DNA from: Pithys albifrons albifrons | Lineage: Eukaryota > Chordata > Aves > Passeriformes > Thamnophilidae | NCBI RefSeq assembly: GCF_047495875.1 | Contig: NC_092463.1 | Span: 7,768,622 to 7,832,621, forward strand | Length of the DNA stretch: 64,000 bases | Direction of reading: 5' to 3' | Shown here: in pieces, positions 1 through 64,000 of the stretch | How positions within the stretch are numbered: the first letter of the stretch is position 1 | Layout: every line of letters begins with the position of its first letter | The notes under the pieces: model-generated | Told to the model about the DNA's origin: nothing | The model's database searches: none | What the model saw: the letters and a program-made list of their open reading frames with translations, nothing else | Translations under genes and position numbers: made by a program

Positions 1-2308
1 TGTAGTTCCAAATTTGTAAAAACAATAGGAACGATGAGTAAGATGTATGGTTTGCTTCTGCATTTCAGTGTGCAGATCCATCCAGTGCAATGTCTCTGGT
101 TTTTCCCCTTGCACATGAATATCAACATTTAGTGAAAACTTCATTTTCAGGTTGTCTAGAAAAAGTATTTGCACCAAAGTATCCATGCATCAAGTGTGCA
201 CACAAAAATGTGTAGCCAGGCATTTCCTCATCTCAGTTCAATTTCTGCTTAATGACTGGAATAGTTCTCTGATGGTAAGTGATGAATCCATTCATGTTTG
301 AATGAACAACTCTCAGAATACAAGAACTGCAGACAAGCAGAGTTGTGTTTTCATAGGAATTGCCTGTAAGCATTGCCTGTGCTTGCATCTCCAAGTGGTG
401 GGGGGCTTCAGTTAATTATTCAGTGCTACTCCTCACCACTGATTATGGCACTAGAACTCAGGATTGCCAACTGAAATGTTTAGGTCCTATTTTAAACTTT
501 TTCATTTGCTACCCAACTAAATTGTGATACACTTCAAAGCACCAGATGTTGTGGATCTTGAAAGCATACATAGATCAAAACCTGATTAAACAGATAAAAA
601 GTCTGCTAGTGAGTATGAGCCTTCAGCTGGAGAATCCTTAAGTTGAAAATTGCTAAAAACTAGGAGGGCACAGCTATTTTTACGTCGCTTGCATCCTTCT
701 TAAAAGCACCCACTGATCAGTCATACATCTTTGAGTGGTGTGTTGGCAGGGGGAGATGTTCTGAGCAAAGTTGCTGCTCACAGCTTCCAGCTGATAAGAG
801 ACTTCCTCAAGTGGTGGTGGCTTCTGGGTCTATGTGCTCAATATCCTTGGATTTTCCCTCTGCTAATTTCTTGGCAGATTTTCTAAGTGACAGTATTTGT
901 GCTTTCTACTGTCCTCACATACCAAGAATCGCACCAGACACAGATGCTGGGACAGTAACTGGGAAAGTCATGGGGTCTCTGCCACTTACTCAGGGATTGA
1001 GGCTCAGCTGTGAAGTGCTATCTCTGGACAGCACTAATGTGATTTCATAGATGCCAAAATCTTTTCTTCTCATGTTCCCTCCAAAGCTTTTTCAATTAAC
1101 ATTTATTGATGAGCATCATGTAACAATGTGAGGAAATAATTAGAAAAGGCGCAGACAAAAAAATAAAAATAAAAAAGGAGGAAAATACGTGGAAAATCAA
1201 CTTCGTCTTTTGGAGCATTGCAGCTCCTCGACGATTTCATTTCCTTGGGTGCCCCCTCGTGTCCATCCCTGGTGTAGCCAAATGCTTTTGAACTGACAGA
1301 CACAAAAAAATGTATCCAGTTGCTATCACCTTATAAGGTTAATTAATTTCGAAATTCTTTGTTCCCCATCTTAGTATCCCTGTGACTCCATTTCTAAAGA
1401 ATCCGTGTGCAAATCTGCAGGTTGAAAGTTTATGCCTTATCTTGGACAGTCCAAAACCAAAGACGGATTCCTCTGCTTGTGTTTTCTCCAAGTTATGTGC
1501 ACTTTCAGATCTCTTGAGAGACTTCATCAACACTCCTAGGAATGATTTTAAGGGGAACAATTCCAGCTGAAATGCCAGAGAGTTGGAGATGCTCACAGCA
1601 GCTGATCAAATCAAGGAGTTAAACTCTGTGCCTCTAACTGGAAGTATTTCCCCCATGGGCTGGTGTGCTGGGATACTCACTTTGTAGAGGGTTGAATTAT
1701 GACCAAAAAGACAGAGAGAGTCTTTCCTGTCACATGACACTTAAGTATCTGCTTCAAATAATTATATTCGTAGAAGAGGATCCATCTCTTATGGAAGTAG
1801 AGTAGTGTGTCATCAACTTGCTCTGATATATTCCCTGCTGTGCTACTCAGCATTAGCAGGAGCAGAGTAGGATTCCCTCCTATTCCAGTCTGGATTTGTA
1901 CAGCACATTTGCATTCTTCCTGCTGTTGTAAGAGCAGTAGAAGAAATATTCTAATTATCAAGGCAATGCAAACAGTTCCTCTCTTTGAAACCTCACCAAC
2001 TGAATGCCAAAAATGCACACCCACAGGTGGGTTGTATTCAAGGCAAGCAGGAAGGAAATCGATTGGTCTGGGCTAACAGCCATCCCCATCACCACTTTTT
2101 GGTACACTCAGGAATGAAGATAAGAGATATTAATATGAGTTTGTGAAATGGAAAACAGGTCCTTTCCTCCTCTTAACTCAAAGGGCAAAATAATGTAGGG
2201 AATGGAGTTTTGTCAATACAAATTTTTAAGTTATCAATTTTTACTCTCAGGCTTCAGTCATTTTACTGAAAGGTTATTATTTTGGTGGCCTAAGTGAACT
2301 GAGTTCAT
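1..2308. other. Upstream intergenic DNA, no gene recognised
   Basis: AT-rich single-copy-looking sequence 5' of BRF1. Short open frames occur on both strands, for example around 1339-1596 and 1677-2024. They overlap each other on opposite strands and show no recognisable domain and no exon-like flanking splice sites. An A-rich tract lies at about 1156-1180. I see no CpG island, RNA gene or recognisable transposon in this stretch. Confidence 0.6.
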
Positions 2309-2640
2309 AAAATCATAGACTCACTGAATGGTTTGGGTTGAAATGGAACTTAAAGATCATCTAGTTCCAGCCCCCCTGCTGTGGGCAGGAACACCTTCCA
2401 CTAGACAATGTTGATCCAAGCCCCATCCAACCTGGCCTTGAAGATGTCTAGGGGTGGGACATCCACAACTTCTCTGAGTGACCTCTGCCAGTGCTTCCCT
2501 ATCCTCTGAGTAATGAATTATTTCCTATTATCTAATCTAAACCTCCTTTTGCTTTTGGTTTGAAGCCATTCTTCCCTTGTCCTGTCACTACGTGGTCTTG
2601 CAAATGGTCTCTGTCCATCTTTCTTGTAGGTTCCATGCAG
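2309..2640 (-). mobile_element. CR1 LINE 3' fragment
   Basis: The left edge (aatcatagactcactgaat, then a 'ggtttgggttg...ttaaagatcatctagttcca' type block) is the reverse complement of the avian CR1 3' end. It is followed by the minus-strand counterpart of the 3' UTR/ORF2 end up to about 2640. The copy is 5'-truncated and diverged, as usual for CR1. The right boundary is approximate. Confidence 0.85.
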
Positions 2641-3879
2641 TTCTGGGTTCAATGTTATTGGTCAAAAAAACTTCAGTTAACCCTCTTGCAAGCGTAAAGG
2701 GCAAAGAACATAAAGAGGTGAAAAATTATTTGTATTTTGGCTGGTAGAAAATGGTCCTACAGAAATGTTTTAAATATTTAAGAGGTATTGTATATGAAAG
2801 CTTTCATGAGTGGGAGGCAAAGGACTAAAGTCTTCAGGACTGGAAACCCATTTTCTTTCATCAGCACTAACCTGACTTTATAAGAAGATAAAAATTAAAA
2901 CACACACCCTTCTTCAGTATGACATTAAATGAGGGTTTTTTGGGACAGCAGCTTTGTATTCTGCTCTCACGAGGGCCCTCTGCTGCTCACATTCAAACTG
3001 AAACACTGAAACAGCACAAGTAATTTTCAGAGGGATGTAGAACTGTAGTCCTTATGGATCAGGACTATATTAATCTCTACCTAACTAAGGTAAGAAGAAA
3101 GTTTTTAATGGAAAGGTATTTCAAAACTTCTTGCTGCAGAATTTCTTGTGTTCATGTTGGTCTCTCTCAGAGGATATCAGAAATTGTTTATTGGGGTATA
3201 ATTTTCCCATGATATTATCTACATGGTGTATAATTTTGTGAGTTCATGCTTGGCTGCTGTGGCACTCATTACCTCACCAGCAGCAGGAGGAACTTCAGGA
3301 AGGAAAACAAACTCCAGAAGCAGAAAGAATCTGAAGAAACCCAAAGTTCTTACTTTTCACAAATGTAATCTTGAAAATTGAATAAAAAGAAAGAAGAAAA
3401 ACTGTGTATATAGTGGCAAAATATCCCTTACAATAATGCTGTTTTCCATAAGCAAAAGCACAGAACCTGCAAATTTGGAAGCATATGACATAACTCAGGC
3501 ATATGGAATACTCAGATTTCTGGACAGAACAGTGTAGCTTTAGGATGTGCCCCCGTGTGCTTCTAAATGTGCAAGTCATTTTGTGCCTGAGTTCACAGAG
3601 GTCTGTACCTCATACTTGGCTGCACCTGAGTCATTTGGTGGAAGAGATACTGACAGTAGCGAGGTTGTAAGAAGGTGACAGTTTCTGTTTCTGCATTAAC
3701 TGTGTATTTCAAAAGCTGGCAGATGGAGGTCTGTACAAGCATCCAGCGACGGTAGCTATTCTGATCATCTTCCTTCCCATCTGTGTTATGGTGCTGATTT
3801 ACTACATGTGGGTTGAGTGTTGAAGTGAGCAATAACTTGGATGAAAATGGAGTTCTTTGATTCAGGAACTGATGTGAGT
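2641..3879. other. Intergenic DNA between CR1 copies, nothing recognised
   Basis: Unique AT-rich sequence. The open frames at 3295-3579 and 3593-3919 (minus strand) have no recognisable domain. I see no RNA gene or tandem array. Confidence 0.5.
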
Positions 3880-4352
3880 TAGGACATGAACCTGTTGGAG
3901 CAAGTCCAGAGGAGGGCAACCAAGATGAGAAGAGGGAGGGAGCACCTCTCCTGTGAGGAAAGGCTGGGAGAACTGGGATTTTTCAGACTGGGAAAGAGGC
4001 AGCTTTGGGGTGACATAATTGTGGTCTTGCAGTACCTTAAGGGAGCCTGCAGGAAAGACGGAGAGGGACATTTTATAAGAGCATGTAGTGACAGCACAAG
4101 GGGAATGGCTTCAAACTGAAAGAAAGTAGCTTTAGATTAGATATTAGGAAACAATTCTTTACTCTGAGGGTGGGCAGGTCCTGGCACAGGTTGCCCACAG
4201 AAGCTGTGGATGCCCCACCCATGGAAGTGTCCAAAGCCAGGCTGGATGAGGTTCTGAGCAACCTGGGTAGTGGAAGGTGTCCCTGCCCATGGCAGGGGGA
4301 TTGGAACCAAGTGGTCCCTTCCAGCCCAAACCACTCTGTGATTCTATAATAA
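3880..4352 (+). mobile_element. CR1 LINE 3' fragment
   Basis: Starts with 'gaacctgttggagcaagtccagagga', a standard CR1 ORF2-end segment. It runs through 'gtgggcaggtcctggcacaggttgcc' and the Gly-Trp-rich 3' region to 'ccactctgtgattctata', the CR1 3' terminus. It is forward-oriented and 5'-truncated. The open frames here are CR1 remnants. Confidence 0.9.
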
Positions 4353-4439
4353 TAAAAGAGTTCCAAGAGCTCTAGATCTCAGCTTTGCAGGGCTCAAAGG
4401 GCTTGCTGAAACTGATCCATTGGGCCTCACAAAATTTTT

Positions 4440-4620
4440 ATTTCACCATCACAGAACGACCGATTAGACTTGATGAACTTGACTGATGCCCAGAGGGCGG
4501 TGCGGCACTGGAAGGGGCTGCCCCGGGAAGTCGTGGCTGCCCCAACCCTGGAATTGTTTCCAGGCCGGGGTGGACGGGGCTTTGAGCAAGTCGGTGTGGT
4601 GGGAGGTGTCGGGGGCTGCA
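4440..4620 (+). mobile_element. Degenerate, GC-enriched CR1 remnant at edge of BRF1 CpG island
   Basis: The segment can be read against CR1 3' sequence: a 'cactggaaggggctgccc' block, then 'gaagtcgtggctgcccca', 'ctggaattgtttccaggcc' and 'gctttgagcaa'. Compared with other CR1 copies in the window it has gained G and C throughout. It directly abuts the promoter minisatellite. The homology is read by eye and the right boundary is unclear. Confidence 0.6.
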
Positions 4621-4645
4621 CCCAGGGCCAGGCGCGGGAGCTGTT

Positions 4646-4950
4646 TGCTGAGCGCCCCGGCCCGGCCGCTGAGGGACCGGGACCGGGCACTGAGGGACCC
4701 GGACCAGTCGCTGAAGGACTCGGCCCGTCGCTGAGAGACCGGGAGCGGCCGCTGAGGGACCCGGCCCAGCCGCTGAAGGACCCTGCCCCTCGCTGAGAGA
4801 CCGGGAGCGGCCACTGAAGGACCCGGACCCCTGTTGAGGTCCCCGCACCGGCCGCTGAGAGACCGGGAGCCGCCGCTGAACGACCAGGACCGCTGCTGAG
4901 GGCCCCGCACCGGTCCCTGAGGGACCCGGCCCGGCTGCTGAAGGCGGAGC
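4646..4950. repeat. GC-rich ~20-bp minisatellite upstream of BRF1 exon 1
   Basis: About 14-15 imperfect units begin with a gctga-type motif and follow the pattern GCTGAGGGACCCGGCCC. Neighbouring units alternate between 'gctgagagaccgggagcggcc' and 'gctgaaggacccggaccc' types, which suggests a higher-order ~40-60 bp period. The array has few stop codons in several frames, which produces long spurious open frames on both strands. It ends about 30 bp before the TCTCGCGAGA element. Confidence 0.8.
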
Positions 4951-4960
4951 CGCCGCGGAG

Positions 4961-4970
4961 GGCGGGGCGG
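4961..4970 (+). promoter_or_regulatory. GC box (Sp1/KLF-type)
   Basis: GGCGGGGCGG matches the Sp1/KLF GC-box consensus, 14 bp upstream of the TCTCGCGAGA palindrome. A second copy (GGGCGGGGAC) is at 5071-5080. Confidence 0.6.
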
Positions 4971-4983
4971 GTGCTCGGCGAAG

Positions 4984-4993
4984 TCTCGCGAGA
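4984..4993. promoter_or_regulatory. TCTCGCGAGA core-promoter palindrome
   Basis: An exact 10-bp TCTCGCGAGA occurs 161 bp upstream of the start codon. This motif is known from TATA-less vertebrate housekeeping promoters and is commonly associated with bidirectional activity. Its position just downstream of a GC box makes it a good marker of the BRF1 core promoter. Confidence 0.7.
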
Positions 4994-5153
4994 GCGGCAG
5001 GGCCGCGCTGCTCCCCGTGCCGGTGCCGGCGAGCGAGGCCTGCGCCGAGCCCGGGCCGGGCAGCGCCGGCGGGCGGGGACAGACGGGCGGACCGGCGGAG
5101 GGAGGGAGGAGGAGGAGGAGGCGGCTGAGCCCCGTCCCGGTGCTTCGGGCAGG

Positions 5154-5340
5154 ATGCCGGGCGGGCGGGTGTGCGGCGCCTGCGGGTGCGCGGAGATTGA
5201 GGTGGACGCGGCGCGGGGGGACGCGGTGTGCACGGGCTGCGGGTCGGTGCTGGAGGACAACATCATCGTGTCCGAGGTGCAGTTCGTGGAGAACAGCGGC
5301 GGCGGCTCCTCCGCAGTGGGGCAGTTCGTGTCTCTGGACG
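5154..5340 (+). CDS. BRF1: BRF1 coding exon 1: zinc ribbon of the TFIIIB subunit
   Basis: This encodes residues 1-62 plus the first base of codon 63. BRF1 is the TFIIB-related subunit of TFIIIB, which recruits RNA polymerase III to tRNA and 5S genes in the nucleus. The protein shows the N-terminal zinc ribbon, with C7-x2-C10 and C26-x2-C29. The stretch [19 protein letters not shown] and then the VSEVQFVE segment are diagnostic of BRF1. The chosen ATG has A at -3 and gives a protein start a few residues from the first cysteine, as in other vertebrates. The frame stays open upstream to 4971, but no ATG lies there in frame. The exon ends in a strong donor, CG|GTGAGT. The exon is intact. Confidence 0.95.
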
Positions 5341-5403
5341 GTGAGTGCGGACGGGCCGGGGCGGTGTGTGGGGAGGGCGTCTCGGGCACAGGGAACGGGG
5401 TGT

Positions 5404-5541
5404 GGGGAGAGGGTGTGGAGGGGACAGGGGAGAGGGTGTGGAGGGGACAGGGGAGAGGGTGTGGAGGGGACAGGGGAGAGGGTGTGAGGGGGACAGGGGA
5501 GAGGGTGTGAGGGGGTCAGGGGAGAGGGTGTGGGGGCAAGG
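5404..5541 (+). repeat. 23-bp G-rich minisatellite at the start of BRF1 intron 1
   Basis: Six units start at 5404, 5427, 5450, 5473, 5496 and 5519. The consensus begins GGGGAGAGGGTGTGGAGGGG and ends in ACA, with an exact 23-bp period. The first three or four units are essentially identical and the last two vary. A degenerate unit precedes the array from about 5365. The runs of three or more G on the non-template strand can form G-quadruplexes. The array begins only 63 bp after the exon 1 donor. Confidence 0.95.
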
Positions 5542-5611
5542 GACGTGGCATAAGGAAGGGAGTGCTGTGCGGGGCTGTGGGCAGTGTGGGATCAGGGACA
5601 GGGCACAGGAG

Positions 5612-6265
5612 TGAGCGGCCCAGTGGAAAAGGACCTGGGGGTGCTGATCGACAGCAGCTGAGCATGAGCCAGAGTATGCCCAGGTGGCCAAGAAGGACAG
5701 TGGTATCCTGGCTTGTGTCAGGAATAGTGGGGCCAGCAGGACCAGGGCAGTGACTGTCCCCCTGGGCTGGGCACTGGTGAGGCTGCAGCTCAAGTGCTGT
5801 GTCCAGTTTTGGCCCCTTGGGACACAAAACACGGAGGTGCTGGAGCAAGTCTGGAGAAGGACAACAAACCTGGAGAAGGGTCTGGAGCACAAGTCCCATG
5901 AGGAGCAGCTGGGGGACCTGGAGGTGTTTAGCCTGGAGAAAAGGAGGGTGTAGCCAGGTGTGGCTCAGCCTCTTCTCCCAAGCGGAAAGTGACAGGATGA
6001 GAGGACATAGCCTTAAGCTGGACATAGTATTAAGCTGCACCAGGGGAGGTTTAGGTTGCACATTAAGATGAAATTCTTCACAGAAAGGGTGATTAGACAT
6101 TGGAATGGGCTGCCCAGGGCAGTAGTGGAGTCACTGACCCTGGAGGTGTGTAAGGAAAGACTGGACATGGCACTCAGTGCTGTGGTCTGGTTGTCATGGG
6201 GATGTGAGGTTGTAGGTTGCACTGGATGATCTCGAGTCTTTTCCAACCTAATCAATTCTGTGGCT
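5612..6265 (+). mobile_element. CR1 LINE 3' fragment
   Basis: Typical CR1 ORF2 end: 'gaaaaggacctgggggtgctg', 'gctgtgtccagttttggcccc', then 'ggtgattagacattggaatgggctgcccagggcagt', and the end 'ttttccaacctaatcaattctgtgg'. Forward, 5'-truncated, about 650 bp. It sits inside G-rich intronic sequence, with similar 'gctgtgggcagtgt' phrases on either side (5573-5586 and 6294-6307). These may be pieces of the host tandem sequence that it interrupted. Confidence 0.9.
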
Positions 6266-6289
6266 CTCTGGGTTCAGGAACAAGGCTGA

Positions 6290-7200
6290 GGGGGCTGTGG
6301 GCAGTGTAGGGACAGGGGAATTCTGTGCCAAAGGGTGGGGTTATGGGGATGCTGCGTGGAGGAGTGTGTGCTGGGAGATAAGGACAGTGTGTAGGGGAAA
6401 GGATGCTGTGCAAAGGGGGTACAGGGTTGGTGCATGTGGGACAGGGGCTGTGCAAAGGGGTGTGAGAGGCAGACTGTGGAAAAGTGTGTTGTGCAAAGGA
6501 GGGATGTGGATGGTGCATGTGGGAGCTCGTGCTGCACAGAGTGGAAATGGGAGAGTCAGTGCATGGGGAGTAGTGTTGTGTGCTGTGCAAGGTGAGACAG
6601 AAATGGGGTAGGGGAGGCTGGGATGAATGGGGGAAAAGAGCTGTGCAGGATGGGAGAGATGCCCTGGGTGTGATGGAGTTACTGCCTGGGTGATTGGAGC
6701 TCTGCACTGGGAGGGCAGGTGTGTGAGGAGGTTTGGGGGTCACTGTGGAAGGACTGAGTGTACATGGAATGGGGAGGTAGATGGAGTTATCTGGGGCAGA
6801 GGACAGGAGAGGTTGGGTGTTTCATCAATAGAGGAAATAAGTGGAGACAGAGTGATGAAGGACAAGGAAGCTGGAAGTGAAGGGTCAGGAGTGTCCTTCT
6901 GTCTGTAGATGGGTTGGGATGTTTGTGTGAGTGCCCTGGAGGATAAGATATGGAAGAAGGCCATGTGAAGAAGACACGGAGTTTGGAAGGGGAGAGAAAA
7001 TGGGTATGGGGAGGATATAGTGTTTGAAAAGGGAGAGATGAAAATGGGTATGGGGAATGTGTCTGAGGAGAAAGAAACATAAGCAAAAGCTTGGGAATTT
7101 AGCGGTGAAACAAGAGGGACTGAGGAATTGTATGACTGTGGGAAAGAAAGAGGAATTGTGGTGGAGAATGCAGCACCCCATACTGAAGTCTGGGAGTTTA
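6290..7200 (+). repeat. Degenerate purine-rich repetitive tract
   Basis: Long G/A-rich non-template sequence with recurring but irregular phrases such as 'gctgtgcaaaggggtg', 'ggtgcatgtgggac' and 'aaaatgggtatgggga' (the last at about 6995-7060, nearly duplicated). It looks like a decayed tandem array continuing the G-rich character of the intron start. The Pro/Ser/His-rich minus-strand reading frames here come from this composition. Confidence 0.5.
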
Positions 7201-7874
7201 CTGTAGGCTGGGGTTTGTCTGATGTCATTTCTGTCTTCCAGCTCAGGGTGCTTGCATTACTTTTTTATAGCTTATGAGCAGCTCTTACATCCTTCACTTT
7301 TTCCTGTTGTGATGTGGAGACTGCATTTTTAAGGGCTTGTACTGCTTTTTCCCTCCCACCCAAAATCAAGCAGGACAGATGGCGTGCCTGCTAGAGCACA
7401 TTTTGGGATGCCTTTATCCTACCAAAAAAAATGAAAAGGAGAAGAGAGAGCTGCACCATACTGAGGATTTTCTCCTTCTGGATGAATTGCACTGTACTTT
7501 GCTAAGTTGTTTTAAGGGCTCTTTCCCTTTTGTGTAAGCCCTGAGATATTGCTGTTGGCTCATTTTATTTTTGATGGATAGCACATTATTTTTTGATCTT
7601 CCATAGCTAATTACCAATTGTATTATCTGTTACATGTTACCTGAAAAAATAAATTCCAGCACCTGTGAAGAGGGATAATCACCCCAAGGACAGGTGTACA
7701 CTCTAGCATGGCCATGGTGGCTTTTTTTGGCTGGCACAAGGTGTTGTTGCAGGAGCTTCACTGTGTGTTCATATATAGGTGCAGATGCACTTTGGTGATG
7801 TTTGTGGGAGTGACACAACAGGAATTTCAGAACAAAGCTGTTTACAGATTTGTTGTTACTGCAGAGATGGGTGA

Positions 7875-8076
7875 AGGTGAGGCACTGTGAGGGAGGGGAT
7901 GCACTGCAAAAGATGTGCCCAGAGGTTGTGGATGCCCCAGTCCTAGGGGTGTTCAAAGCCAGCTTGGATGGGGCTTGGAGCAACCTGATCTAGTTGTTCC
8001 TACCCATGGCAGAGTGTTGGAACTAGATGGTCTTTAAGGTGCTTTCCAACTCAAACTATTCTGTGCTTCTGTGAGT
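7875..8076 (+). mobile_element. CR1 LINE 3' fragment
   Basis: It includes 'tgtggatgccccagtcctaggggtgttcaaagcc', then 'gttggaactagatggtctttaag' and an end of 'ctcaaactattctgtgcttctgtg', characteristic of the CR1 3' end. Short, diverged forward copy. Confidence 0.85.
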
Positions 8077-9446
8077 ATGGGTCCTGATGTGAGTGGCTGA
8101 TGCTGGTGCAATTCTTTGTTTCAAAACAGATGCTTCTGTTACAAATATTTAATTTTTCTTGACTTAAACTGAGTGATGGAAGCTAATCTGAAAAGTTGTA
8201 TTTGTGCTGCAGCAACAGTGTCTTCATGATGTGTGCTTGTCTATGTGTGTGTATGACACTGATTTAAGTCCTTAGAAATGGGGAGAAAAGTCCTTTCCTG
8301 TATAAGAAAGACTTAGTATTTTTAGGTGTTATGCTGGGCAGAGAATTTCCAAAGGAGTGTATATTTCTTTCTAAGTCAGAAAACATGTGCTGAAAGCATT
8401 TTCTGATAAGTTACATCTTTCATCTTTCTGATTACATTAACAGGTTTCCATCAAAGTTCCCTGTTTTTAACACGTTTTCCTGTTCTCTTTGTCAGGTCTT
8501 TGGGTCTGTGGCCCTGAGGGGTCCCTTGTGTATGAAATGCCTTGGGCTGAGACTTCTTGGGCTGCAGGTCTGGTGATCTCAGGCAGTCCTAATGTGTGGA
8601 TTATTTTCACTGACAGAGGTGTCTGGGCTGCTGTTTTTGAGCCCCTGGCTCGTGGTCAGTAGGGCTGGGTAACTTGGAGAACGTTGTGTAGTATTTCCAA
8701 GGGATGAGAGATAACAGGTTCTCTGTTGCAGGGCTGGGAGTTGAACAGGGCTCTTTGTGGAGTTCAGAGCTTCTGGTTGCGAAACAAGATTCCCCAAATC
8801 CTTCCAAGATCCGCAACTACTTCTATTTGTGTGCTGATACATGTTGAATAGTTTTAGATGCCTTTATTAATAATTTTTTCAACTTCATCATAAAGAAGTA
8901 AAAGGGAACGGAAAGGTACTGTTGGTGATTTCTCTTTGGTACATGTAGAAAAACCTTTTATGTTGCCAAGTTGCATATTCGGATTTCAGAATCTTGCATC
9001 TGTGCTGAAGGAGGAAGAGAGTCCTGCATTTCTCTATATTAATACAGGGTGGCCTGTCTAGATCATGCCAAGTCCTTGCTAATAAGTCCGGCAGAATCAC
9101 TATAAAACATGGGAAATACCTTATTTTATTTTCTGAGGGTTGGAGGAAGCTGTGAGATCACAGTTAAATATTCCCAGGCAGTATTTACACTGAGCTGTTA
9201 CTGAGCTGGTGCAGACAGCCACAGCCTCAACACTGGTGCCTTTCACAGAGAAGTTTGGTGTAAGTGAGCATTTTCTAGGGCAGGTGTGAGTCTGTTTCTT
9301 TCCATTGTCTTGAAGGTTTGAACCACTGAGCTTTGGTGTACTGAGAAAGTGTGGGCTTGTGCTCAGCTGTCAGTGAGAGGTTTTGCTTTGCTGCTGCATG
9401 AAGGTTTGGGAAAACTCAGGCTAGGAAGTCTGTTGGAAAAAAGGGT

Positions 9447-9575
9447 AGAATCATAGAATCATTTAGGCTGGAACAAAGACCTTAAATGTCATCAAGTCCA
9501 ATCGTTAACCCAGCACTGCCAAATCCACCACTAGACCTCGTCCCTGAGTGCCACATCTACAGGATGAGCTGACAA
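9447..9575 (-). mobile_element. CR1 LINE 3'-end fragment
   Basis: It begins 'agaatcatagaatcatttaggctgg', followed by 'tcatcaagtccaatcgttaacc', the reverse complement of a CR1 3' end with octamer-type tail. Only about 130 bp remain. Confidence 0.8.
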
Positions 9576-9839
9576 AGTAGCAACAGTGAAGGGCAGATGA
9601 GGTGTCTGTACAGGTAGATATGGGGTAACAGTGGTTTTTGCAAAATGGCTTGGTTTGCAGATCCTTTAGAGCTTTCTAAGGAAGTTGGTTAGTGCGCAAA
9701 GCAGAGGGTTGGATTTTCAAAAGAAGGTCAGCAAGATCCTTCACCAGAAAGAAGCTTTTATAGAATCTGAGCTGTAATGGGTAAGGGAAAGTCCTTACAG
9801 ACCCGAGTAGCTCCTGAAATGACAAGAAGTGTGGTCTAG

Positions 9840-10905
9840 AAATATGTCTCCTGAAGGAGGAGATGCCAGTGGAATTCCACAGAATCTGGCTGATGATCTG
9901 GAAAATTGGTGAATGATGAGTTAATGAAGTTTGCTAACAACACTAAATTATTTGGGGTATTAAAGGTTGTAGAAGGACCTGTTGCTTTCAGTAGCTACAT
10001 AGTAAGGTAGCAGATGGGATCGAGAGGTGCTGTGAGGGTAGGATGCTTCTTATTCTACACGTGAGGTGGCTTCTTCTCCATCTGGACTAGCTGGGATAAC
10101 TTGGGAAGGAGATCCCTGGGTCTTAATGGATAGCTCTGCAGAAAGATCTAGTTCAATGTTGATTCAGGGGAATGTTGAGAGTTAGCAGGAAAAGAGCATG
10201 TACAGCCGCCGTGAGGTACCCACAGCAGTACCTTGGACTGGAGTGCTCTGTGCAGTTCTGATGCAGTTCTCTCCCCTTCTCAAGAAGTAGCCTAACAGAA
10301 CTGGAAAAGATAAAGAAAGGACAATGGAGTGATTAAGAGGAGAGCTTCTTGAAGAGGTTCTCAACTACAGTGAGTGAATAGACTCAGCCTCTTTAGGCTG
10401 GGAAGGGGATGATTGAATGGGGCCATAGCAGAGGTCTGTAAAGGCAATAGAATTACACAGCAAGGATGAGCAGCTGCTCAGTGCCACATAATGCAAAAAC
10501 TTGGGAGTGCTAACAAATCTAGCAGCTAGCTCATTTCAGACATAGTGAGTGGGAGATTCAGAAGCTTTGGGAGGTTTTGTTTGGTTGGTTTTGGTTTTTA
10601 CAGAAAAAGACCCCCCATGTGAATCTGAAGTTGTCAGTGTTAAAAGTTTATGTGAGTTTAGAATGATTGGGAAAACAGAATAAAAATATGCCGTGGCCAT
10701 TAAAAAATACATTATTTCTGGCTTGGGAAATTCTTGAGCCACTGGTCAGTAGACATTTGGAGATCATGACAGAACTATCACAACAAGCTTTCCTCCTGTA
10801 TTTTGTGTTCACTTGCGTAATAATGGATTTTCCTGTTCAGAGACAGGATATTGGTCTAGGTAGTCCTTCAATCTGATTTGGCACAGCCATTCTTTTGAGT
10901 CTTCA
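9840..10905 (+). mobile_element. Ancient CR1 LINE, diverged
   Basis: Diverged CR1 phrases appear in order: 'aatgaagtttgctaacaacactaaattatttggggta', 'gtgctctgtgcagttctg', 'agcctctttaggctgggaagggg', 'tgccacataatgcaaaaactt'. A terminal block at 10845-10897 (gacaggatattggtctagg ... tctgatttggcac) matches the 'gatactgggctagatgg' end of the old sauropsid CR1 class. It is interrupted by T/G-rich sequence near 10575-10600. Much older than the CR1 copies at 39.1 and 51.0 kb. Confidence 0.65.
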
Positions 10906-12762
10906 CAACATGTCCTTTGAGCTTTACAGAGATGCTTTTTAGGGTTTTGGCCATTCTTTTAACACTGGTCTAGAAAGTGGGGTAGTGGTTTGGCAGCATA
11001 AAGTGTAGGTGTCCCTTGGTATTAATAATGGGGTTTTTTAGCCTGTGTTTTGGAAAGTCGTGAGCACAAAACTCGTCTGGCTTTGATAGTTATGTAGATA
11101 CATTCTTTCCTGAAAATGCTTAGTTAATTTTTCTGGTCTTGTGAGAAATGGGTAGCAGAGATACTTGCAGTTGTGAGAGTCTGTGATAAGATGTCCAGAA
11201 ATCCAGACTGCAGGGTAAAGGTTTGGAGCTGGGTTTATACAGTTGCATATGCAGTACTGTGTAATAAGCACCATGAAGTCTTCTGTGGTAGTTGGGGCAT
11301 ATAAAAGGAGAGAGCAGGATTATAGAAATGCACAGAGAGAGGGAAATTGGTCTTTGGAGATGGGCATGACCTGGCTGTTTCAGCATAGCACCACCAGTGC
11401 TCCTCATTGCCATGGTCTTGATGGAAATGGAAAACGTGGCTGCAGGTTGGCCCGATCCTACCATCCTGTTACTGCTGTCTGTCACAAGGGGTGGCAAGTT
11501 GGTTCTTGTGAGGTGCCTCTTGCTGGGTCATGAACTGGTGAGTTCTTTCACCAGCAAGGGAATAACCTCTTCATGTTCTGGAAGGGGCTGCTGAGTGTTC
11601 TGTTGGACATCTGAGAGGAAGGCCCTCAGAAAGCACAACCCAGTGAAAGCTTTGGTAGGCTCTGTGCTGGTCCAGTTGGTTGTAATTCTTAATTCTGTTG
11701 CAGATGGCCACAGTCAGGTAAGAGTCCAGCCTCAACACTGAGCCCTGGCTGTGTTACTCAGTTGAAGCTTGTGAATGCCATGCTTTGAAAATGGGTTTCT
11801 AAATGTGACCAATTTGGCCCTGGATAAGTCAGATATTAGTGGGAAAGGGTCGTAATGCACATTTGAGCTCAAAAGAACTCTGTTAATGGCACAGAAAGTG
11901 TTTGAGACGTGTGCTTTTCCTAGCTGAGTCTAGTTTTGAATAATAACTATTCACTTTGTAATTGATAGCCAGTTCAGACCATCCTAAACTACCCAAAAGA
12001 GGTTGTTCTCTGTGACTTCTTTTCAAATTTGGAGAGCATTTGAATTAAAATTCATCATTCTGCTAACTGGAATGAATGTGCCTTGCTTTTTATTTTTCTT
12101 CATACCCAAGTTCTTAAGAGATGCCTGTCAATCATAAACATTTGATCACATCCCAGTGGGAAGTACAGCAAATACAGGGTCTAAGAGGGAGCTACATCTC
12201 CCCCTCTCCATTGTACTGTAATTGAATCCTGGAAGATGGAATTCCAGTGAGCATTTTGCCAGTTTGCACTGATTTGGTGACTGCTGCTTTTGTAGAAAGG
12301 CAAGTAATAAGTTGTGCGCTGTGCTTGAAGGTTTGGAGTTCTCTCATCACTTTTTCACTGTGTCTGGGTGGGAGTCCCCTGTCTTGTGGTAGTTGTTGGG
12401 AGAAACTGTTTTCACAAGTATTTTCCTTGAAGCTGATGGGAGAAAAACTAAGTACAAAGCTGAAGAGAGTGAGAGGAAGAAAGCTGAGTACAGAGCAAAC
12501 CCTGACAGTCCAGATCTCTCTTCAGGTTTTTGTTTAAAGAAGCTGAGAAAGGTGAAGTCTGAGACTTCTGACACTAATCAAAGGAGAAGAAAACCTGAAA
12601 AGGTTGATAAGCTGGAAGATGTAACTGAGAAATACAGCACAGAGAAAGGCACTGCAGGGAATACTGAGCTTGTGATCCTGACACGTGTCTGGGGAAGCTC
12701 AGCTTCTTTGTTCCAGAATCACCTTTAAATGCTTGGTAGTATGTTGAGGAAAACACCATCTG

Positions 12763-13195
12763 ATAAGCTTCTTGGGCACAAAGCAGGCACTGCTGGTCCT
12801 TGCTGTCCCTGACCAGCTTCTCCTGGGGGTTCCCTCAATCCTGCCCATGGCCCAGGACCCCATGTCAGACCCCACAGACATCAGTCCCTGCCCCAGGGAT
12901 GGGGCAACAGGGCTGTTCTCCAGCTCCCCACAGCCTTGCCCTGCCCGGCCACGGGCCCTGTTGAGCCAGGCCCATGTCCTGTCTCCCCTCAGCCCATCCC
13001 TGTGGCCCTGCTGGGCCATCCTAGGCCTCTGTCTGAGCTCGCTCCCCTTGTGGGCCTGATCCTGACCCCCACATGCAGGCTCACATCCTGCCTTTCTCTG
13101 CCCATCCCTGGATCCATGTGGGTGCCCAGTGCCCTCAGCTCTGCCTGTCTCCCTCCTGCTCCTGAGTTCAGGGTCACATCTCTACAGAAAATGTA
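12763..13195. repeat. GC-rich unclassified block in intron 1
   Basis: About 430 bp of C/T-rich sequence on the + strand with sharp compositional edges against AT-rich intron. It has few CpGs and many 'cccatccctg', 'cctgtctcccctcagcccatccctg' type phrases. It could be a decayed transposon or LTR, or a C-rich minisatellite. I cannot assign a family. Open frames on both strands follow from the composition. Confidence 0.35.
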
Positions 13196-16100
13196 AACCA
13201 GAATTATTTTTCAGAAGCTTTTGTCTTGCTATAACTTTGTGTGTGTCTTGCCCATCCAGCTGCCAGAAACTTCGTGGGTTTGAGGCTGCTGTCCCCCTCT
13301 CAGGTTTGTCTGGAACTGGCAGAGATAAGATGGGTATGCAGTGCTGCTGTGTGTGCTGTTTTTACTTGGGAAAACAGAATAAAACCTGGAAGTTAGCATA
13401 GTGAAATAAAGCCTGCACAGTCTTGAGGCAACAGAATTGTGGGGTGGAGAAGACAAGTTGGTGGAACTAGAGGGCATTTGTCAGCTTTAGGTCAGACCTA
13501 GAGAGTCCTCAAATGCGCATTGTGGGAAGCCTCAGTAGGAGAGTTATGGAATGACTGTAGCCCGGGTACCAAAATGGAATTCCTACCCTGCAGGATTTCC
13601 CCTGCTTTAGGGATCTGAGGTGAGTGAACAGCACTGGTGTGTCTGTGAGAGACTGAGCAGTGTGACTGTCTTGAAACAGGTTTACCGATTTCTGGTTGAT
13701 TGCTATTTGTTTTGGTGACTTTTGATTAAAAAATACGTTATTTTGAATCACATATGCATATTTTTTTCTTTAAATGCTAGGCAGGCATTTATTACTTGAG
13801 GTTTGCAATAACCAGTATGAATTAAAGCCTTTTAACTTACTGTTACATAGTTACTAAGCCTGGAGGTTTTAGGGCAGTGACACAGGACACAGTCATAGCA
13901 TTGGGAGACTGGAGGCAGCACTGAAACTGCAGCACCAAGTCAGGATCACGTACAGCAAACATACATTAAAACTCTCCATCTCCAAATGTACATGAGTTTG
14001 CAATACACTGATTTGAGGCTGGTGGGAAGAATGTTTTTTTGGGAAGTTACCTGATTGCTTTCACTCTTAGGGAGAAAGCAAAGTTGTGAAGTTAAAACGT
14101 GAACAAGCATTTGTTAAGTTTTTTTGTGCAGGAAGCTTCACGACATTTGTAAGCAAGCTGCTTCAAATATTTGAATACTGAGAAAAAGTTTCTTTCTACA
14201 AATATAACTTTTTATTGCAAGTAAATTTTAAGCAGCTTATTGCAGTGACCCATTTGCACTGCCATAAATGCTGAGTGTGAACTCTTACTCTGCTGTGTCC
14301 CTTGACAGATTTAATGCATTTTTTCATTTAGGAAAGCTGTGCTGTGTTCAGTGTTTCACTTGTGCCTCTGGAAGCTTACAGAAATATTTTGTATACTATT
14401 TTACCCTTATAAACTTCTTTGTGCTTTTACATTGGGGTGTGTAAGTTGCATTGACCTCAAGGGCAGAACCTGATGGGAGTTTGCCTTGATCTGAGTATTT
14501 CAGCCTTTTGGGGTTTGTGGAAATGGAAATTATGGTCAGCAAACTGGAAAGAAGAGAAGGACTAAATACAGGGAGGAATAAGCTTACATAAAATTTGAGC
14601 TTAGCTTACTAGTCATTCATCTTAAATGCCTTTCTGTCCTCTAGAACCTTGTTAGATGGACAGTTACTGTCACAGTGAGTGCTACTGAGACAGCTGGGAA
14701 GGAGGATGAACTCTGTGTCAGATTCTGTGCTTTTGTCAACTTAATTGTTATGTACAGTAAAGGATTCTTGTGTATTTTTTAATATTACAAAAACAGGAGT
14801 AAGGGTTATGTTTTTAATTGGTAGTTTGTAATTGGTTTCCATGTAAAATGTATTGATAGGCCACGTCCTGACATTAAATATTTCTTGCAGTGCAGCCTTC
14901 AACAGTCCTGGAGTGGGTTCTGCCAGTAATACACATGCTGAACTTGAAATGGAAATGCTGGGTACTGAAAAGTGAAAATAAGATTAATACCAGCAAAATT
15001 CTTCCTTTTTGTGACCGAGATTTCTAGAGATGACCCTAATTAATGATAAACTATAAGTTATGCAGAATGGTTCTGATGTAATTCACAATACAGAAAAAGG
15101 AAGTAGAGATATGCTGGATTTGCAGACCTTGTGAGGGAAATCCTGAGGAGTATTTGCCTGTTTTACTCCGTGCCAGGTTTTCTCAGTACAAAAGTAATTC
15201 ATAATCATGCTGTGTTGGGAAGGAAGAGGAGAAACTTCCATCTGAAATAATTGTCTGCTGTATGTTTGTCAGATGACACGAATCGGTTTTGCTTCTCTCC
15301 CCAAATCCTCCAGGTGGCAGTCGTGCACCAGAGTCAATATGAGGGTTTTTCTGGCACTGAGTCTTTTCCATACTGTCCTTGGGATATGGCAACAACTTGC
15401 TGGAGGTGCTGCAGAGGGTTCTGCTGTGCTGTCAGCTGTGGCAGGGCAGTGTGGAGCACGTAACTTGGACCAGACTGTTTTCACTTGTGCAGCCCTAACC
15501 TGGAGTGTGGTGGATGCAACAGGTTATTTATCTCTTCACTTGGTAGTTATGACAGTAAGCCCTTGAGAATGAGCTCTGATGGAACAGATTTGGTTTGTCT
15601 GTGTAAGTTTCTCTGGCAGTGCTGTTTCAGCAGGCTGTGGTGCCTGTAGGCCTGTTAACTTCCCTGGAAAAATGGCTGGGAAAAGAGTTACTTCAGTTAC
15701 AAACTTCAGTAGTTTTATGCATTAATACTTTAATCACATAATTTTGCTATTATAGGTGTGAGTTGTAATGGGACATTTACTTACTCTGCTTTTGAATTTA
15801 TGGCCTAACTTAAGTGGGAAGCTCATTAATTTTTTATATTAGATCAGTCTACCCTGATTATGAGACCATTGTGATGGAGCCTGCATTTTTTACCAGAGCC
15901 GGATTTTATGCTGGGTCTGTAAATAACACAGACGTGAAATTGAAGGTTTTTCCCTACCTTGTCCTGAAGAAAGAATTGGTGAGTTTTGGGTTCACTTTTC
16001 CAGGGAAGGATTTTGGTAGGATTGGTCCTATCTGGTAGCAGAGACACTTCAGTTTGTTTGCAGGCAGCTTCATTGTTTGCAAGCAGCTTCATTCCCTGTC

Positions 16101-16498
16101 TTCACTTGCCCATGTATGTAGAGGAAACAAAATCCACAGTGTTGGGACTGAATCTGTTTCTTTTCCAGGTGTTGAATCTGAAACTCATCATGTCACTCAC
16201 CTGACAGAAAAGTGCCCTTTAAAAGCTACAGAGTGGCTGCTTTGCCTCTGCTGTGTGGAGGGATGTGATAAGTGCTGTTCTGTTGTTCATCATCTTTTTG
16301 TTACTGTGCAAGGTTGTCACAGACTTCAAGCTTTGCATCTTCTGCAGCTTGAGGAGCATTTTTGTTGAGAAGAAAAGTGCTATGCCTCCTTTGCTGGGGA
16401 GCTGGTGGAACGAAACAGAAACTGCCAAGGTGTCTGTGCCATGAGGAGCAACGTGGGGATGGGCTGCCTTTGGCTGATGGAGGGAAAGTCACTGTGGG

Positions 16499-16575
16499 AT
16501 CATAGAACCATTTAGTTTGGAAAAATACCTAAGGCTTTTATTGAATCCCACTGTTAATCCAACACTGCCAAGTAG
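16499..16575 (-). mobile_element. CR1 LINE 3'-end fragment
   Basis: 'gatcatagaaccatttagtttggaa' and then 'ttaatccaacactgccaa' match the minus strand of a CR1 3' terminus. It is short and diverged. It lies just left of the ERV LTR. Confidence 0.7.
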
Positions 16576-16636
16576 TTCAGCGCTTGAGTAATGAGAGTTA
16601 TGGGCTGGGTCTGTGTGGGGGTCACCATTTATTGGG

Positions 16637-16653
16637 GCACGTTGAGGTCACCA
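16637..16653 (-). promoter_or_regulatory. Retroviral primer binding site, tRNA-Trp type
   Basis: On the minus strand the sequence reads TGGTGACCTCAACGTGC, next to the 3' edge of the LTR-like segment. Avian alpharetroviruses and related endogenous elements prime with tRNA-Trp, whose complementary site starts TGGTGACCCCGACGTG. This site differs at two positions. It fixes the orientation of the element as minus strand. Confidence 0.6.
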
Positions 16654-17097
16654 TTTATTGGGGTCATCCTTGTCTGGGTAAGGTAGGTAAACTTGTGTCA
16701 GTCAGAGGAGGCAGAGACAGCTCAGGCTGCAGTGTGATCAGAAGGCTCACCAAAGACAAAGGACTTTATTTTTAGTAACAGCTTCACTTTTATCTACTCC
16801 TGTATATAACATGCCAGCACACTATTGGTCAGTAGTTCACCTCACATACATGGAGAGATTCTACTGGTTACAAGGTATCCACATTGTACAGGTGGTTCTC
16901 TGGTCCTTAAGGATGCATTCATCAGTCACCTCAGACCTTAGGAGATCCACACACACACTGTCACCCCCACAGGTCTGTGCCTGTTTAAGCTTTGATCGAG
17001 TATCACCAAGTTTCCAGGTATATGATCTCCTGCATCTTCACTTCACTTCACTTCTTTCATTGTCACGGGGCACTGTAGCCCACTGAGAGGCGCACAA
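16654..17097 (-). mobile_element. Endogenous retrovirus LTR remnant (alpharetrovirus/ERVK-like)
   Basis: Read on the minus strand this segment has a TATA-like TTATATACAG at about 16801-16810. A polyadenylation-type AATAAA follows close downstream, near 16765, and the segment ends at a tRNA-Trp-type primer site. A short distance between TATA and poly(A) signal is also seen in avian sarcoma/leukosis virus LTRs. CTTCA pentamer repeats occur at about 17033-17056 near its 5' part. A second copy of the AATAAATGGTGACC edge lies at 16621-16636. No gag, pol or env frame follows on the left, so this is a solo or truncated LTR. The 5' boundary is approximate. Confidence 0.5.
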
Positions 17098-20095
17098 AAG
17101 AAAAAAAAAAAGGAGTAGTTGTACTTTTGAGGTGCCTGATACATCTCTCCACACCTGTTGTCCAAAATTTCATGTAAATGTCCAAAGCTAACTTAAAGAG
17201 AAGTGGAGGCTTGAGTCAGGCAAAGCTGCAAATCTGAGTTGAGTTTCTAAAGACAATTCACCTCCGTAGAAGAGAATTTACCTTGGGAGGCACCACCTCA
17301 TGAAGGAGGTTGTTTGGGTTGGCTCAGTGAAATGTTAGTGTTAATGCTGAAGATTTGGAAGGCAGTACTTGAAGATACCAAATACTTCTCGGGTATATTT
17401 TTGTATGTCTTGAAAGCTGAATGTGAAAAACCAAAAGCCTCTTTAATTCACTTTTGAAGTTGTAGAGGGGAAAAATGGAAAAGGTCAAGAAATGTAAAAA
17501 TTGCAGTTAAGCTGAGATGTTCATTTGGTTGTGCCTGGCAATTGCTGTTCCTCTCCTTTGTACTTTTTAAATTACTAGCTTTGTGGGGATTTTTGTCTTT
17601 AAATGAATTTGATGGTTTCGGTTTTCTTTTTTTTTAAAAGAGTTTATCTTTTTATTACGCAGCTGAACAGTTACATTAATGAGTTTAGTTTGCAATGCTT
17701 GTAAGATTAAAGCTGATGGTGTAGACTGCACAGTCAATGGCAACATTAGTTTGCAGTTCTGAAAGTTTAAGTGCTCAACAGACTAGTTTTCTGCCACTTT
17801 TCAAAGCCAAATTCTAATTAGAAACGTCCAGCTTTTCCAGTTAACTCGCTGAGAAATGGGCACATCAATTCTGATGGCAGAATTTGTCTTTCAGATAGCT
17901 CTGCTGGTATCTGCTGCATGTCTATTGCCTGGAAAAAAATTACTTTTATGTATGATGTTGCAGCTTAATGTCTAATGAAAAAGAATCTCAAAGAACAAAA
18001 CCACTGAATTCTCAGCTTAATTTCATTTTGTTTGTATTCTTTCTGGATTTTAGCTTCTGAGCAAGTTAAATTATTTAGTTGTTAGTGTTGTTTATCACCA
18101 CCACAAGATTGTTTTTGTGCAAGCTTTTTAGTAGTAACAGGAAAACCTGTAAATTGCTGTTTTGCCAGTGACAGTCCAAAGCAGTTCAGTATTTTGGTGT
18201 ATTCAAAGACAGGGGGGACTGGGAAGTGAAGCCTTTGTGCAGAAGAGGGAGCAGAGGTGCCTTTGACACAAATGCTGCCCCAGCCTGCCCTGTTTGCTCG
18301 TCTTGCCCTGCAGTGGAACTCCCCTCTGCTGTACTGATGCCTGGGTGTGTGTTCTGGTGCAAATCACACCAAGGAGGAAGCCTGTGTGGTAAAGCAAACC
18401 TTAAAAGAACAATAAAACCTTGGGCGTGGGAGACAGAATTTATGAAGGAAATTAACATAAATCTGTTGCCACTATTGATATGGGGTTTTTTCCAGGTGAA
18501 CCATTCTTAGTAACTACACCAAAAATATTGTGCCTGCTGTGGATGGTAGTTTGGTAACCTCTCTGTGTTTTTCCTCATCAATTTGTTTTCAAGTGTGTGT
18601 GGAAATAGAGGCTGTACCTGTAAAAATGGCAAGATGTTACTGTCTATAATAGAGCTGGGAGAGTTACCTCTGTACCCAGTGAGGAGGTCACTATTGAATG
18701 TTTTTCACTTCTAATTAGGATGTTGAACTGAAGTACTTAATCTGTGGGGCATTTATGTGAGAACTGATTATTGTTTGTTGAAAGGATCTGTTAATGAAGT
18801 GCAGGTGAAGTCAGTTTCTCTTGTGGATATCACTGGAAACCTAATTTAAAAGTTGTATGGAAAAATAAGCTTTGAAGGCTGATAGACAGGAATTCCTGAG
18901 AAATATTAGCTTTTCTGTTTTGGTGTTTCTTCCCTCAGTTAAGTGTAACTGAGAGGAGATCAGAGCTAAAAAAGTCTGCTAAGAGGGTATAGTTTAGGTC
19001 ACAGTTTCTTTTAACTTGTACCTGCTATGGAAGTATCTTATTCAGGTGTGTAGGAGAAATGTCCTGAACTGCCCTAAGTGCCAGTTCATTCCTCTCTGTG
19101 TGTTTATCCCAAAGTCTTTCTAGCTTGTTCTGAAGAGCTGATATAAGAGGAGAAAACAGCTACAAGAACTTGAGGAAAAGCATGATAGGCAACAAGATTA
19201 CTTTTTTTCCTATCCTGGAGAGCAGACTACTTGAATTAAATTGAAGTCCAATTACTGACAAATTGCTTTTTTGGTCCTGTGCAATTTAGCTTTTTGGTCG
19301 CACTTGCTGTTAAGCTGATGGGTTCGAATGTCCTGCCTGATTGTTTTTTAAAACACCTCCCTGCTTTGGGGGGAGACTCTTTCTGTCCTTGGTGGTTGAA
19401 TTCCCCGTTCTGCAAGATTGGTTTGCATGAGTAGTTCCATTGACTCCCAGCAGACTCTGCATTCACTGCTCAGCTTTGGCACAGATGCATAAACCAGCCT
19501 CTAGTTGATGCTAATTTACAACTCAGACATCTTTTAGTCTCCAACCTTTCAGGGTGTAAAAGTAGCAGTTCCAGACTTGCAGTTTTTGTAGCCTAAGTGT
19601 TGCTCTGTGTGCCTAATGACAAACTGAAGTTATTTTGGGGTAAGTGCTATTTCTGCAGTAGCCAACACAGTTGTTACTGGATGCTAAACAGGTTTTATGT
19701 TCTGTAGTGCCAGTAATTAGCTATTAAAACTCTCCACTAAATATTCTTCAGACAAAAAGTATTAACTAAGTAGTTTCTCATCATTTACTTAGAGAAAAAT
19801 TTTACAATATTGATTTTCATGTTCTACCCAAGATAGGCATGGAAAGGTTTTTGTACTTTCTTTGGAGCTGAGATTGGAAGGGCTTCCAAAGCCATGTAAT
19901 TCTTGCAGTATCCCAAGCAAGAAATAGTTTGCACAGCATTGATAATTGAGGTCTTAAGTCCTTTAAACCCTTCTTAATGTAATTTGACATGTTGTAGATT
20001 ATACAGATAATGCATATAGTGGCACAATAAGTTTTGTTTTAATTAAGCGATTCTTTGACATGTCTGGTGTTTGTTTGGTTTTTTTCCTGTAATAG

Positions 20096-20176
20096 GTGCA
20101 GGCAAAACACCAACTTTAGGAGGAGGATTCCACGCCAACCTGGGAAAGGAGTCACGAGCTCAAACTCTACAGAACG
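20096..20176 (+). CDS. BRF1: BRF1 coding exon 2
   Basis: An 81-bp exon that completes glycine 63, encodes residues 64-89 and gives the first base of codon 90. It contains the segment TPTLGGGF followed by [13 protein letters not shown], which in BRF1 proteins links the zinc ribbon to the first cyclin fold (B-reader/linker-like region). The acceptor is good (TTTTTTCCTGTAATAG). The donor, AACG|GTACTA, is poor because it lacks G at +5. Frame and phase (1) are conserved with exons 1 and 3. Skipping this 81-bp exon would keep the frame. Confidence 0.95.
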
Positions 20177-22158
20177 GTACTAGCAGAAGTTTTATTCTTA
20201 TTGATATTGCTTTTTTTTTTATTAATATGATTGATGACAGTTAATTTTTAGTTTTGAGTGTGACCTCAAAACCCTTGCAGGCCCCTCATTCAGTGGACAA
20301 GTCTGCCTGGTGCTGATTTTACCCTGTGCTCTCATTTGGTTGCTATCTCTGATTTATGAGACCAGGTAGCTGTCTGACAAAGGGTAATGGCACCTGACAA
20401 TACTACTGTAGTTTGAAAGGTCTGTTTCAAGGTTGACATGCCCATTACACCTTTTTATTATCTGTTAAACCTATTGTGGCTTTTTATATTGTCAGTTTTC
20501 AAGTTCTTGAAATGCTTTACACGTGTTTATTTTTAAGTATAATTCTTCAAATGTTTTTGGTTTGAAGCAATACAAGTGTGAGATAATGCATATTTTTATG
20601 CATATTTCATAGTAGTCAGGTGCTTAATATGTGATTGTTGAACAGAGAGGGGGGAAAAATGGAAAAAAGGTTTTACTGCACAGCCGATATTTAAATAAAT
20701 ATTCTCATTACATGCTTTACATTTTAATTTAGATCTACATAATCTACACTCTTAAAAGAGAGTGAAAAAACCCACCTTTTATTCCAGGAGGAGAATGGTC
20801 TTCTAGTTTCAATTGCTGTTACTCATATCAAGGGACAGGAGTTGTCACTTTTTGGCTAATTAGTCCTCCTGTCTCTTGTCTCTTGGAGATGACAGGTGAT
20901 GGACTGTCATAGCAAAGTCTCAGAAGCTGACAGGTAATTAACCAGGGATGTAGATGGATTTTACTGGTAAGGTACTCATTTGGGGGGGATATTTTAAGGA
21001 AAAGTGTTTTCCTAAATTAGTCTTACACTTGCAACTCAAACACAGAAAATCTTACCTGATACTGTGCCTGCATAGGTAGAAAAAAATAAGATTGATCTGA
21101 TGTTGTGTTTCCATAGGCATGGGCAGGTTACGATTGATCTTTGTCGTTGAATTATAGTTAGATTGCTTTACTCAGCATTATTCAGCTGATTTATATATAG
21201 ATTGTTTTATATACAGAATATTTTATTCAGCTGTTTGTAGAAGACTTTTGAGCTCTGTTTCTTTGGCAGAGTAAAGCTTGCACTTAAGGTGAGCTGGTTT
21301 CAGGGCCAGGCCCAAAGTTACTATCTTGTGAGTTTTAAAAATGCCTGTATAATGTGTAAGCTACATAAGCAGTGGAAAAAAGCCTCTAGAATACCTTTTA
21401 CAGTTAGTGAAGTTTAATTTTGAGTTTAGACACTTTGATCAAAACTGTAATTTTGCACTGGCATTTTAAAAGTAAATTGACTTTTTGCGGATAACAACTG
21501 CCCACTTGTCTTTAATTGTATAAAAGTAAAATGCTGATGGAAGAAAATCTGTCTTAATGTTTCTTGGTGTGTTTGAATCCTTTAAAAGCCCTTTTGGTTG
21601 TGCTGCATGGTAATCACAAATAAAGACAGTGTAGGCGTTTTTCTGGAATCTAAACACAGCTTCTTTCTTGGATGAATGTTTGCTGGGGAATATGTCTGGG
21701 CATCTTCCTTCCCCACAGCTTTTGTGTGTGGGGCCTCCCTGATCACACCCAATGATTCTGACTTGGCTAAAGTGTAGCAGCATCACTACAAGAAAGGATG
21801 CTTGCTTTAAATGAATTTACCTCCCTAACAGTTTTGAAACAGGAAAATAATTTGTCTCTTTACTTACATGTCTCTGAGGCTCTTTGCAGGTTTTCTTCTC
21901 TCTCCTTTTTTTTGTTTTGTTTTTTTTCTTTATGTAAGGAGCAACTATTTGGTTTTTGATTTGTGTATGTATGGCCAAACTTTGCAAAGGAAGATTTGGG
22001 CAGGGCTCTCCCCACGTGGGTGTGTCCTTCCAGTTTGCACACTGGATTATTCAGGTGAGGTACAGCGTGAGCAGAACTGGCCCCACCATTTCAGTCCTCA
22101 GGTGCATTTGCCACGGCCGAGCGAGCTTGGACAGTGACAGGGAAGTCCTCGGGACTGT

Positions 22159-22222
22159 CACAGCCCCCGGTACCGACCGGGGCTGATCCTGCTGAGCATC
22201 CGAGATCTGACAGGATGGGATG
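22159..22222 (-). other. 5S rRNA-like segment within the SINE
   Basis: On the minus strand, CAGATCTCGGATGCTCAGCA followed by a GGTC...CGGTACCGGG and GCTGT series matches the vertebrate 5S phrases CTGATCTCGGAAGCTAAGCA, GGGTC, GGTTAGTAC and the terminal ACCGGGTGCTGT. About 26 nt of 5S, containing the C box, are missing between two GTA trinucleotides. The 5' quarter of 5S is not recognisable. Confidence 0.75.
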
Positions 22223-22249
22223 GCAGGGAGGCTTTAACTGCCAGGGGGC

Positions 22250-22321
22250 GGTCCCCACTGAGACTCGAACTCGGGTCCTTGGGATTCAGAGTCCAGAGTG
22301 CTCCCATTACACCACGGGACC
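22250..22321 (-). other. tRNA-Gln(CTG)-like SINE head (not a functional tRNA gene)
   Basis: It resembles tRNA-Gln: GGTCCC acceptor start, TGGTGTAATGG D arm, anticodon loop CTCTGAA with anticodon CTG, and T arm GAGTTCGAGTC. The 3' half of the anticodon stem (TCCCA instead of TCCAG) breaks pairing in the same way in all three copies. The unit is fused to SINE sequence, so it is SINE-derived. A tRNA scanner might flag it. Confidence 0.8.
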
Positions 22322-23650
22322 GCCTGTTTGAGTTCTGTAGTCAGCCTACATTTGTCATGCTGCCAGTCTGTCTCTGGGAAAGTTCTTTTTAGCAAGCTAA
22401 GTGATGTTCTTGCTCAGTCCCAGGCATGACAACAGCAGCTGATATTTCAGGTGGAGCAATTGGTGTTTGAAAGGCTTTTCTTTCTTCTGCTGTATAATGA
22501 GCTGGTTGTCTGCTGCTTTTAATCACACTTTTAGCTTTACATAGCTTTTAATTGCAAATTGAGCTGTGGCAATGAGCTTACAAAATCTCACCCTGCCACT
22601 GTGTGGCCATCATCATTGCTTTTTTTTTTTTGAGGAGGGGGGTGTGAAGTTATGTTAATATCCATTGTTGTTAGACTTCAAAGTGTAGCAAGGTAAATGA
22701 ACTTCCTGTATGTATCTTAAAGGAAAGGTATGGAACTATTCATTGGGTGAGACTGAAGTGCACTGGTAGTTGGTTGTATGAACAGTTATCCTTGGAGGGC
22801 TGCGATGTCTGATCAGAAAAAATGCTGAACTACTTATTTATGTGCTGGTACCACTGTGTTGGCATTTCCAAAGTTAACTGGGCTGCAGAAGGACTGCTGG
22901 AATAGCTCCTGCAGGGATGGATGCTGGAGCAGCACAGCTTGTGAGCGGCTTCAGGGAGCCTGTTCTGCGGCTCGCTGTGGCTCTTGCGTCAGGGCTGCTG
23001 CTGCCTTTAGGGGTGTGAGCACACAATTTCCTCCTGTGTGGTGCTCCATGCAGGCTGTTGCTGAAGGGCAGAGCCAGACTCTGGAGAGCAGGGATGGGCG
23101 GTGGATGGAAGCTGTCCCCAGGGCATTGGAGAGCAGCTGAGAGCAGTGTGTGTGTGTGGTCCGAGAGTGCTGGCAGGTCTCGCTCTTCGCCTGCTCTGCT
23201 TGCCAGCAACCTGCAGGCTTGACATGGTGGGGGAAAAGTCCAGCAACAGGGCAGGGGCTTGCTGGTTTTTAAAAAAACAACCACCTCCCCCTGCTACCCC
23301 TTCACCCCTCCACTCCTTCCCCATGCAGTTTGGGCCAAATTCTTCCTTACTGTAATGTCTGTCTTTTCAGAGGAGGTGAAAGGGGGGTGATCTGGGCTCA
23401 CTGTCTCTTATTTAATTACCCATGAAGCAGCTGGAGTTGGCTGAGTGTATGATGCTGCTGGTTTTTTTGAGGCTTTTAATGAAAGGATGTTTAGAATTAG
23501 ATGAAAAACAGCTTTTCATTAGAATGCCTAAGGTAGTAACATTATTTTTTTTCCTCCATTCTAAAGTGGAGAAATGTAGAAGTAAAATCTACCAATAACT
23601 GCTCAACAGTTCTGGACTCTTCTAAAAATAACTTTGTGCATTACTGTTTT

Positions 23651-23690
23651 TATATATATGTGTCTGTATATATATGTATATATATATAGG
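23651..23690. repeat. AT-rich (TA)n microsatellite
   Basis: Interrupted TA dinucleotides with TGTG/TGTA interruptions over about 40 bp. Confidence 0.85.
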
Positions 23691-25006
23691 CCCTAAACAA
23701 TGCCATGGGCAAACGCTGCAAGTTTTTTTAGTTTCCAGGTTTGTATAAGAATGTCCATAATACGGAACTAGTCTCCCTTGTCACATGTGCCTTTGCTGTA
23801 CATTTGCTCACTATTTATAATGTGGTGGGACATGGCAGTTTGTAGTTTCTCCCTTTCTTTGCTGAACCAGCTGATGTTTGTATGTGTTCATTTGGGAATT
23901 GGCTGCTTACAAAAACTGGAGTCTTGTTTACAAGTGCTAAAATATTTATGCAGGAAAGACTTTGTACTGTTGTATTTGTTCATAATCAGTTTGATTTTCA
24001 GTGTGCAGTGCTGTGCTAATTGAGTGTGTGAAGCTCCACGAGTTTAAGCTCAGGTCCATAAAATGCTTTGTATCTGTGCACGTGGAGCTCATTTTTGTAG
24101 TAAAACCTAAGAGATGACGTGGTGTTCCAGCTTCAACTTTGTTTTAAAGAATTTGAAAAAATAGCTAAATGTTGCTGTTTTGTTGAGAAAGGACAATTAT
24201 GAATAAAATACTGTCTCAGAGAGAGGACACTTTGACCAGACTTCTTCCTCTGTTCCTGAACCTCTTCAAATTCCTACAGTATTGGTCAGTTCTTGTGGTT
24301 ACCTACAGGGCTGAAGTGCAAAATGCTGTCTCTTTAAATCTCATTTTACAGCTTTGTGCTGCATTACATAATCTCTCTAAATAGCCAGTTTATTCTTGTT
24401 TCCTTGCAGGCAATCTGCTCTCACTGTATCCGTGTCGGAGTCATCATTACAAGGGAGTTGTTCTTGATTTGGAGCTTGGATACTTTCAATAGTCCTCAGT
24501 GACCAGAAAGAAAAGGGAGAGGAGAAGGAAGGTCAATGGAATGATTATAACTTGAAAGCTTCAGTTACAGATATTCAAATTTGGTTTAAACTAAGTTTGA
24601 AGATTGCAGCTGCATCTGGCTTAATCCAATTTCTGAACTGTTGTGCTGTGTTTTTAGTTATTTCATGAAATGAATGTGTGTTTTCCCTCAGTCCTCTTAA
24701 ATACCAAAACATAGCTAACAGTACTTTAATGCTAAATGGAAATGCATTTCTGAAGATGTTCTGTAATGCATTTTTGACTGTTTACATTTAAACTATTTGT
24801 TTAATTCTTTAACCTTTGTTGTCGTCATTAATTTCGTAGCTGGTTTATTACAAGGGATTATGGAGGGCTCTGCTTCCTCCCAGAATGACACACCATGAGT
24901 TAGACTGGGACAGTACATTAAATGCATGAAGAACAGAAGCATCCAAAAGGGAGGAACAGAGAATGCTGTTTAACAGAACTAAAACAACAAGGGAGGAGAG
25001 GATAGT

Positions 25007-27200
25007 AGAATCCTAAAATAATTGAGATTGGAAGAGATTTCTGGAGGTTCATGAAGTGTTGGCTTTGAAGTTGCATTAAGCTGCTCGAGGCCTAGTGGAG
25101 CTGAGCTCTGGTGATTCCCATGGAAGGGTATGACACAGTCTCCGTGGACACACTGTTTGTTCTCTGATGGGTGACCACCCTCACTGTGAAGAATTTTTTT
25201 CTCGTGTCTAGTCAGAACGTACTTTGATGAAATGTAACTCTTGTCCTCTTGCTGTGCATCTCTGATATTTCTGGCTCCATCTTTATAACCTCCCACTGTG
25301 TATCTGAAGACACCAATGAGGCTTCTCCCTCAGCTTTCTCATCTTAAGACAAAGCAAATTCATCTGTCACGTCATGCCATGTGCTCCAGTCTCTTAGTCA
25401 TGTTAGTGACTCTCTACTGGACTTGATCCAATATGTCAGTGCCCTGTCCTATGCAGAGGAGTCCTCAACTGGACAAAACACTCTAAACAAAGTCTCACAT
25501 GTGCTCAACATGGGATAATAATCACTTCTCTTGACCTTCTGGCTGCATTCTTAATAGCATGGCTCCAGAATGAAGTTAACCTTCACCACTGGGGTTGGGT
25601 GCTGCTGTGTCATGTTCATCTTTCTGTCCACGAGGAGTCTAGATCCTTTTCTGCAAAGCTACTTCCTAGCCAAACAGTCCCCAGCCTGTATTGTTTCCTG
25701 AAGTTCTTCTGTCCCAGGTGCAGAAAAATTGTATTTGTCCTGTTCATGAGGCTTCTGGCAGCTCATTTCTGCAGCATCTTAAGATTCCTCTGAATAGCAA
25801 CTCTGCCCATCAGTGTATTGCCCACTGAACCCATAGGATGTCATCTGCAGGCTGGCAAAGGGAACCTCCTGGCCCACTGTTGATGTTGTTAAAGAGCATT
25901 AAAGTACCGACCCCAGTATCAATGCCACTTGTGTCTGATGATGAAAGTCCTGACCACCACCCTCGGAACCAGACCAGTTTTTCACCCAAGTTGCGGTTCA
26001 CCTCTGTAGTCCAGATCTCAATTTGGCTGCCAGGCAGAATGATGGAATGGGAGGAGGGAAGAGCTGTGGTTACAGTTTACTCTGACTGCATTCTGGCCAT
26101 CACTGCAGTTGGGCACAATCTGCCCTTGTTGGATCTGTGCTGGCAGTTCCAGGAAATCTTCTTGCCTTTTGTGTGTCTGGAAATGATTTCCAGGTAGATT
26201 TTTTTCATAACCTTCCAAGAGACTGAAGGGAGGCTGATTTGCCTCTAGAGTCCAACTTTTCCCTTTGGAAGAGAAGCCTGATGTTTGCTGCCTTCGAGTC
26301 AGAGAGAACCTCTCCCAAGTCCTGCAGCTTGTAAAAGATGGCAGAGATGGCTCTTTCACAGCTCCTGTGGCATCTTCAGATGTATCCCATCCAGTCTAAT
26401 TAACTTGTGTGTGGCGCTTTTTTTAAGTGAATCTTTGTTGAGTTTTTCTCTGCTGTGGATAACGCTTCATTTCCTCTGAACTTGCATAAAGACCTGAAAA
26501 CAAACACTGCAACAGAACACCAAGGAGACTCATGGACTGCTGTGAAGGCAAGCTGCCAGATACCCTGTCTGCTCAACATCCTGCACATCAGTATGGATGT
26601 CTTGTGCTTTGGGGAGACTTAGACTGACCAGTCCTTCTGGCCTGCTTGGCCTTCCCAGCAGTACCTCAAGAAGTACCTCTTCTCTGAACAAACTGAAGCC
26701 TTCCCTTTGAAATCCAGGGTTGTAACTATGCTGCCCATCTTCCTCACGCTCACAGAATCACAGAATAGTCTCAGGTGAAAAGGACCCGCAAGGATCCTCG
26801 TGTCCAACTCTTAAGTGACACCTCAAGATCTTGCTTATTTCATGGTTGCTGCAACCAAACCTGCCATCAGACTTCACATTCTCTACAACTTCTTCCTTTC
26901 TAGGGAATGGGTAGGTGTATCACAATGCTTCTCCTGCTTTACCTGTTCTGACATGCCCTGGAAGTCCACTGGGTTGTCTGTGCCCCACTATGGTTCCCTT
27001 ACAGGAGATGCTGGGCTTTATTTTCAAGATCAGATGGTCTATGACAGGTGTTTCCTTTGGCCTTGCTTCTCATCCAGACCCATTAACTCTTCATTTGCCT
27101 TTCACTTGGTTTTCAGGAGATCCTCATGCATTCAGGCAGTTCCTTTGGGTAGAATGAGTCCCTGTCACCTTTCCTGTCTGTCCTTGTGGAGGCTGTAACC
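25007..27200 (-). mobile_element. Old, long CR1 LINE including part of ORF2
   Basis: The left edge 'agaatcctaaaataattgag' is a decayed CR1 3' end. Continuing rightwards the sequence follows the minus strand of CR1 ORF2: 'aactcttgtcctcttgctgtgcat', 'accccagtatcaatgcca', 'ctgaccaccaccct', 'ccagtttttcaccca', then further upstream 'tgaaatccagggttgtaac' and 'atggttgctgcaaccaaa'. The reading frame is destroyed by many stops. The insertion is at least 2.1 kb and the right end is approximate. A younger CR1 scrap is nested in it. Confidence 0.7.
26752..26820 (-). mobile_element. Short CR1 3' end nested in the older CR1
   Basis: 'ctcacagaatcacagaatagtctcagg' followed by 'aaaaggacccgcaaggatcctcgtgtcc' is the minus strand of another CR1 3' end. 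It interrupts the ORF2 homology of the surrounding element between 'cccatcttcctcacg' and 'aagtgacacctcaag'. Confidence 0.65.
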
Positions 27201-27284
27201 ATCCATCTCCTGACCCCAGTCATGTGAGCTGTTCCACCATGTATCCATCTCATGGTTCCAGTCATGTGAGCTTTCCACCATGTA
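27201..27284. repeat. 42-bp tandem duplication
   Basis: Two adjacent units start 'atccatctc' at 27201 and 27243. Both contain 'ccagtcatgtgagct' and 'ttccaccatgtat', with a 42-bp period and a few differences. Confidence 0.85.
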
Positions 27285-27879
27285 TCTGCTCCCCAGTGAG
27301 TTTGTAGTTTTGCAGCTGTGCATAGGCTTTGAAACCTTTCAGGTTGTTTCCTTTGTTGGATGCAGTTTTTTCTTTGACTCTTCCTCCTGTATCAATTCCC
27401 ATCCCTGGTTTTGATTTCAGTAATGAAATCTCTAGTCTAATCTATGCCATGTTCCTCATCCTTCTTGCTTTCGTTTCTATTGGGACAGAGGCTAATCCTA
27501 ATCCTCTCATCTCTGCCTTCATTAACACCATATTGAGTTTTCTCTTGTTGTCTTTTATACTAATCATTGCTTGAACTAACATTGCCTAAAGTTCTCATTT
27601 TCTGGTTTTGTCTCCCATCCTCCTAAACTGCTTTACTCACTAAGGCATTGAAAGACTTCCTCTTCTACTCAGACCATTGCTTCAGTTTTACTCTCTCTGA
27701 AGTGTCTACTGCCTTGTCCCTTATGAGTCCTCTATTATCACTAACAACTTCTGTCTCATCCATTTCCTTCATCTTCACATGTCATGTGTTAACTTTGCCC
27801 ATCTCTCCCTGAAGGAGGATAAGGAACATCTTCTCCTTTTCATTTGGGATTATATTGCATGTTTTTCATGTGTTGGTGT

Positions 27880-27900
27880 GTTTTGTTTTGTTTTGTTGGT
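27880..27900. repeat. (TTTTG)n microsatellite
   Basis: Several consecutive TTTTG pentamers followed by a T/G-rich stretch to about 27950. Confidence 0.7.
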
Positions 27901-30900
27901 CAGTGGATTTTTTGTTGCTGTTGATTTAGTTTGGTGGTTGTTTTTGTTTCAAGTACAACCATTTCCTTTGGTGAACTTTTTCATTCTCAATGTCCTTCTT
28001 CCATCTAGTTCCATATCATGGCTGGGTAGATAGAGTGGCAAAAATTTAGATGTCTATGTGAGCTCTTAATTTGCAACTCCTTTCAGAGTCTGCACAGAGA
28101 CAACCAGATTTAGGGTGTGATTAATTTAATCTGAAAGGAAGTCAAATGACTCATTCTCTGAATCGTCTGTTTCTCTTCATGCACTGAAAGGAAGTCTGTA
28201 TTGACTAAGCTCAGCCACTCATCTCTGAAGATAAGGGTGATGAATTGTGGACTTTGGTGTCTGCTGAATCCCTCTGCATTTGTGGATCTCCATGTTGACA
28301 TAGACTTAACATGGCCAAAACTGAACTATGAATTGCATCCAACTGCTCTGTCCTTTTGAATGTTAATGAGTTCAAGCTTCTTCCCACTGAGGCCACTCAC
28401 AGCTTTCCTTCCTCTTGTCTTGTAGATCCACCCTCTCCGGCATCTGCTAAAACATGGATGTGTCCTAGCCACAACACTCACATGTTTATTTCTTGAATAA
28501 GTGTCTCTTGACTTTCATTGATCTTCCTCTCTGATCAGAACATGCTCCAGAGCCAGGAAAACAGAAAAGTTGTGACCTGGAATCTTTGGTGCCTTAACTT
28601 CTCCATCAAAGAATTTTTAAAGGAGTGTTGTTTTCCCATCCTGTTCGCCTGTCCACATTTGTGATTGCTGCTACTTACCACGTAACAACAGGGAGCTTTC
28701 CTGGTGTTACCAGGCTGTTGTGTTGGGGTTCCAGCTTGCTGTCCCCCTGTGCTTCTGAGGCTTGTTTGGGTGTCAGTAGGTGTGGGCTCTCCTGCTTCAA
28801 TACAGGCTCTGGTGTCTCAGCAGCACAAGCCACAGCTCACGTGGGAGTGCCGAGTGGCTGAACCTTTAGGGTATCTCCATATGTAACAGACCTTTCTCAG
28901 AGCTTCAGATTCCAGGGTTTGCAGGCAACTGCACTAATCAGCAAAGACTTGAAGAGACAGGCAGACACTTCAGGAAAACAAACAGAAAACCTCAGAGGCA
29001 GAAAACCTACTCTTTAGCCAACATAAGTTACTCCAAGAATTTGGATAAACCAGAAGACTGTATTTCCCTGCCTGTTTCCCAGTCGCTCTTGGGAAGCCAT
29101 GGAGTTTGATTCAGAGGGTTGGATCCTTCTGGCACTCCAGCTTCCCCTTCAGCCCATGAAGAATCTCTTCTTTCTCAAATGGCCAATGACATCCCATGCT
29201 CATCATCTCCAGTTACCTTTGTTGAAAGACCATTTGAGTTCATCAGCTGATCTGGGACAACCTTTTGGTTGTACAGGAATTAATTAGTTCCTGCTTGAGT
29301 TGAAATTTGAAAATTTTCATTGTTTTGGCCATCTTTGTATTTTGCAGGGGAATGATGAATAAAGTACCTGTCATGGAGATGCTTTTGATGTGCTGCTTAT
29401 CCTTACAGGGGCAGTGTAATGGAAAACAACCCATGTCTCCTTTAATGCAATATATTCCTTTTCTAAAGAAGATGATCTGGGATCCTTCAAATAAAGAGCA
29501 GAGGGTCTACTGAGGATAATATAATGGTAGGATTTTGTCCAGAAACTGATTGACAACTTAAAACTTTGAGCACAGTGTTCCACTGGGTTGAAATATGTGA
29601 GTCAAGCTTTGCTGGTTTTTCTCACTCTGTTCCTATGTTTGCTTAGCTAGAAAAGGGAAAAATTACAAAAGACATTTCTAGAATTCCTTGGAGGTGTTGA
29701 TTCAGTCTGTATGTGTATGAGTATGTAGAGAGATTGTCCTGTGACTGAGGGCTGTCTCTGTTTTTACTATTTCTTTTCATTTTGAAGATTGTCTTTGAAG
29801 TTGAAAAAAAAATTGCAGTCTTAATCAAATGAGTTAACACGACTTGTGTTCTCTAAACTAATAACAAAATATTTGTATGTTCAGCCTCCTTGAATTGGCC
29901 TGTTTGTGACTGTGGAGTTAAAGGAGTCTTTCATGATTCTTTTGCTCTGTCTCCTCTCCTGTCTCTGCTCTGTCTCTTGGTTTATAGCTGGCTGTGGGCA
30001 AGAGAACTCCTGTGCCAGGGAAGGACAAATCTCTGCTTCGTTTTGTCAAACAAAAGAAGAAATGCCCTCTCAAATTCTGCACACTTGTAAAATTTCTTGC
30101 CTGGATATTAAAGTTTTGGCCTTTGTATCTCAAAATTTCTCCCCGTGAACTTTGACAATTTCTATGTGACACAGAGTAGGATGATATATATCATGTTTGT
30201 GGAATTCACTGATGGAGATTTATCTCCCTACAGGCCTGTGTAGGTAATTGGAAACTGTCATTTCTCTTGAGAGCAATCATTTACTTAAATACAGTTTACC
30301 TTGTGGGCTAATGTTTTTTAAAACATTTGCTTTTTATAGTACCATTCACAAGGAGCTGAACTTGGATATTAATAGGTCTATCCTCCTTCTTTGTACAGTG
30401 TGACAGAAAAAATGCAACTGCCTCTCTCCACCTTCCTCCCCCTCTAGTGATGTCTGTAAGTTTCAGTGCTAGAAATCTTGCCTCTTCTAACAAGCATCTG
30501 AATTAAATCATCTTAGCTTTGGAATCTTGTTAGACAGGCTTAAATATACTCCAGGTAACATAACTTTGAGTTCCATGTAACTGCTGGTCTCTTTTTTGAT
30601 AATGACAAACATTTATGTTGCTTATATGGCAAAGGACTGTCTTCTAAGCATTGAAATGTGAGAGTTTTGAAGTGTTTTTTATCATTTTGTAGGCACTGTG
30701 GCTCAAAACCTGAGAGGGAGAATGTTGTTGTTGTTTTTTCAGGCTGTGTTCTTTGATAGTGCCGAGTTCCTTTTCATATGTTGAAAGTGCCTTCTTGTTT
30801 TGCTCTATGAAATAAATTGGAGAGTGATGTGACAGTGCAGGGGAGCATTCCCTAAGGCCAAGGGTCTGCAAGTGTGATTTGCTTGTGTGGCTGTTGCTTT

Positions 30901-31336
30901 TTGCTGGAAGATGGCTTTTCTGAAATAATGGCTACAGCACTAAAGTTCTGGACCTTCTGCAGATATAACAACAGAAAAAATTTCAGTGCCTGTGGACACT
31001 GTTTTTATCAGGAGACTGCGATTTATTTGCTTCTATTCTTGCAGACACCTTTGTTCTCGATTCACCTCCACTTTGCAGCAGGACACAAGTTAGTTGTGAT
31101 CCCAAGCTGCTTTCATCTCATCATGGCTGGCCTTGGAAAACGAGCATGGATCTGCTGGTGTGGGACACAAGTGGCGTCAGCCAAAGTGTGTCTGTGAAAG
31201 GATGTGCAGGCACGTTGTATTCTTGTTGTAGGGCTGTAGCACCACGGTATTTGTCACAGGTACCCAGCGGTGGCCAAGGGAGCACTGCAGAGCAGTGATT
31301 GTGCTGATGCTTCTCCACAGCACTTGACACCTCATT

Positions 31337-31348
31337 CCTCGTGCAGAA
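31337..31348. repeat. Target-site duplication of SINE copy B, left
   Basis: CCTCGTGCAGAA directly abuts the SINE tail. An identical 12-mer abuts the tRNA-like head at 31709-31720. Confidence 0.85.
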
Positions 31349-31708
31349 GTGTGTATGGCCAAACTTTGCAAGCGAACATGTGGGAATGGCTCTCCCCACG
31401 TGGGTGTGCCCTTCCAGCCTGCACAGTGGATTTTTCAGGTGAGGCTCAACGTGCGCAGAGCTGGCCCCACCGTTTCAGTCCTCAGGTCCGTCTGCCACAG
31501 CCGAGCGAGCTTGGACAGTGACAGGGAAGTCCTCGGGACTGTCACAGCACCCGGTACTGACCAGGGCTGACCCTGCTGAGCATCCGAGATGTGACGGGAT
31601 GGGATGGCAGGGAGGCTTTAACTGCCAGGGGACGGTCCCACTGAGACTTGAACTCAGGTCCTTGGGATTCAGAGTCCAGAGTGCTCTCCTTTCCACCACG
31701 GGACTGCC
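31349..31708 (-). mobile_element. tRNA-Gln/5S rRNA-derived SINE, copy B
   Basis: A full-length 360-bp copy on the minus strand, bounded by a perfect 12-bp duplication. It begins at the tRNA-like head (31634-31705) and ends in GGCCATACACAC. The head is decayed in the A-box area, while the 5S-like unit (about 31543-31606) and the hairpin block (31518-31545) are well kept. Perfect flanking duplications place the ends and show insertion by target-primed reverse transcription. Confidence 0.9.
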
Positions 31709-31720
31709 CCTCGTGCAGAA
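31709..31720. repeat. Target-site duplication of SINE copy B, right
   Basis: CCTCGTGCAGAA, identical to 31337-31348, immediately follows the 5' (tRNA) end of the SINE. Confidence 0.85.
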
Positions 31721-31965
31721 ATGCATGTGTGGCTTTGATTGCCCTTGTTTCCTTCTCGGTTGTGTGAGATGTCCTCCCTGATGGACAGGCACAGCCATTG
31801 CACGTGCTCTTCACAGGTCACTCAGGCTAAGACTGGCTCCTGCTCAATGGCTTTTCTGCAGGAGCATTTCCCAGGCAAATGGAGTGCTCTGGTGGAATAC
31901 CCAAATGTGTTACATACAAATAGAAACTTAAGGGTTCAGTACAACTATGAAATAGCTGATGAGTG

Positions 31966-32331
31966 ATGAGGTGACCTCATCACTTTCTGTAACTACCTGA
32001 AGGGAAGTTCTAGCCAGGTGGGAGTTGGTCTCTTCTCCCAGGCACTCAGCAATAGGACAAGGGGGCATGGACTCAAGCTCTGCCAGGAGAAATTTAAGTT
32101 GGATATTAGAAAAAAATTCTTTCCAGAGAGAGTAATCAGGCAGCGGAATGGCCTGCCCAGAGATGTGGTGAATTCCCTATCCCGGGAGGTTTTTCCGCTG
32201 AGACTGGACGTGGCACTGAGTGCCGATCTGGTAAAGGGACTGGAGTTGCACCAAGGGTTGGACTTGATGATCTTGTAGGTCTTTTCCAACCCAATCGACT
32301 CTGTAATTCTGTGATTCTATGATTCTGTGAA
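31966..32331 (+). mobile_element. CR1 LINE 3' fragment
   Basis: 'gaggtgacctcatcactttctg', 'ctacctgaagggaagttct', 'cagcggaatggcctgcccag' and the terminal 'gtgattctatgattctgtg' define a relatively intact CR1 3' end, forward orientation. It is related to the copies at 39.1 and 51.0 kb but more diverged than those two are from each other. Confidence 0.95.
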
Positions 32332-32399
32332 ATGTGTGTTCAGTGCACGGGTGCTGTGTCTAGTACAGCCACACCAGCAAATTTATCAGCAGACTGACC

Positions 32400-35300
32400 T
32401 ATATCAACCCTCGTCAAAGAAAAGAAACCACCAAAAACCTCAGAACCAAACGCTGGTCCCAGCCTGAACAACAACTCTGTGCATGGAAGCAAGTTATCTT
32501 TGAACTGGGTGGTTGGAGTCCTGGGATTTGCTGCCCTCCCAGGGGTTGCTGTGCCAGCCCGAAGGGCTGTGCTGTGGTACGTGGGTAGGAGGGAGATGTG
32601 TAAAGGGTCAGGAATTCCTCTGAGTGGTATTGCGGCCAGAATCGTTTATCTCAAAGAGCTGCAGCCCTGGAGTCCAGTTCCATGATAAGCCTCTCTTAAC
32701 AGCAAAGCCAGTTTGATCCCAGCCTTTCCCATCCCTCAACTGTTCTTTCCCATTCCCTTCATCCAAATATGCTGGGCCTTGGCTTGGGCAATGCATCTGT
32801 TTACTGGTACAATGAAAAGATCTGGATTTCACAAGCAAAATTAAAAAAAATAAAAGAAACAATCCTTTTTTTTCTCTTTTCCTATTTTCCTTTGATCATT
32901 TCCCTCCTCTACATGCCACCCCAGAGTGGGGGAGGGAATGGATGAGGTAGAGATGAGCAGGAGCCTCTTAAACCAGCTTTGTAACAGGAGAGGCTGAACG
33001 CAGGACTACGTAGCAAGCTTCTCTCTCTTTTTCTTTTTTCCTTATTTTTTTTTTAACATTTATTTATAGCCCACTGTCCTGTTACGCTCAGTCCTGCAGA
33101 GTCACAGTGAAGGAAGGTGTTTTCTGTTCTTTTGGCTTGACTTACAGTGAGTGGGAAGAAATTTTAGAAATGTTCTGTTCATTGACTGCTGCTGGCAGAT
33201 GGATGCTCTCCGCTTGAAGTGCCTCAGGCCTTGATATCTTCCGTTTTCTCCCCCTCCCTCCTCCCAGCACACGCCCCGGAGTGCGCAGCCTGTGCTAATT
33301 TAGTCGCAACTTAAAAAGGAGTGATGAGGAAGAAATGCTCAACTCTAATAGAATTCTTGTCGCTCGCAACATCTTTAGGGAGTACATTTTCATTTCAGGA
33401 TCCCTAAGGATTTTTCCAGCAATGTGTATTAGATGTTCTGCGGTGCTTCGATGGAGCAGCAGTAAAATTCTTCATGCATTTTAGATCCCAAATGCTAATT
33501 CTGTTTATATGTTAATCAGTTCAGGATATACAGCATACATGACATCCAGTTTGATTTTTTTTTTTGTATTTTAGTAACTGAGGCTTGAGTGTTTCTGGTT
33601 CTGAGGTGGCCTTTCCCTCTGTATGAACTACAAAGCAAACCTTTAAACAATCAGTTCATTAACCTAGTACATTAAAACATTTGAACCAATTACTGCATTT
33701 TATTAAAGTGGCTGTTTCTATGTCAAAAGCTTTTGTTGCTTACCAGTAGAAGTTGACAGATGCCAGCTCTGAGGAGTTTGTTTTTTAACAAAATCACATA
33801 ATGTTACTATTTGCTGGTTCAAATTTAATGTATTTTTAATGAAAAAAAATGCCGAATTGCACACAACCAGAATTAAAATCTGTTTTTCTATGCTGATTGC
33901 TATGCCTTAACTTAGTGGATATCTTCAGAATACTGCCCAGCTACAATCACCAGGTGGTGCTGTTACACACTGCTGAAAACACTTCTGGAAAATAAGTTTA
34001 ATTCTGCCATTGCCATTTCAACTGTATTTTCATAGGAGGAGTGGGTTTGCTCTTCTGCTATCTGCTTAAAGTGGATTTTTAGTTTATGACCATCTCTTGA
34101 TGTGAAAATGGTATATGGGATTATTCAAGAGCTTTAGATGCTGGGTCTATGGGACCATATCTGGGCTGTGGCCTCAGTGAGTCTGTCTTAGGTGCTGAGT
34201 TTATGACGGCTTGCATTAAATTAGCAAAGGTGAATGGTGGGAAAGTGATGTCTCTTCATAAGCTGGACATAGCCTGTTTCATGAACATCCTTTAATTTAA
34301 CCTTGCAAGTTTTGAAGGGCAAGAAATCCAGCACGCTCTGGAAGGACGCTCTTTAAATAAAGAAATCCAGGCTCTTAATGCACAGTTTCTTTTCAGTGTC
34401 TTCAATAAATGTAATGCTTTTCATCTTAGAAGAAAGCTCTAGCTCATACATATAAAATGAAGTGTTTTTTTGTTTTTTTTTCTCAACAGTTGTAAAGTAA
34501 TAAGAGTTGTAAAGAAAGTTCCTTTTTTGCAAAGGTTTTGCAGACCTGGTTGTTTATGGATAAACTGTGGGATGGGAAATCATGAGTTTAAAGTTCCAAG
34601 CTCTTCCTTTAGATGAAGATTTTTCCTCTCTCTGTGTACTCAAATAATTGAATCGTTTTGAATCTTAAAGACAGCTAAGTACTAGTCTGCTTAGATTAAA
34701 CCTTAGTACTGCCAACCACGCAGATAGAAATGAAGGAAGTTTAAGTAATTGGAGGAGGGGGGAAGAGTTCTCAAATGCATACCCCTCCTGCAGGCATTAT
34801 TGCTGTAATTTTAGGTGTAATTTCCTACATTGAAAATGTAACACTTGAAAAACACTTGAAAAATGAATGTAATTACTTCCTACATGGAGATTTTTCTTTT
34901 AAATTTGTTTTCCAATAGAAATTATAAGCAAATGACACAAAAAAAAAATTGAGAGAGAAGTACAGTGTTGTCTCCTGAAACCCAGTGTGGCAAGAAGTTG
35001 AGTTTGAACCTTTTTTTGATCCATGCTGTATAGACCTGCCCTGAATGTCAGTGAGAGCCATGTTTGGTTGTCATTATTATCTGGGACCTCAAATATGTAC
35101 CTAGAAGGTGGCTTTAATCACCAGGATGTGAAGCCTTCATGCTGTTACAGCAAAGCTGTCCCAAACAAACACAGCATAAATTAAGTGGAAGGGTAATTGA
35201 TTGTTTAGGTGTTTCAAGTCAGTTCAGAGGATTCCTGCGTTTTCAACCCAAAAAGGCTTCTCTTAAGTTTGAACAATAGCAAAATCAAACACGGATCTTT

Positions 35301-36330
35301 CTTCAAAGTAAGATTAGCACTGAATGCAACAAAACAAGTGGCTAATTATATTTAAATGTGTGGCTGTCTAAGAACTCATATTATGCTAATGAGCATATAA
35401 ATGATTTTTAATACAATCAATTAGGAACAGGATTTTCAAAAGAAAGCTGAACATTCTTCCTTTATGTGCCCTAATACTACACAGTTGATTAGTGGTACTT
35501 TTGGGTGGTATATTATGAAAAACATAATATTAAGAAAGTGGTTTAGGATCATAGTTCCAGTTTCCAGGGTTATACACAGAGCTGGGCTCATAGAACCACT
35601 TTGGATATACAGGAATTACACACACACACTATCCTGTGTGGCTGTCATGCATCAGGGAGAATATATGCAAATATTTCCATTGGACCTTGGTTATACTATT
35701 TGATTGCTCATATAAATCATTATTGAGGGGAAACATTCTGTGAATTTTTATGGTAGGAATCATGAGTTTACTACTTTGCTTTGTAGTCCGTCCATTTAGG
35801 ATGAATTTTGGAGAATGGGTTGCTCTGCAGACAGTGGTCATTAGGTCAGGTCTGAGGCTTGGGGTTTTTTTGGTAACAGTGCATAGTACAGGGAACCTGA
35901 ATTCGCTTGTTTCCTGCCCTTGCAAAATTGCTGGATAAGACGTGGCCATCTTTAATCTCCGTACTTTTTAGAAAGCATCACATTATGTTGTCTAAAAGGG
36001 AAACATAAACAATGCAGAGTTTCCAGCCACACTCTTACGGGGTAGCATGAGTGCTAAAGCTTGGGCGGTCATTCTTAGAAGTAATCCTGGTACTTGATTT
36101 CCAGAGTTTGGCAGAGCCAGCTGATGCGTTTCTGGTTCCTTTGGGCACATCTGTATATATATATGCACACATGTAAGCTTAGGCAGATGCATAGAAATCC
36201 TTTTACATGGGAAAAGACACTTTCTAAATCAGGTTGGGAGATAGATGCCTTTGCTCATGGAGTACATATACTGTGTGTTTTGAGGGAGGACAGGGACAGC
36301 TGTAAACTTCTGCTTTCAAACTCTGTAGCA
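32400..36330. other. Repeat-poor AT-rich interval; possible conserved noncoding DNA
   Basis: Nearly 4 kb without a recognisable CR1, SINE or LTR, in contrast with the flanks. It has many ATTA/TAAT homeodomain-type cores, notably 33290-33560 and 35340-35430. An ATGC/GCAT dyad (ATGCTAATGAGCAT) lies at 35383-35396. No splice-bounded frame is visible. Regulatory function is an inference from composition only. Confidence 0.3.
35383..35396. promoter_or_regulatory. Dyad of POU/octamer-like half sites
   Basis: ATGCTAATGAGCAT contains an octamer-like ATGCTAAT on the plus strand and ATGCTCAT on the minus strand. This resembles spaced POU-dimer elements, and an AT-rich ATAAAT follows. Single-site evidence only. 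Confidence 0.25.
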
Positions 36331-36339
36331 TCTCTGTAG

Positions 36340-36796
36340 TAGAGAAGGACATGGAGCTGTTGGAGCAAGCCCAGAAAAGGGCATGAAGATACTCGGAGGG
36401 CTGGAGCAACTGCTGTGGAGACAGGCTGCGAGAGCTGTGGTTGTTCAGCCTGGAGGAGTGAAGGCTCTGGGGGGATGTAATAGAACCTTCCAGGCCCAAA
36501 AGGGGCTGGAAAGAAGGAGAGGGGCTTCTTACAAGAGCATGTCGTGAAAGGATGAGAGGGAAGAGGTCAAGTTTAGATTAGATATTAGGAAGAAGTTCTG
36601 TACTGTGAGGATGGTGAGGCACTGACACAAGTTGCCCAAAGAAGCTGTGGATGCCCCATGCCCTGGAAATGTTCAAGGCCAGGCTGGATGGAGCTTCGAG
36701 CAATCTGGTTTAGTGGAAGGTGTTCTGCCCATGGCAGGGGAGTTGGAACTAGATTGTCTTTAAGGTCTCTCCCAACCCAAACCATTCTATGATTTT
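36340..36796 (+). mobile_element. CR1 LINE 3' fragment
   Basis: 'gacatggagctgttggagcaagcccagaaaagg', 'gagctgtggttgttcagcctggagg', and the end 'cccaacccaaaccattctatg' mark a forward, 5'-truncated CR1. Moderately diverged. Confidence 0.9.
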
Positions 36797-36829
36797 ACTT
36801 CCCTAAGATAACATGATGGTGAGCCGGTG

Positions 36830-37090
36830 CTCTGGGCTTGGGCCTCCCCATCCCTCCTGGGATGGCAGAGTGTCTTGCTGGGACCACAGCTGTGAAGCAA
36901 CTGACAAAGCCACTCCCACACCAGCTCTTACCCCTTTTGAGATGATGCAATATGATATGGAATACAATATTATTGGCTAGAAGAAGTCAGCTGTTAGCTA
37001 GCTCAGCCCAGCTCAAGTCAGCTGACAATTCCCAGGCCTAGCTGAACTTTTAAAACCTAAATTTAGGCCCATCTGGCCAAACCCATAACA
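36830..37090 (+). mobile_element. Avian ERVL-like fragment
   Basis: 'tatggaatacaatattattggctag' followed by 'gtcagctg' resembles a segment seen repeatedly in avian ERVL elements near their 3' LTR. 'ggccaaacccataacacc' follows. No coding frame or LTR ends are evident. The family call is from memory of the repeat and is uncertain. Confidence 0.4.
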
Positions 37091-39130
37091 CCATCCTTGA
37101 CAAAGCATAAAAGTCGTGTGTTACTGATGAGCTGCTCTCAAGGCTTGTGGCTGCACTTCTTGCCAGGGTTTGTCTCACTTCTCTTTCTTGCTCTGGCCAG
37201 TGCCTGTAGAAAACTGATTGCTTGGTCTTTTTTCCTTGGTTTCTGTCTCAAAACAAAGTCTGAAGAGCACTGGGAGCTGGTGCAAGGGGTGGTGGTGGGA
37301 TGGGTGGGGGATGTTGGATTTCCCCTTTGAACTATCTCTGGCAACTTCATCCTCTGACATTTTACCTGAGTTGTTGCAAAAGAAAAAAGTAGATTTCTTC
37401 TAATCACAGAAAGATTAGGAAAATACTTGTACAGAAATAAAAATGATAAAAAGTGCAGCCCCACATTGTCCAGTTGGATCCAATCCTCAGGCTGAGGGTT
37501 TTGTGTGTTCTCCCTGGCTTCTTACCCTGCATTTGCTTTGGAGTGAAGAGAGCAAAACAGACTTTACATGATAAAGCAGTAAATCGCTTAATAGCTCTTA
37601 ATTTATCATTCACTCTTCTCTAACTACCAGCTTCCATTTTAAATGTGAGCTGAATCCTCAGTATTTGCCAATCCAAATTCATCTTCATTTTCCAAGGTGA
37701 GATTGAAGCTGTCTTCCTATTGTCAGCAAATCAGCAACTGGAAATGAGGGAGATTTTAGAGGGGTTGCCTTATTATTTGAGCCCCATGCAGATTGCCAAA
37801 TCCAAGCAGGTGTTATATTTGCTTACTTCCCTGGCCATGGAAGCTCTGTGAGCACAGGGAAATAGCTAGAAATAAAATTACTGAATGTCAGTGGAAATCT
37901 TGTAAATTATTTCATAGCAGTACTAATGTGGGTGAATAACTTCACAAATGCAGTCCCTTTTCACCTTAGAAAACATTTCTATATCTAATGGGTTCTTCTT
38001 TTTGGAAGGTGGGAGTTGGGGAAATAATCTGAAATATTTAGCTGTGTGAAATCTTTGTTTTTAAGCTTAAGTACAAGGAAATTAATTTACAAGGTTGCTT
38101 AGTGATACTGTGGGAAAATGTGTATCTTGAGACTGTTCAAAGCCATCTCAAAGTAGATTTAGAAACTATGGTTCCTGACATGCAGTAGAAAAAAAGAGTA
38201 CTGCTTCTGGTGCAAGTTGAATCAGTCCTTGAGCGTGTCAAGAAAGAATACCACTTTTCAAGTGATTTTTGGAACAAATCCAGGGTGCTTGTGAGGTGAC
38301 GTTTGTTGTCTGAGTGGTCTGTGTTATTCCAGCTGGCCCTATTCTAAAAGTTAACTCTTGCTTGCTGCCAGCTTCTTTCTTGAGAGCAAATGGGTATCCC
38401 TAGCCTTGGTCAAAATAAAGTTGTTAGACATGCTGTGGATCATAAACATACTTCTGTCTCTTTTGTGTTCTCAATCCATGGTAAGCCCACCACACATTTA
38501 TGGCAGAAGGTCTCCTCGAGGGTAGTTTGCACCCTGTTTCAGATCTGGGGGAACTGGGAATAGAAATAATGTTCATTTTGCAGGATTACAGTGGTGCTCA
38601 GATGCTCCTTTTGCCTTTGACTATACAGAGAGTTTTCCTACTGCATGTGCAGGTCGTTTTGTTTCCCCCAGCTTTGCTTTTTATTTTTTGATCTGAAACG
38701 TACAACAAATTTCATTCCAAGATCATTGCAGTGTTTGATTCCAGCTTTAAGAAGGAAAGGAAGCTTGATGTTGATCAAGGTCTTTGACATAGACAGAAAG
38801 CAAGCTTTGAGGTTGTTCTGGATTTCTGAAACACTGATTTGTCCTGCCAGCGAAGCCAAGCTGTGGAATTACAGTGACACTGAATATTAAATACAAAATT
38901 TAATATCCTAAGAAAACTTCAACAGAAGATAGAGAGGAGTATAAGGGGGTGTAAGCAGCGACAGGGAAGCAAAAATCAGAATTTCCAAAGGGTGCATTTG
39001 GAGAGGTTTGTTCCTCTGCATTGCTCAGCAGGAGTCCAGGGCTGCCACCTGCCTCTGTGGGTCAGTGTGGGGAATCGTGTGTGGTTTTCCATCTCCCTCA
39101 GCCACACTTGCTCACCATTAAGCCAAGAAA

Positions 39131-39413
39131 GATCACAGAATCACAGAATCGACTGGGTTGGAAAAGACCTCCGAGATCATCAAGTCCAACCCTTGGTCCA
39201 ACTCCACTCCCTTTACCAGATCATGGCACTCAGTGCCACGGCCAATCTCAGTTTAAAAACCTCCAGGGATGGGGAATCCACCCCCTCTCTGGGCAGCCCA
39301 TTCCAATGCCTGAGCACACTCTCTGCAAAGAAGTTTTTTCTCATCTCCAACTTCAATTTCCCCTGGCAGAGCTTGAGCCCGTGCCCCCTTGTCCTATTGC
39401 TGAGTGCCTGGGA
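39131..39413 (-). mobile_element. Young CR1 LINE 3' fragment
   Basis: It begins 'gatcacagaatcacagaatc' and ends at 'gctgagtgcctggga'. It is the minus-strand counterpart of 51144-51426 and appears nearly identical to it, with only a handful of differences over about 260 bp by eye. The recoverable ORF2-end peptide ([18 protein letters not shown] on the minus strand) is uninterrupted. Confidence 0.95.
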
Positions 39414-40910
39414 GTCATCCTTATGTCTGATATCCATTCTTGATTTAGTGTGTAGAAAGCATAAAAGAGAGACAAAATAATAACAGCCACTTCCAACGAG
39501 ATGTTGTTGAAGTTTGAGTGCTGTGATTTCAAAACAATGACAGGCACTGTTACCACAGGGTAAAGCCACAGCTGATATGGGGCCCTCAGAAGTGTTTGGT
39601 TGTGCCAAGTTCAGCTTCCCATGTATAAGGGCCTGGCTCTCCATAGGAGTTGAGTGCTTATGATAATTAAAGCTGGACTAAACAAACAGCACCTATGCTT
39701 CTTGCCAGTGCAGTGGGGGCATTGGACCATACAAAATGTGCACTCTGGTGTGTCCTGTTGCTGTCCAGCTGCTGGGGCTGTGGATCCATGGAGGTGAGTT
39801 TATCCTGCACAAAGCAAGGCAGAATTGCATCAGCCTGTCTGCTTTTCCTAACACTCGAGTAAAATACAAAAGGTAGGACGGGCCAGATTATAATTGCTTT
39901 TCAGAGGGAAAACATGGTCCTTGAGTTTGATTAATGTAGCAGTAGAACTTCTGAGGCCTTCAGTGAGGAGCTGCTTGTAGCATAAACAGGTCTGAGGCAG
40001 GCAGTTGATTGAAGTGTTTGTTTATTTTTGTGGGTCTTAGAAAAAGGTCAGTAAATAGAACTTACCCATGGACTCTACTGAAGCAATATGTTTGTTAGAT
40101 TCAAGATGATGCTGATGTTATGTGATTCCTTAGGGCAGCTTCCTTGATTGCAGCTCCACCAAGTCAAAATAAAAAACCTCATTTCGATGTTTACGGCATC
40201 TGGCTGATTGAAGCTCAGAGGCAGGTAGTGTTTTATAGTCAGCTTATTTAAAAAGATAAAAAAAAGTAGAAGATTTTTCCAAACACTGTCACTAATCAGA
40301 AAAATGCTATGAAATTGAGACCTGTCTGGAGTCAGACTTGGGCAATATTAAATTCAGATAGATCATTCTCTCAACTGGTCTCAGGACTATTTCTGGGGTA
40401 TGTTGCAATCAATACTCTTTGTTGTGTTGAACATCAGTGTCTGCTCTGTAAGAGCAGTGACAGTATCAGGGGAGAAGAATCCATGTCTCCTTTAATGAGA
40501 TCCTTTAGGTTGCTGCAGAGCAATCATCACGTAAATCCACTGATTTCTGTTTAAGTCTTTAGTCAGTATGTTCTCTGGTAGCTATTTTTCACCATACCAT
40601 ATTACCTAGAGGAAAATGAATTAATAATGCATCTAGTCTTGGATACGTATGTTTAATGGATGATCTCACATCCTATCTTGGAGTCATACTGCACAGAAAA
40701 AACCCTGTTGTAATTGATCTTTGAGGTTCAGCCCATAAAGAACAGAAAAATGTAATTGTACTTGCCTAAAATTTTCTCTGACTACTAAGGACTGGCACAC
40801 TGGAGGCAACTGGATTGTGTAGAAGAGCAAAGGAAGTTGATACCTAAAGAGCTGGTTATGGACAAAATTTCTCAGACTTCATTTCATGAACCAGTGTTGA
40901 GGGGTGTGGT

Positions 40911-41018
40911 AGGGTTTTTTTTGTTGTGTTGTGTTTGTTTCTTGGTTTTGTTGTTGAGGTTTTTTCATTTGTGGAGTTTTTGGCTTTTTTTTTGGTTTTT
41001 GTTTTTTTGTTGGGATGT
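40911..41018. repeat. T/G-rich low-complexity tract
   Basis: About 100 bp of T runs with G interruptions (TTTG/TTGTT series), possibly the remnant of a poly(T) retroposon tail or microsatellite. Confidence 0.7.
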
Positions 41019-42875
41019 GCTGTTAATACAAAATTTAATTTAGGAAAACTAGAATGGAGTGGTGACTATGGAAATAAATGAAGGGAGGAACTTGAGTAGG
41101 TGGGAGTTTGTTGTACAGGTCAGGCTGATCTGTCTGACTGATGCTGGGTCTGTTCTGCTGCCAGACTGAGGATGCTGAAGGCTGTTGTACCCAGTCAGCA
41201 GAGGTGGCTCTTGGGGGAGGAAAGGCTTGCTGGGATTTTTTCCCCTGTTCTGTACACTCAGCCTCTTTCTTAAGATCACAGTTTTGCAAAAGAATAGGAA
41301 CTCCCTTTAACCTAGTAAATCATCTTAGCCCATTTTTCTTACACAGGATCACTCCATATAATGCATCTTTCTTGAGTTCTGCCCATCCTGGATTCATGTT
41401 CCAAGCAGTGGGAGTTTCCACAGGTTCTCTTGGGAAACTATTATGAGGTCCAGTGAGTTTTGTTGTATGGTCCTGTTAACATAGTTCTTAAATTTTCCTT
41501 TAATTTCATGTTATTATTCCTTAGGCATGAACTCCTATTTATATCTATTTTGACTTAAACTTTCATCGTCTTCCAGATCTCTACTGATCCTCTGCTCTTC
41601 TCTTAACGAATCATGTTTGATAATTCAGTGAAGGCTGCAAGTTCATTCTCTGGGTCTTTACACATACCACCCCCATCTCCTAGCAGTGCTCTCCATCCTT
41701 AATTCTGGGATGATCAGAGTTCCTGAGGAGGAGAACAAAGCCCAGTGCAAGTTCCTTCCTCTCAAAACACTTGCTGATGGATGACATCCCATACGTAAAA
41801 AGAAAGTCTCATACGAATGGAAGGGATCACAGACATACAGATAAAATATTACTCAAATATGCCAAATATTTTCTGAGAGGGCCACGTTGATGCTCTAGAA
41901 ATACATACATGGCATTGTAATTTTAATTCTTTACTGGAACAGTCTGTACATCTGACTTACATAAATGTTACTCTTTAAAGAAATATAAGGCTGTTTCTGA
42001 AATACATGCCATCCTCTCTTCAAACATAAATCTCCTTCCAACTCCAGGCTGAAGTAGATAAGCACGAGAGACTGACTTGATAAATAGCATCACTGGTTCG
42101 CTACATTGTTTAGCTGAGATTTGTGGCAACCTTCATTTATGCTTAGTTTAGAAAGGAAGGAAATGCAAAGTTGAGGCTAAAGCCCTGTCCATAATGTCTC
42201 CCATGTCTATGGGCAGTAATTACACAGGTGTAATTACCAGGAGCTTTGATCTAAGTAGGCTGGTTTGGGTGGTAAGGGAGAGCAGCCCCTGCAGAATCCC
42301 ATTGCTTGCATGAATCTATAGCTGATGGACTCGGCTGCCACGGACAAACTAAGGGCAGGATTTAATTCTCCAGCTGCAACCCAGATAAAGATTGATGCTG
42401 TCTTACCTCACTGGCAGCTTTCTTATCCCTTCTCTATAAAGGAAGAAGTATTTGACCACTCGTCAGCTTCATATAAAAGTACCTTAAATAAGTATTAACC
42501 TAACACAATCTTTCTCTCTTTTGTAATGGCTCTGTTCCTCTCCCAGCTTGATTTCCATTCTTCTCCCTTTCTGCTTCCATTTTTAGATCATGTTTTATCT
42601 CTCATCCCTTTGATACCTTTAATAACTCCCTCTTTTTCTTCACCCCCTCAACTGCTTCTCTCTGCATCATTTTTCCCTTGATGCTTTCTCACCACATTTC
42701 CCAGTTTTTGAGATGGTTTGAGAAATTTACCAGTTAGTTGATATTTATGACATTTTTACTGTTGAAACAACTGTGCCATCTTTGACTGCCAGTTGAGTAA
42801 GGTCTGGATGGGGACAGAGTGCCCTTTGTTAGATTTGCATGGAAAACTAGAAGGGAAGGAAAAGAAAGCAAAAAC

Positions 42876-42926
42876 CCCAAAGCCCCAAAAAACCCCAAAG
42901 CCCACACCAAAATCAGAGCCCCAAAG
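42876..42926. repeat. CCCCAAA-rich low-complexity tract
   Basis: Four CCCCAAA-type units occur at irregular spacing (aaaccccaaag, ccccaaaaaa, ccccaaagccc, agccccaaag). Probably simple-sequence drift. Confidence 0.5.
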
Positions 42927-44394
42927 TAGTTTTGGGCTCACAGGCCTTTTTCAGTCCTGAGGAAGCAGCAGAAACCTTAAGGAGGGGCTGACAGCAGAGT
43001 AGGTATCAGTCTCTGTCCACAAGGTCCTTCCTGCCTGCGCTGTCTGATGATGGAGAGTGGAAATAACTTACCACTAACAGTTATATTTTGACAGAATAGA
43101 GAAGCAGGGCTGGACTCCAGGGGAGGAAAATTGTTCTGCACATGTCTAAGGACAAGTGAATTCTCAGATGTATTATAGAGGGTGAGTATTAAAGGCGGAC
43201 AAGAAAAAGTAGGGAAGGTTCACAGGGATATACAAGGGCCTCTTGGCAGGAAAAGGGAAAGGCTGGACTGGCTTTAATAGCTGGGAATGAGGATTAAACA
43301 GGAAGGAGGGTTTTTTGTCCTTTTTTTTTAAACAATCTTAATATGTGTGACCTTATCTAACAGTTGCTGCAGTGCAGCTGAGAGGTGGCAATTGTTCAGC
43401 TGCAGTAACTCAGTTACCTCTGCTCTTGTCCCTGTCCCTTGGCCTCAGTGGCAGTTCTGGCCAGGGAATCCCGTCAGCTCCTGCATCCGCCTCATCCATG
43501 TGGAGCATCTTGACTCCCACAGCTCCTGTCTGCTTCCATGGTGTCTGCAAAACTGAAAAATGGCTCCTGTCAGGTTTCACTCTTCTCTGCCTGGTGAGAG
43601 CCCAGATCTGCAGGGAAGGCACGAGAACTTGCTGTCAGCGAGCAGATAACACCGCATTGATTTATATGCTGTTTGCATCTGTAAAGTTTTCCATTGCAGC
43701 AGTGGATCCTTTTGTGTTCAGTCTTCATTTTTGTTTTGGTTTAAAGATTTTGGTAGCTTTTACCAATAGGCAGTGGAATTCTTTTTCCTATATTGTGCTG
43801 TATTCATTAATTTTTCTAGCTCTGTAGATTGATGGCAGTTGCTTCTTAGTTAAATGCTTTTTGCTTTGTAAAAGTACGAAATAAGTTATATATTCCAATA
43901 ATGCAGGTTTTTTAAAACTTTAAAAAACTAATATTTTGAAAACCATCAGATTACGTCATAAGGATATCTTTTTTTTTCTTGCAGTGATAGAGAAATGATT
44001 TTGGGTGGTTGAAGGCAGTGCTTGGGTCAGCAGTAATGCTGTGTGACAGCAGAAATATTCCATTTCTTGTTGTGACAAGAGTAACAATTGGTAAGTGTAG
44101 GTAAAAAGCTTTACTTGTATGTAGACACAGAAAAATCTCTAAGAATAACTCTCATTTAAAATGTAATTTAAAAAAATAAAATTGCTGTCCAAATAATACA
44201 GAGGAAGATTAAAGCAAGGCCTGACTGGTGGTACTTTCAGAAGAAAAACTTTCATGTCCAAAAGCTACCAGGCACTACCTAAAAATTCTTGGTATCTTAA
44301 ATTTTTCTCTCCAACTCCTTAATGTCAAACAGGTAAGAATTTTGCTACATTAATCATACATGTGCTCACAGTTCTTGCCAGTAGTGCAGCTTTC

Positions 44395-44420
44395 CAGCTG
44401 TTTCAACTTTGAAACAGCTG
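44395..44420. repeat. 26-bp near-perfect palindrome
   Basis: CAGCTGTTTCAA, two spacer bases, then TTGAAACAGCTG: 12-bp perfect arms with a 2-bp centre. It contains two CAGCTG E-boxes. Too tight a loop for a miRNA hairpin; a cruciform or dimeric factor site is possible. Confidence 0.85.
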
Positions 44421-47400
44421 CAAATCTTCTGCGAGTAAAAAAAATTCTGTTGACTAAACTTTTGGATATCAAAAGGTCCATGTTTGCTTTCTTCCAAAAT
44501 TAATCTGAAGCAACCTGAAGCATTCTAATACAGAAAGAGCTGGTAGCTGTTTGTATTTGTTTGAAGTGCAGTAAGTCAGGCTCCAGTGTAAGCTTGCTCA
44601 TATGGGAGGAGCAGGCTGGGAATTGCAATTGCAGGAAAGCAGGAGGAAGCACAGGGATAGTGTGTACTTTTCTCTTTGACCCATTTAGGTTGCAGTCTCA
44701 CATTTGCTTTAAGTCAATCCACGTGTGCACAGCTGCTGACAGCACTTCTCCTCACCCCAGCCACATTCTGCTGCCGGTAGGGCTCGGGAGGCTGTGTGTT
44801 GAGTTATAGGAGGGAACTGCTCCGAATGAAAATTCTGCTTTTTTTGTTGTTTGGGTTGATTTTCAGCAAGCAGATTCCCTCATCTGTATCAGCGTGTGGC
44901 CATGTAAATGTCGAGTTGGAGGTGGGAACGCTGTCTGCAGGAACAGCTTGGGCTTTAGCTTGACTTAAAACAGTCGTGATCCAATTCCTCTGGTTGCTGG
45001 TGAATCAACAGATTAGGATTTTGTTGGGGTTTTTTTGCTTTTGTTTTTCTAATGTCAGTGTTGGCCATGGTTTTCCAGCATGACTTTGGAAGTGAAGTTC
45101 AGTAAGGACTTTATGAGCAAGCAGTTCTTTAACTGTGCTGGAAAGGATAATTAAGTGGGGCTAAGAAACAAGCAGGCTGCTGTTGTGAGGATGATGGGGC
45201 AAGAGTAGCAATAGGTTTGGTTCAGCCCCCAGATAAATTGTATGGCTTCTAGTCTGTTGCTGAAGTGGGAGTAGCAGTTAGATGGGTAATGGGAAATGCC
45301 ACCTGTGAGGAATTCTAGAAACTGAATGCAGAATGTCAGAGGAACCGCTTATGATGCCAAATTTTTCAGAGTGGGTAAGACAAATTAATTCAAATGGCCA
45401 CTTGCTGTATATGATAAGGGGCTGTCCATGTGGGAGTGGTATCATAGGAGCAGTGAATGGAAAACGTGCTTGAGGAGGGGCGTGGGGAAGTTGTGGGGGT
45501 GCTTTGTAGGCCTGCAGTGGCATTAATTTATACAGGGGCCAATTTTGAGGGAATGAGTACTTAAAGAAGTACTGAGCACTGAGAAGAGATGTTAACAGCA
45601 GATTTTCTAGGTGAAAGAAAAGTGGCTTAGTATCAAATATTTAAGAAGTGTTTGGAGCAGTGACCACTATGTGAATTTTTAAGCCATTAATCTTAAAGTT
45701 GCATGGTCGTTCTCTGTAGCTGAATGAGTGAATGAACCTTTGACATGCAATGGAAAGGCTTTGCCAGGAGAGACAGGGAGCTGCACCTGGTAGATGGGGC
45801 GCTCCCATGGGAGGCAAAATGGATGGGTTGGATTGTTGTCAGCAAGCAGAGAAATTGAATACAGGTCTCTGCACTGAGATAGTCTGGGTCTGGCCCTGCA
45901 AAGATAAAGTGGAAGCATCAATCCTTCAGTAAACAGGTCTGGATTAAGTCTTTTTTATTTCACAAGGTTATTTTTAACACGGATCAGTTTACTGGTTTTA
46001 TTTTCTGTCCATCGCCACAAACAAAAGTTGTGCTGGCGCAGCTGGTGGAATATCACAGGGAAAGGGCCAGGAATGGTTTTATTCTGCTGAGATAACAGGA
46101 ACATAATGTACCCTTGGGCAGTCCCTGGAGCGGGGCTGCCAGGTGACACAGACACCAGGATGCATCAGTTGGAGAGGGCCAAGTGTTCATGGGCTCCAGG
46201 TTGCTCAGCCTCGGGACTGGCACATCCCATGGAGGATCAGGGGAATTCTTGCGTGGAAGAGCTTTGGCCTGAGGATGTGGAGTGCACCCACACCTAGATG
46301 GTGGCAAGATAGGCACTTGGAGCTAGGCTGAAGTTAGAGCCTGGGCATAAGGCCAGCATGTTCATCACTTTTCCTCACGGGCAATTAGGTGTTACTGGGA
46401 ATAACTCTTAGCTAACCTTGATAAAATTAAAGTTGTTATTCTGCTGGGTCAGCACTGCTGCAGTGTCCTACCGTGCTGCTACTTTTACTGTTCATTGGCC
46501 TTTTTCCTTACAGGCTCACAGGGATAAAGCTGCTTTTGCTCCCGGTATTGTGCGAGTCGCTGGGAATGCTCCGTGTGATCCCTGCAGCCATTGCCCTGCT
46601 TCCCTTCCTGCCTCCCCACATTGCTTGGGCTTTAAATGTTTTCTTCTCTTTGATCATGGGACTGTGCCCTTGATTAGGCTGCTGGGACCAGCCTTCATAA
46701 GAGTAGCCCCACTGATACTCCTGGACTTTCCCTGTTGTGCCTTTGTTTGTTTGTTTTACAGATTTGTAATACAAATAGCATAGAAACCTGGCATGGAGCA
46801 AAGAGCAGGAAATTCATTCAGGCTTTGAGCTGGAATTGAAAGATGTGACAAAGAATGCAGGGATGCTCACATATAAAAACTGCTCTTTTTTCCCTTTTTC
46901 AGGAGTTCTTTTGGGGAGCCTTTTCAAAGGAAGAAAACGCAGAATAAAATCTGCACATAAAATTCAGTTGGTAAAGTAATTCAAATGCTGGAAATGAATA
47001 CCCAAGTGAAAACTATCCAAAATGTTTCCTTTAATAGAATCTAGTGTTTGTTGCCATAACAATCCTTTTTGCAAAAAAAGGATTAGTGCTGTTAACATGA
47101 CTGTGTTCCCCTTTTCAGGTAGTGCTGGTTTGCAGGGCCCCTCGAGCAAATTGCAGAAAGGGGGGAAAATCCATATGCCTGGATTTTGATGGTGCAGTTT
47201 AGTATCATAATAGCAATTAATTTAAGGTCTGTCTGTGTACTGCTTGTTCTTCCCCTAGAAACTAATGCTTCATACTGACAATGCTGCTGTGAGGCAGCAG
47301 TCACAGTCTCTGTCAGACGGAGCAAAGGGCTGCAGATGAGCAGGCAGAAGCCAGAGACGAGTAATATTGAGCTGTAGCTGCTTGACATTACTGACTTTTC

Positions 47401-47967
47401 AGGGATCCAAAAAAAGGTATGATTCCTCTTCCATAGGGGAAGAGAACAAGATGTTTCTGTAGTAACGAGATCATAAAAGAAAGAAAATTGCTTGTAAAGA
47501 ATGGGTCTGATTTTCTCTCTTTTTCTATTTTGCTTCTATTATAACTTAAGCTGCAGTTTTGCTATCAACTGCCTCTTGTGTAAGCATTTAATGTTACCAA
47601 GATATTCTGCAAATGTTTTTGTGACAGTGATTTCTGGCTTACGCATTTTATTTTGTAATAACCACAGTTTCCTCTGTCAAAAGAATGGAAATTATCTGAA
47701 ATAAAAGGATAGTGGCGTTCTGGGGTCCTATGTGAACTTGTCACTTCAAGTTCAAAGCATTGAGGTTGGCATCGGATGAGAAGATGATGGTGCCTCTTTT
47801 AGCATGCTGGGAGGAGATGGGTAGAAACACTTTTATTTTAGTAGGCTTGGAACTAAAAGCTGAAAAGGGCCTTTTGTTTTTGGATGCAGATTCAGGAGCG
47901 TGATAAACTTTACTACTTGGTAGCCTGGGAACTTGAATTAGTGTGTTGCTTCCAGAAACACAAGCTT

Positions 47968-48008
47968 CTCTCTCTCTCACCTCTCCCCCTGCCTCCCCCT
48001 CCACCCCA
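47968..48008. repeat. Pyrimidine (CT/CCCCCT) tract
   Basis: CTCTCTCTCACCTCTCCCCC followed by further C-rich sequence, about 40 bp of pure or nearly pure pyrimidine. Confidence 0.7.
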
Positions 48009-49464
48009 ATGGTATGATGAGCCTTTGAGGAATAAATGGGAACTGCGTGGTGTGTGTCCTGTACATCACAACGTTTCTGTAGTTTCTAGACTTTTGTTCT
48101 TAGGCTCTTTAAAAGAAAATTTATTACTGTTTTACTGGTAAGGGAAGGGGGAGAATTTTTGAAACCTTGCTTCTGAGCTTGTCCTGCCTTTTTAAAAAGA
48201 CGTTGTTCTTTGTCCTTTTCCCAAGGATACTTCAACACCACTTTAATGCCATCACTAAATTGCAAGGGCAGTGTCAAGTGTAAGCTTTGACCTTAAAGGC
48301 GCTATTTCTTGTGGTTTAAAAAAAGAATCCCATGATCTGTCAAAAACCTCTAAGGCCCAAAAAAGGCAACTCATATTTCAAGTTACTAATAAAAGATGCA
48401 CCTACTAAGATACTTGATTTACCCCTGTGTATTTTGTATTGTATGTTACACATTTGCATAGCTGTTTGGAAAAAAATGCAATACTTCATACTGGCTGTTC
48501 CACATGATGATATTCCTTTTTGGTACTGAGCTAATAGCTGCAGGGTTTTAGAGCAGTGTCACATTCAAACTTTATTAAAAGCTGTTCTGCTGGATAAAAT
48601 AGATAAGGAAGTCAGGAATCTGTGGTCCTGAGTGTTCTATAAGCCAGAGCACAGCAGAGTTGGAAGGTGTGTCAGTTCTTTTTCATGCAGTAGAGCAACT
48701 CTGTTCATTGGAGTTCATAACACTGTGATGGAATCTGGTGAATAGTGAGTGGAGCAGATTGCTAATAAATTGCATTGTAGTGTTGGATATTCCCGCTGTT
48801 TGGCTGAGATCATGAGATCACAAGGCTTGTTGCATCCTTGCAGTGAGCTGGACCAGCTCCCTGCTCACTGGGACCATATGGTCAGACTGGCAGTGAGGGT
48901 GTTACCCAGCCGTGAGGGCTGGTTGGAGCAGTGCTGGTAGAAAAAATGATGGAGGCAGTCAGGAGATAAACAGCAATTGGGAGGTTATGAAATGCCACCC
49001 AGCTAGCGAGGAGCAGTGGGAGTGGGAGGACGTTCAAGAGCTGATCGACATAATGCAGTGCTGTAGGTCTGCTGGAGGGAATTGCTCATCTTCCCAGCCC
49101 TGGAGCTTGCAGCTGCTCTTCCCTGCACTGACCCTGGTGCTGGGGGAGCAGCATCCCAGTGCTTAGCAAGGTTTTTGGAAGCTACGAGGACTGTCTCATG
49201 TTCAGGACTGGCAGTCTGAGTGAATATCTGGTCTCTGTTCATGTTTGTCAACAGTAACTCCAACACTGGATAGAATGTTTATTCTGATCAGTTGTTTCTT
49301 AAGCCCAGTTTCTCTGTGTATGAACAGCTGCTCTTCTGATACTGACAGATTAAATCTCTGTATTTATAATTAAATAAAATACTATGGAGATGGGTTTTTC
49401 AGCTGTGGAAATGTCAGATTGCTGAGATTGGCTGAAAAGGTGGGAAGTCACAGAACTACATACT

Positions 49465-49476
49465 TTTGGTTGTCAT
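49465..49476. repeat. Target-site duplication of SINE copy C, left
   Basis: TTTGGTTGTCAT abuts the SINE tail and matches TTTGGTTGCCAT at 49842-49853 with one mismatch. Confidence 0.8.
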
Positions 49477-49841
49477 GTGTATGTGTATGGCCAGACTTCG
49501 CAAGCGAAGATTTTGGGCAGGGCTCTCCCCACGTGGGTGTGCCCTTCCAGCCTGCGCAGGGGATGTTTTAGGTGAGGCACAGCGTGTGCAGAACTGGCCC
49601 CACCATTTCAGTCCTCAGGTCCATTTGCCAAGGCCAAGCGAGCTTGGACAGTGACAGGGAAGTCCTCGGGACTGTCACGGCACCCGGTACTGACTGGGGC
49701 TGACCCTGCTGAGCATCCGAGATCTGACAGGATGGGATGGCAGGGAGGCTTTAACTGCCAGGGAACGGTCCCACTGAAACTCGAACTCAGGTCCTTGGGA
49801 TTCAGAGTCTAGAGTGCTCCCATTACACCGCAGGACCACCC
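49477..49841 (-). mobile_element. tRNA-Gln/5S rRNA-derived SINE, copy C
   Basis: A full-length ~365-bp minus-strand copy with a 12-bp duplication. The tRNA-like head is 49767-49837 and the 5S-like unit is about 49676-49740. The invariant hairpin block is 49651-49678. Near the tail there is a perfect short hairpin CTTCGC-AA-GCGAAG-type palindrome at 49496-49509, degenerate in copies A and B. The tail is a variable ATACAC-type repeat. Confidence 0.9.
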
Positions 49842-49853
49842 TTTGGTTGCCAT
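49842..49853. repeat. Target-site duplication of SINE copy C, right
   Basis: TTTGGTTGCCAT immediately follows the tRNA-like end of copy C; one mismatch to the left copy at 49465-49476. Confidence 0.8.
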
Positions 49854-51044
49854 ATGAGTTGGAAGAGGGTACTCTGCAGTGGTTTGGTACCATCCTGCAG
49901 TGCCGGGGTGACAGCCCTCCAGCTGATACCTGTCTTTTCTTGGACTCTGTGAAGTAGCTTCTTGTCTCTGGGAAGGAACCAGTAAGAGAACAAGGTATCT
50001 TGTGTTCCCTGTGGAGAAATCTAGCAGAATTGCTAATGGTAACTTTTCCAGCTATTTTTTTGTCAGTGTTACATAAGATACCAGAAAAATAGAATTTCGT
50101 TGTCATGTTAAATTCAAGGGGCGGAGGTGGTGGTGGGGAAACAACAAAGCTTTGATCTTTCTTTAGTAAATAGGAGACTGGTTACAGAATGTAGATGTAT
50201 ACTTAGATGATGCTATAACCAGTACATTTTTTTCTCTCTCCTCACAGAAAAGGACAAAACCAAGTTAGTTATCAGGGTGCACATAATTTTTAGGATGCTT
50301 TTTGCCCTGCATTAGGTTGTTCATTTTGGGTATGAGCAGCAGTGTAACAGTTGCCTTCATTTTCCACAAATTGTATCACTGACGTAATACCACAAAGCAG
50401 CTTGGGGGAGTCCTGGCTCATAGAATAAAAGCCTTCACTGGTCTGCTGAAAGTTGAGTAGAACATTCAAAGAAATAGCATTTCCTGAGTGGGCAAGTATC
50501 TTTCTGTGGTCTGAGATCTCTTTGGTATTTGTCAGTACACAATGACTGGTCACCTCTAAAGTATTCTATTTTAAAATATTTACGATGGATGGAGAGCTCA
50601 GCTAAAAAATGCATATATTACTCAAATAAGCATCCTGTTTACTTAGAATGGATTATGGTGAATTAATTCTATTTCAACATTTGAAATTAAGAAAAAGTTA
50701 AATACTCAGAATATTAATGGTAGCTTGGGAATGGGACGAGCTCAGTGGTGAAAATAGCTTATGAAAGAAATTAATTTCAAGTATCTTTCTTGGTATTATT
50801 TTTTTCCCTTGTATGTTCTTTGTTTCTGAAGTGCTCTTTGAGGTGGAACCATGAATGAAAACAGTGTTTTGGGAGAGGGCTTACCTGGTAACAGGCATGG
50901 GCCAGGGGAGTGCTGGGGAAGAAATCTTATGGATGGTTGTCCTGTTCTTACTCTGCATCTCCAGCTCGTTGGGCTCATCTTGTATACACCAAGAGCCACA
51001 TCAGTTGCTGCTGTGCTGGTGGCCTGGGAAGCTTCCTCATATTA

Positions 51045-51426
51045 GGCTGGTGAAGGGCCTGGAGAAGAAGAAGCTCAGAGGTGACCTCATCACTGTCTGT
51101 AACTACCTGAAGGGAAGTTCTGGCCAGGTGGGGGTTGGTGTCTTCTCCCAGACACTCAGCAATAGGACAAGGGGGCACGGGCTCAAGCTCTGCCAAGGGA
51201 AATTGAAGCTGGAGATGAGAAAAAACTTCTTTGCACAGAGCGTGCTCAGGCATTGGAATGGGCTGCCCAGAGAGGGGGTGGATTCCCCATCCCTGGAGGT
51301 TTTTAAACTGAGATTGGCCGTGGCACTGAGTGCCATGATCTGGTAAAGGGAGTGGAGTTGGACCAAGGGTTGGACTTGATGATCTCGGAGGTCTTTTCCA
51401 ACCCAATCAATGCTATGATTCTATGA
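51045..51426 (+). mobile_element. Young CR1 LINE 3' fragment
   Basis: From 'ggctggtgaagggcctggagaag' to 'aatgctatgattctatgat'. Forward, with an intact ORF2-end reading frame (through [18 protein letters not shown]). It is nearly identical to the inverted copy at 39131-39413 and belongs to a recently active subfamily. Confidence 0.95.
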
Positions 51427-53651
51427 TCTCTTGTTGTTTGGTGGCCTGTGCCAGCCTCGTCCTTGTGGAGCCAGGTAGAACCTGCACTCCAGTTCCATCT
51501 TTAGCCCAAGAAGCCTTCAGGAGTGCATGTGGTTCTTCTTGGCATAGGAGCCACTCTTCTATTAATGCTTTGGCAAAAGCTTTACTTAGCAGCAAAATTT
51601 GGACAACACTTACAACTGCTGAAATTGTTGCTTGTTATCATCTGTCCTTGTGACTTTGAGGACACTGAGTTGTGTCATCTTACTGAAGGGAATGCTGTGC
51701 CTTAGCTACTCCAGGGATTATGGATCTCTACAGCTGAGGGTGAGGCACATGGGCATGTTCATTTATTTTTTTAAATGGTTGTACATCTGCATGTTGTGCC
51801 TGAAATCTACAGATGGCAGTTCTTGGTGTCTCCATCTCGGTGGCCATGCACAGCAAAATACAACCAGATAAAATAGGATGAGAGGAGAATAGGATAAAAC
51901 CATATAAAATACTTTAGGTGATGGGAAGATGTGACTTTCTTTGGGTTCCCTGATGCATGCTGGCCTCTGGGGTGGATTGTTTGGGAAGTGGTGGATCAGG
52001 AAAGCTGCTTTGCTGCCACTGTAAAATGAGTTTTTGGTACTCAAGTGCATTTTATTTCCCCAAATGAGTACAAAGTGATACCTTCCTAGGGACAGAAGAA
52101 ACAGCAATACAGGTTGATAAGTGAAATAAAATTCAGAAGAGGGTGGATGCTGGTTTATATCCTAGTTTTAGGAAGATGTAATATTTACATTTGAGGCTGG
52201 TAAGTGCCAGTCCAAGGCCTGCTGATGGCAGTGGTAAAACTATTTGTCTCATGGGCTTTGGATTACTCTTGAGTAGCTTATTGTGCCCACACCTCTGTGA
52301 AGGGTGGTATATCCTTCCTCTGCTCTTACTTCTTCATCCAAACATGTTCCACCTGGTTGACCACGTGCCTTAAAGGAGATCTCAGTGGTGAGTGCACTGA
52401 TTTCCACGTGTGCAGGAAGGAGAAGCTGTTCCTTTGTGGCAGCTCCTGTTTGGCTGGAATCCTGCTGACCTTGCCTGGCTGGAGTCACTTCTTAATAAAG
52501 CTGTGCTGAAGCAGTGTCTTTGGCAAAAGGTTATTTGGAGATGAAGCAATTTTACTGTGTTATTAGTGATGAGGATATAGGGATTTGCATAATATTAAGT
52601 GTGTGGTCTGTGCAGGAGCTGGTGGTGTTCTGGTAAGCATCGTGTGGTTGCCATTGCTTTCTGTGAGCAGAGGTGGCTGAGGGCACAGCAGGCATCGTGC
52701 CCCCTTCTGCAAAGCTGCTCTTGACATCTCTGAAGGGAACAGACAAGTGTTTCCTGTAAATACACGTGCGGGAAACATCTGCCCAGCACATTGAATTAAA
52801 GGATTTTTCTTGATGTGCTGTCTGATCCCGTATGCTGAGGAACTTGAGGGTTCCCTTTTCCTCATGACTTCACCCATCTTTTTCTTAAGCTGTCTTTTCG
52901 GCACACTCTTCCTGAAGCTGGAGTGGACCTTGCTTCCCACATCTGTCCCAGCAGCTGGACCACTTCCTGCCATGAATCATCTGAAACATCCTTTTTTCTC
53001 TTTATTGTTTTATTTAAGGGTGAAGGCACATTTGTTCTCCTGAAGCCACAAGCTCAGTTGTCTGGCAGCCAAGCCTTAAATGAAGGCTGGAGTGTGAAAG
53101 TGTTCAGAGGCAGGAAATGCCCCCCATCAGTGGGGTCATGGGCAACCCTGGAGCAGAGCCCCTTTCCTTGTGGGCTTGGGTTGTGGTCAGAGGAGCAGCA
53201 AACTCCATCACTTCTTGGAGAGCTGCAGCAAAACGTCTTCTCTGTTTGCACCTGAGTGTCAAACACACTGAGACCTCTGGCTTTTGGAAGTTCATTGCTG
53301 CAGCCAACCAAGTGCTAATTGTCAAATGATGTTAAGGGAGGGGGGCATAATCTTCTGTCTGAGAAGTCTTGGCTATGGTTTGGACCTTCTCTGGGGCTGA
53401 TGTCTGTGACTTAGTTTTCCAGAGCTCATTGATTGCATGTGTTTCTAGCAGTCCAAAACAGGGCGGGGTTTTTTGTCCAGAGTAGTTCCTGAAATTTGAG
53501 AAGTCAATGAAATGAAATCCAGAGATGAAATCCAAAATCTGCCTCCTTAGTTTTGTCTTTAAAAAAACCACCACAACACCAAAGACCTCAACCCAAAAGC
53601 ACATTAGCTGCATAATTGTTAAGCTTTTCTTTTCCTTGTGAATTTTTTTAG

Positions 53652-53825
53652 GGAAACGCCAGATTCACAACTTGGGAAACCAGCTTCAACTCAACCAACA
53701 TTGTCTGGATACGGCCTTTAATTTTTTCAAGATGGCTGTGAGCAAACATCTGACCCGGGGGAGGAAGATGACCCATGTAATTGCTGCGTGTCTCTACCTG
53801 GTGTGTAGGACTGAAGGAACTCCTC
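53652..53825 (+). CDS. BRF1: BRF1 coding exon 3: start of the first cyclin fold
   Basis: A 174-bp exon that completes glycine 90, encodes residues 91-147 and gives the first base of codon 148 (a C, as expected for the histidine found at this place in vertebrate BRF1). It contains [20 protein letters not shown], then the [11 protein letters not shown] segment and [16 protein letters not shown], which form the first TFIIB-type cyclin repeat. The acceptor follows a long T-rich tract. The donor is C|GTATCCTTTC, a perfect match to the minor-class (U12) consensus. Downstream exons are outside the window. Confidence 0.95.
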
Positions 53826-53835
53826 GTATCCTTTC
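53826..53835 (+). promoter_or_regulatory. BRF1: U12-type 5' splice site of BRF1 intron 3
   Basis: GTATCCTTTC directly follows the last coding base of exon 3. The U12 GT-AG consensus donor is (A/G)TATCCTTT, so positions +1 to +9 match exactly, while the site lacks the U2-type G at +5. The branch site and acceptor lie outside the window. Confidence 0.8.
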
Positions 53836-54554
53836 ACATTTGTAAAATATAAATAAAGTCATGCATTTAGCCAGTCAACTATCCCAGCTAGACCTTGCTT
53901 CCAGATGTGAAAAGGTAAGTGTTTAAGAGCTAACTTGATCACTGCTAGTGAAGGGAATGGGAGTGTTTCCTGTGGTTCAAGTACATTTGTTCCCTTTCCA
54001 AATGTACAATATTTAGTATTTTATGTATAAATGTCACTCTGCCTCCCATCAATAGCTCTAAATTTCTTCTCTCTCAACGCGTTCCCTGTGCTTTGTTAGG
54101 GATTATTATTTGTGAAGTATTTGTTGTTTATTTTGTTTTTCTTTTTTAAAGCAAACGACAATTAACTCCAAACCTCCTGCAGTATCAACATCAAAGAACA
54201 GGTTACAGTTCCAGTGGGTTTTTCATCACCATATTTGGATTTCCTTCTTTTAATACTTGCAGGAAGGATAGTATCATTCCTGTTTAAGTTTTGAGAAAAA
54301 AAAATGATGTCTGATAAATTCTGAAATTTGCTGAAAGATCCTACAGGAAATCAGTAGCTGGAAGTGGAACTGCACACGGGACAGATTTGCAAGTGAGTAC
54401 TTGCTCTTCAATCCCTGTTTTGGTCCTGAGGACTTCATTAAGATCTATCTAAGCCTTAAATACTGATGACCATCCAAATTAATTTGTTTTATATATTTCT
54501 GTTTCTTTTATGTTGTGTTTCAGTTCCTGGAATTCAGAGTTTAGTATCAAACAA

Positions 54555-54672
54555 TTCCTCCTGTTGGATGGGGCTCTGAACAACATGATCTTTTGGGAGG
54601 TGTCTCTGCCCATGGAACAAAATGATCTTTAAGGTCCCTTTAAATCCAAACGATTTTATCCTTCTGTGGTTG
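54555..54672 (+). mobile_element. CR1 LINE 3'-end fragment
   Basis: 'gttggatggggctctgaacaac', 'gtgtctctgcccatgg', 'atgatctttaaggtccc' match a diverged CR1 3' end. Confidence 0.75.
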
Positions 54673-55075
54673 TGTATTATTTTAGTTCTTTTCTACTTTA
54701 AGGAAGTATGTGCATATCATCAGTATTCCATTTAATTTGATACTTTTTCTAGATTGCTGCTCTCATGCTACATTTTTTGCAGTGGGACAGCTTAGCTTTC
54801 CTTTTCAGATTGAGATTTTTTTTGCAGTTTCAGAAACTATGTTCACCTTTCTATAATTAGTGTTTTCTCACAGTCTTGTGTTCATTGCATTTGCATGTTT
54901 AAGAAAAATGTAGTTTTGCTGGAATAATGGAATTAAATGAAAGGCTTGCCTATTACACTGGTGTTTCCTAATGTAAAGTCTCTGTGTGAATTTTGGACAG
55001 TATGACTGTCACTACCATAAATATTGTCAATTTTAAAGTATTATAAATATTTTGGTAATATATTTTTCAGATAAC

Positions 55076-55305
55076 CACATGAAAGAGGATGGGTTTAGAT
55101 TAGGTATTAGGAAGAAATCCTTGACTGTGAGGGTGGGCAGGCCCTGGCACAGGTGCCCAGAGAAGCTGTGGCTGCCCCATCCCTGGAAGGGTTCAAGGCC
55201 AAGTTGGATGTATCTTGGAGCAACCTGGGACAGTGGAAGGTGCCCCTGCTCATGGCAGGGAGGTTGAAATGGGATGATCTTTAAGGTCTTTTCTATTATT
55301 TTGTG
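55076..55305 (+). mobile_element. CR1 LINE 3' fragment
   Basis: 'tttagattaggtattaggaag', 'ctgtggctgccccatccctgg', 'gggatgatctttaaggtctttt' are typical CR1 3' phrases in forward orientation. The terminal octamer is lost. Confidence 0.85.
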
Positions 55306-58300
55306 TTTTGTTTTCTTTTTAAATGCCTATGGCACATAATTTATATACAGTTGCCATTTGATACTACTGAATGATAGCCCAGCCATAATATGCAAATCCA
55401 TTTCTCCCCACTGATAGTGATAAAACAGCATTTGCAGCAGTGCAGGCTGTAAGAGGCAGACAGTAACCCTGTAATGTGCAGCCATCTGTGCAGCAAGTGG
55501 GGCTAACGTTTCTAACAAACAAAACAAAAATAATTTGCTTGGGTTTTATCTTTCTTTAATGTATTTCAGCATGTATCTCAGTTATGTGCAAGATGTACTG
55601 GTCTGGTTGACACTTCATAAATACCTAAATTAATTTCCCAGGTTTCTTTGTTAAATGGAGTTAATATCCTGTGTTATACTTCACATAAATTACTACAAGT
55701 AAAGCATGAATAAGTCTGCAAAGACAAGCTCTGTCTTTCTGTATCAGTGTCACAAAATACTCCGCCCTCACTTGTTACTGTGTTGCCTGGGAATCAAGAA
55801 GTTGAAGTGCATGACCATATGGCTCAATTTTTTATTGTTTACTTTTTAAAAAATCCATTAGATAAACTTAATTTTGTAGCTGATATTAAGAATTTAACCA
55901 TGTCACTTTGGGAGAAGGAGTTCAGCTTCTGCCTGTGTTCTGCTGTGGGTTTGGGGTCTTTCTGTTAATTTGTTTTGTTTTCTGTTACTGTTTAAAGTCC
56001 AGTGTAGTTTGAAAACCAAACCCCAAATGAATGCTGGACTCTTGAACACTGGAATAGAAGTTCCTTTTCTTGTACTTTATCCTTTCATGAGAAACTTGAA
56101 AACCTGAGGGCTACAGATGCACGTTGCTGACCTTTGAAATTAGAATATGTTCAAGGCTCCGTAGATTAATTATGATGATCATTATCAGTGTGTTATATTT
56201 CGTCCCAGCCTAAGTCTGTCGATACAGACACGTGCTACAGGAGGCAGGGGTGTTCCCAGGGCCTTTGGGACAGAGGGACCCAGAGCAGGTGTAGAGGATG
56301 GGCACGTGACAAGAATGAAGATCTGCATTCAGGGTAATAAACTTACCATTGGTTTTGGTCTTCTGGAGAAGCTGCCAGAGAGGGCCTGAAAGAGCATCAA
56401 TACACTGTACAATATTGTACAAAGGACATGCAGTATTTGTAACACTTCAAGATTTATATACACTGCTCAGTAGATTTCCTGAGTTTAAAAGTGTTCATTG
56501 TCATTGTGTTTGTTACAGAACTCTTAACAGAGAAATTTGTGAGAAATTTAGAAAAGGAAGTTAAAGACTGAAGATTGGAGAATGTATTTTAGAGGAAAAA
56601 GGTGATGTGGAAAAAGTAGCAAAGAGCAGCAGCATCTTCAGAGCTGAGACAGCTTGCAGGTTTTGGGTGGCCAAATAAATTTGCAGAGGGACTTGGGAGT
56701 TGTAGAGGCTAGAGATGTTACCTTTGAACAGATTAGTCTCTGAAACAGGAGACATCATGTTTCTCAAAAGATAGTGCAGTGGAAGGACAAAGAATGTATG
56801 TGGCCTGGGTAGTTACAGTGGGATGTAGTCAGGGTCTGACGTGGCAAGAGATGTTGTATTCTCGTGGCAGAACCAAAGGAGTGGGAAACATTTCAGAAGG
56901 GAAAACAGAATTTAATTGTGTCTGCAAGTTCTGTTGGAGGGAGTGGAATGTATTTATCTGACATGGTTATCTGCTTATTCTTCTTTTTTCATAATGTGCA
57001 CGTCGCCAGCCAGCCTGTGTGAAAATGAGAGGAATATTGGAGCCAAGTCTACTGGTGCAGTATGAATTATGCCTGAATAAACCTCAGCCTGAACTAGGAA
57101 AACATTATGTTCTCCTTGTTTCTTATGCATTATTTAATTAATGCAAAAATGCAAAATATTCTGGTACCACAAATTTTTTTGATCTGAAAAAGTAGTTCCA
57201 GAACTTAAAGAGAACATAAAAATTGGTTTATCTGAAGTGCGTCTTTTATTTACAGTCCATTAGAAAGTTTTATATATATTATTTGAGGTGTGGATTGATT
57301 TTATATCAGTTTATGGGTTTTATTAGTTTATGTGACACAAATCCCCACAAAGCAGCAACTTGGCATAGCTTTTCATTTGCTGCCTTATATTCCTTGTCAG
57401 TGTAAATGTTTTCAAGGGAAAATGGCTTACAAACCATTAGGTGAATTTGGGAGGTGTTTCATCATTTTGATGAGTTACCTATAAAAACTTTGATTTATTA
57501 TTCTCTTTATAGAACGTGTCTATATTATCAGTGTCAGAAGTAAAGATATAATGAAAAAATACATCTAAGGGAGATAGTAATTTTAAGTCCTCAGGTTTCA
57601 TGGAACCTGTTGTCCCCCTCTCCAGGACTGAGCGATGCTGAGCATTTCCACTGATGTCTGACTTCATCTGGCACTGCCAGTGCTCCCAGCATTTCAGACC
57701 CTGGATTTTAATTTGTTTCTTGGAATAGTAACAGTCCTCAGTTGTTTCTCTTTAATGTTTTGAACAGCTTTTCCACCCCTACATATGTTTGAATGGAAAC
57801 AAAGGGCTTTTTAGCTGGTCCCGCTGTTCCCGAGAGAGAGAACTTGGGAAGAGCCAGGCAGGGTGTCTGAGTGACTTATGGGCTCAGCTGTAACCCATGG
57901 CTGCCCCAGGGTCACTCAGGAACAATGAGAGTCTGGCCAGGATTTTCCAGGTGGGATATCAGTTTGTTTTAATCAAGGAACATTTCATTCTGTTTGTAAT
58001 CCTTCTACTGTACACAACTGTTAGAAAAACTGCACAACTGTCCACTGTTTTGTGTAATATTTTCCAGCACTACCACCTGGGGTCTTTTATAGCAACATTT
58101 TACATGGTAAATGTCTTTTATCCCACAACATGCACCTTTTTTATTTTACTTATTTATTATTTTTCTTTGAAGCTCTCTGAAAAACGCACCCTTAGTTGTA
58201 AACCAAATCCTGTCTTGTTAGAGCACAGTAAATAAAACCTTTTCCACATGAGAAGAGTCCCTGCAAAGCTTCCTCACCAGCTATCTTGTGTAAATATCCC

Positions 58301-59625
58301 TCTGTTTGCCTCTGGAGGTAAATTCAGGACAGGTTTTTCCCCCCTCCAGTAAAGCTCGTCAGTCTCAGTGCTGGGGGTTGCTGAGCCCTTCCCTCTGCCC
58401 AGGGCTGGGCAGCTCCTGAAACTGGGGCTGAATTACTCAGGTGGTCCTCAGTGGCACTGTGAGTGGTCAGAGGACAGAGGTGGGATCCTCCCAGGGTCAG
58501 ATCAAGGCAGCCAAGTGGAGCCTGTCATCTGAGTTGTTTGCAAAAGAACAGTTCTTCTAAATGCCTAAGAAAAATAACCTCTTAAATTTGGGCGTTGGGA
58601 GCAGAACACTGTCAGGAGGAGCTTTGGTGCCTTGAAGTCTTTCAGATGTAAACTTGCTCTGGGTGGGAAAGCATAAGGCACTTTTCCTCCCCAGCTTCCT
58701 CTGCCCTGTGAACCTCCCTTTTGTTTGAGGGAAGATCACAAAGGCATTGCCAGATCCCAGCAGGCAAGAAGGTTTTAGAAAAAAAAAAGGGGCATCTGAA
58801 TGGGGCAGCACTTTGTTATTTCCTATCTGTCTGCAGTACTTGTACTTTATTGCCAAGCTGTTTGAAAGTCTCCTGGTTTAATGTGTTTATTTTTATGTCA
58901 CAGTAAGGGAAGTTCAGAGTATTTATCTTCATTTCCAGGTGCAGAACTCAGTGACACATTCAGAGTTACCCAGAAAATCTGTGGTGGAATAAGGAACTGG
59001 TCTCTTTAATCCTTGGTGAGACGGCAGCGACTGAGCTTTTCTACCATGCTGGTCTTTGCAAGAGAAATTCAGCTAATTTCCTCTCAAACAGTAGAAGGTT
59101 CTGTTGGCTGCCATGTTGTCTTGGGAAGCTTTGTGTAGCCTTGCCATGAGAATCTCTGATGGATGCAGTCTTTGTTTCTCTACTAACACTTCAAGGTCTG
59201 TCTTTGCAAGGAAAAGGGCAAGACTTCCTTTTTTTATTAGAAATAAAAAGTGAGATCTCCAGCCATCTTTTGACCTCTACTAAAACTTCCTGGAGCCAGC
59301 AGGCCCTAGTGCTGCTGATTAAAAAGTTAACTTTTGAAATGAGGCTTTAATCAAGAAAACTTTAGAGCTGTGGCTAGGGAGGTTAATAAAATCAGCTTCT
59401 ATTTCTCTTTGGTTAAGGACTTTCTCTTTAGTAACTGACCTTTTACTTTTTTTGATTAACTGCTGTTGCATTGAAAATAAGTTGAGTGTGACAAGGACGT
59501 AAGGGAATAAAAATGGATTTTAAATTGCACAGTTAAAATACATACAGTATTTACTGAGGCAAGTTACTTCATTTCAGTACCTTTTTTTGTGTGTGGTAAA
59601 GGATGCCAAGATCTTACTTCATACA

Positions 59626-59872
59626 GAGTTGAACAGAATATTTTGAGTTGGAAGGGACCTACAGCAATCATCCAGTCCAACTGCTTGACCAATTTAAGCC
59701 TAACAGAACTTACAGCATTTTGTTAAGGGCATTGTCCAAATGCTTCTTAGACACTGACAGGCTGGGGGCATTGACCATCTATTGAGGAAACCCCAGTGTT
59801 TGGCGACACTCTTGGTAAATAAATGCTTCCTAATGAAGTATTTGTCTGGACTTGAAGTCTTGGAAAAGCCTT
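59626..59872 (-). mobile_element. CR1 LINE 3' fragment
   Basis: 'gttggaagggacctacagcaatcatccagtccaactg' followed by 'gggcattgtccaaatgcttctt' is the minus strand of an older CR1 subfamily 3' end. The octamer tail is decayed. Confidence 0.85.
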
Positions 59873-61228
59873 GTCCACTTAATTTCAAAATGAAGTTTTA
59901 AAATTGCTCTGTTTTTGAGTGGATGGATTTTAGCTGGAAGAGTTTCAATTTATTAATCAAAAATTGGCCCAGGGTGTGGCTGTTGTTACCCATGTTATTT
60001 GCATCGATTTCCAAAGAGTTAGGTGTTTGGTAATGCTTGGATTGTGTGATTATTCCTCCTTGGTACTACAGAAGAAAATGCTGGAGATAGAAGGAAGAGG
60101 GCAGGCAAGGACAGCAGTAGAAATTTAAGTTCTGCACCTAAATTTTTCCCTGTCACCCTCTCCTCCAGCCAAGACTGGGACTGTTGAATTTCAGCAGCAG
60201 GTCTTGTGACATGAAGCCTGCATATCCAGTGTTGTCCTTTTCCATGGAGTGAAGGAGAATCATACCATCTTTCCTTCTCAGTACTGCCTTACACATTTTT
60301 TCCTTTAAAGAGATACATATAAAGGAAGTGTGGTGCTGAGAGAATGAGGTGTTTCATGTTTCCAGTTGGTGGGAAAGTAAAATTTTCCTTTCCATGTGCT
60401 GGTTGACGTTGTGTGCTCCGTTGCGTGGCTCTGTTCCCTTCCCTGCTGCTCTCCCTGACTGCCAGGGCTGCTCCCGGCTGCTGTCCTGTGCTCGTGGGTG
60501 GGCGAGGCAGGAGGATCTGGGGCTGTGTCACTCCCAGCTATCTCACCTGGCCTCCAGGTGTATTGCAGAAGAGCCTGTGTTTCCCTCGGTCTGTGCCATA
60601 TCTCAGTCTGCTCTGGATGACTTTGTAGTTTCTGGAGTGGTTCTGGGTACTTGAATTGTTCCAGTTCTCTCTGGTGGTTTGCAGTGTCTTGTACAGAGAA
60701 TTCCCTTGGGAGTGTTTCCAACTGGTTGTGTGGTCCTGCGCACTGGTTGGTGGCCTGCAGGTTCTCCTCTTGTTCCTTGCAGGGGGAAAGCCATAAACCT
60801 TTTTGTGCATGACTCAGATGTGGCGGGAGAACAGTGAGCGTGATTGCTGACTGGCATTATCCCGCAGGATGCCCTGTTCTGGGAGTCATTGAAGCTTCCC
60901 CTGGGAGACTAATTTTAATGTGGAGATTCAGTACTTGGGTGATTTTCTTTGTTCCTTTAAGATTCTGAGAATATAAAAGGGGAAGGGAACTTTACATTGT
61001 GGTGTGTGTCAACTCAACATCTGACTGTTTAAATCCTTGTGCTAAATGCCCATTATGGATGCTGCAGGGAGGGAGGGGAAAAGCTGCTGTAAGTGCAGTA
61101 GTGATAATTGACCCACTTAAGAGAGCTGCTCTAATTTCGCATGTTACAGCATCCTGGAAATTCAGATAAGAATGTTGATCTCTCCAGCTAATAGGATTTC
61201 TAAATATATCATCCAAAAGAAGCAGGAG

Positions 61229-61259
61229 GACTGTAATTTTGTGTGTATGTGTGTGTGTT
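61229..61259. repeat. (TG)n microsatellite
   Basis: Interrupted TG dinucleotides (ttgtgtgtatgtgtgtgtg), about 30 bp. Confidence 0.75.
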
Positions 61260-61764
61260 CAGGCTAATGTTTTGTTTAAGAACTGCACACTCTGAAAATT
61301 TGCTTTTTTGTTCACTTGTTACTGACTCAGGATAAAATAGAACTTGACCTCTGGTGCTGGCAAGGGGAGACCTGATCATGGCCCATTGAATTCACTGACA
61401 AAATTCCCACCAGCTTTTGTGTAGAGGGGTGACCAACTTTTTTCCTTTCAGGATGTTGGGTACCCAGCAGGTGGCTCGAATTGTCAGCTTTTCCATAATG
61501 CAGAATTAAACAAAGCATCTGCAGAGACAGAGAGCGGGACAGGGTCACAAGATGGCCTATCAAGATTACAGATTTTGGCTAGTTTTGATAGCTTTGTTTT
61601 CCTCATTACAGGGAAATTTTGAACAGTAAAGGTCAAAATAATCCTCTTGTAAAATCCGTCTGTAGAAATACTTCATTACTTTGCAGAGCAGAGTGTTTAA
61701 AGTCTCTCTTGGGGCAGCTTTTTCTCAAAGCACATCGAAGGGTAAGACTGTTCTGCTCTGCTCT

Positions 61765-62256
61765 GCTCTGCGCTGGTTTGGCCTCATCTCAAGTCTTGTG
61801 TGCAGTTTTGGGTGCCGTAATATAAGAAAAGATATATGAAGGGCCTTGAGGGGAAGGCACATGGGGAGCAGCTGAGGCAACTCGGTCTGTTCAGCTGGAG
61901 AAGAGGAGATTGAGAGGAGACCTCATTGCCGTTTACAACTTCCTTGTGAGGGGAAGAGGAGAGCCAGACACTGATCTCTTCTCTGTGGTGACCAGTGACA
62001 GGACCCGAGGAAATGGCCTGAAGTTGTGTCAGAGGAGGTGTAGGCTGGATATTAGAAAAAGGATCTTCACCCAGAGGGTGGCTGGGTACTGAACAGGCTC
62101 CCCAGGGCAGTGGTCACAGCACCAAGCCTGACAGAGCTCAAGAAGCATTTGGGTGATACTCTCAGGCACGTGGTGCCTGTGCAGGTACAGGAGTTGGACT
62201 TGCCTGATCCTTGTGGGCCCCTTTGAACTCAGGATATTTATTCTATGATGCTGAAA
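61765..62256 (+). mobile_element. CR1 LINE 3' fragment
   Basis: 'gtgtgcagttttgggtgcc', 'ctggagaagaggagattgag', 'caccaagcctgacagagctcaagaagcatttgg', 'ggagttggacttgcctgatccttgtgggcccctttgaac' and 'tattctatgatg' define a forward CR1 of the chicken-like B/F type, different from the copies in intron 2. A TCTGC pentamer run (about 61742-61763) precedes it. Confidence 0.9.
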
Positions 62257-63339
62257 CTATGGGGTTTGCAGACAACAGGGCTGCTGCACCTACATTGTTA
62301 TAATTCTGGAGATCCTTTGCCCTTGCCCATCGTACATTTCTGTGTTGGGGCAAAACGAGGCATTACCCTCACCCTTTGAAATGAAGGGACACGCCTTAAC
62401 TCTGTAGGTTTCTGGGTTAGTCCAGTGAAGCCTTTGTCACTGTGGGCTTGAATTACATGATGGGTGAGTAGGAGAGTGTTTATTGTTTGGCAACCCTGTG
62501 CTCCATCACCATGTCAGGCCTTGTGTAACCCTGAAAGCCTTACAGCAGAAGTATCTGAGCCAGAATTTTAATGCATGCAATAGTGGTCTGGTATTGCATG
62601 GGTAAATATAATAATGAATTAAATTAATTGCATGGTCTGTCCTCTTAATAATTAGGTTACAAGTTAGGGTGTCTGAACTGATGAGACATTCTCATGGTAA
62701 AGGTGAAACAAGGAAAGAACCAGAAGCAAGGAACTGGAGAGCTGCAAAGGCATCAGTAATACCAGATTAAAAATACAAGGGACAACCCTCAGAGGCAACA
62801 CTGAGAGGGGGTGATGCTTGAAACGTGGCAGAGACATGGAGGATAACGATGGGAACAACGTCAGGGTGAGGTTTTGGTGATGGATGAGAGGAGGGAAATG
62901 TGATGGCAGAGAGGCCTCCTTCCAGGGAAATAAATACAAAGGAGGGATGATAAGGGAAGGGATCACACCTCTGATGTCTTTGACCTTCAGCAATCCTTGC
63001 ATGCTTGTGAAAATAAATATTTAACAATCTTCTTAAAGCTTGTTTGAAAGGGGAAATAATTAGCTTGGCTCTCTGCTTAATACAGAAGTTTATCTCTGCA
63101 TCTGAATTTTTGGGGCTTATGTCAGCAAATCCAGCATTATAACTGGGTGGTGGTGTGGCCTGATGGGAGCTAATATGTTGCTAACACCAGCTAAATAAAA
63201 ACCAGTGTGGTACAGCCGGTCATTGTGTAGCACATTCTTGCTTTTGTCAGAGGATATGCTGGATGTGCTCTGGGATGTGAAGGAGCCTCTTCCCCTTCCT
63301 TCCCTGCATGCCCACCCCCTTCTTAAGAAAAAGAAAAAA

Positions 63340-63640
63340 ACAGAAAAAAGGCACTACCTTTGTTTAAATAAATCCTGATAGCAAACATGATCAATTATGG
63401 TTGATGTTTTTGATCCAATCACTGAAAAGTACTCCTGGTTGTAGCCATCACTAATATTTTATGCATTTTAATACTTTAGAAGTCAATTAGAAAATTAAAT
63501 GCTCTTCTTCATTAAAATAGAAGATTGTATGTTTGAATTTTAATGCAGTAAGAATGCTGCCTTAGAACACAAATTCATATTATTAGATTAATTAAGATCA
63601 GTAATGCAAAACAGGGTGAACAAAAGCCAGTGCATTGAGA
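63340..63640. other. AT-rich block with homeodomain-type motifs
   Basis: This block lacks transposon signatures. It is rich in ATTA/TAAT and ATGCAT-like cores (for example 'tcaattagaaaattaaatg', 'tattagattaattaagatc'). It looks like the composition of conserved noncoding elements. No direct evidence of function. Confidence 0.2.
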
Positions 63641-64000
63641 CTTATAAGCCCTTCTGTGCTTGCTGTCTGCAAATATTTTAGCTGGAGGTCTTCTCAAATT
63701 GTGTCCACTTTCATCAAATTTTTGAGTCTTGTGCAGCTTTTTTTGTCTTGCAGTTTTTGATGTTGTAAGAACAAAGTGAGGGTATATCAGATACTACCTG
63801 TCGAATTTGTTTTGTAAAACCAGGATTCATTCTCACACCTGGCTTGGCCTCATATTTTGAAATTGGTCTTGATAGTGATTTCTTACATTCTAATAAAACC
63901 TTTTATTGGTGAAAGTGCTTCTCAAGACCTGTCTTATTTCCTTCAGATGTTTGTCGCTAGGATTTTGTTTGCATGACATAGTCTTCATACACAAACCTCA

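Follow-up and report, generated by a model that had tools for sequence, protein, structure and literature searches.

A tRNA-Gln plus 5S composite SINE in the bird Pithys albifrons and its 5S-headed sister family suggest a change of Pol III promoter on the ends of an RTE LINE

Introduction

SINEs are known to exchange their heads, but all the steps of such an exchange are seldom visible. The union of 5S and tRNA sequence in one element is familiar from AmnSINE1, an ancient DeuSINE in which the 5S stands first and which carries the Deu central domain. A published table gives DeuSINEs such as AmnSINE1 partners of CR1 type (PMC3747384). Bird SINEs mobilised by the LINE AviRTE are reported to take their heads from tRNA-Glu, 5S, 28S or GC-rich sequence, and a Pol III head joined to a bipartite AviRTE tail is their published design (PMC4844689). 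One of them, GymnSINE, is an antbird family with a 5S-derived head and mobilisation by AviRTE (Suh et al. 2016, PMC4844689). In the open-licence PMC literature GymnSINE occurs in that paper alone, and the paper's figure legend makes no mention of a tRNA+5S head. Among other bird SINEs, PittSINE has been proposed to derive from TguSINE1 by a template switch that supplied another tRNA head (PMC5729268).

Here we describe a composite SINE of Pithys albifrons albifrons in which a tRNA-Gln-like head precedes a 5S-derived unit, a second family in the same genome that has the 5S head only, and an RTE LINE whose ends both families carry. A preliminary description, made from the sequence alone, had reported the composite without recognising it as a named family; the open-licence PMC literature likewise yielded neither a name for it nor any description of a tRNA+5S composite.

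Results

Three copies of the composite lie antisense within BRF1. The window, by which we mean the whole stretch of 64,000 nucleotides analysed, holds three minus-strand copies, which BLAST recovered where the preliminary description had placed them, and two exons on the opposite strand:

21963..22325, minus strand: SINE copy 1, tRNA head at 22250-22321 (Rfam, ARAGORN, BLAST)
31349..31708, minus strand: SINE copy 2, tRNA head at 31633-31705, with a 12-bp target-site duplication TTCTGCACGAGG (Rfam, ARAGORN, BLAST)
49477..49841, minus strand: SINE copy 3, whole element (self-BLAST; nearest copies elsewhere in the genome 93%)
5157..5339, plus strand: coding exon of BRF1 (TFIIIB 70-kDa subunit) near the gene start (phmmer)
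53696..53842, plus strand: later BRF1 exon, cyclin fold (phmmer)

Within the window, BLAST aligns copy 3 to copy 1 over 364 bases at 90.4% identity and to copy 2 over 356 bases at 90.2%, and when the window was searched with copy 3 no SINE copy beyond these three appeared. A search of the flanks of copy 1 for a target-site duplication gave no clear one. The copies had also been placed inside a bird gene, which the exons on either side bear out: the first matches yeast Brf1 (phmmer, 2.1e-06, residues 5-59) and the TFIIB zinc ribbon (1.2e-06, residues 4-37), and the second has yeast Brf1 as its best match (1.8e-09), with TFIIB relatives near (9.6e-09 and weaker). Judged by this protein similarity the host gene is BRF1, and the three SINEs occupy the interval between these exons in antisense orientation. 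TFIIIB is believed to bring Pol III to elements of the SINE type, and it is curious that SINEs presumably transcribed with its help should sit antisense in the gene of one of its subunits. Five other stretches of the window match a CR1 of the same genome (BLAST).

The composite is ordered as a tRNA-Gln(CTG)-like head, a short linker, a 5S rRNA-derived unit, a body and an (ATAC)n tail. The parts and flanks of copy 3, from its 5′ end, are as follows:

49842..49849, minus strand: target-site duplication CAACCAAA, 5′ copy
49766..49837, minus strand: tRNA-Gln(CTG)-derived head (Rfam RF00005, 32.7 bits; no call by ARAGORN)
49760..49765, minus strand: linker from tRNA to 5S unit (junction survey of 27 copies; positions from sequence)
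49677..49759, minus strand: 5S rRNA-derived unit (consensus aligned to the genome's own 5S gene L032; shuffle test)
49518..49672, minus strand: RTE LINE 5′-UTR fragment (BLAST, 84.5% to LINE copy L037; consensus alignment); its last ~16 bases overlap the LINE 3′-end part, leaving the junction ambiguous
49487..49533, minus strand: RTE LINE 3′ end, comprising last codons, stop and 3′ UTR (consensus 307-352 aligned to LINE copy L036)
49477..49488, minus strand: (ATAC/ACAC)n tail (sequence)
49465..49472, minus strand: target-site duplication CAACCAAA, 3′ copy

The tRNA-Gln(CTG)-like head of the preliminary description holds up: the three window copies score 31.9, 32.7 and 38.7 bits, all passing the Rfam gathering score of 29, ARAGORN calls tRNA-Gln(CTG) in two of the three (copies 1 and 2, with no call in copy 3), and the composite head aligns to a tRNA-Gln sequence. 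Its order of tRNA then 5S is likewise confirmed, since on the minus strand the head (49766-49837) precedes the 5S unit. From the tRNA model match in 3/3 window copies, a promoter role of the head is predicted. The hairpin block and body that had been described do belong to the element, but their sequence is LINE-derived, and a special hairpin is not supported: copy 3 folds as its shuffles do (z 0.05; 47/100 shuffles at least as stable), and because the fold is no better than theirs we make no claim for one. The tail is a short repeat, as had been described, of a type that we read as (ATAC)n.

Near-complete composites from across the genome share both internal junctions. The tRNA-linker-5S junction is preserved with 0-4 mismatches in 25/27 copies and is shifted or altered in the other two, and the deletion junction within the 5S unit has 0-3 mismatches in 27/27. 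On a simple reading of these shared junction sequences, all composites would go back to one founding element. None of the 27 has a run of four T inside the element, so a transcript can reach the tail.

The 5S unit of the composite lacks box C. The covariance check suggested by the preliminary description succeeded for the tRNA model and failed for the Rfam 5S model, which none of the three window copies matched at gathering score and copy 3 did not match at E up to 1; the 5S kinship is seen by DNA alignment. The composite consensus aligns to a vertebrate 5S sequence with a score of 63 (best of 2,000 dinucleotide shuffles, 32) and to L032, a 5S gene taken from the genome's own array on contig C11, with a score of 68 and a single gap of 26 bases. 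On these alignments the unit is a 5S with an internal 26-base gap, and this gap may be the reason for the Rfam 5S miss. In copy 3 the 26 absent bases, box C among them, are missing at about 49687/49688; by 5S numbering, the gap takes out box C. The best chance match to box C in each of the 27 composites has 7-8 mismatches of 18. The 5S gene array itself (C11:1301696-1349280, ~48 kb) has at least 37 5S model matches listed and 43 exact box C matches.

The composite body derives from both ends of an RTE LINE. Of 5,466 candidates raised by an RTE protein query of the genome, 112 were scored and yielded 189 matches, many of them in long open frames. Four fetched LINE copies have 96.4-96.8% mutual identity over their main common stretch; three have frames, stop to stop, of 1,102, 1,089 and 1,102 codons, and that of L037 is interrupted. 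Positions 168/169-322 of the SINE consensus match the LINE 5′ UTR at 86-88% in L036 and L037, the two of the four copies that reach the relevant 5′-UTR region, and positions 307/309-352 match the LINE 3′ end at 82-87% in 4/4 copies. The overlap at consensus 307-322 fits both LINE parts, as at a junction with short homology. By sequence comparison, then, the composite body consists of two pieces of an RTE-clade LINE, an internal fragment of its 5′ UTR and, fused to this, its 3′ end. LINE sequence accounts for most of the body in the consensus alignment, and the element has the bipartite tail of a LINE 5′-UTR part (consensus 168-322) and a full 3′ UTR (307-352). Because block and body are LINE-derived, the composite can be read as an RTE-mobilised SINE of published design.

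The partner LINE resembles AviRTE as described. In L036 the 5′ UTR spans about 800 bases, the ORF encodes 1,053 aa with RVT_1 and endonuclease domains, and the 3′ UTR measures 35-40 bases; for AviRTE the published lengths are about 800 bases, 3.2 kb and 40 bases, in that order (PMC4844689). We call the LINE AviRTE-like because these UTR and ORF lengths agree, and its identity with AviRTE, compared by description, appears probable. A protein search with L036 residues 430-830 returned 2,281 proteins, and among the 120 listed the named top ones are from lancelet, ricefish and shrimp (76-80%); AviRTE is described as closer to RTEs of aquatic animals (PMC4844689). A broken protein of the great kiskadee, a suboscine, matches the L036 protein at 77-87% in pieces. 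Counted against shared mobilisation are the divergence of SINE and LINE ends, which are 12-18% apart, and their tails, (ATAC)n in the SINE and (ATG)n in the LINE.

Other LINEs were considered as partners. The matches listed from family searches for reverse transcriptase and endonuclease were mostly young CR1 and elements of retroviral type. Three fetched CR1 copies end in ATTCTATGATT, and their 3′ ends are unlike that of the SINE, on which ground CR1 was rejected as the partner. An endonuclease-domain search (150 scored of 1,674) led to three fetched places, two of them CR1 and the third a frame without CR1 or SINE similarity that we took for a cellular gene. Of the LINEs seen, the youngest is a CR1 whose frame encodes 957 aa: over 2.9 kb, copy L029 shares 99.4% identity with L031 and 99.5% with L030. 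In the reverse transcriptase search, dozens of the listed genome matches have one and the same score. Contig C40 holds 9 of the 15 best matches to reverse transcriptase (510-base, apparently of retroviral type) and may be a retroelement-rich sex chromosome.

The composite family is dispersed and young. A genome search with copy count and divergence, which the preliminary description had called for, covered 1.14 Gb in 53 contigs. With copy 3 as query, 40 of 5,406 candidates were scored and all 40 matched at 91-100%. A 28-base stretch of the 5S unit occurs at 2,426 genome places with at most 2 mismatches (reversed control, 0), a count that may include a few 5S-headed copies and that diverged composites escape because the stretch bears the window-copy variant. 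Twenty fetched stretches and the window gave 29 composite matches, of which the 27 near-complete ones were used (L010, which starts late, and one match in L026, which ends early, were left out); three come from the window and 24, picked among the best matches to copy 3, from 19 stretches. Set against their consensus, these 27 diverge by 2.0-7.9%, or by 0.6-6.6% once CpG sites are left aside. At 6.7-7.9% the window copies belong to the older part of the set, and the youth claimed for the family is borne out by certain copies outside the window that are only 2-3% off the consensus. Exact duplications of 8 bp or more flank 19/27 composites as against 37/702 mismatched pairs, where the true figure may be slightly below 19 because a few duplications include tail letters. 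The element thus has the marks of a SINE, target-site duplications and dispersed copies. Exact scans found no match in viral contigs (two patterns) or in prokaryote genome contigs (one pattern). Copies look unevenly spread, with several composites less than 10 kb apart in each of L019, L020, L022, L023 and L026, the last of which has three. A composite at L033:3518-3877 follows an almost complete CR1 in the same orientation, ~90 bases beyond its 3′ end.

A second dispersed family has a complete 5S head and the same LINE parts as the composite. A 21-base box C pattern occurs at 3,752 places with at most 2 mismatches (control, 0); exact matches number 52, of which 43 lie in the C11 array and 9 are dispersed. 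From the 3,752 places we sampled 20 loci (21 elements, one of them an exact dispersed match) and the other 8 exact dispersed matches; 19 of the first 20 loci lie within the initial 3.7 Mb of contig C1, where 48 near-exact 5S-headed places were seen. All 29 fetched elements have 5S sequence (part is lost in L041), and 28/29 have the LINE 5′-UTR part, the remaining one being cut by the fetch and three being interrupted early. The Rfam 5S model matched 17/17 elements end to end at 45.7-83.1 bits (16 of 28 loci). No tRNA passed the Rfam model in the 16 loci given to it, and BLAST found no tRNA head in the 20 of the 28 loci it covered. Both ends were recognised in 13 of the 21 sampled elements, and these complete copies are 0.7-3.7% from their own consensus. 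From position 80 the composite begins at the sister's start, GGCAGTT, and continues with the sister's leader, 5S unit, LINE 5′-UTR fragment and 3′ end, minus the box C stretch. Because the composite continues at the sister's start, it looks as though the tRNA joined a 5S SINE that already existed, rather than a 5S gene. The preliminary description was right about the composite SINE but missed the 5S-headed sister family and the loss of box C.

The sister family bears directly on whether the composite could be GymnSINE itself, its tRNA part merely unmentioned in the legend, in which case nothing here would be new. GymnSINE is indeed described as 5S-headed and AviRTE-mobilised (PMC4844689), but the same legend calls its promoter 5S-derived and gives a tRNA head, from tRNA-Glu, for ManaSINE1 only, and the separate 5S-headed family fits that legend better than the composite does. 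We regard this identity as unlikely.

The tree of the two families favours a 5S-headed ancestor. It has 54 rows: 27 composites, 25 5S-headed copies (17 of the 21 sampled and the 8 other exact dispersed ones) and 2 LINE rows; it was midpoint-rooted, and its 200 bootstrap trees had not brought the bootstrap to a settled state. Composites form one clade (100/97, in 100% of the 200 bootstrap trees), five old 5S-headed copies adjoin the LINE rows with moderate support (95/77), and the other 20 5S-headed copies are grouped (98/92). Two of the five, L062 and L064, begin more like 5S and end in (ATG)n as the LINE does; L062 also scores higher against the 5S model than any other element tested (83.1 bits). 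The tail repeat shifts along the series: the LINE, L062 and L064 carry (ATG)n, younger 5S-headed copies for the most part (AC)n or (ATAC)n, and the composite (ATAC)n. The stretch that the composite lost is flanked by TAC at either end in three old copies (L062, L065 and L067); the second TAC is gone from younger 5S-headed copies. L063 and L064, also old, have TAC on one side only, which we count against the deletion reading. These sequences fit a loss of box C by deletion between TAC repeats in an older lineage. A tRNA and box C together in one copy were not found among the copies examined.

The leader and LINE parts common to both families would also be explained if tRNA-Gln and 5S had joined first and the 5S-only family had arisen by loss of the tRNA. 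The 5S-like start and (ATG)n tail kept by L062 and L064, their place beside the LINE (95/77) and the 5S score of L062 speak against this order, and since the composites examined lack box C, the reverse path would require that box C was regained or that some earlier composite had retained it. We give this order little credence. That the composite descends from AmnSINE1, with which it shares the union of 5S and tRNA sequence, or from another ancient 5S/tRNA family of amniotes is very improbable given its order of tRNA then 5S, its RTE LINE tail as against the CR1-type partners tabulated for DeuSINEs (PMC3747384) and the divergence of its 27 copies of only 2.0-7.9% from consensus.

Discussion

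We conclude, with a probability of roughly 0.86, that the composite is a SINE mobilised by an RTE LINE of the AviRTE kind that passed from a 5S-type to a tRNA-type Pol III promoter. In its present form, Pol III would start at the tRNA head, a type 2 promoter with boxes A and B; the LINE protein would bind the SINE transcript at the common 3′ end, and insertion by target-primed reverse transcription at a nick would leave the target-site duplications.

A history can be proposed for this element. 5S RNA would have fused to pieces of the LINE UTRs, giving the 5S-headed SINE, to whose 5′ end tRNA-Gln would then have been joined, by template switching or by insertion beside a tRNA gene. In the first case reverse transcriptase would have run off the end of the SINE RNA onto a tRNA-Gln transcript; in the alternative, a 5S SINE would have landed just behind a tRNA-Gln gene. 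One or other of these routes, the first of which has been proposed for PittSINE (PMC5729268), is suggested because the tRNA junction coincides exactly with the beginning of the 5S SINE, and a tRNA gene or precursor as the source is mildly favoured because the six or seven linker bases lack the CCA of mature tRNA. Box C would have been lost by deletion between the two TAC repeats, with tRNA gain and box C loss in either order; the tRNA promoter would have replaced the 5S promoter, and the tRNA-headed form would have spread.

There is a somewhat better than even chance that the stages of a Pol III promoter swap have been kept in this one genome: a 5S-headed SINE on RTE ends, its derivatives, and a tRNA-Gln+5S descendant minus the TFIIIA-binding box C, which changed from type 1 to type 2 and multiplied, the 5S-headed lineage remaining active beside it on the same LINE. 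The two families have a common genome, leader and LINE ends, and probably a common partner LINE. This sharing makes two questions testable: how a new head gets added at the exact start of an older SINE, and whether loss of box C follows from, or was permitted by, the gain of tRNA boxes A and B. The composite also extends the diversity of bird SINEs, held to be poor, and its copies provide young insertion markers for the host bird group.

Several known systems invite comparison. AmnSINE1 resembles the composite in combining 5S and tRNA, but in AmnSINE1 and DeuSINEs the 5S precedes the tRNA, which in the composite is 5′ of the 5S. Springhare Ped-1 and Ped-2 likewise bring a 5S-headed and a tRNA-headed SINE together in one genome with an RTE partner, although the host is a rodent, the partner is BovB and the Ped-2 head is tRNA (ID) (PMC3747384). 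PittSINE and TguSINE1 are passerine SINEs with the same candidate mechanism of head change (PMC5729268), but they are described with CR1-derived tails and tRNA-Ile and tRNA-Asp heads, the head being replaced and not stacked; the composite tail matches the RTE LINE, not a CR1 tail with 8-bp microsatellite, which sets it outside both families. ManaSINE1 of manakins and tyrant flycatchers is, like the composite, a tRNA-headed SINE of suboscine birds; it is AviRTE-mobilised, and differs in its tRNA-Glu head and in a legend that mentions no 5S unit (PMC4844689); the composite head is tRNA-Gln(CTG) by ARAGORN in 2/3 window copies, which excludes membership. GymnSINE has a 5S-derived head and a bipartite tail taken from a bird RTE LINE (5′-UTR fragment plus 3′ UTR). 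Our 5S-headed sister family fits the GymnSINE description; the composite departs from GymnSINE as described in the tRNA-Gln in front and in a 5S unit without box C. The composite is a known kind of SINE whose head and ancestry look new.
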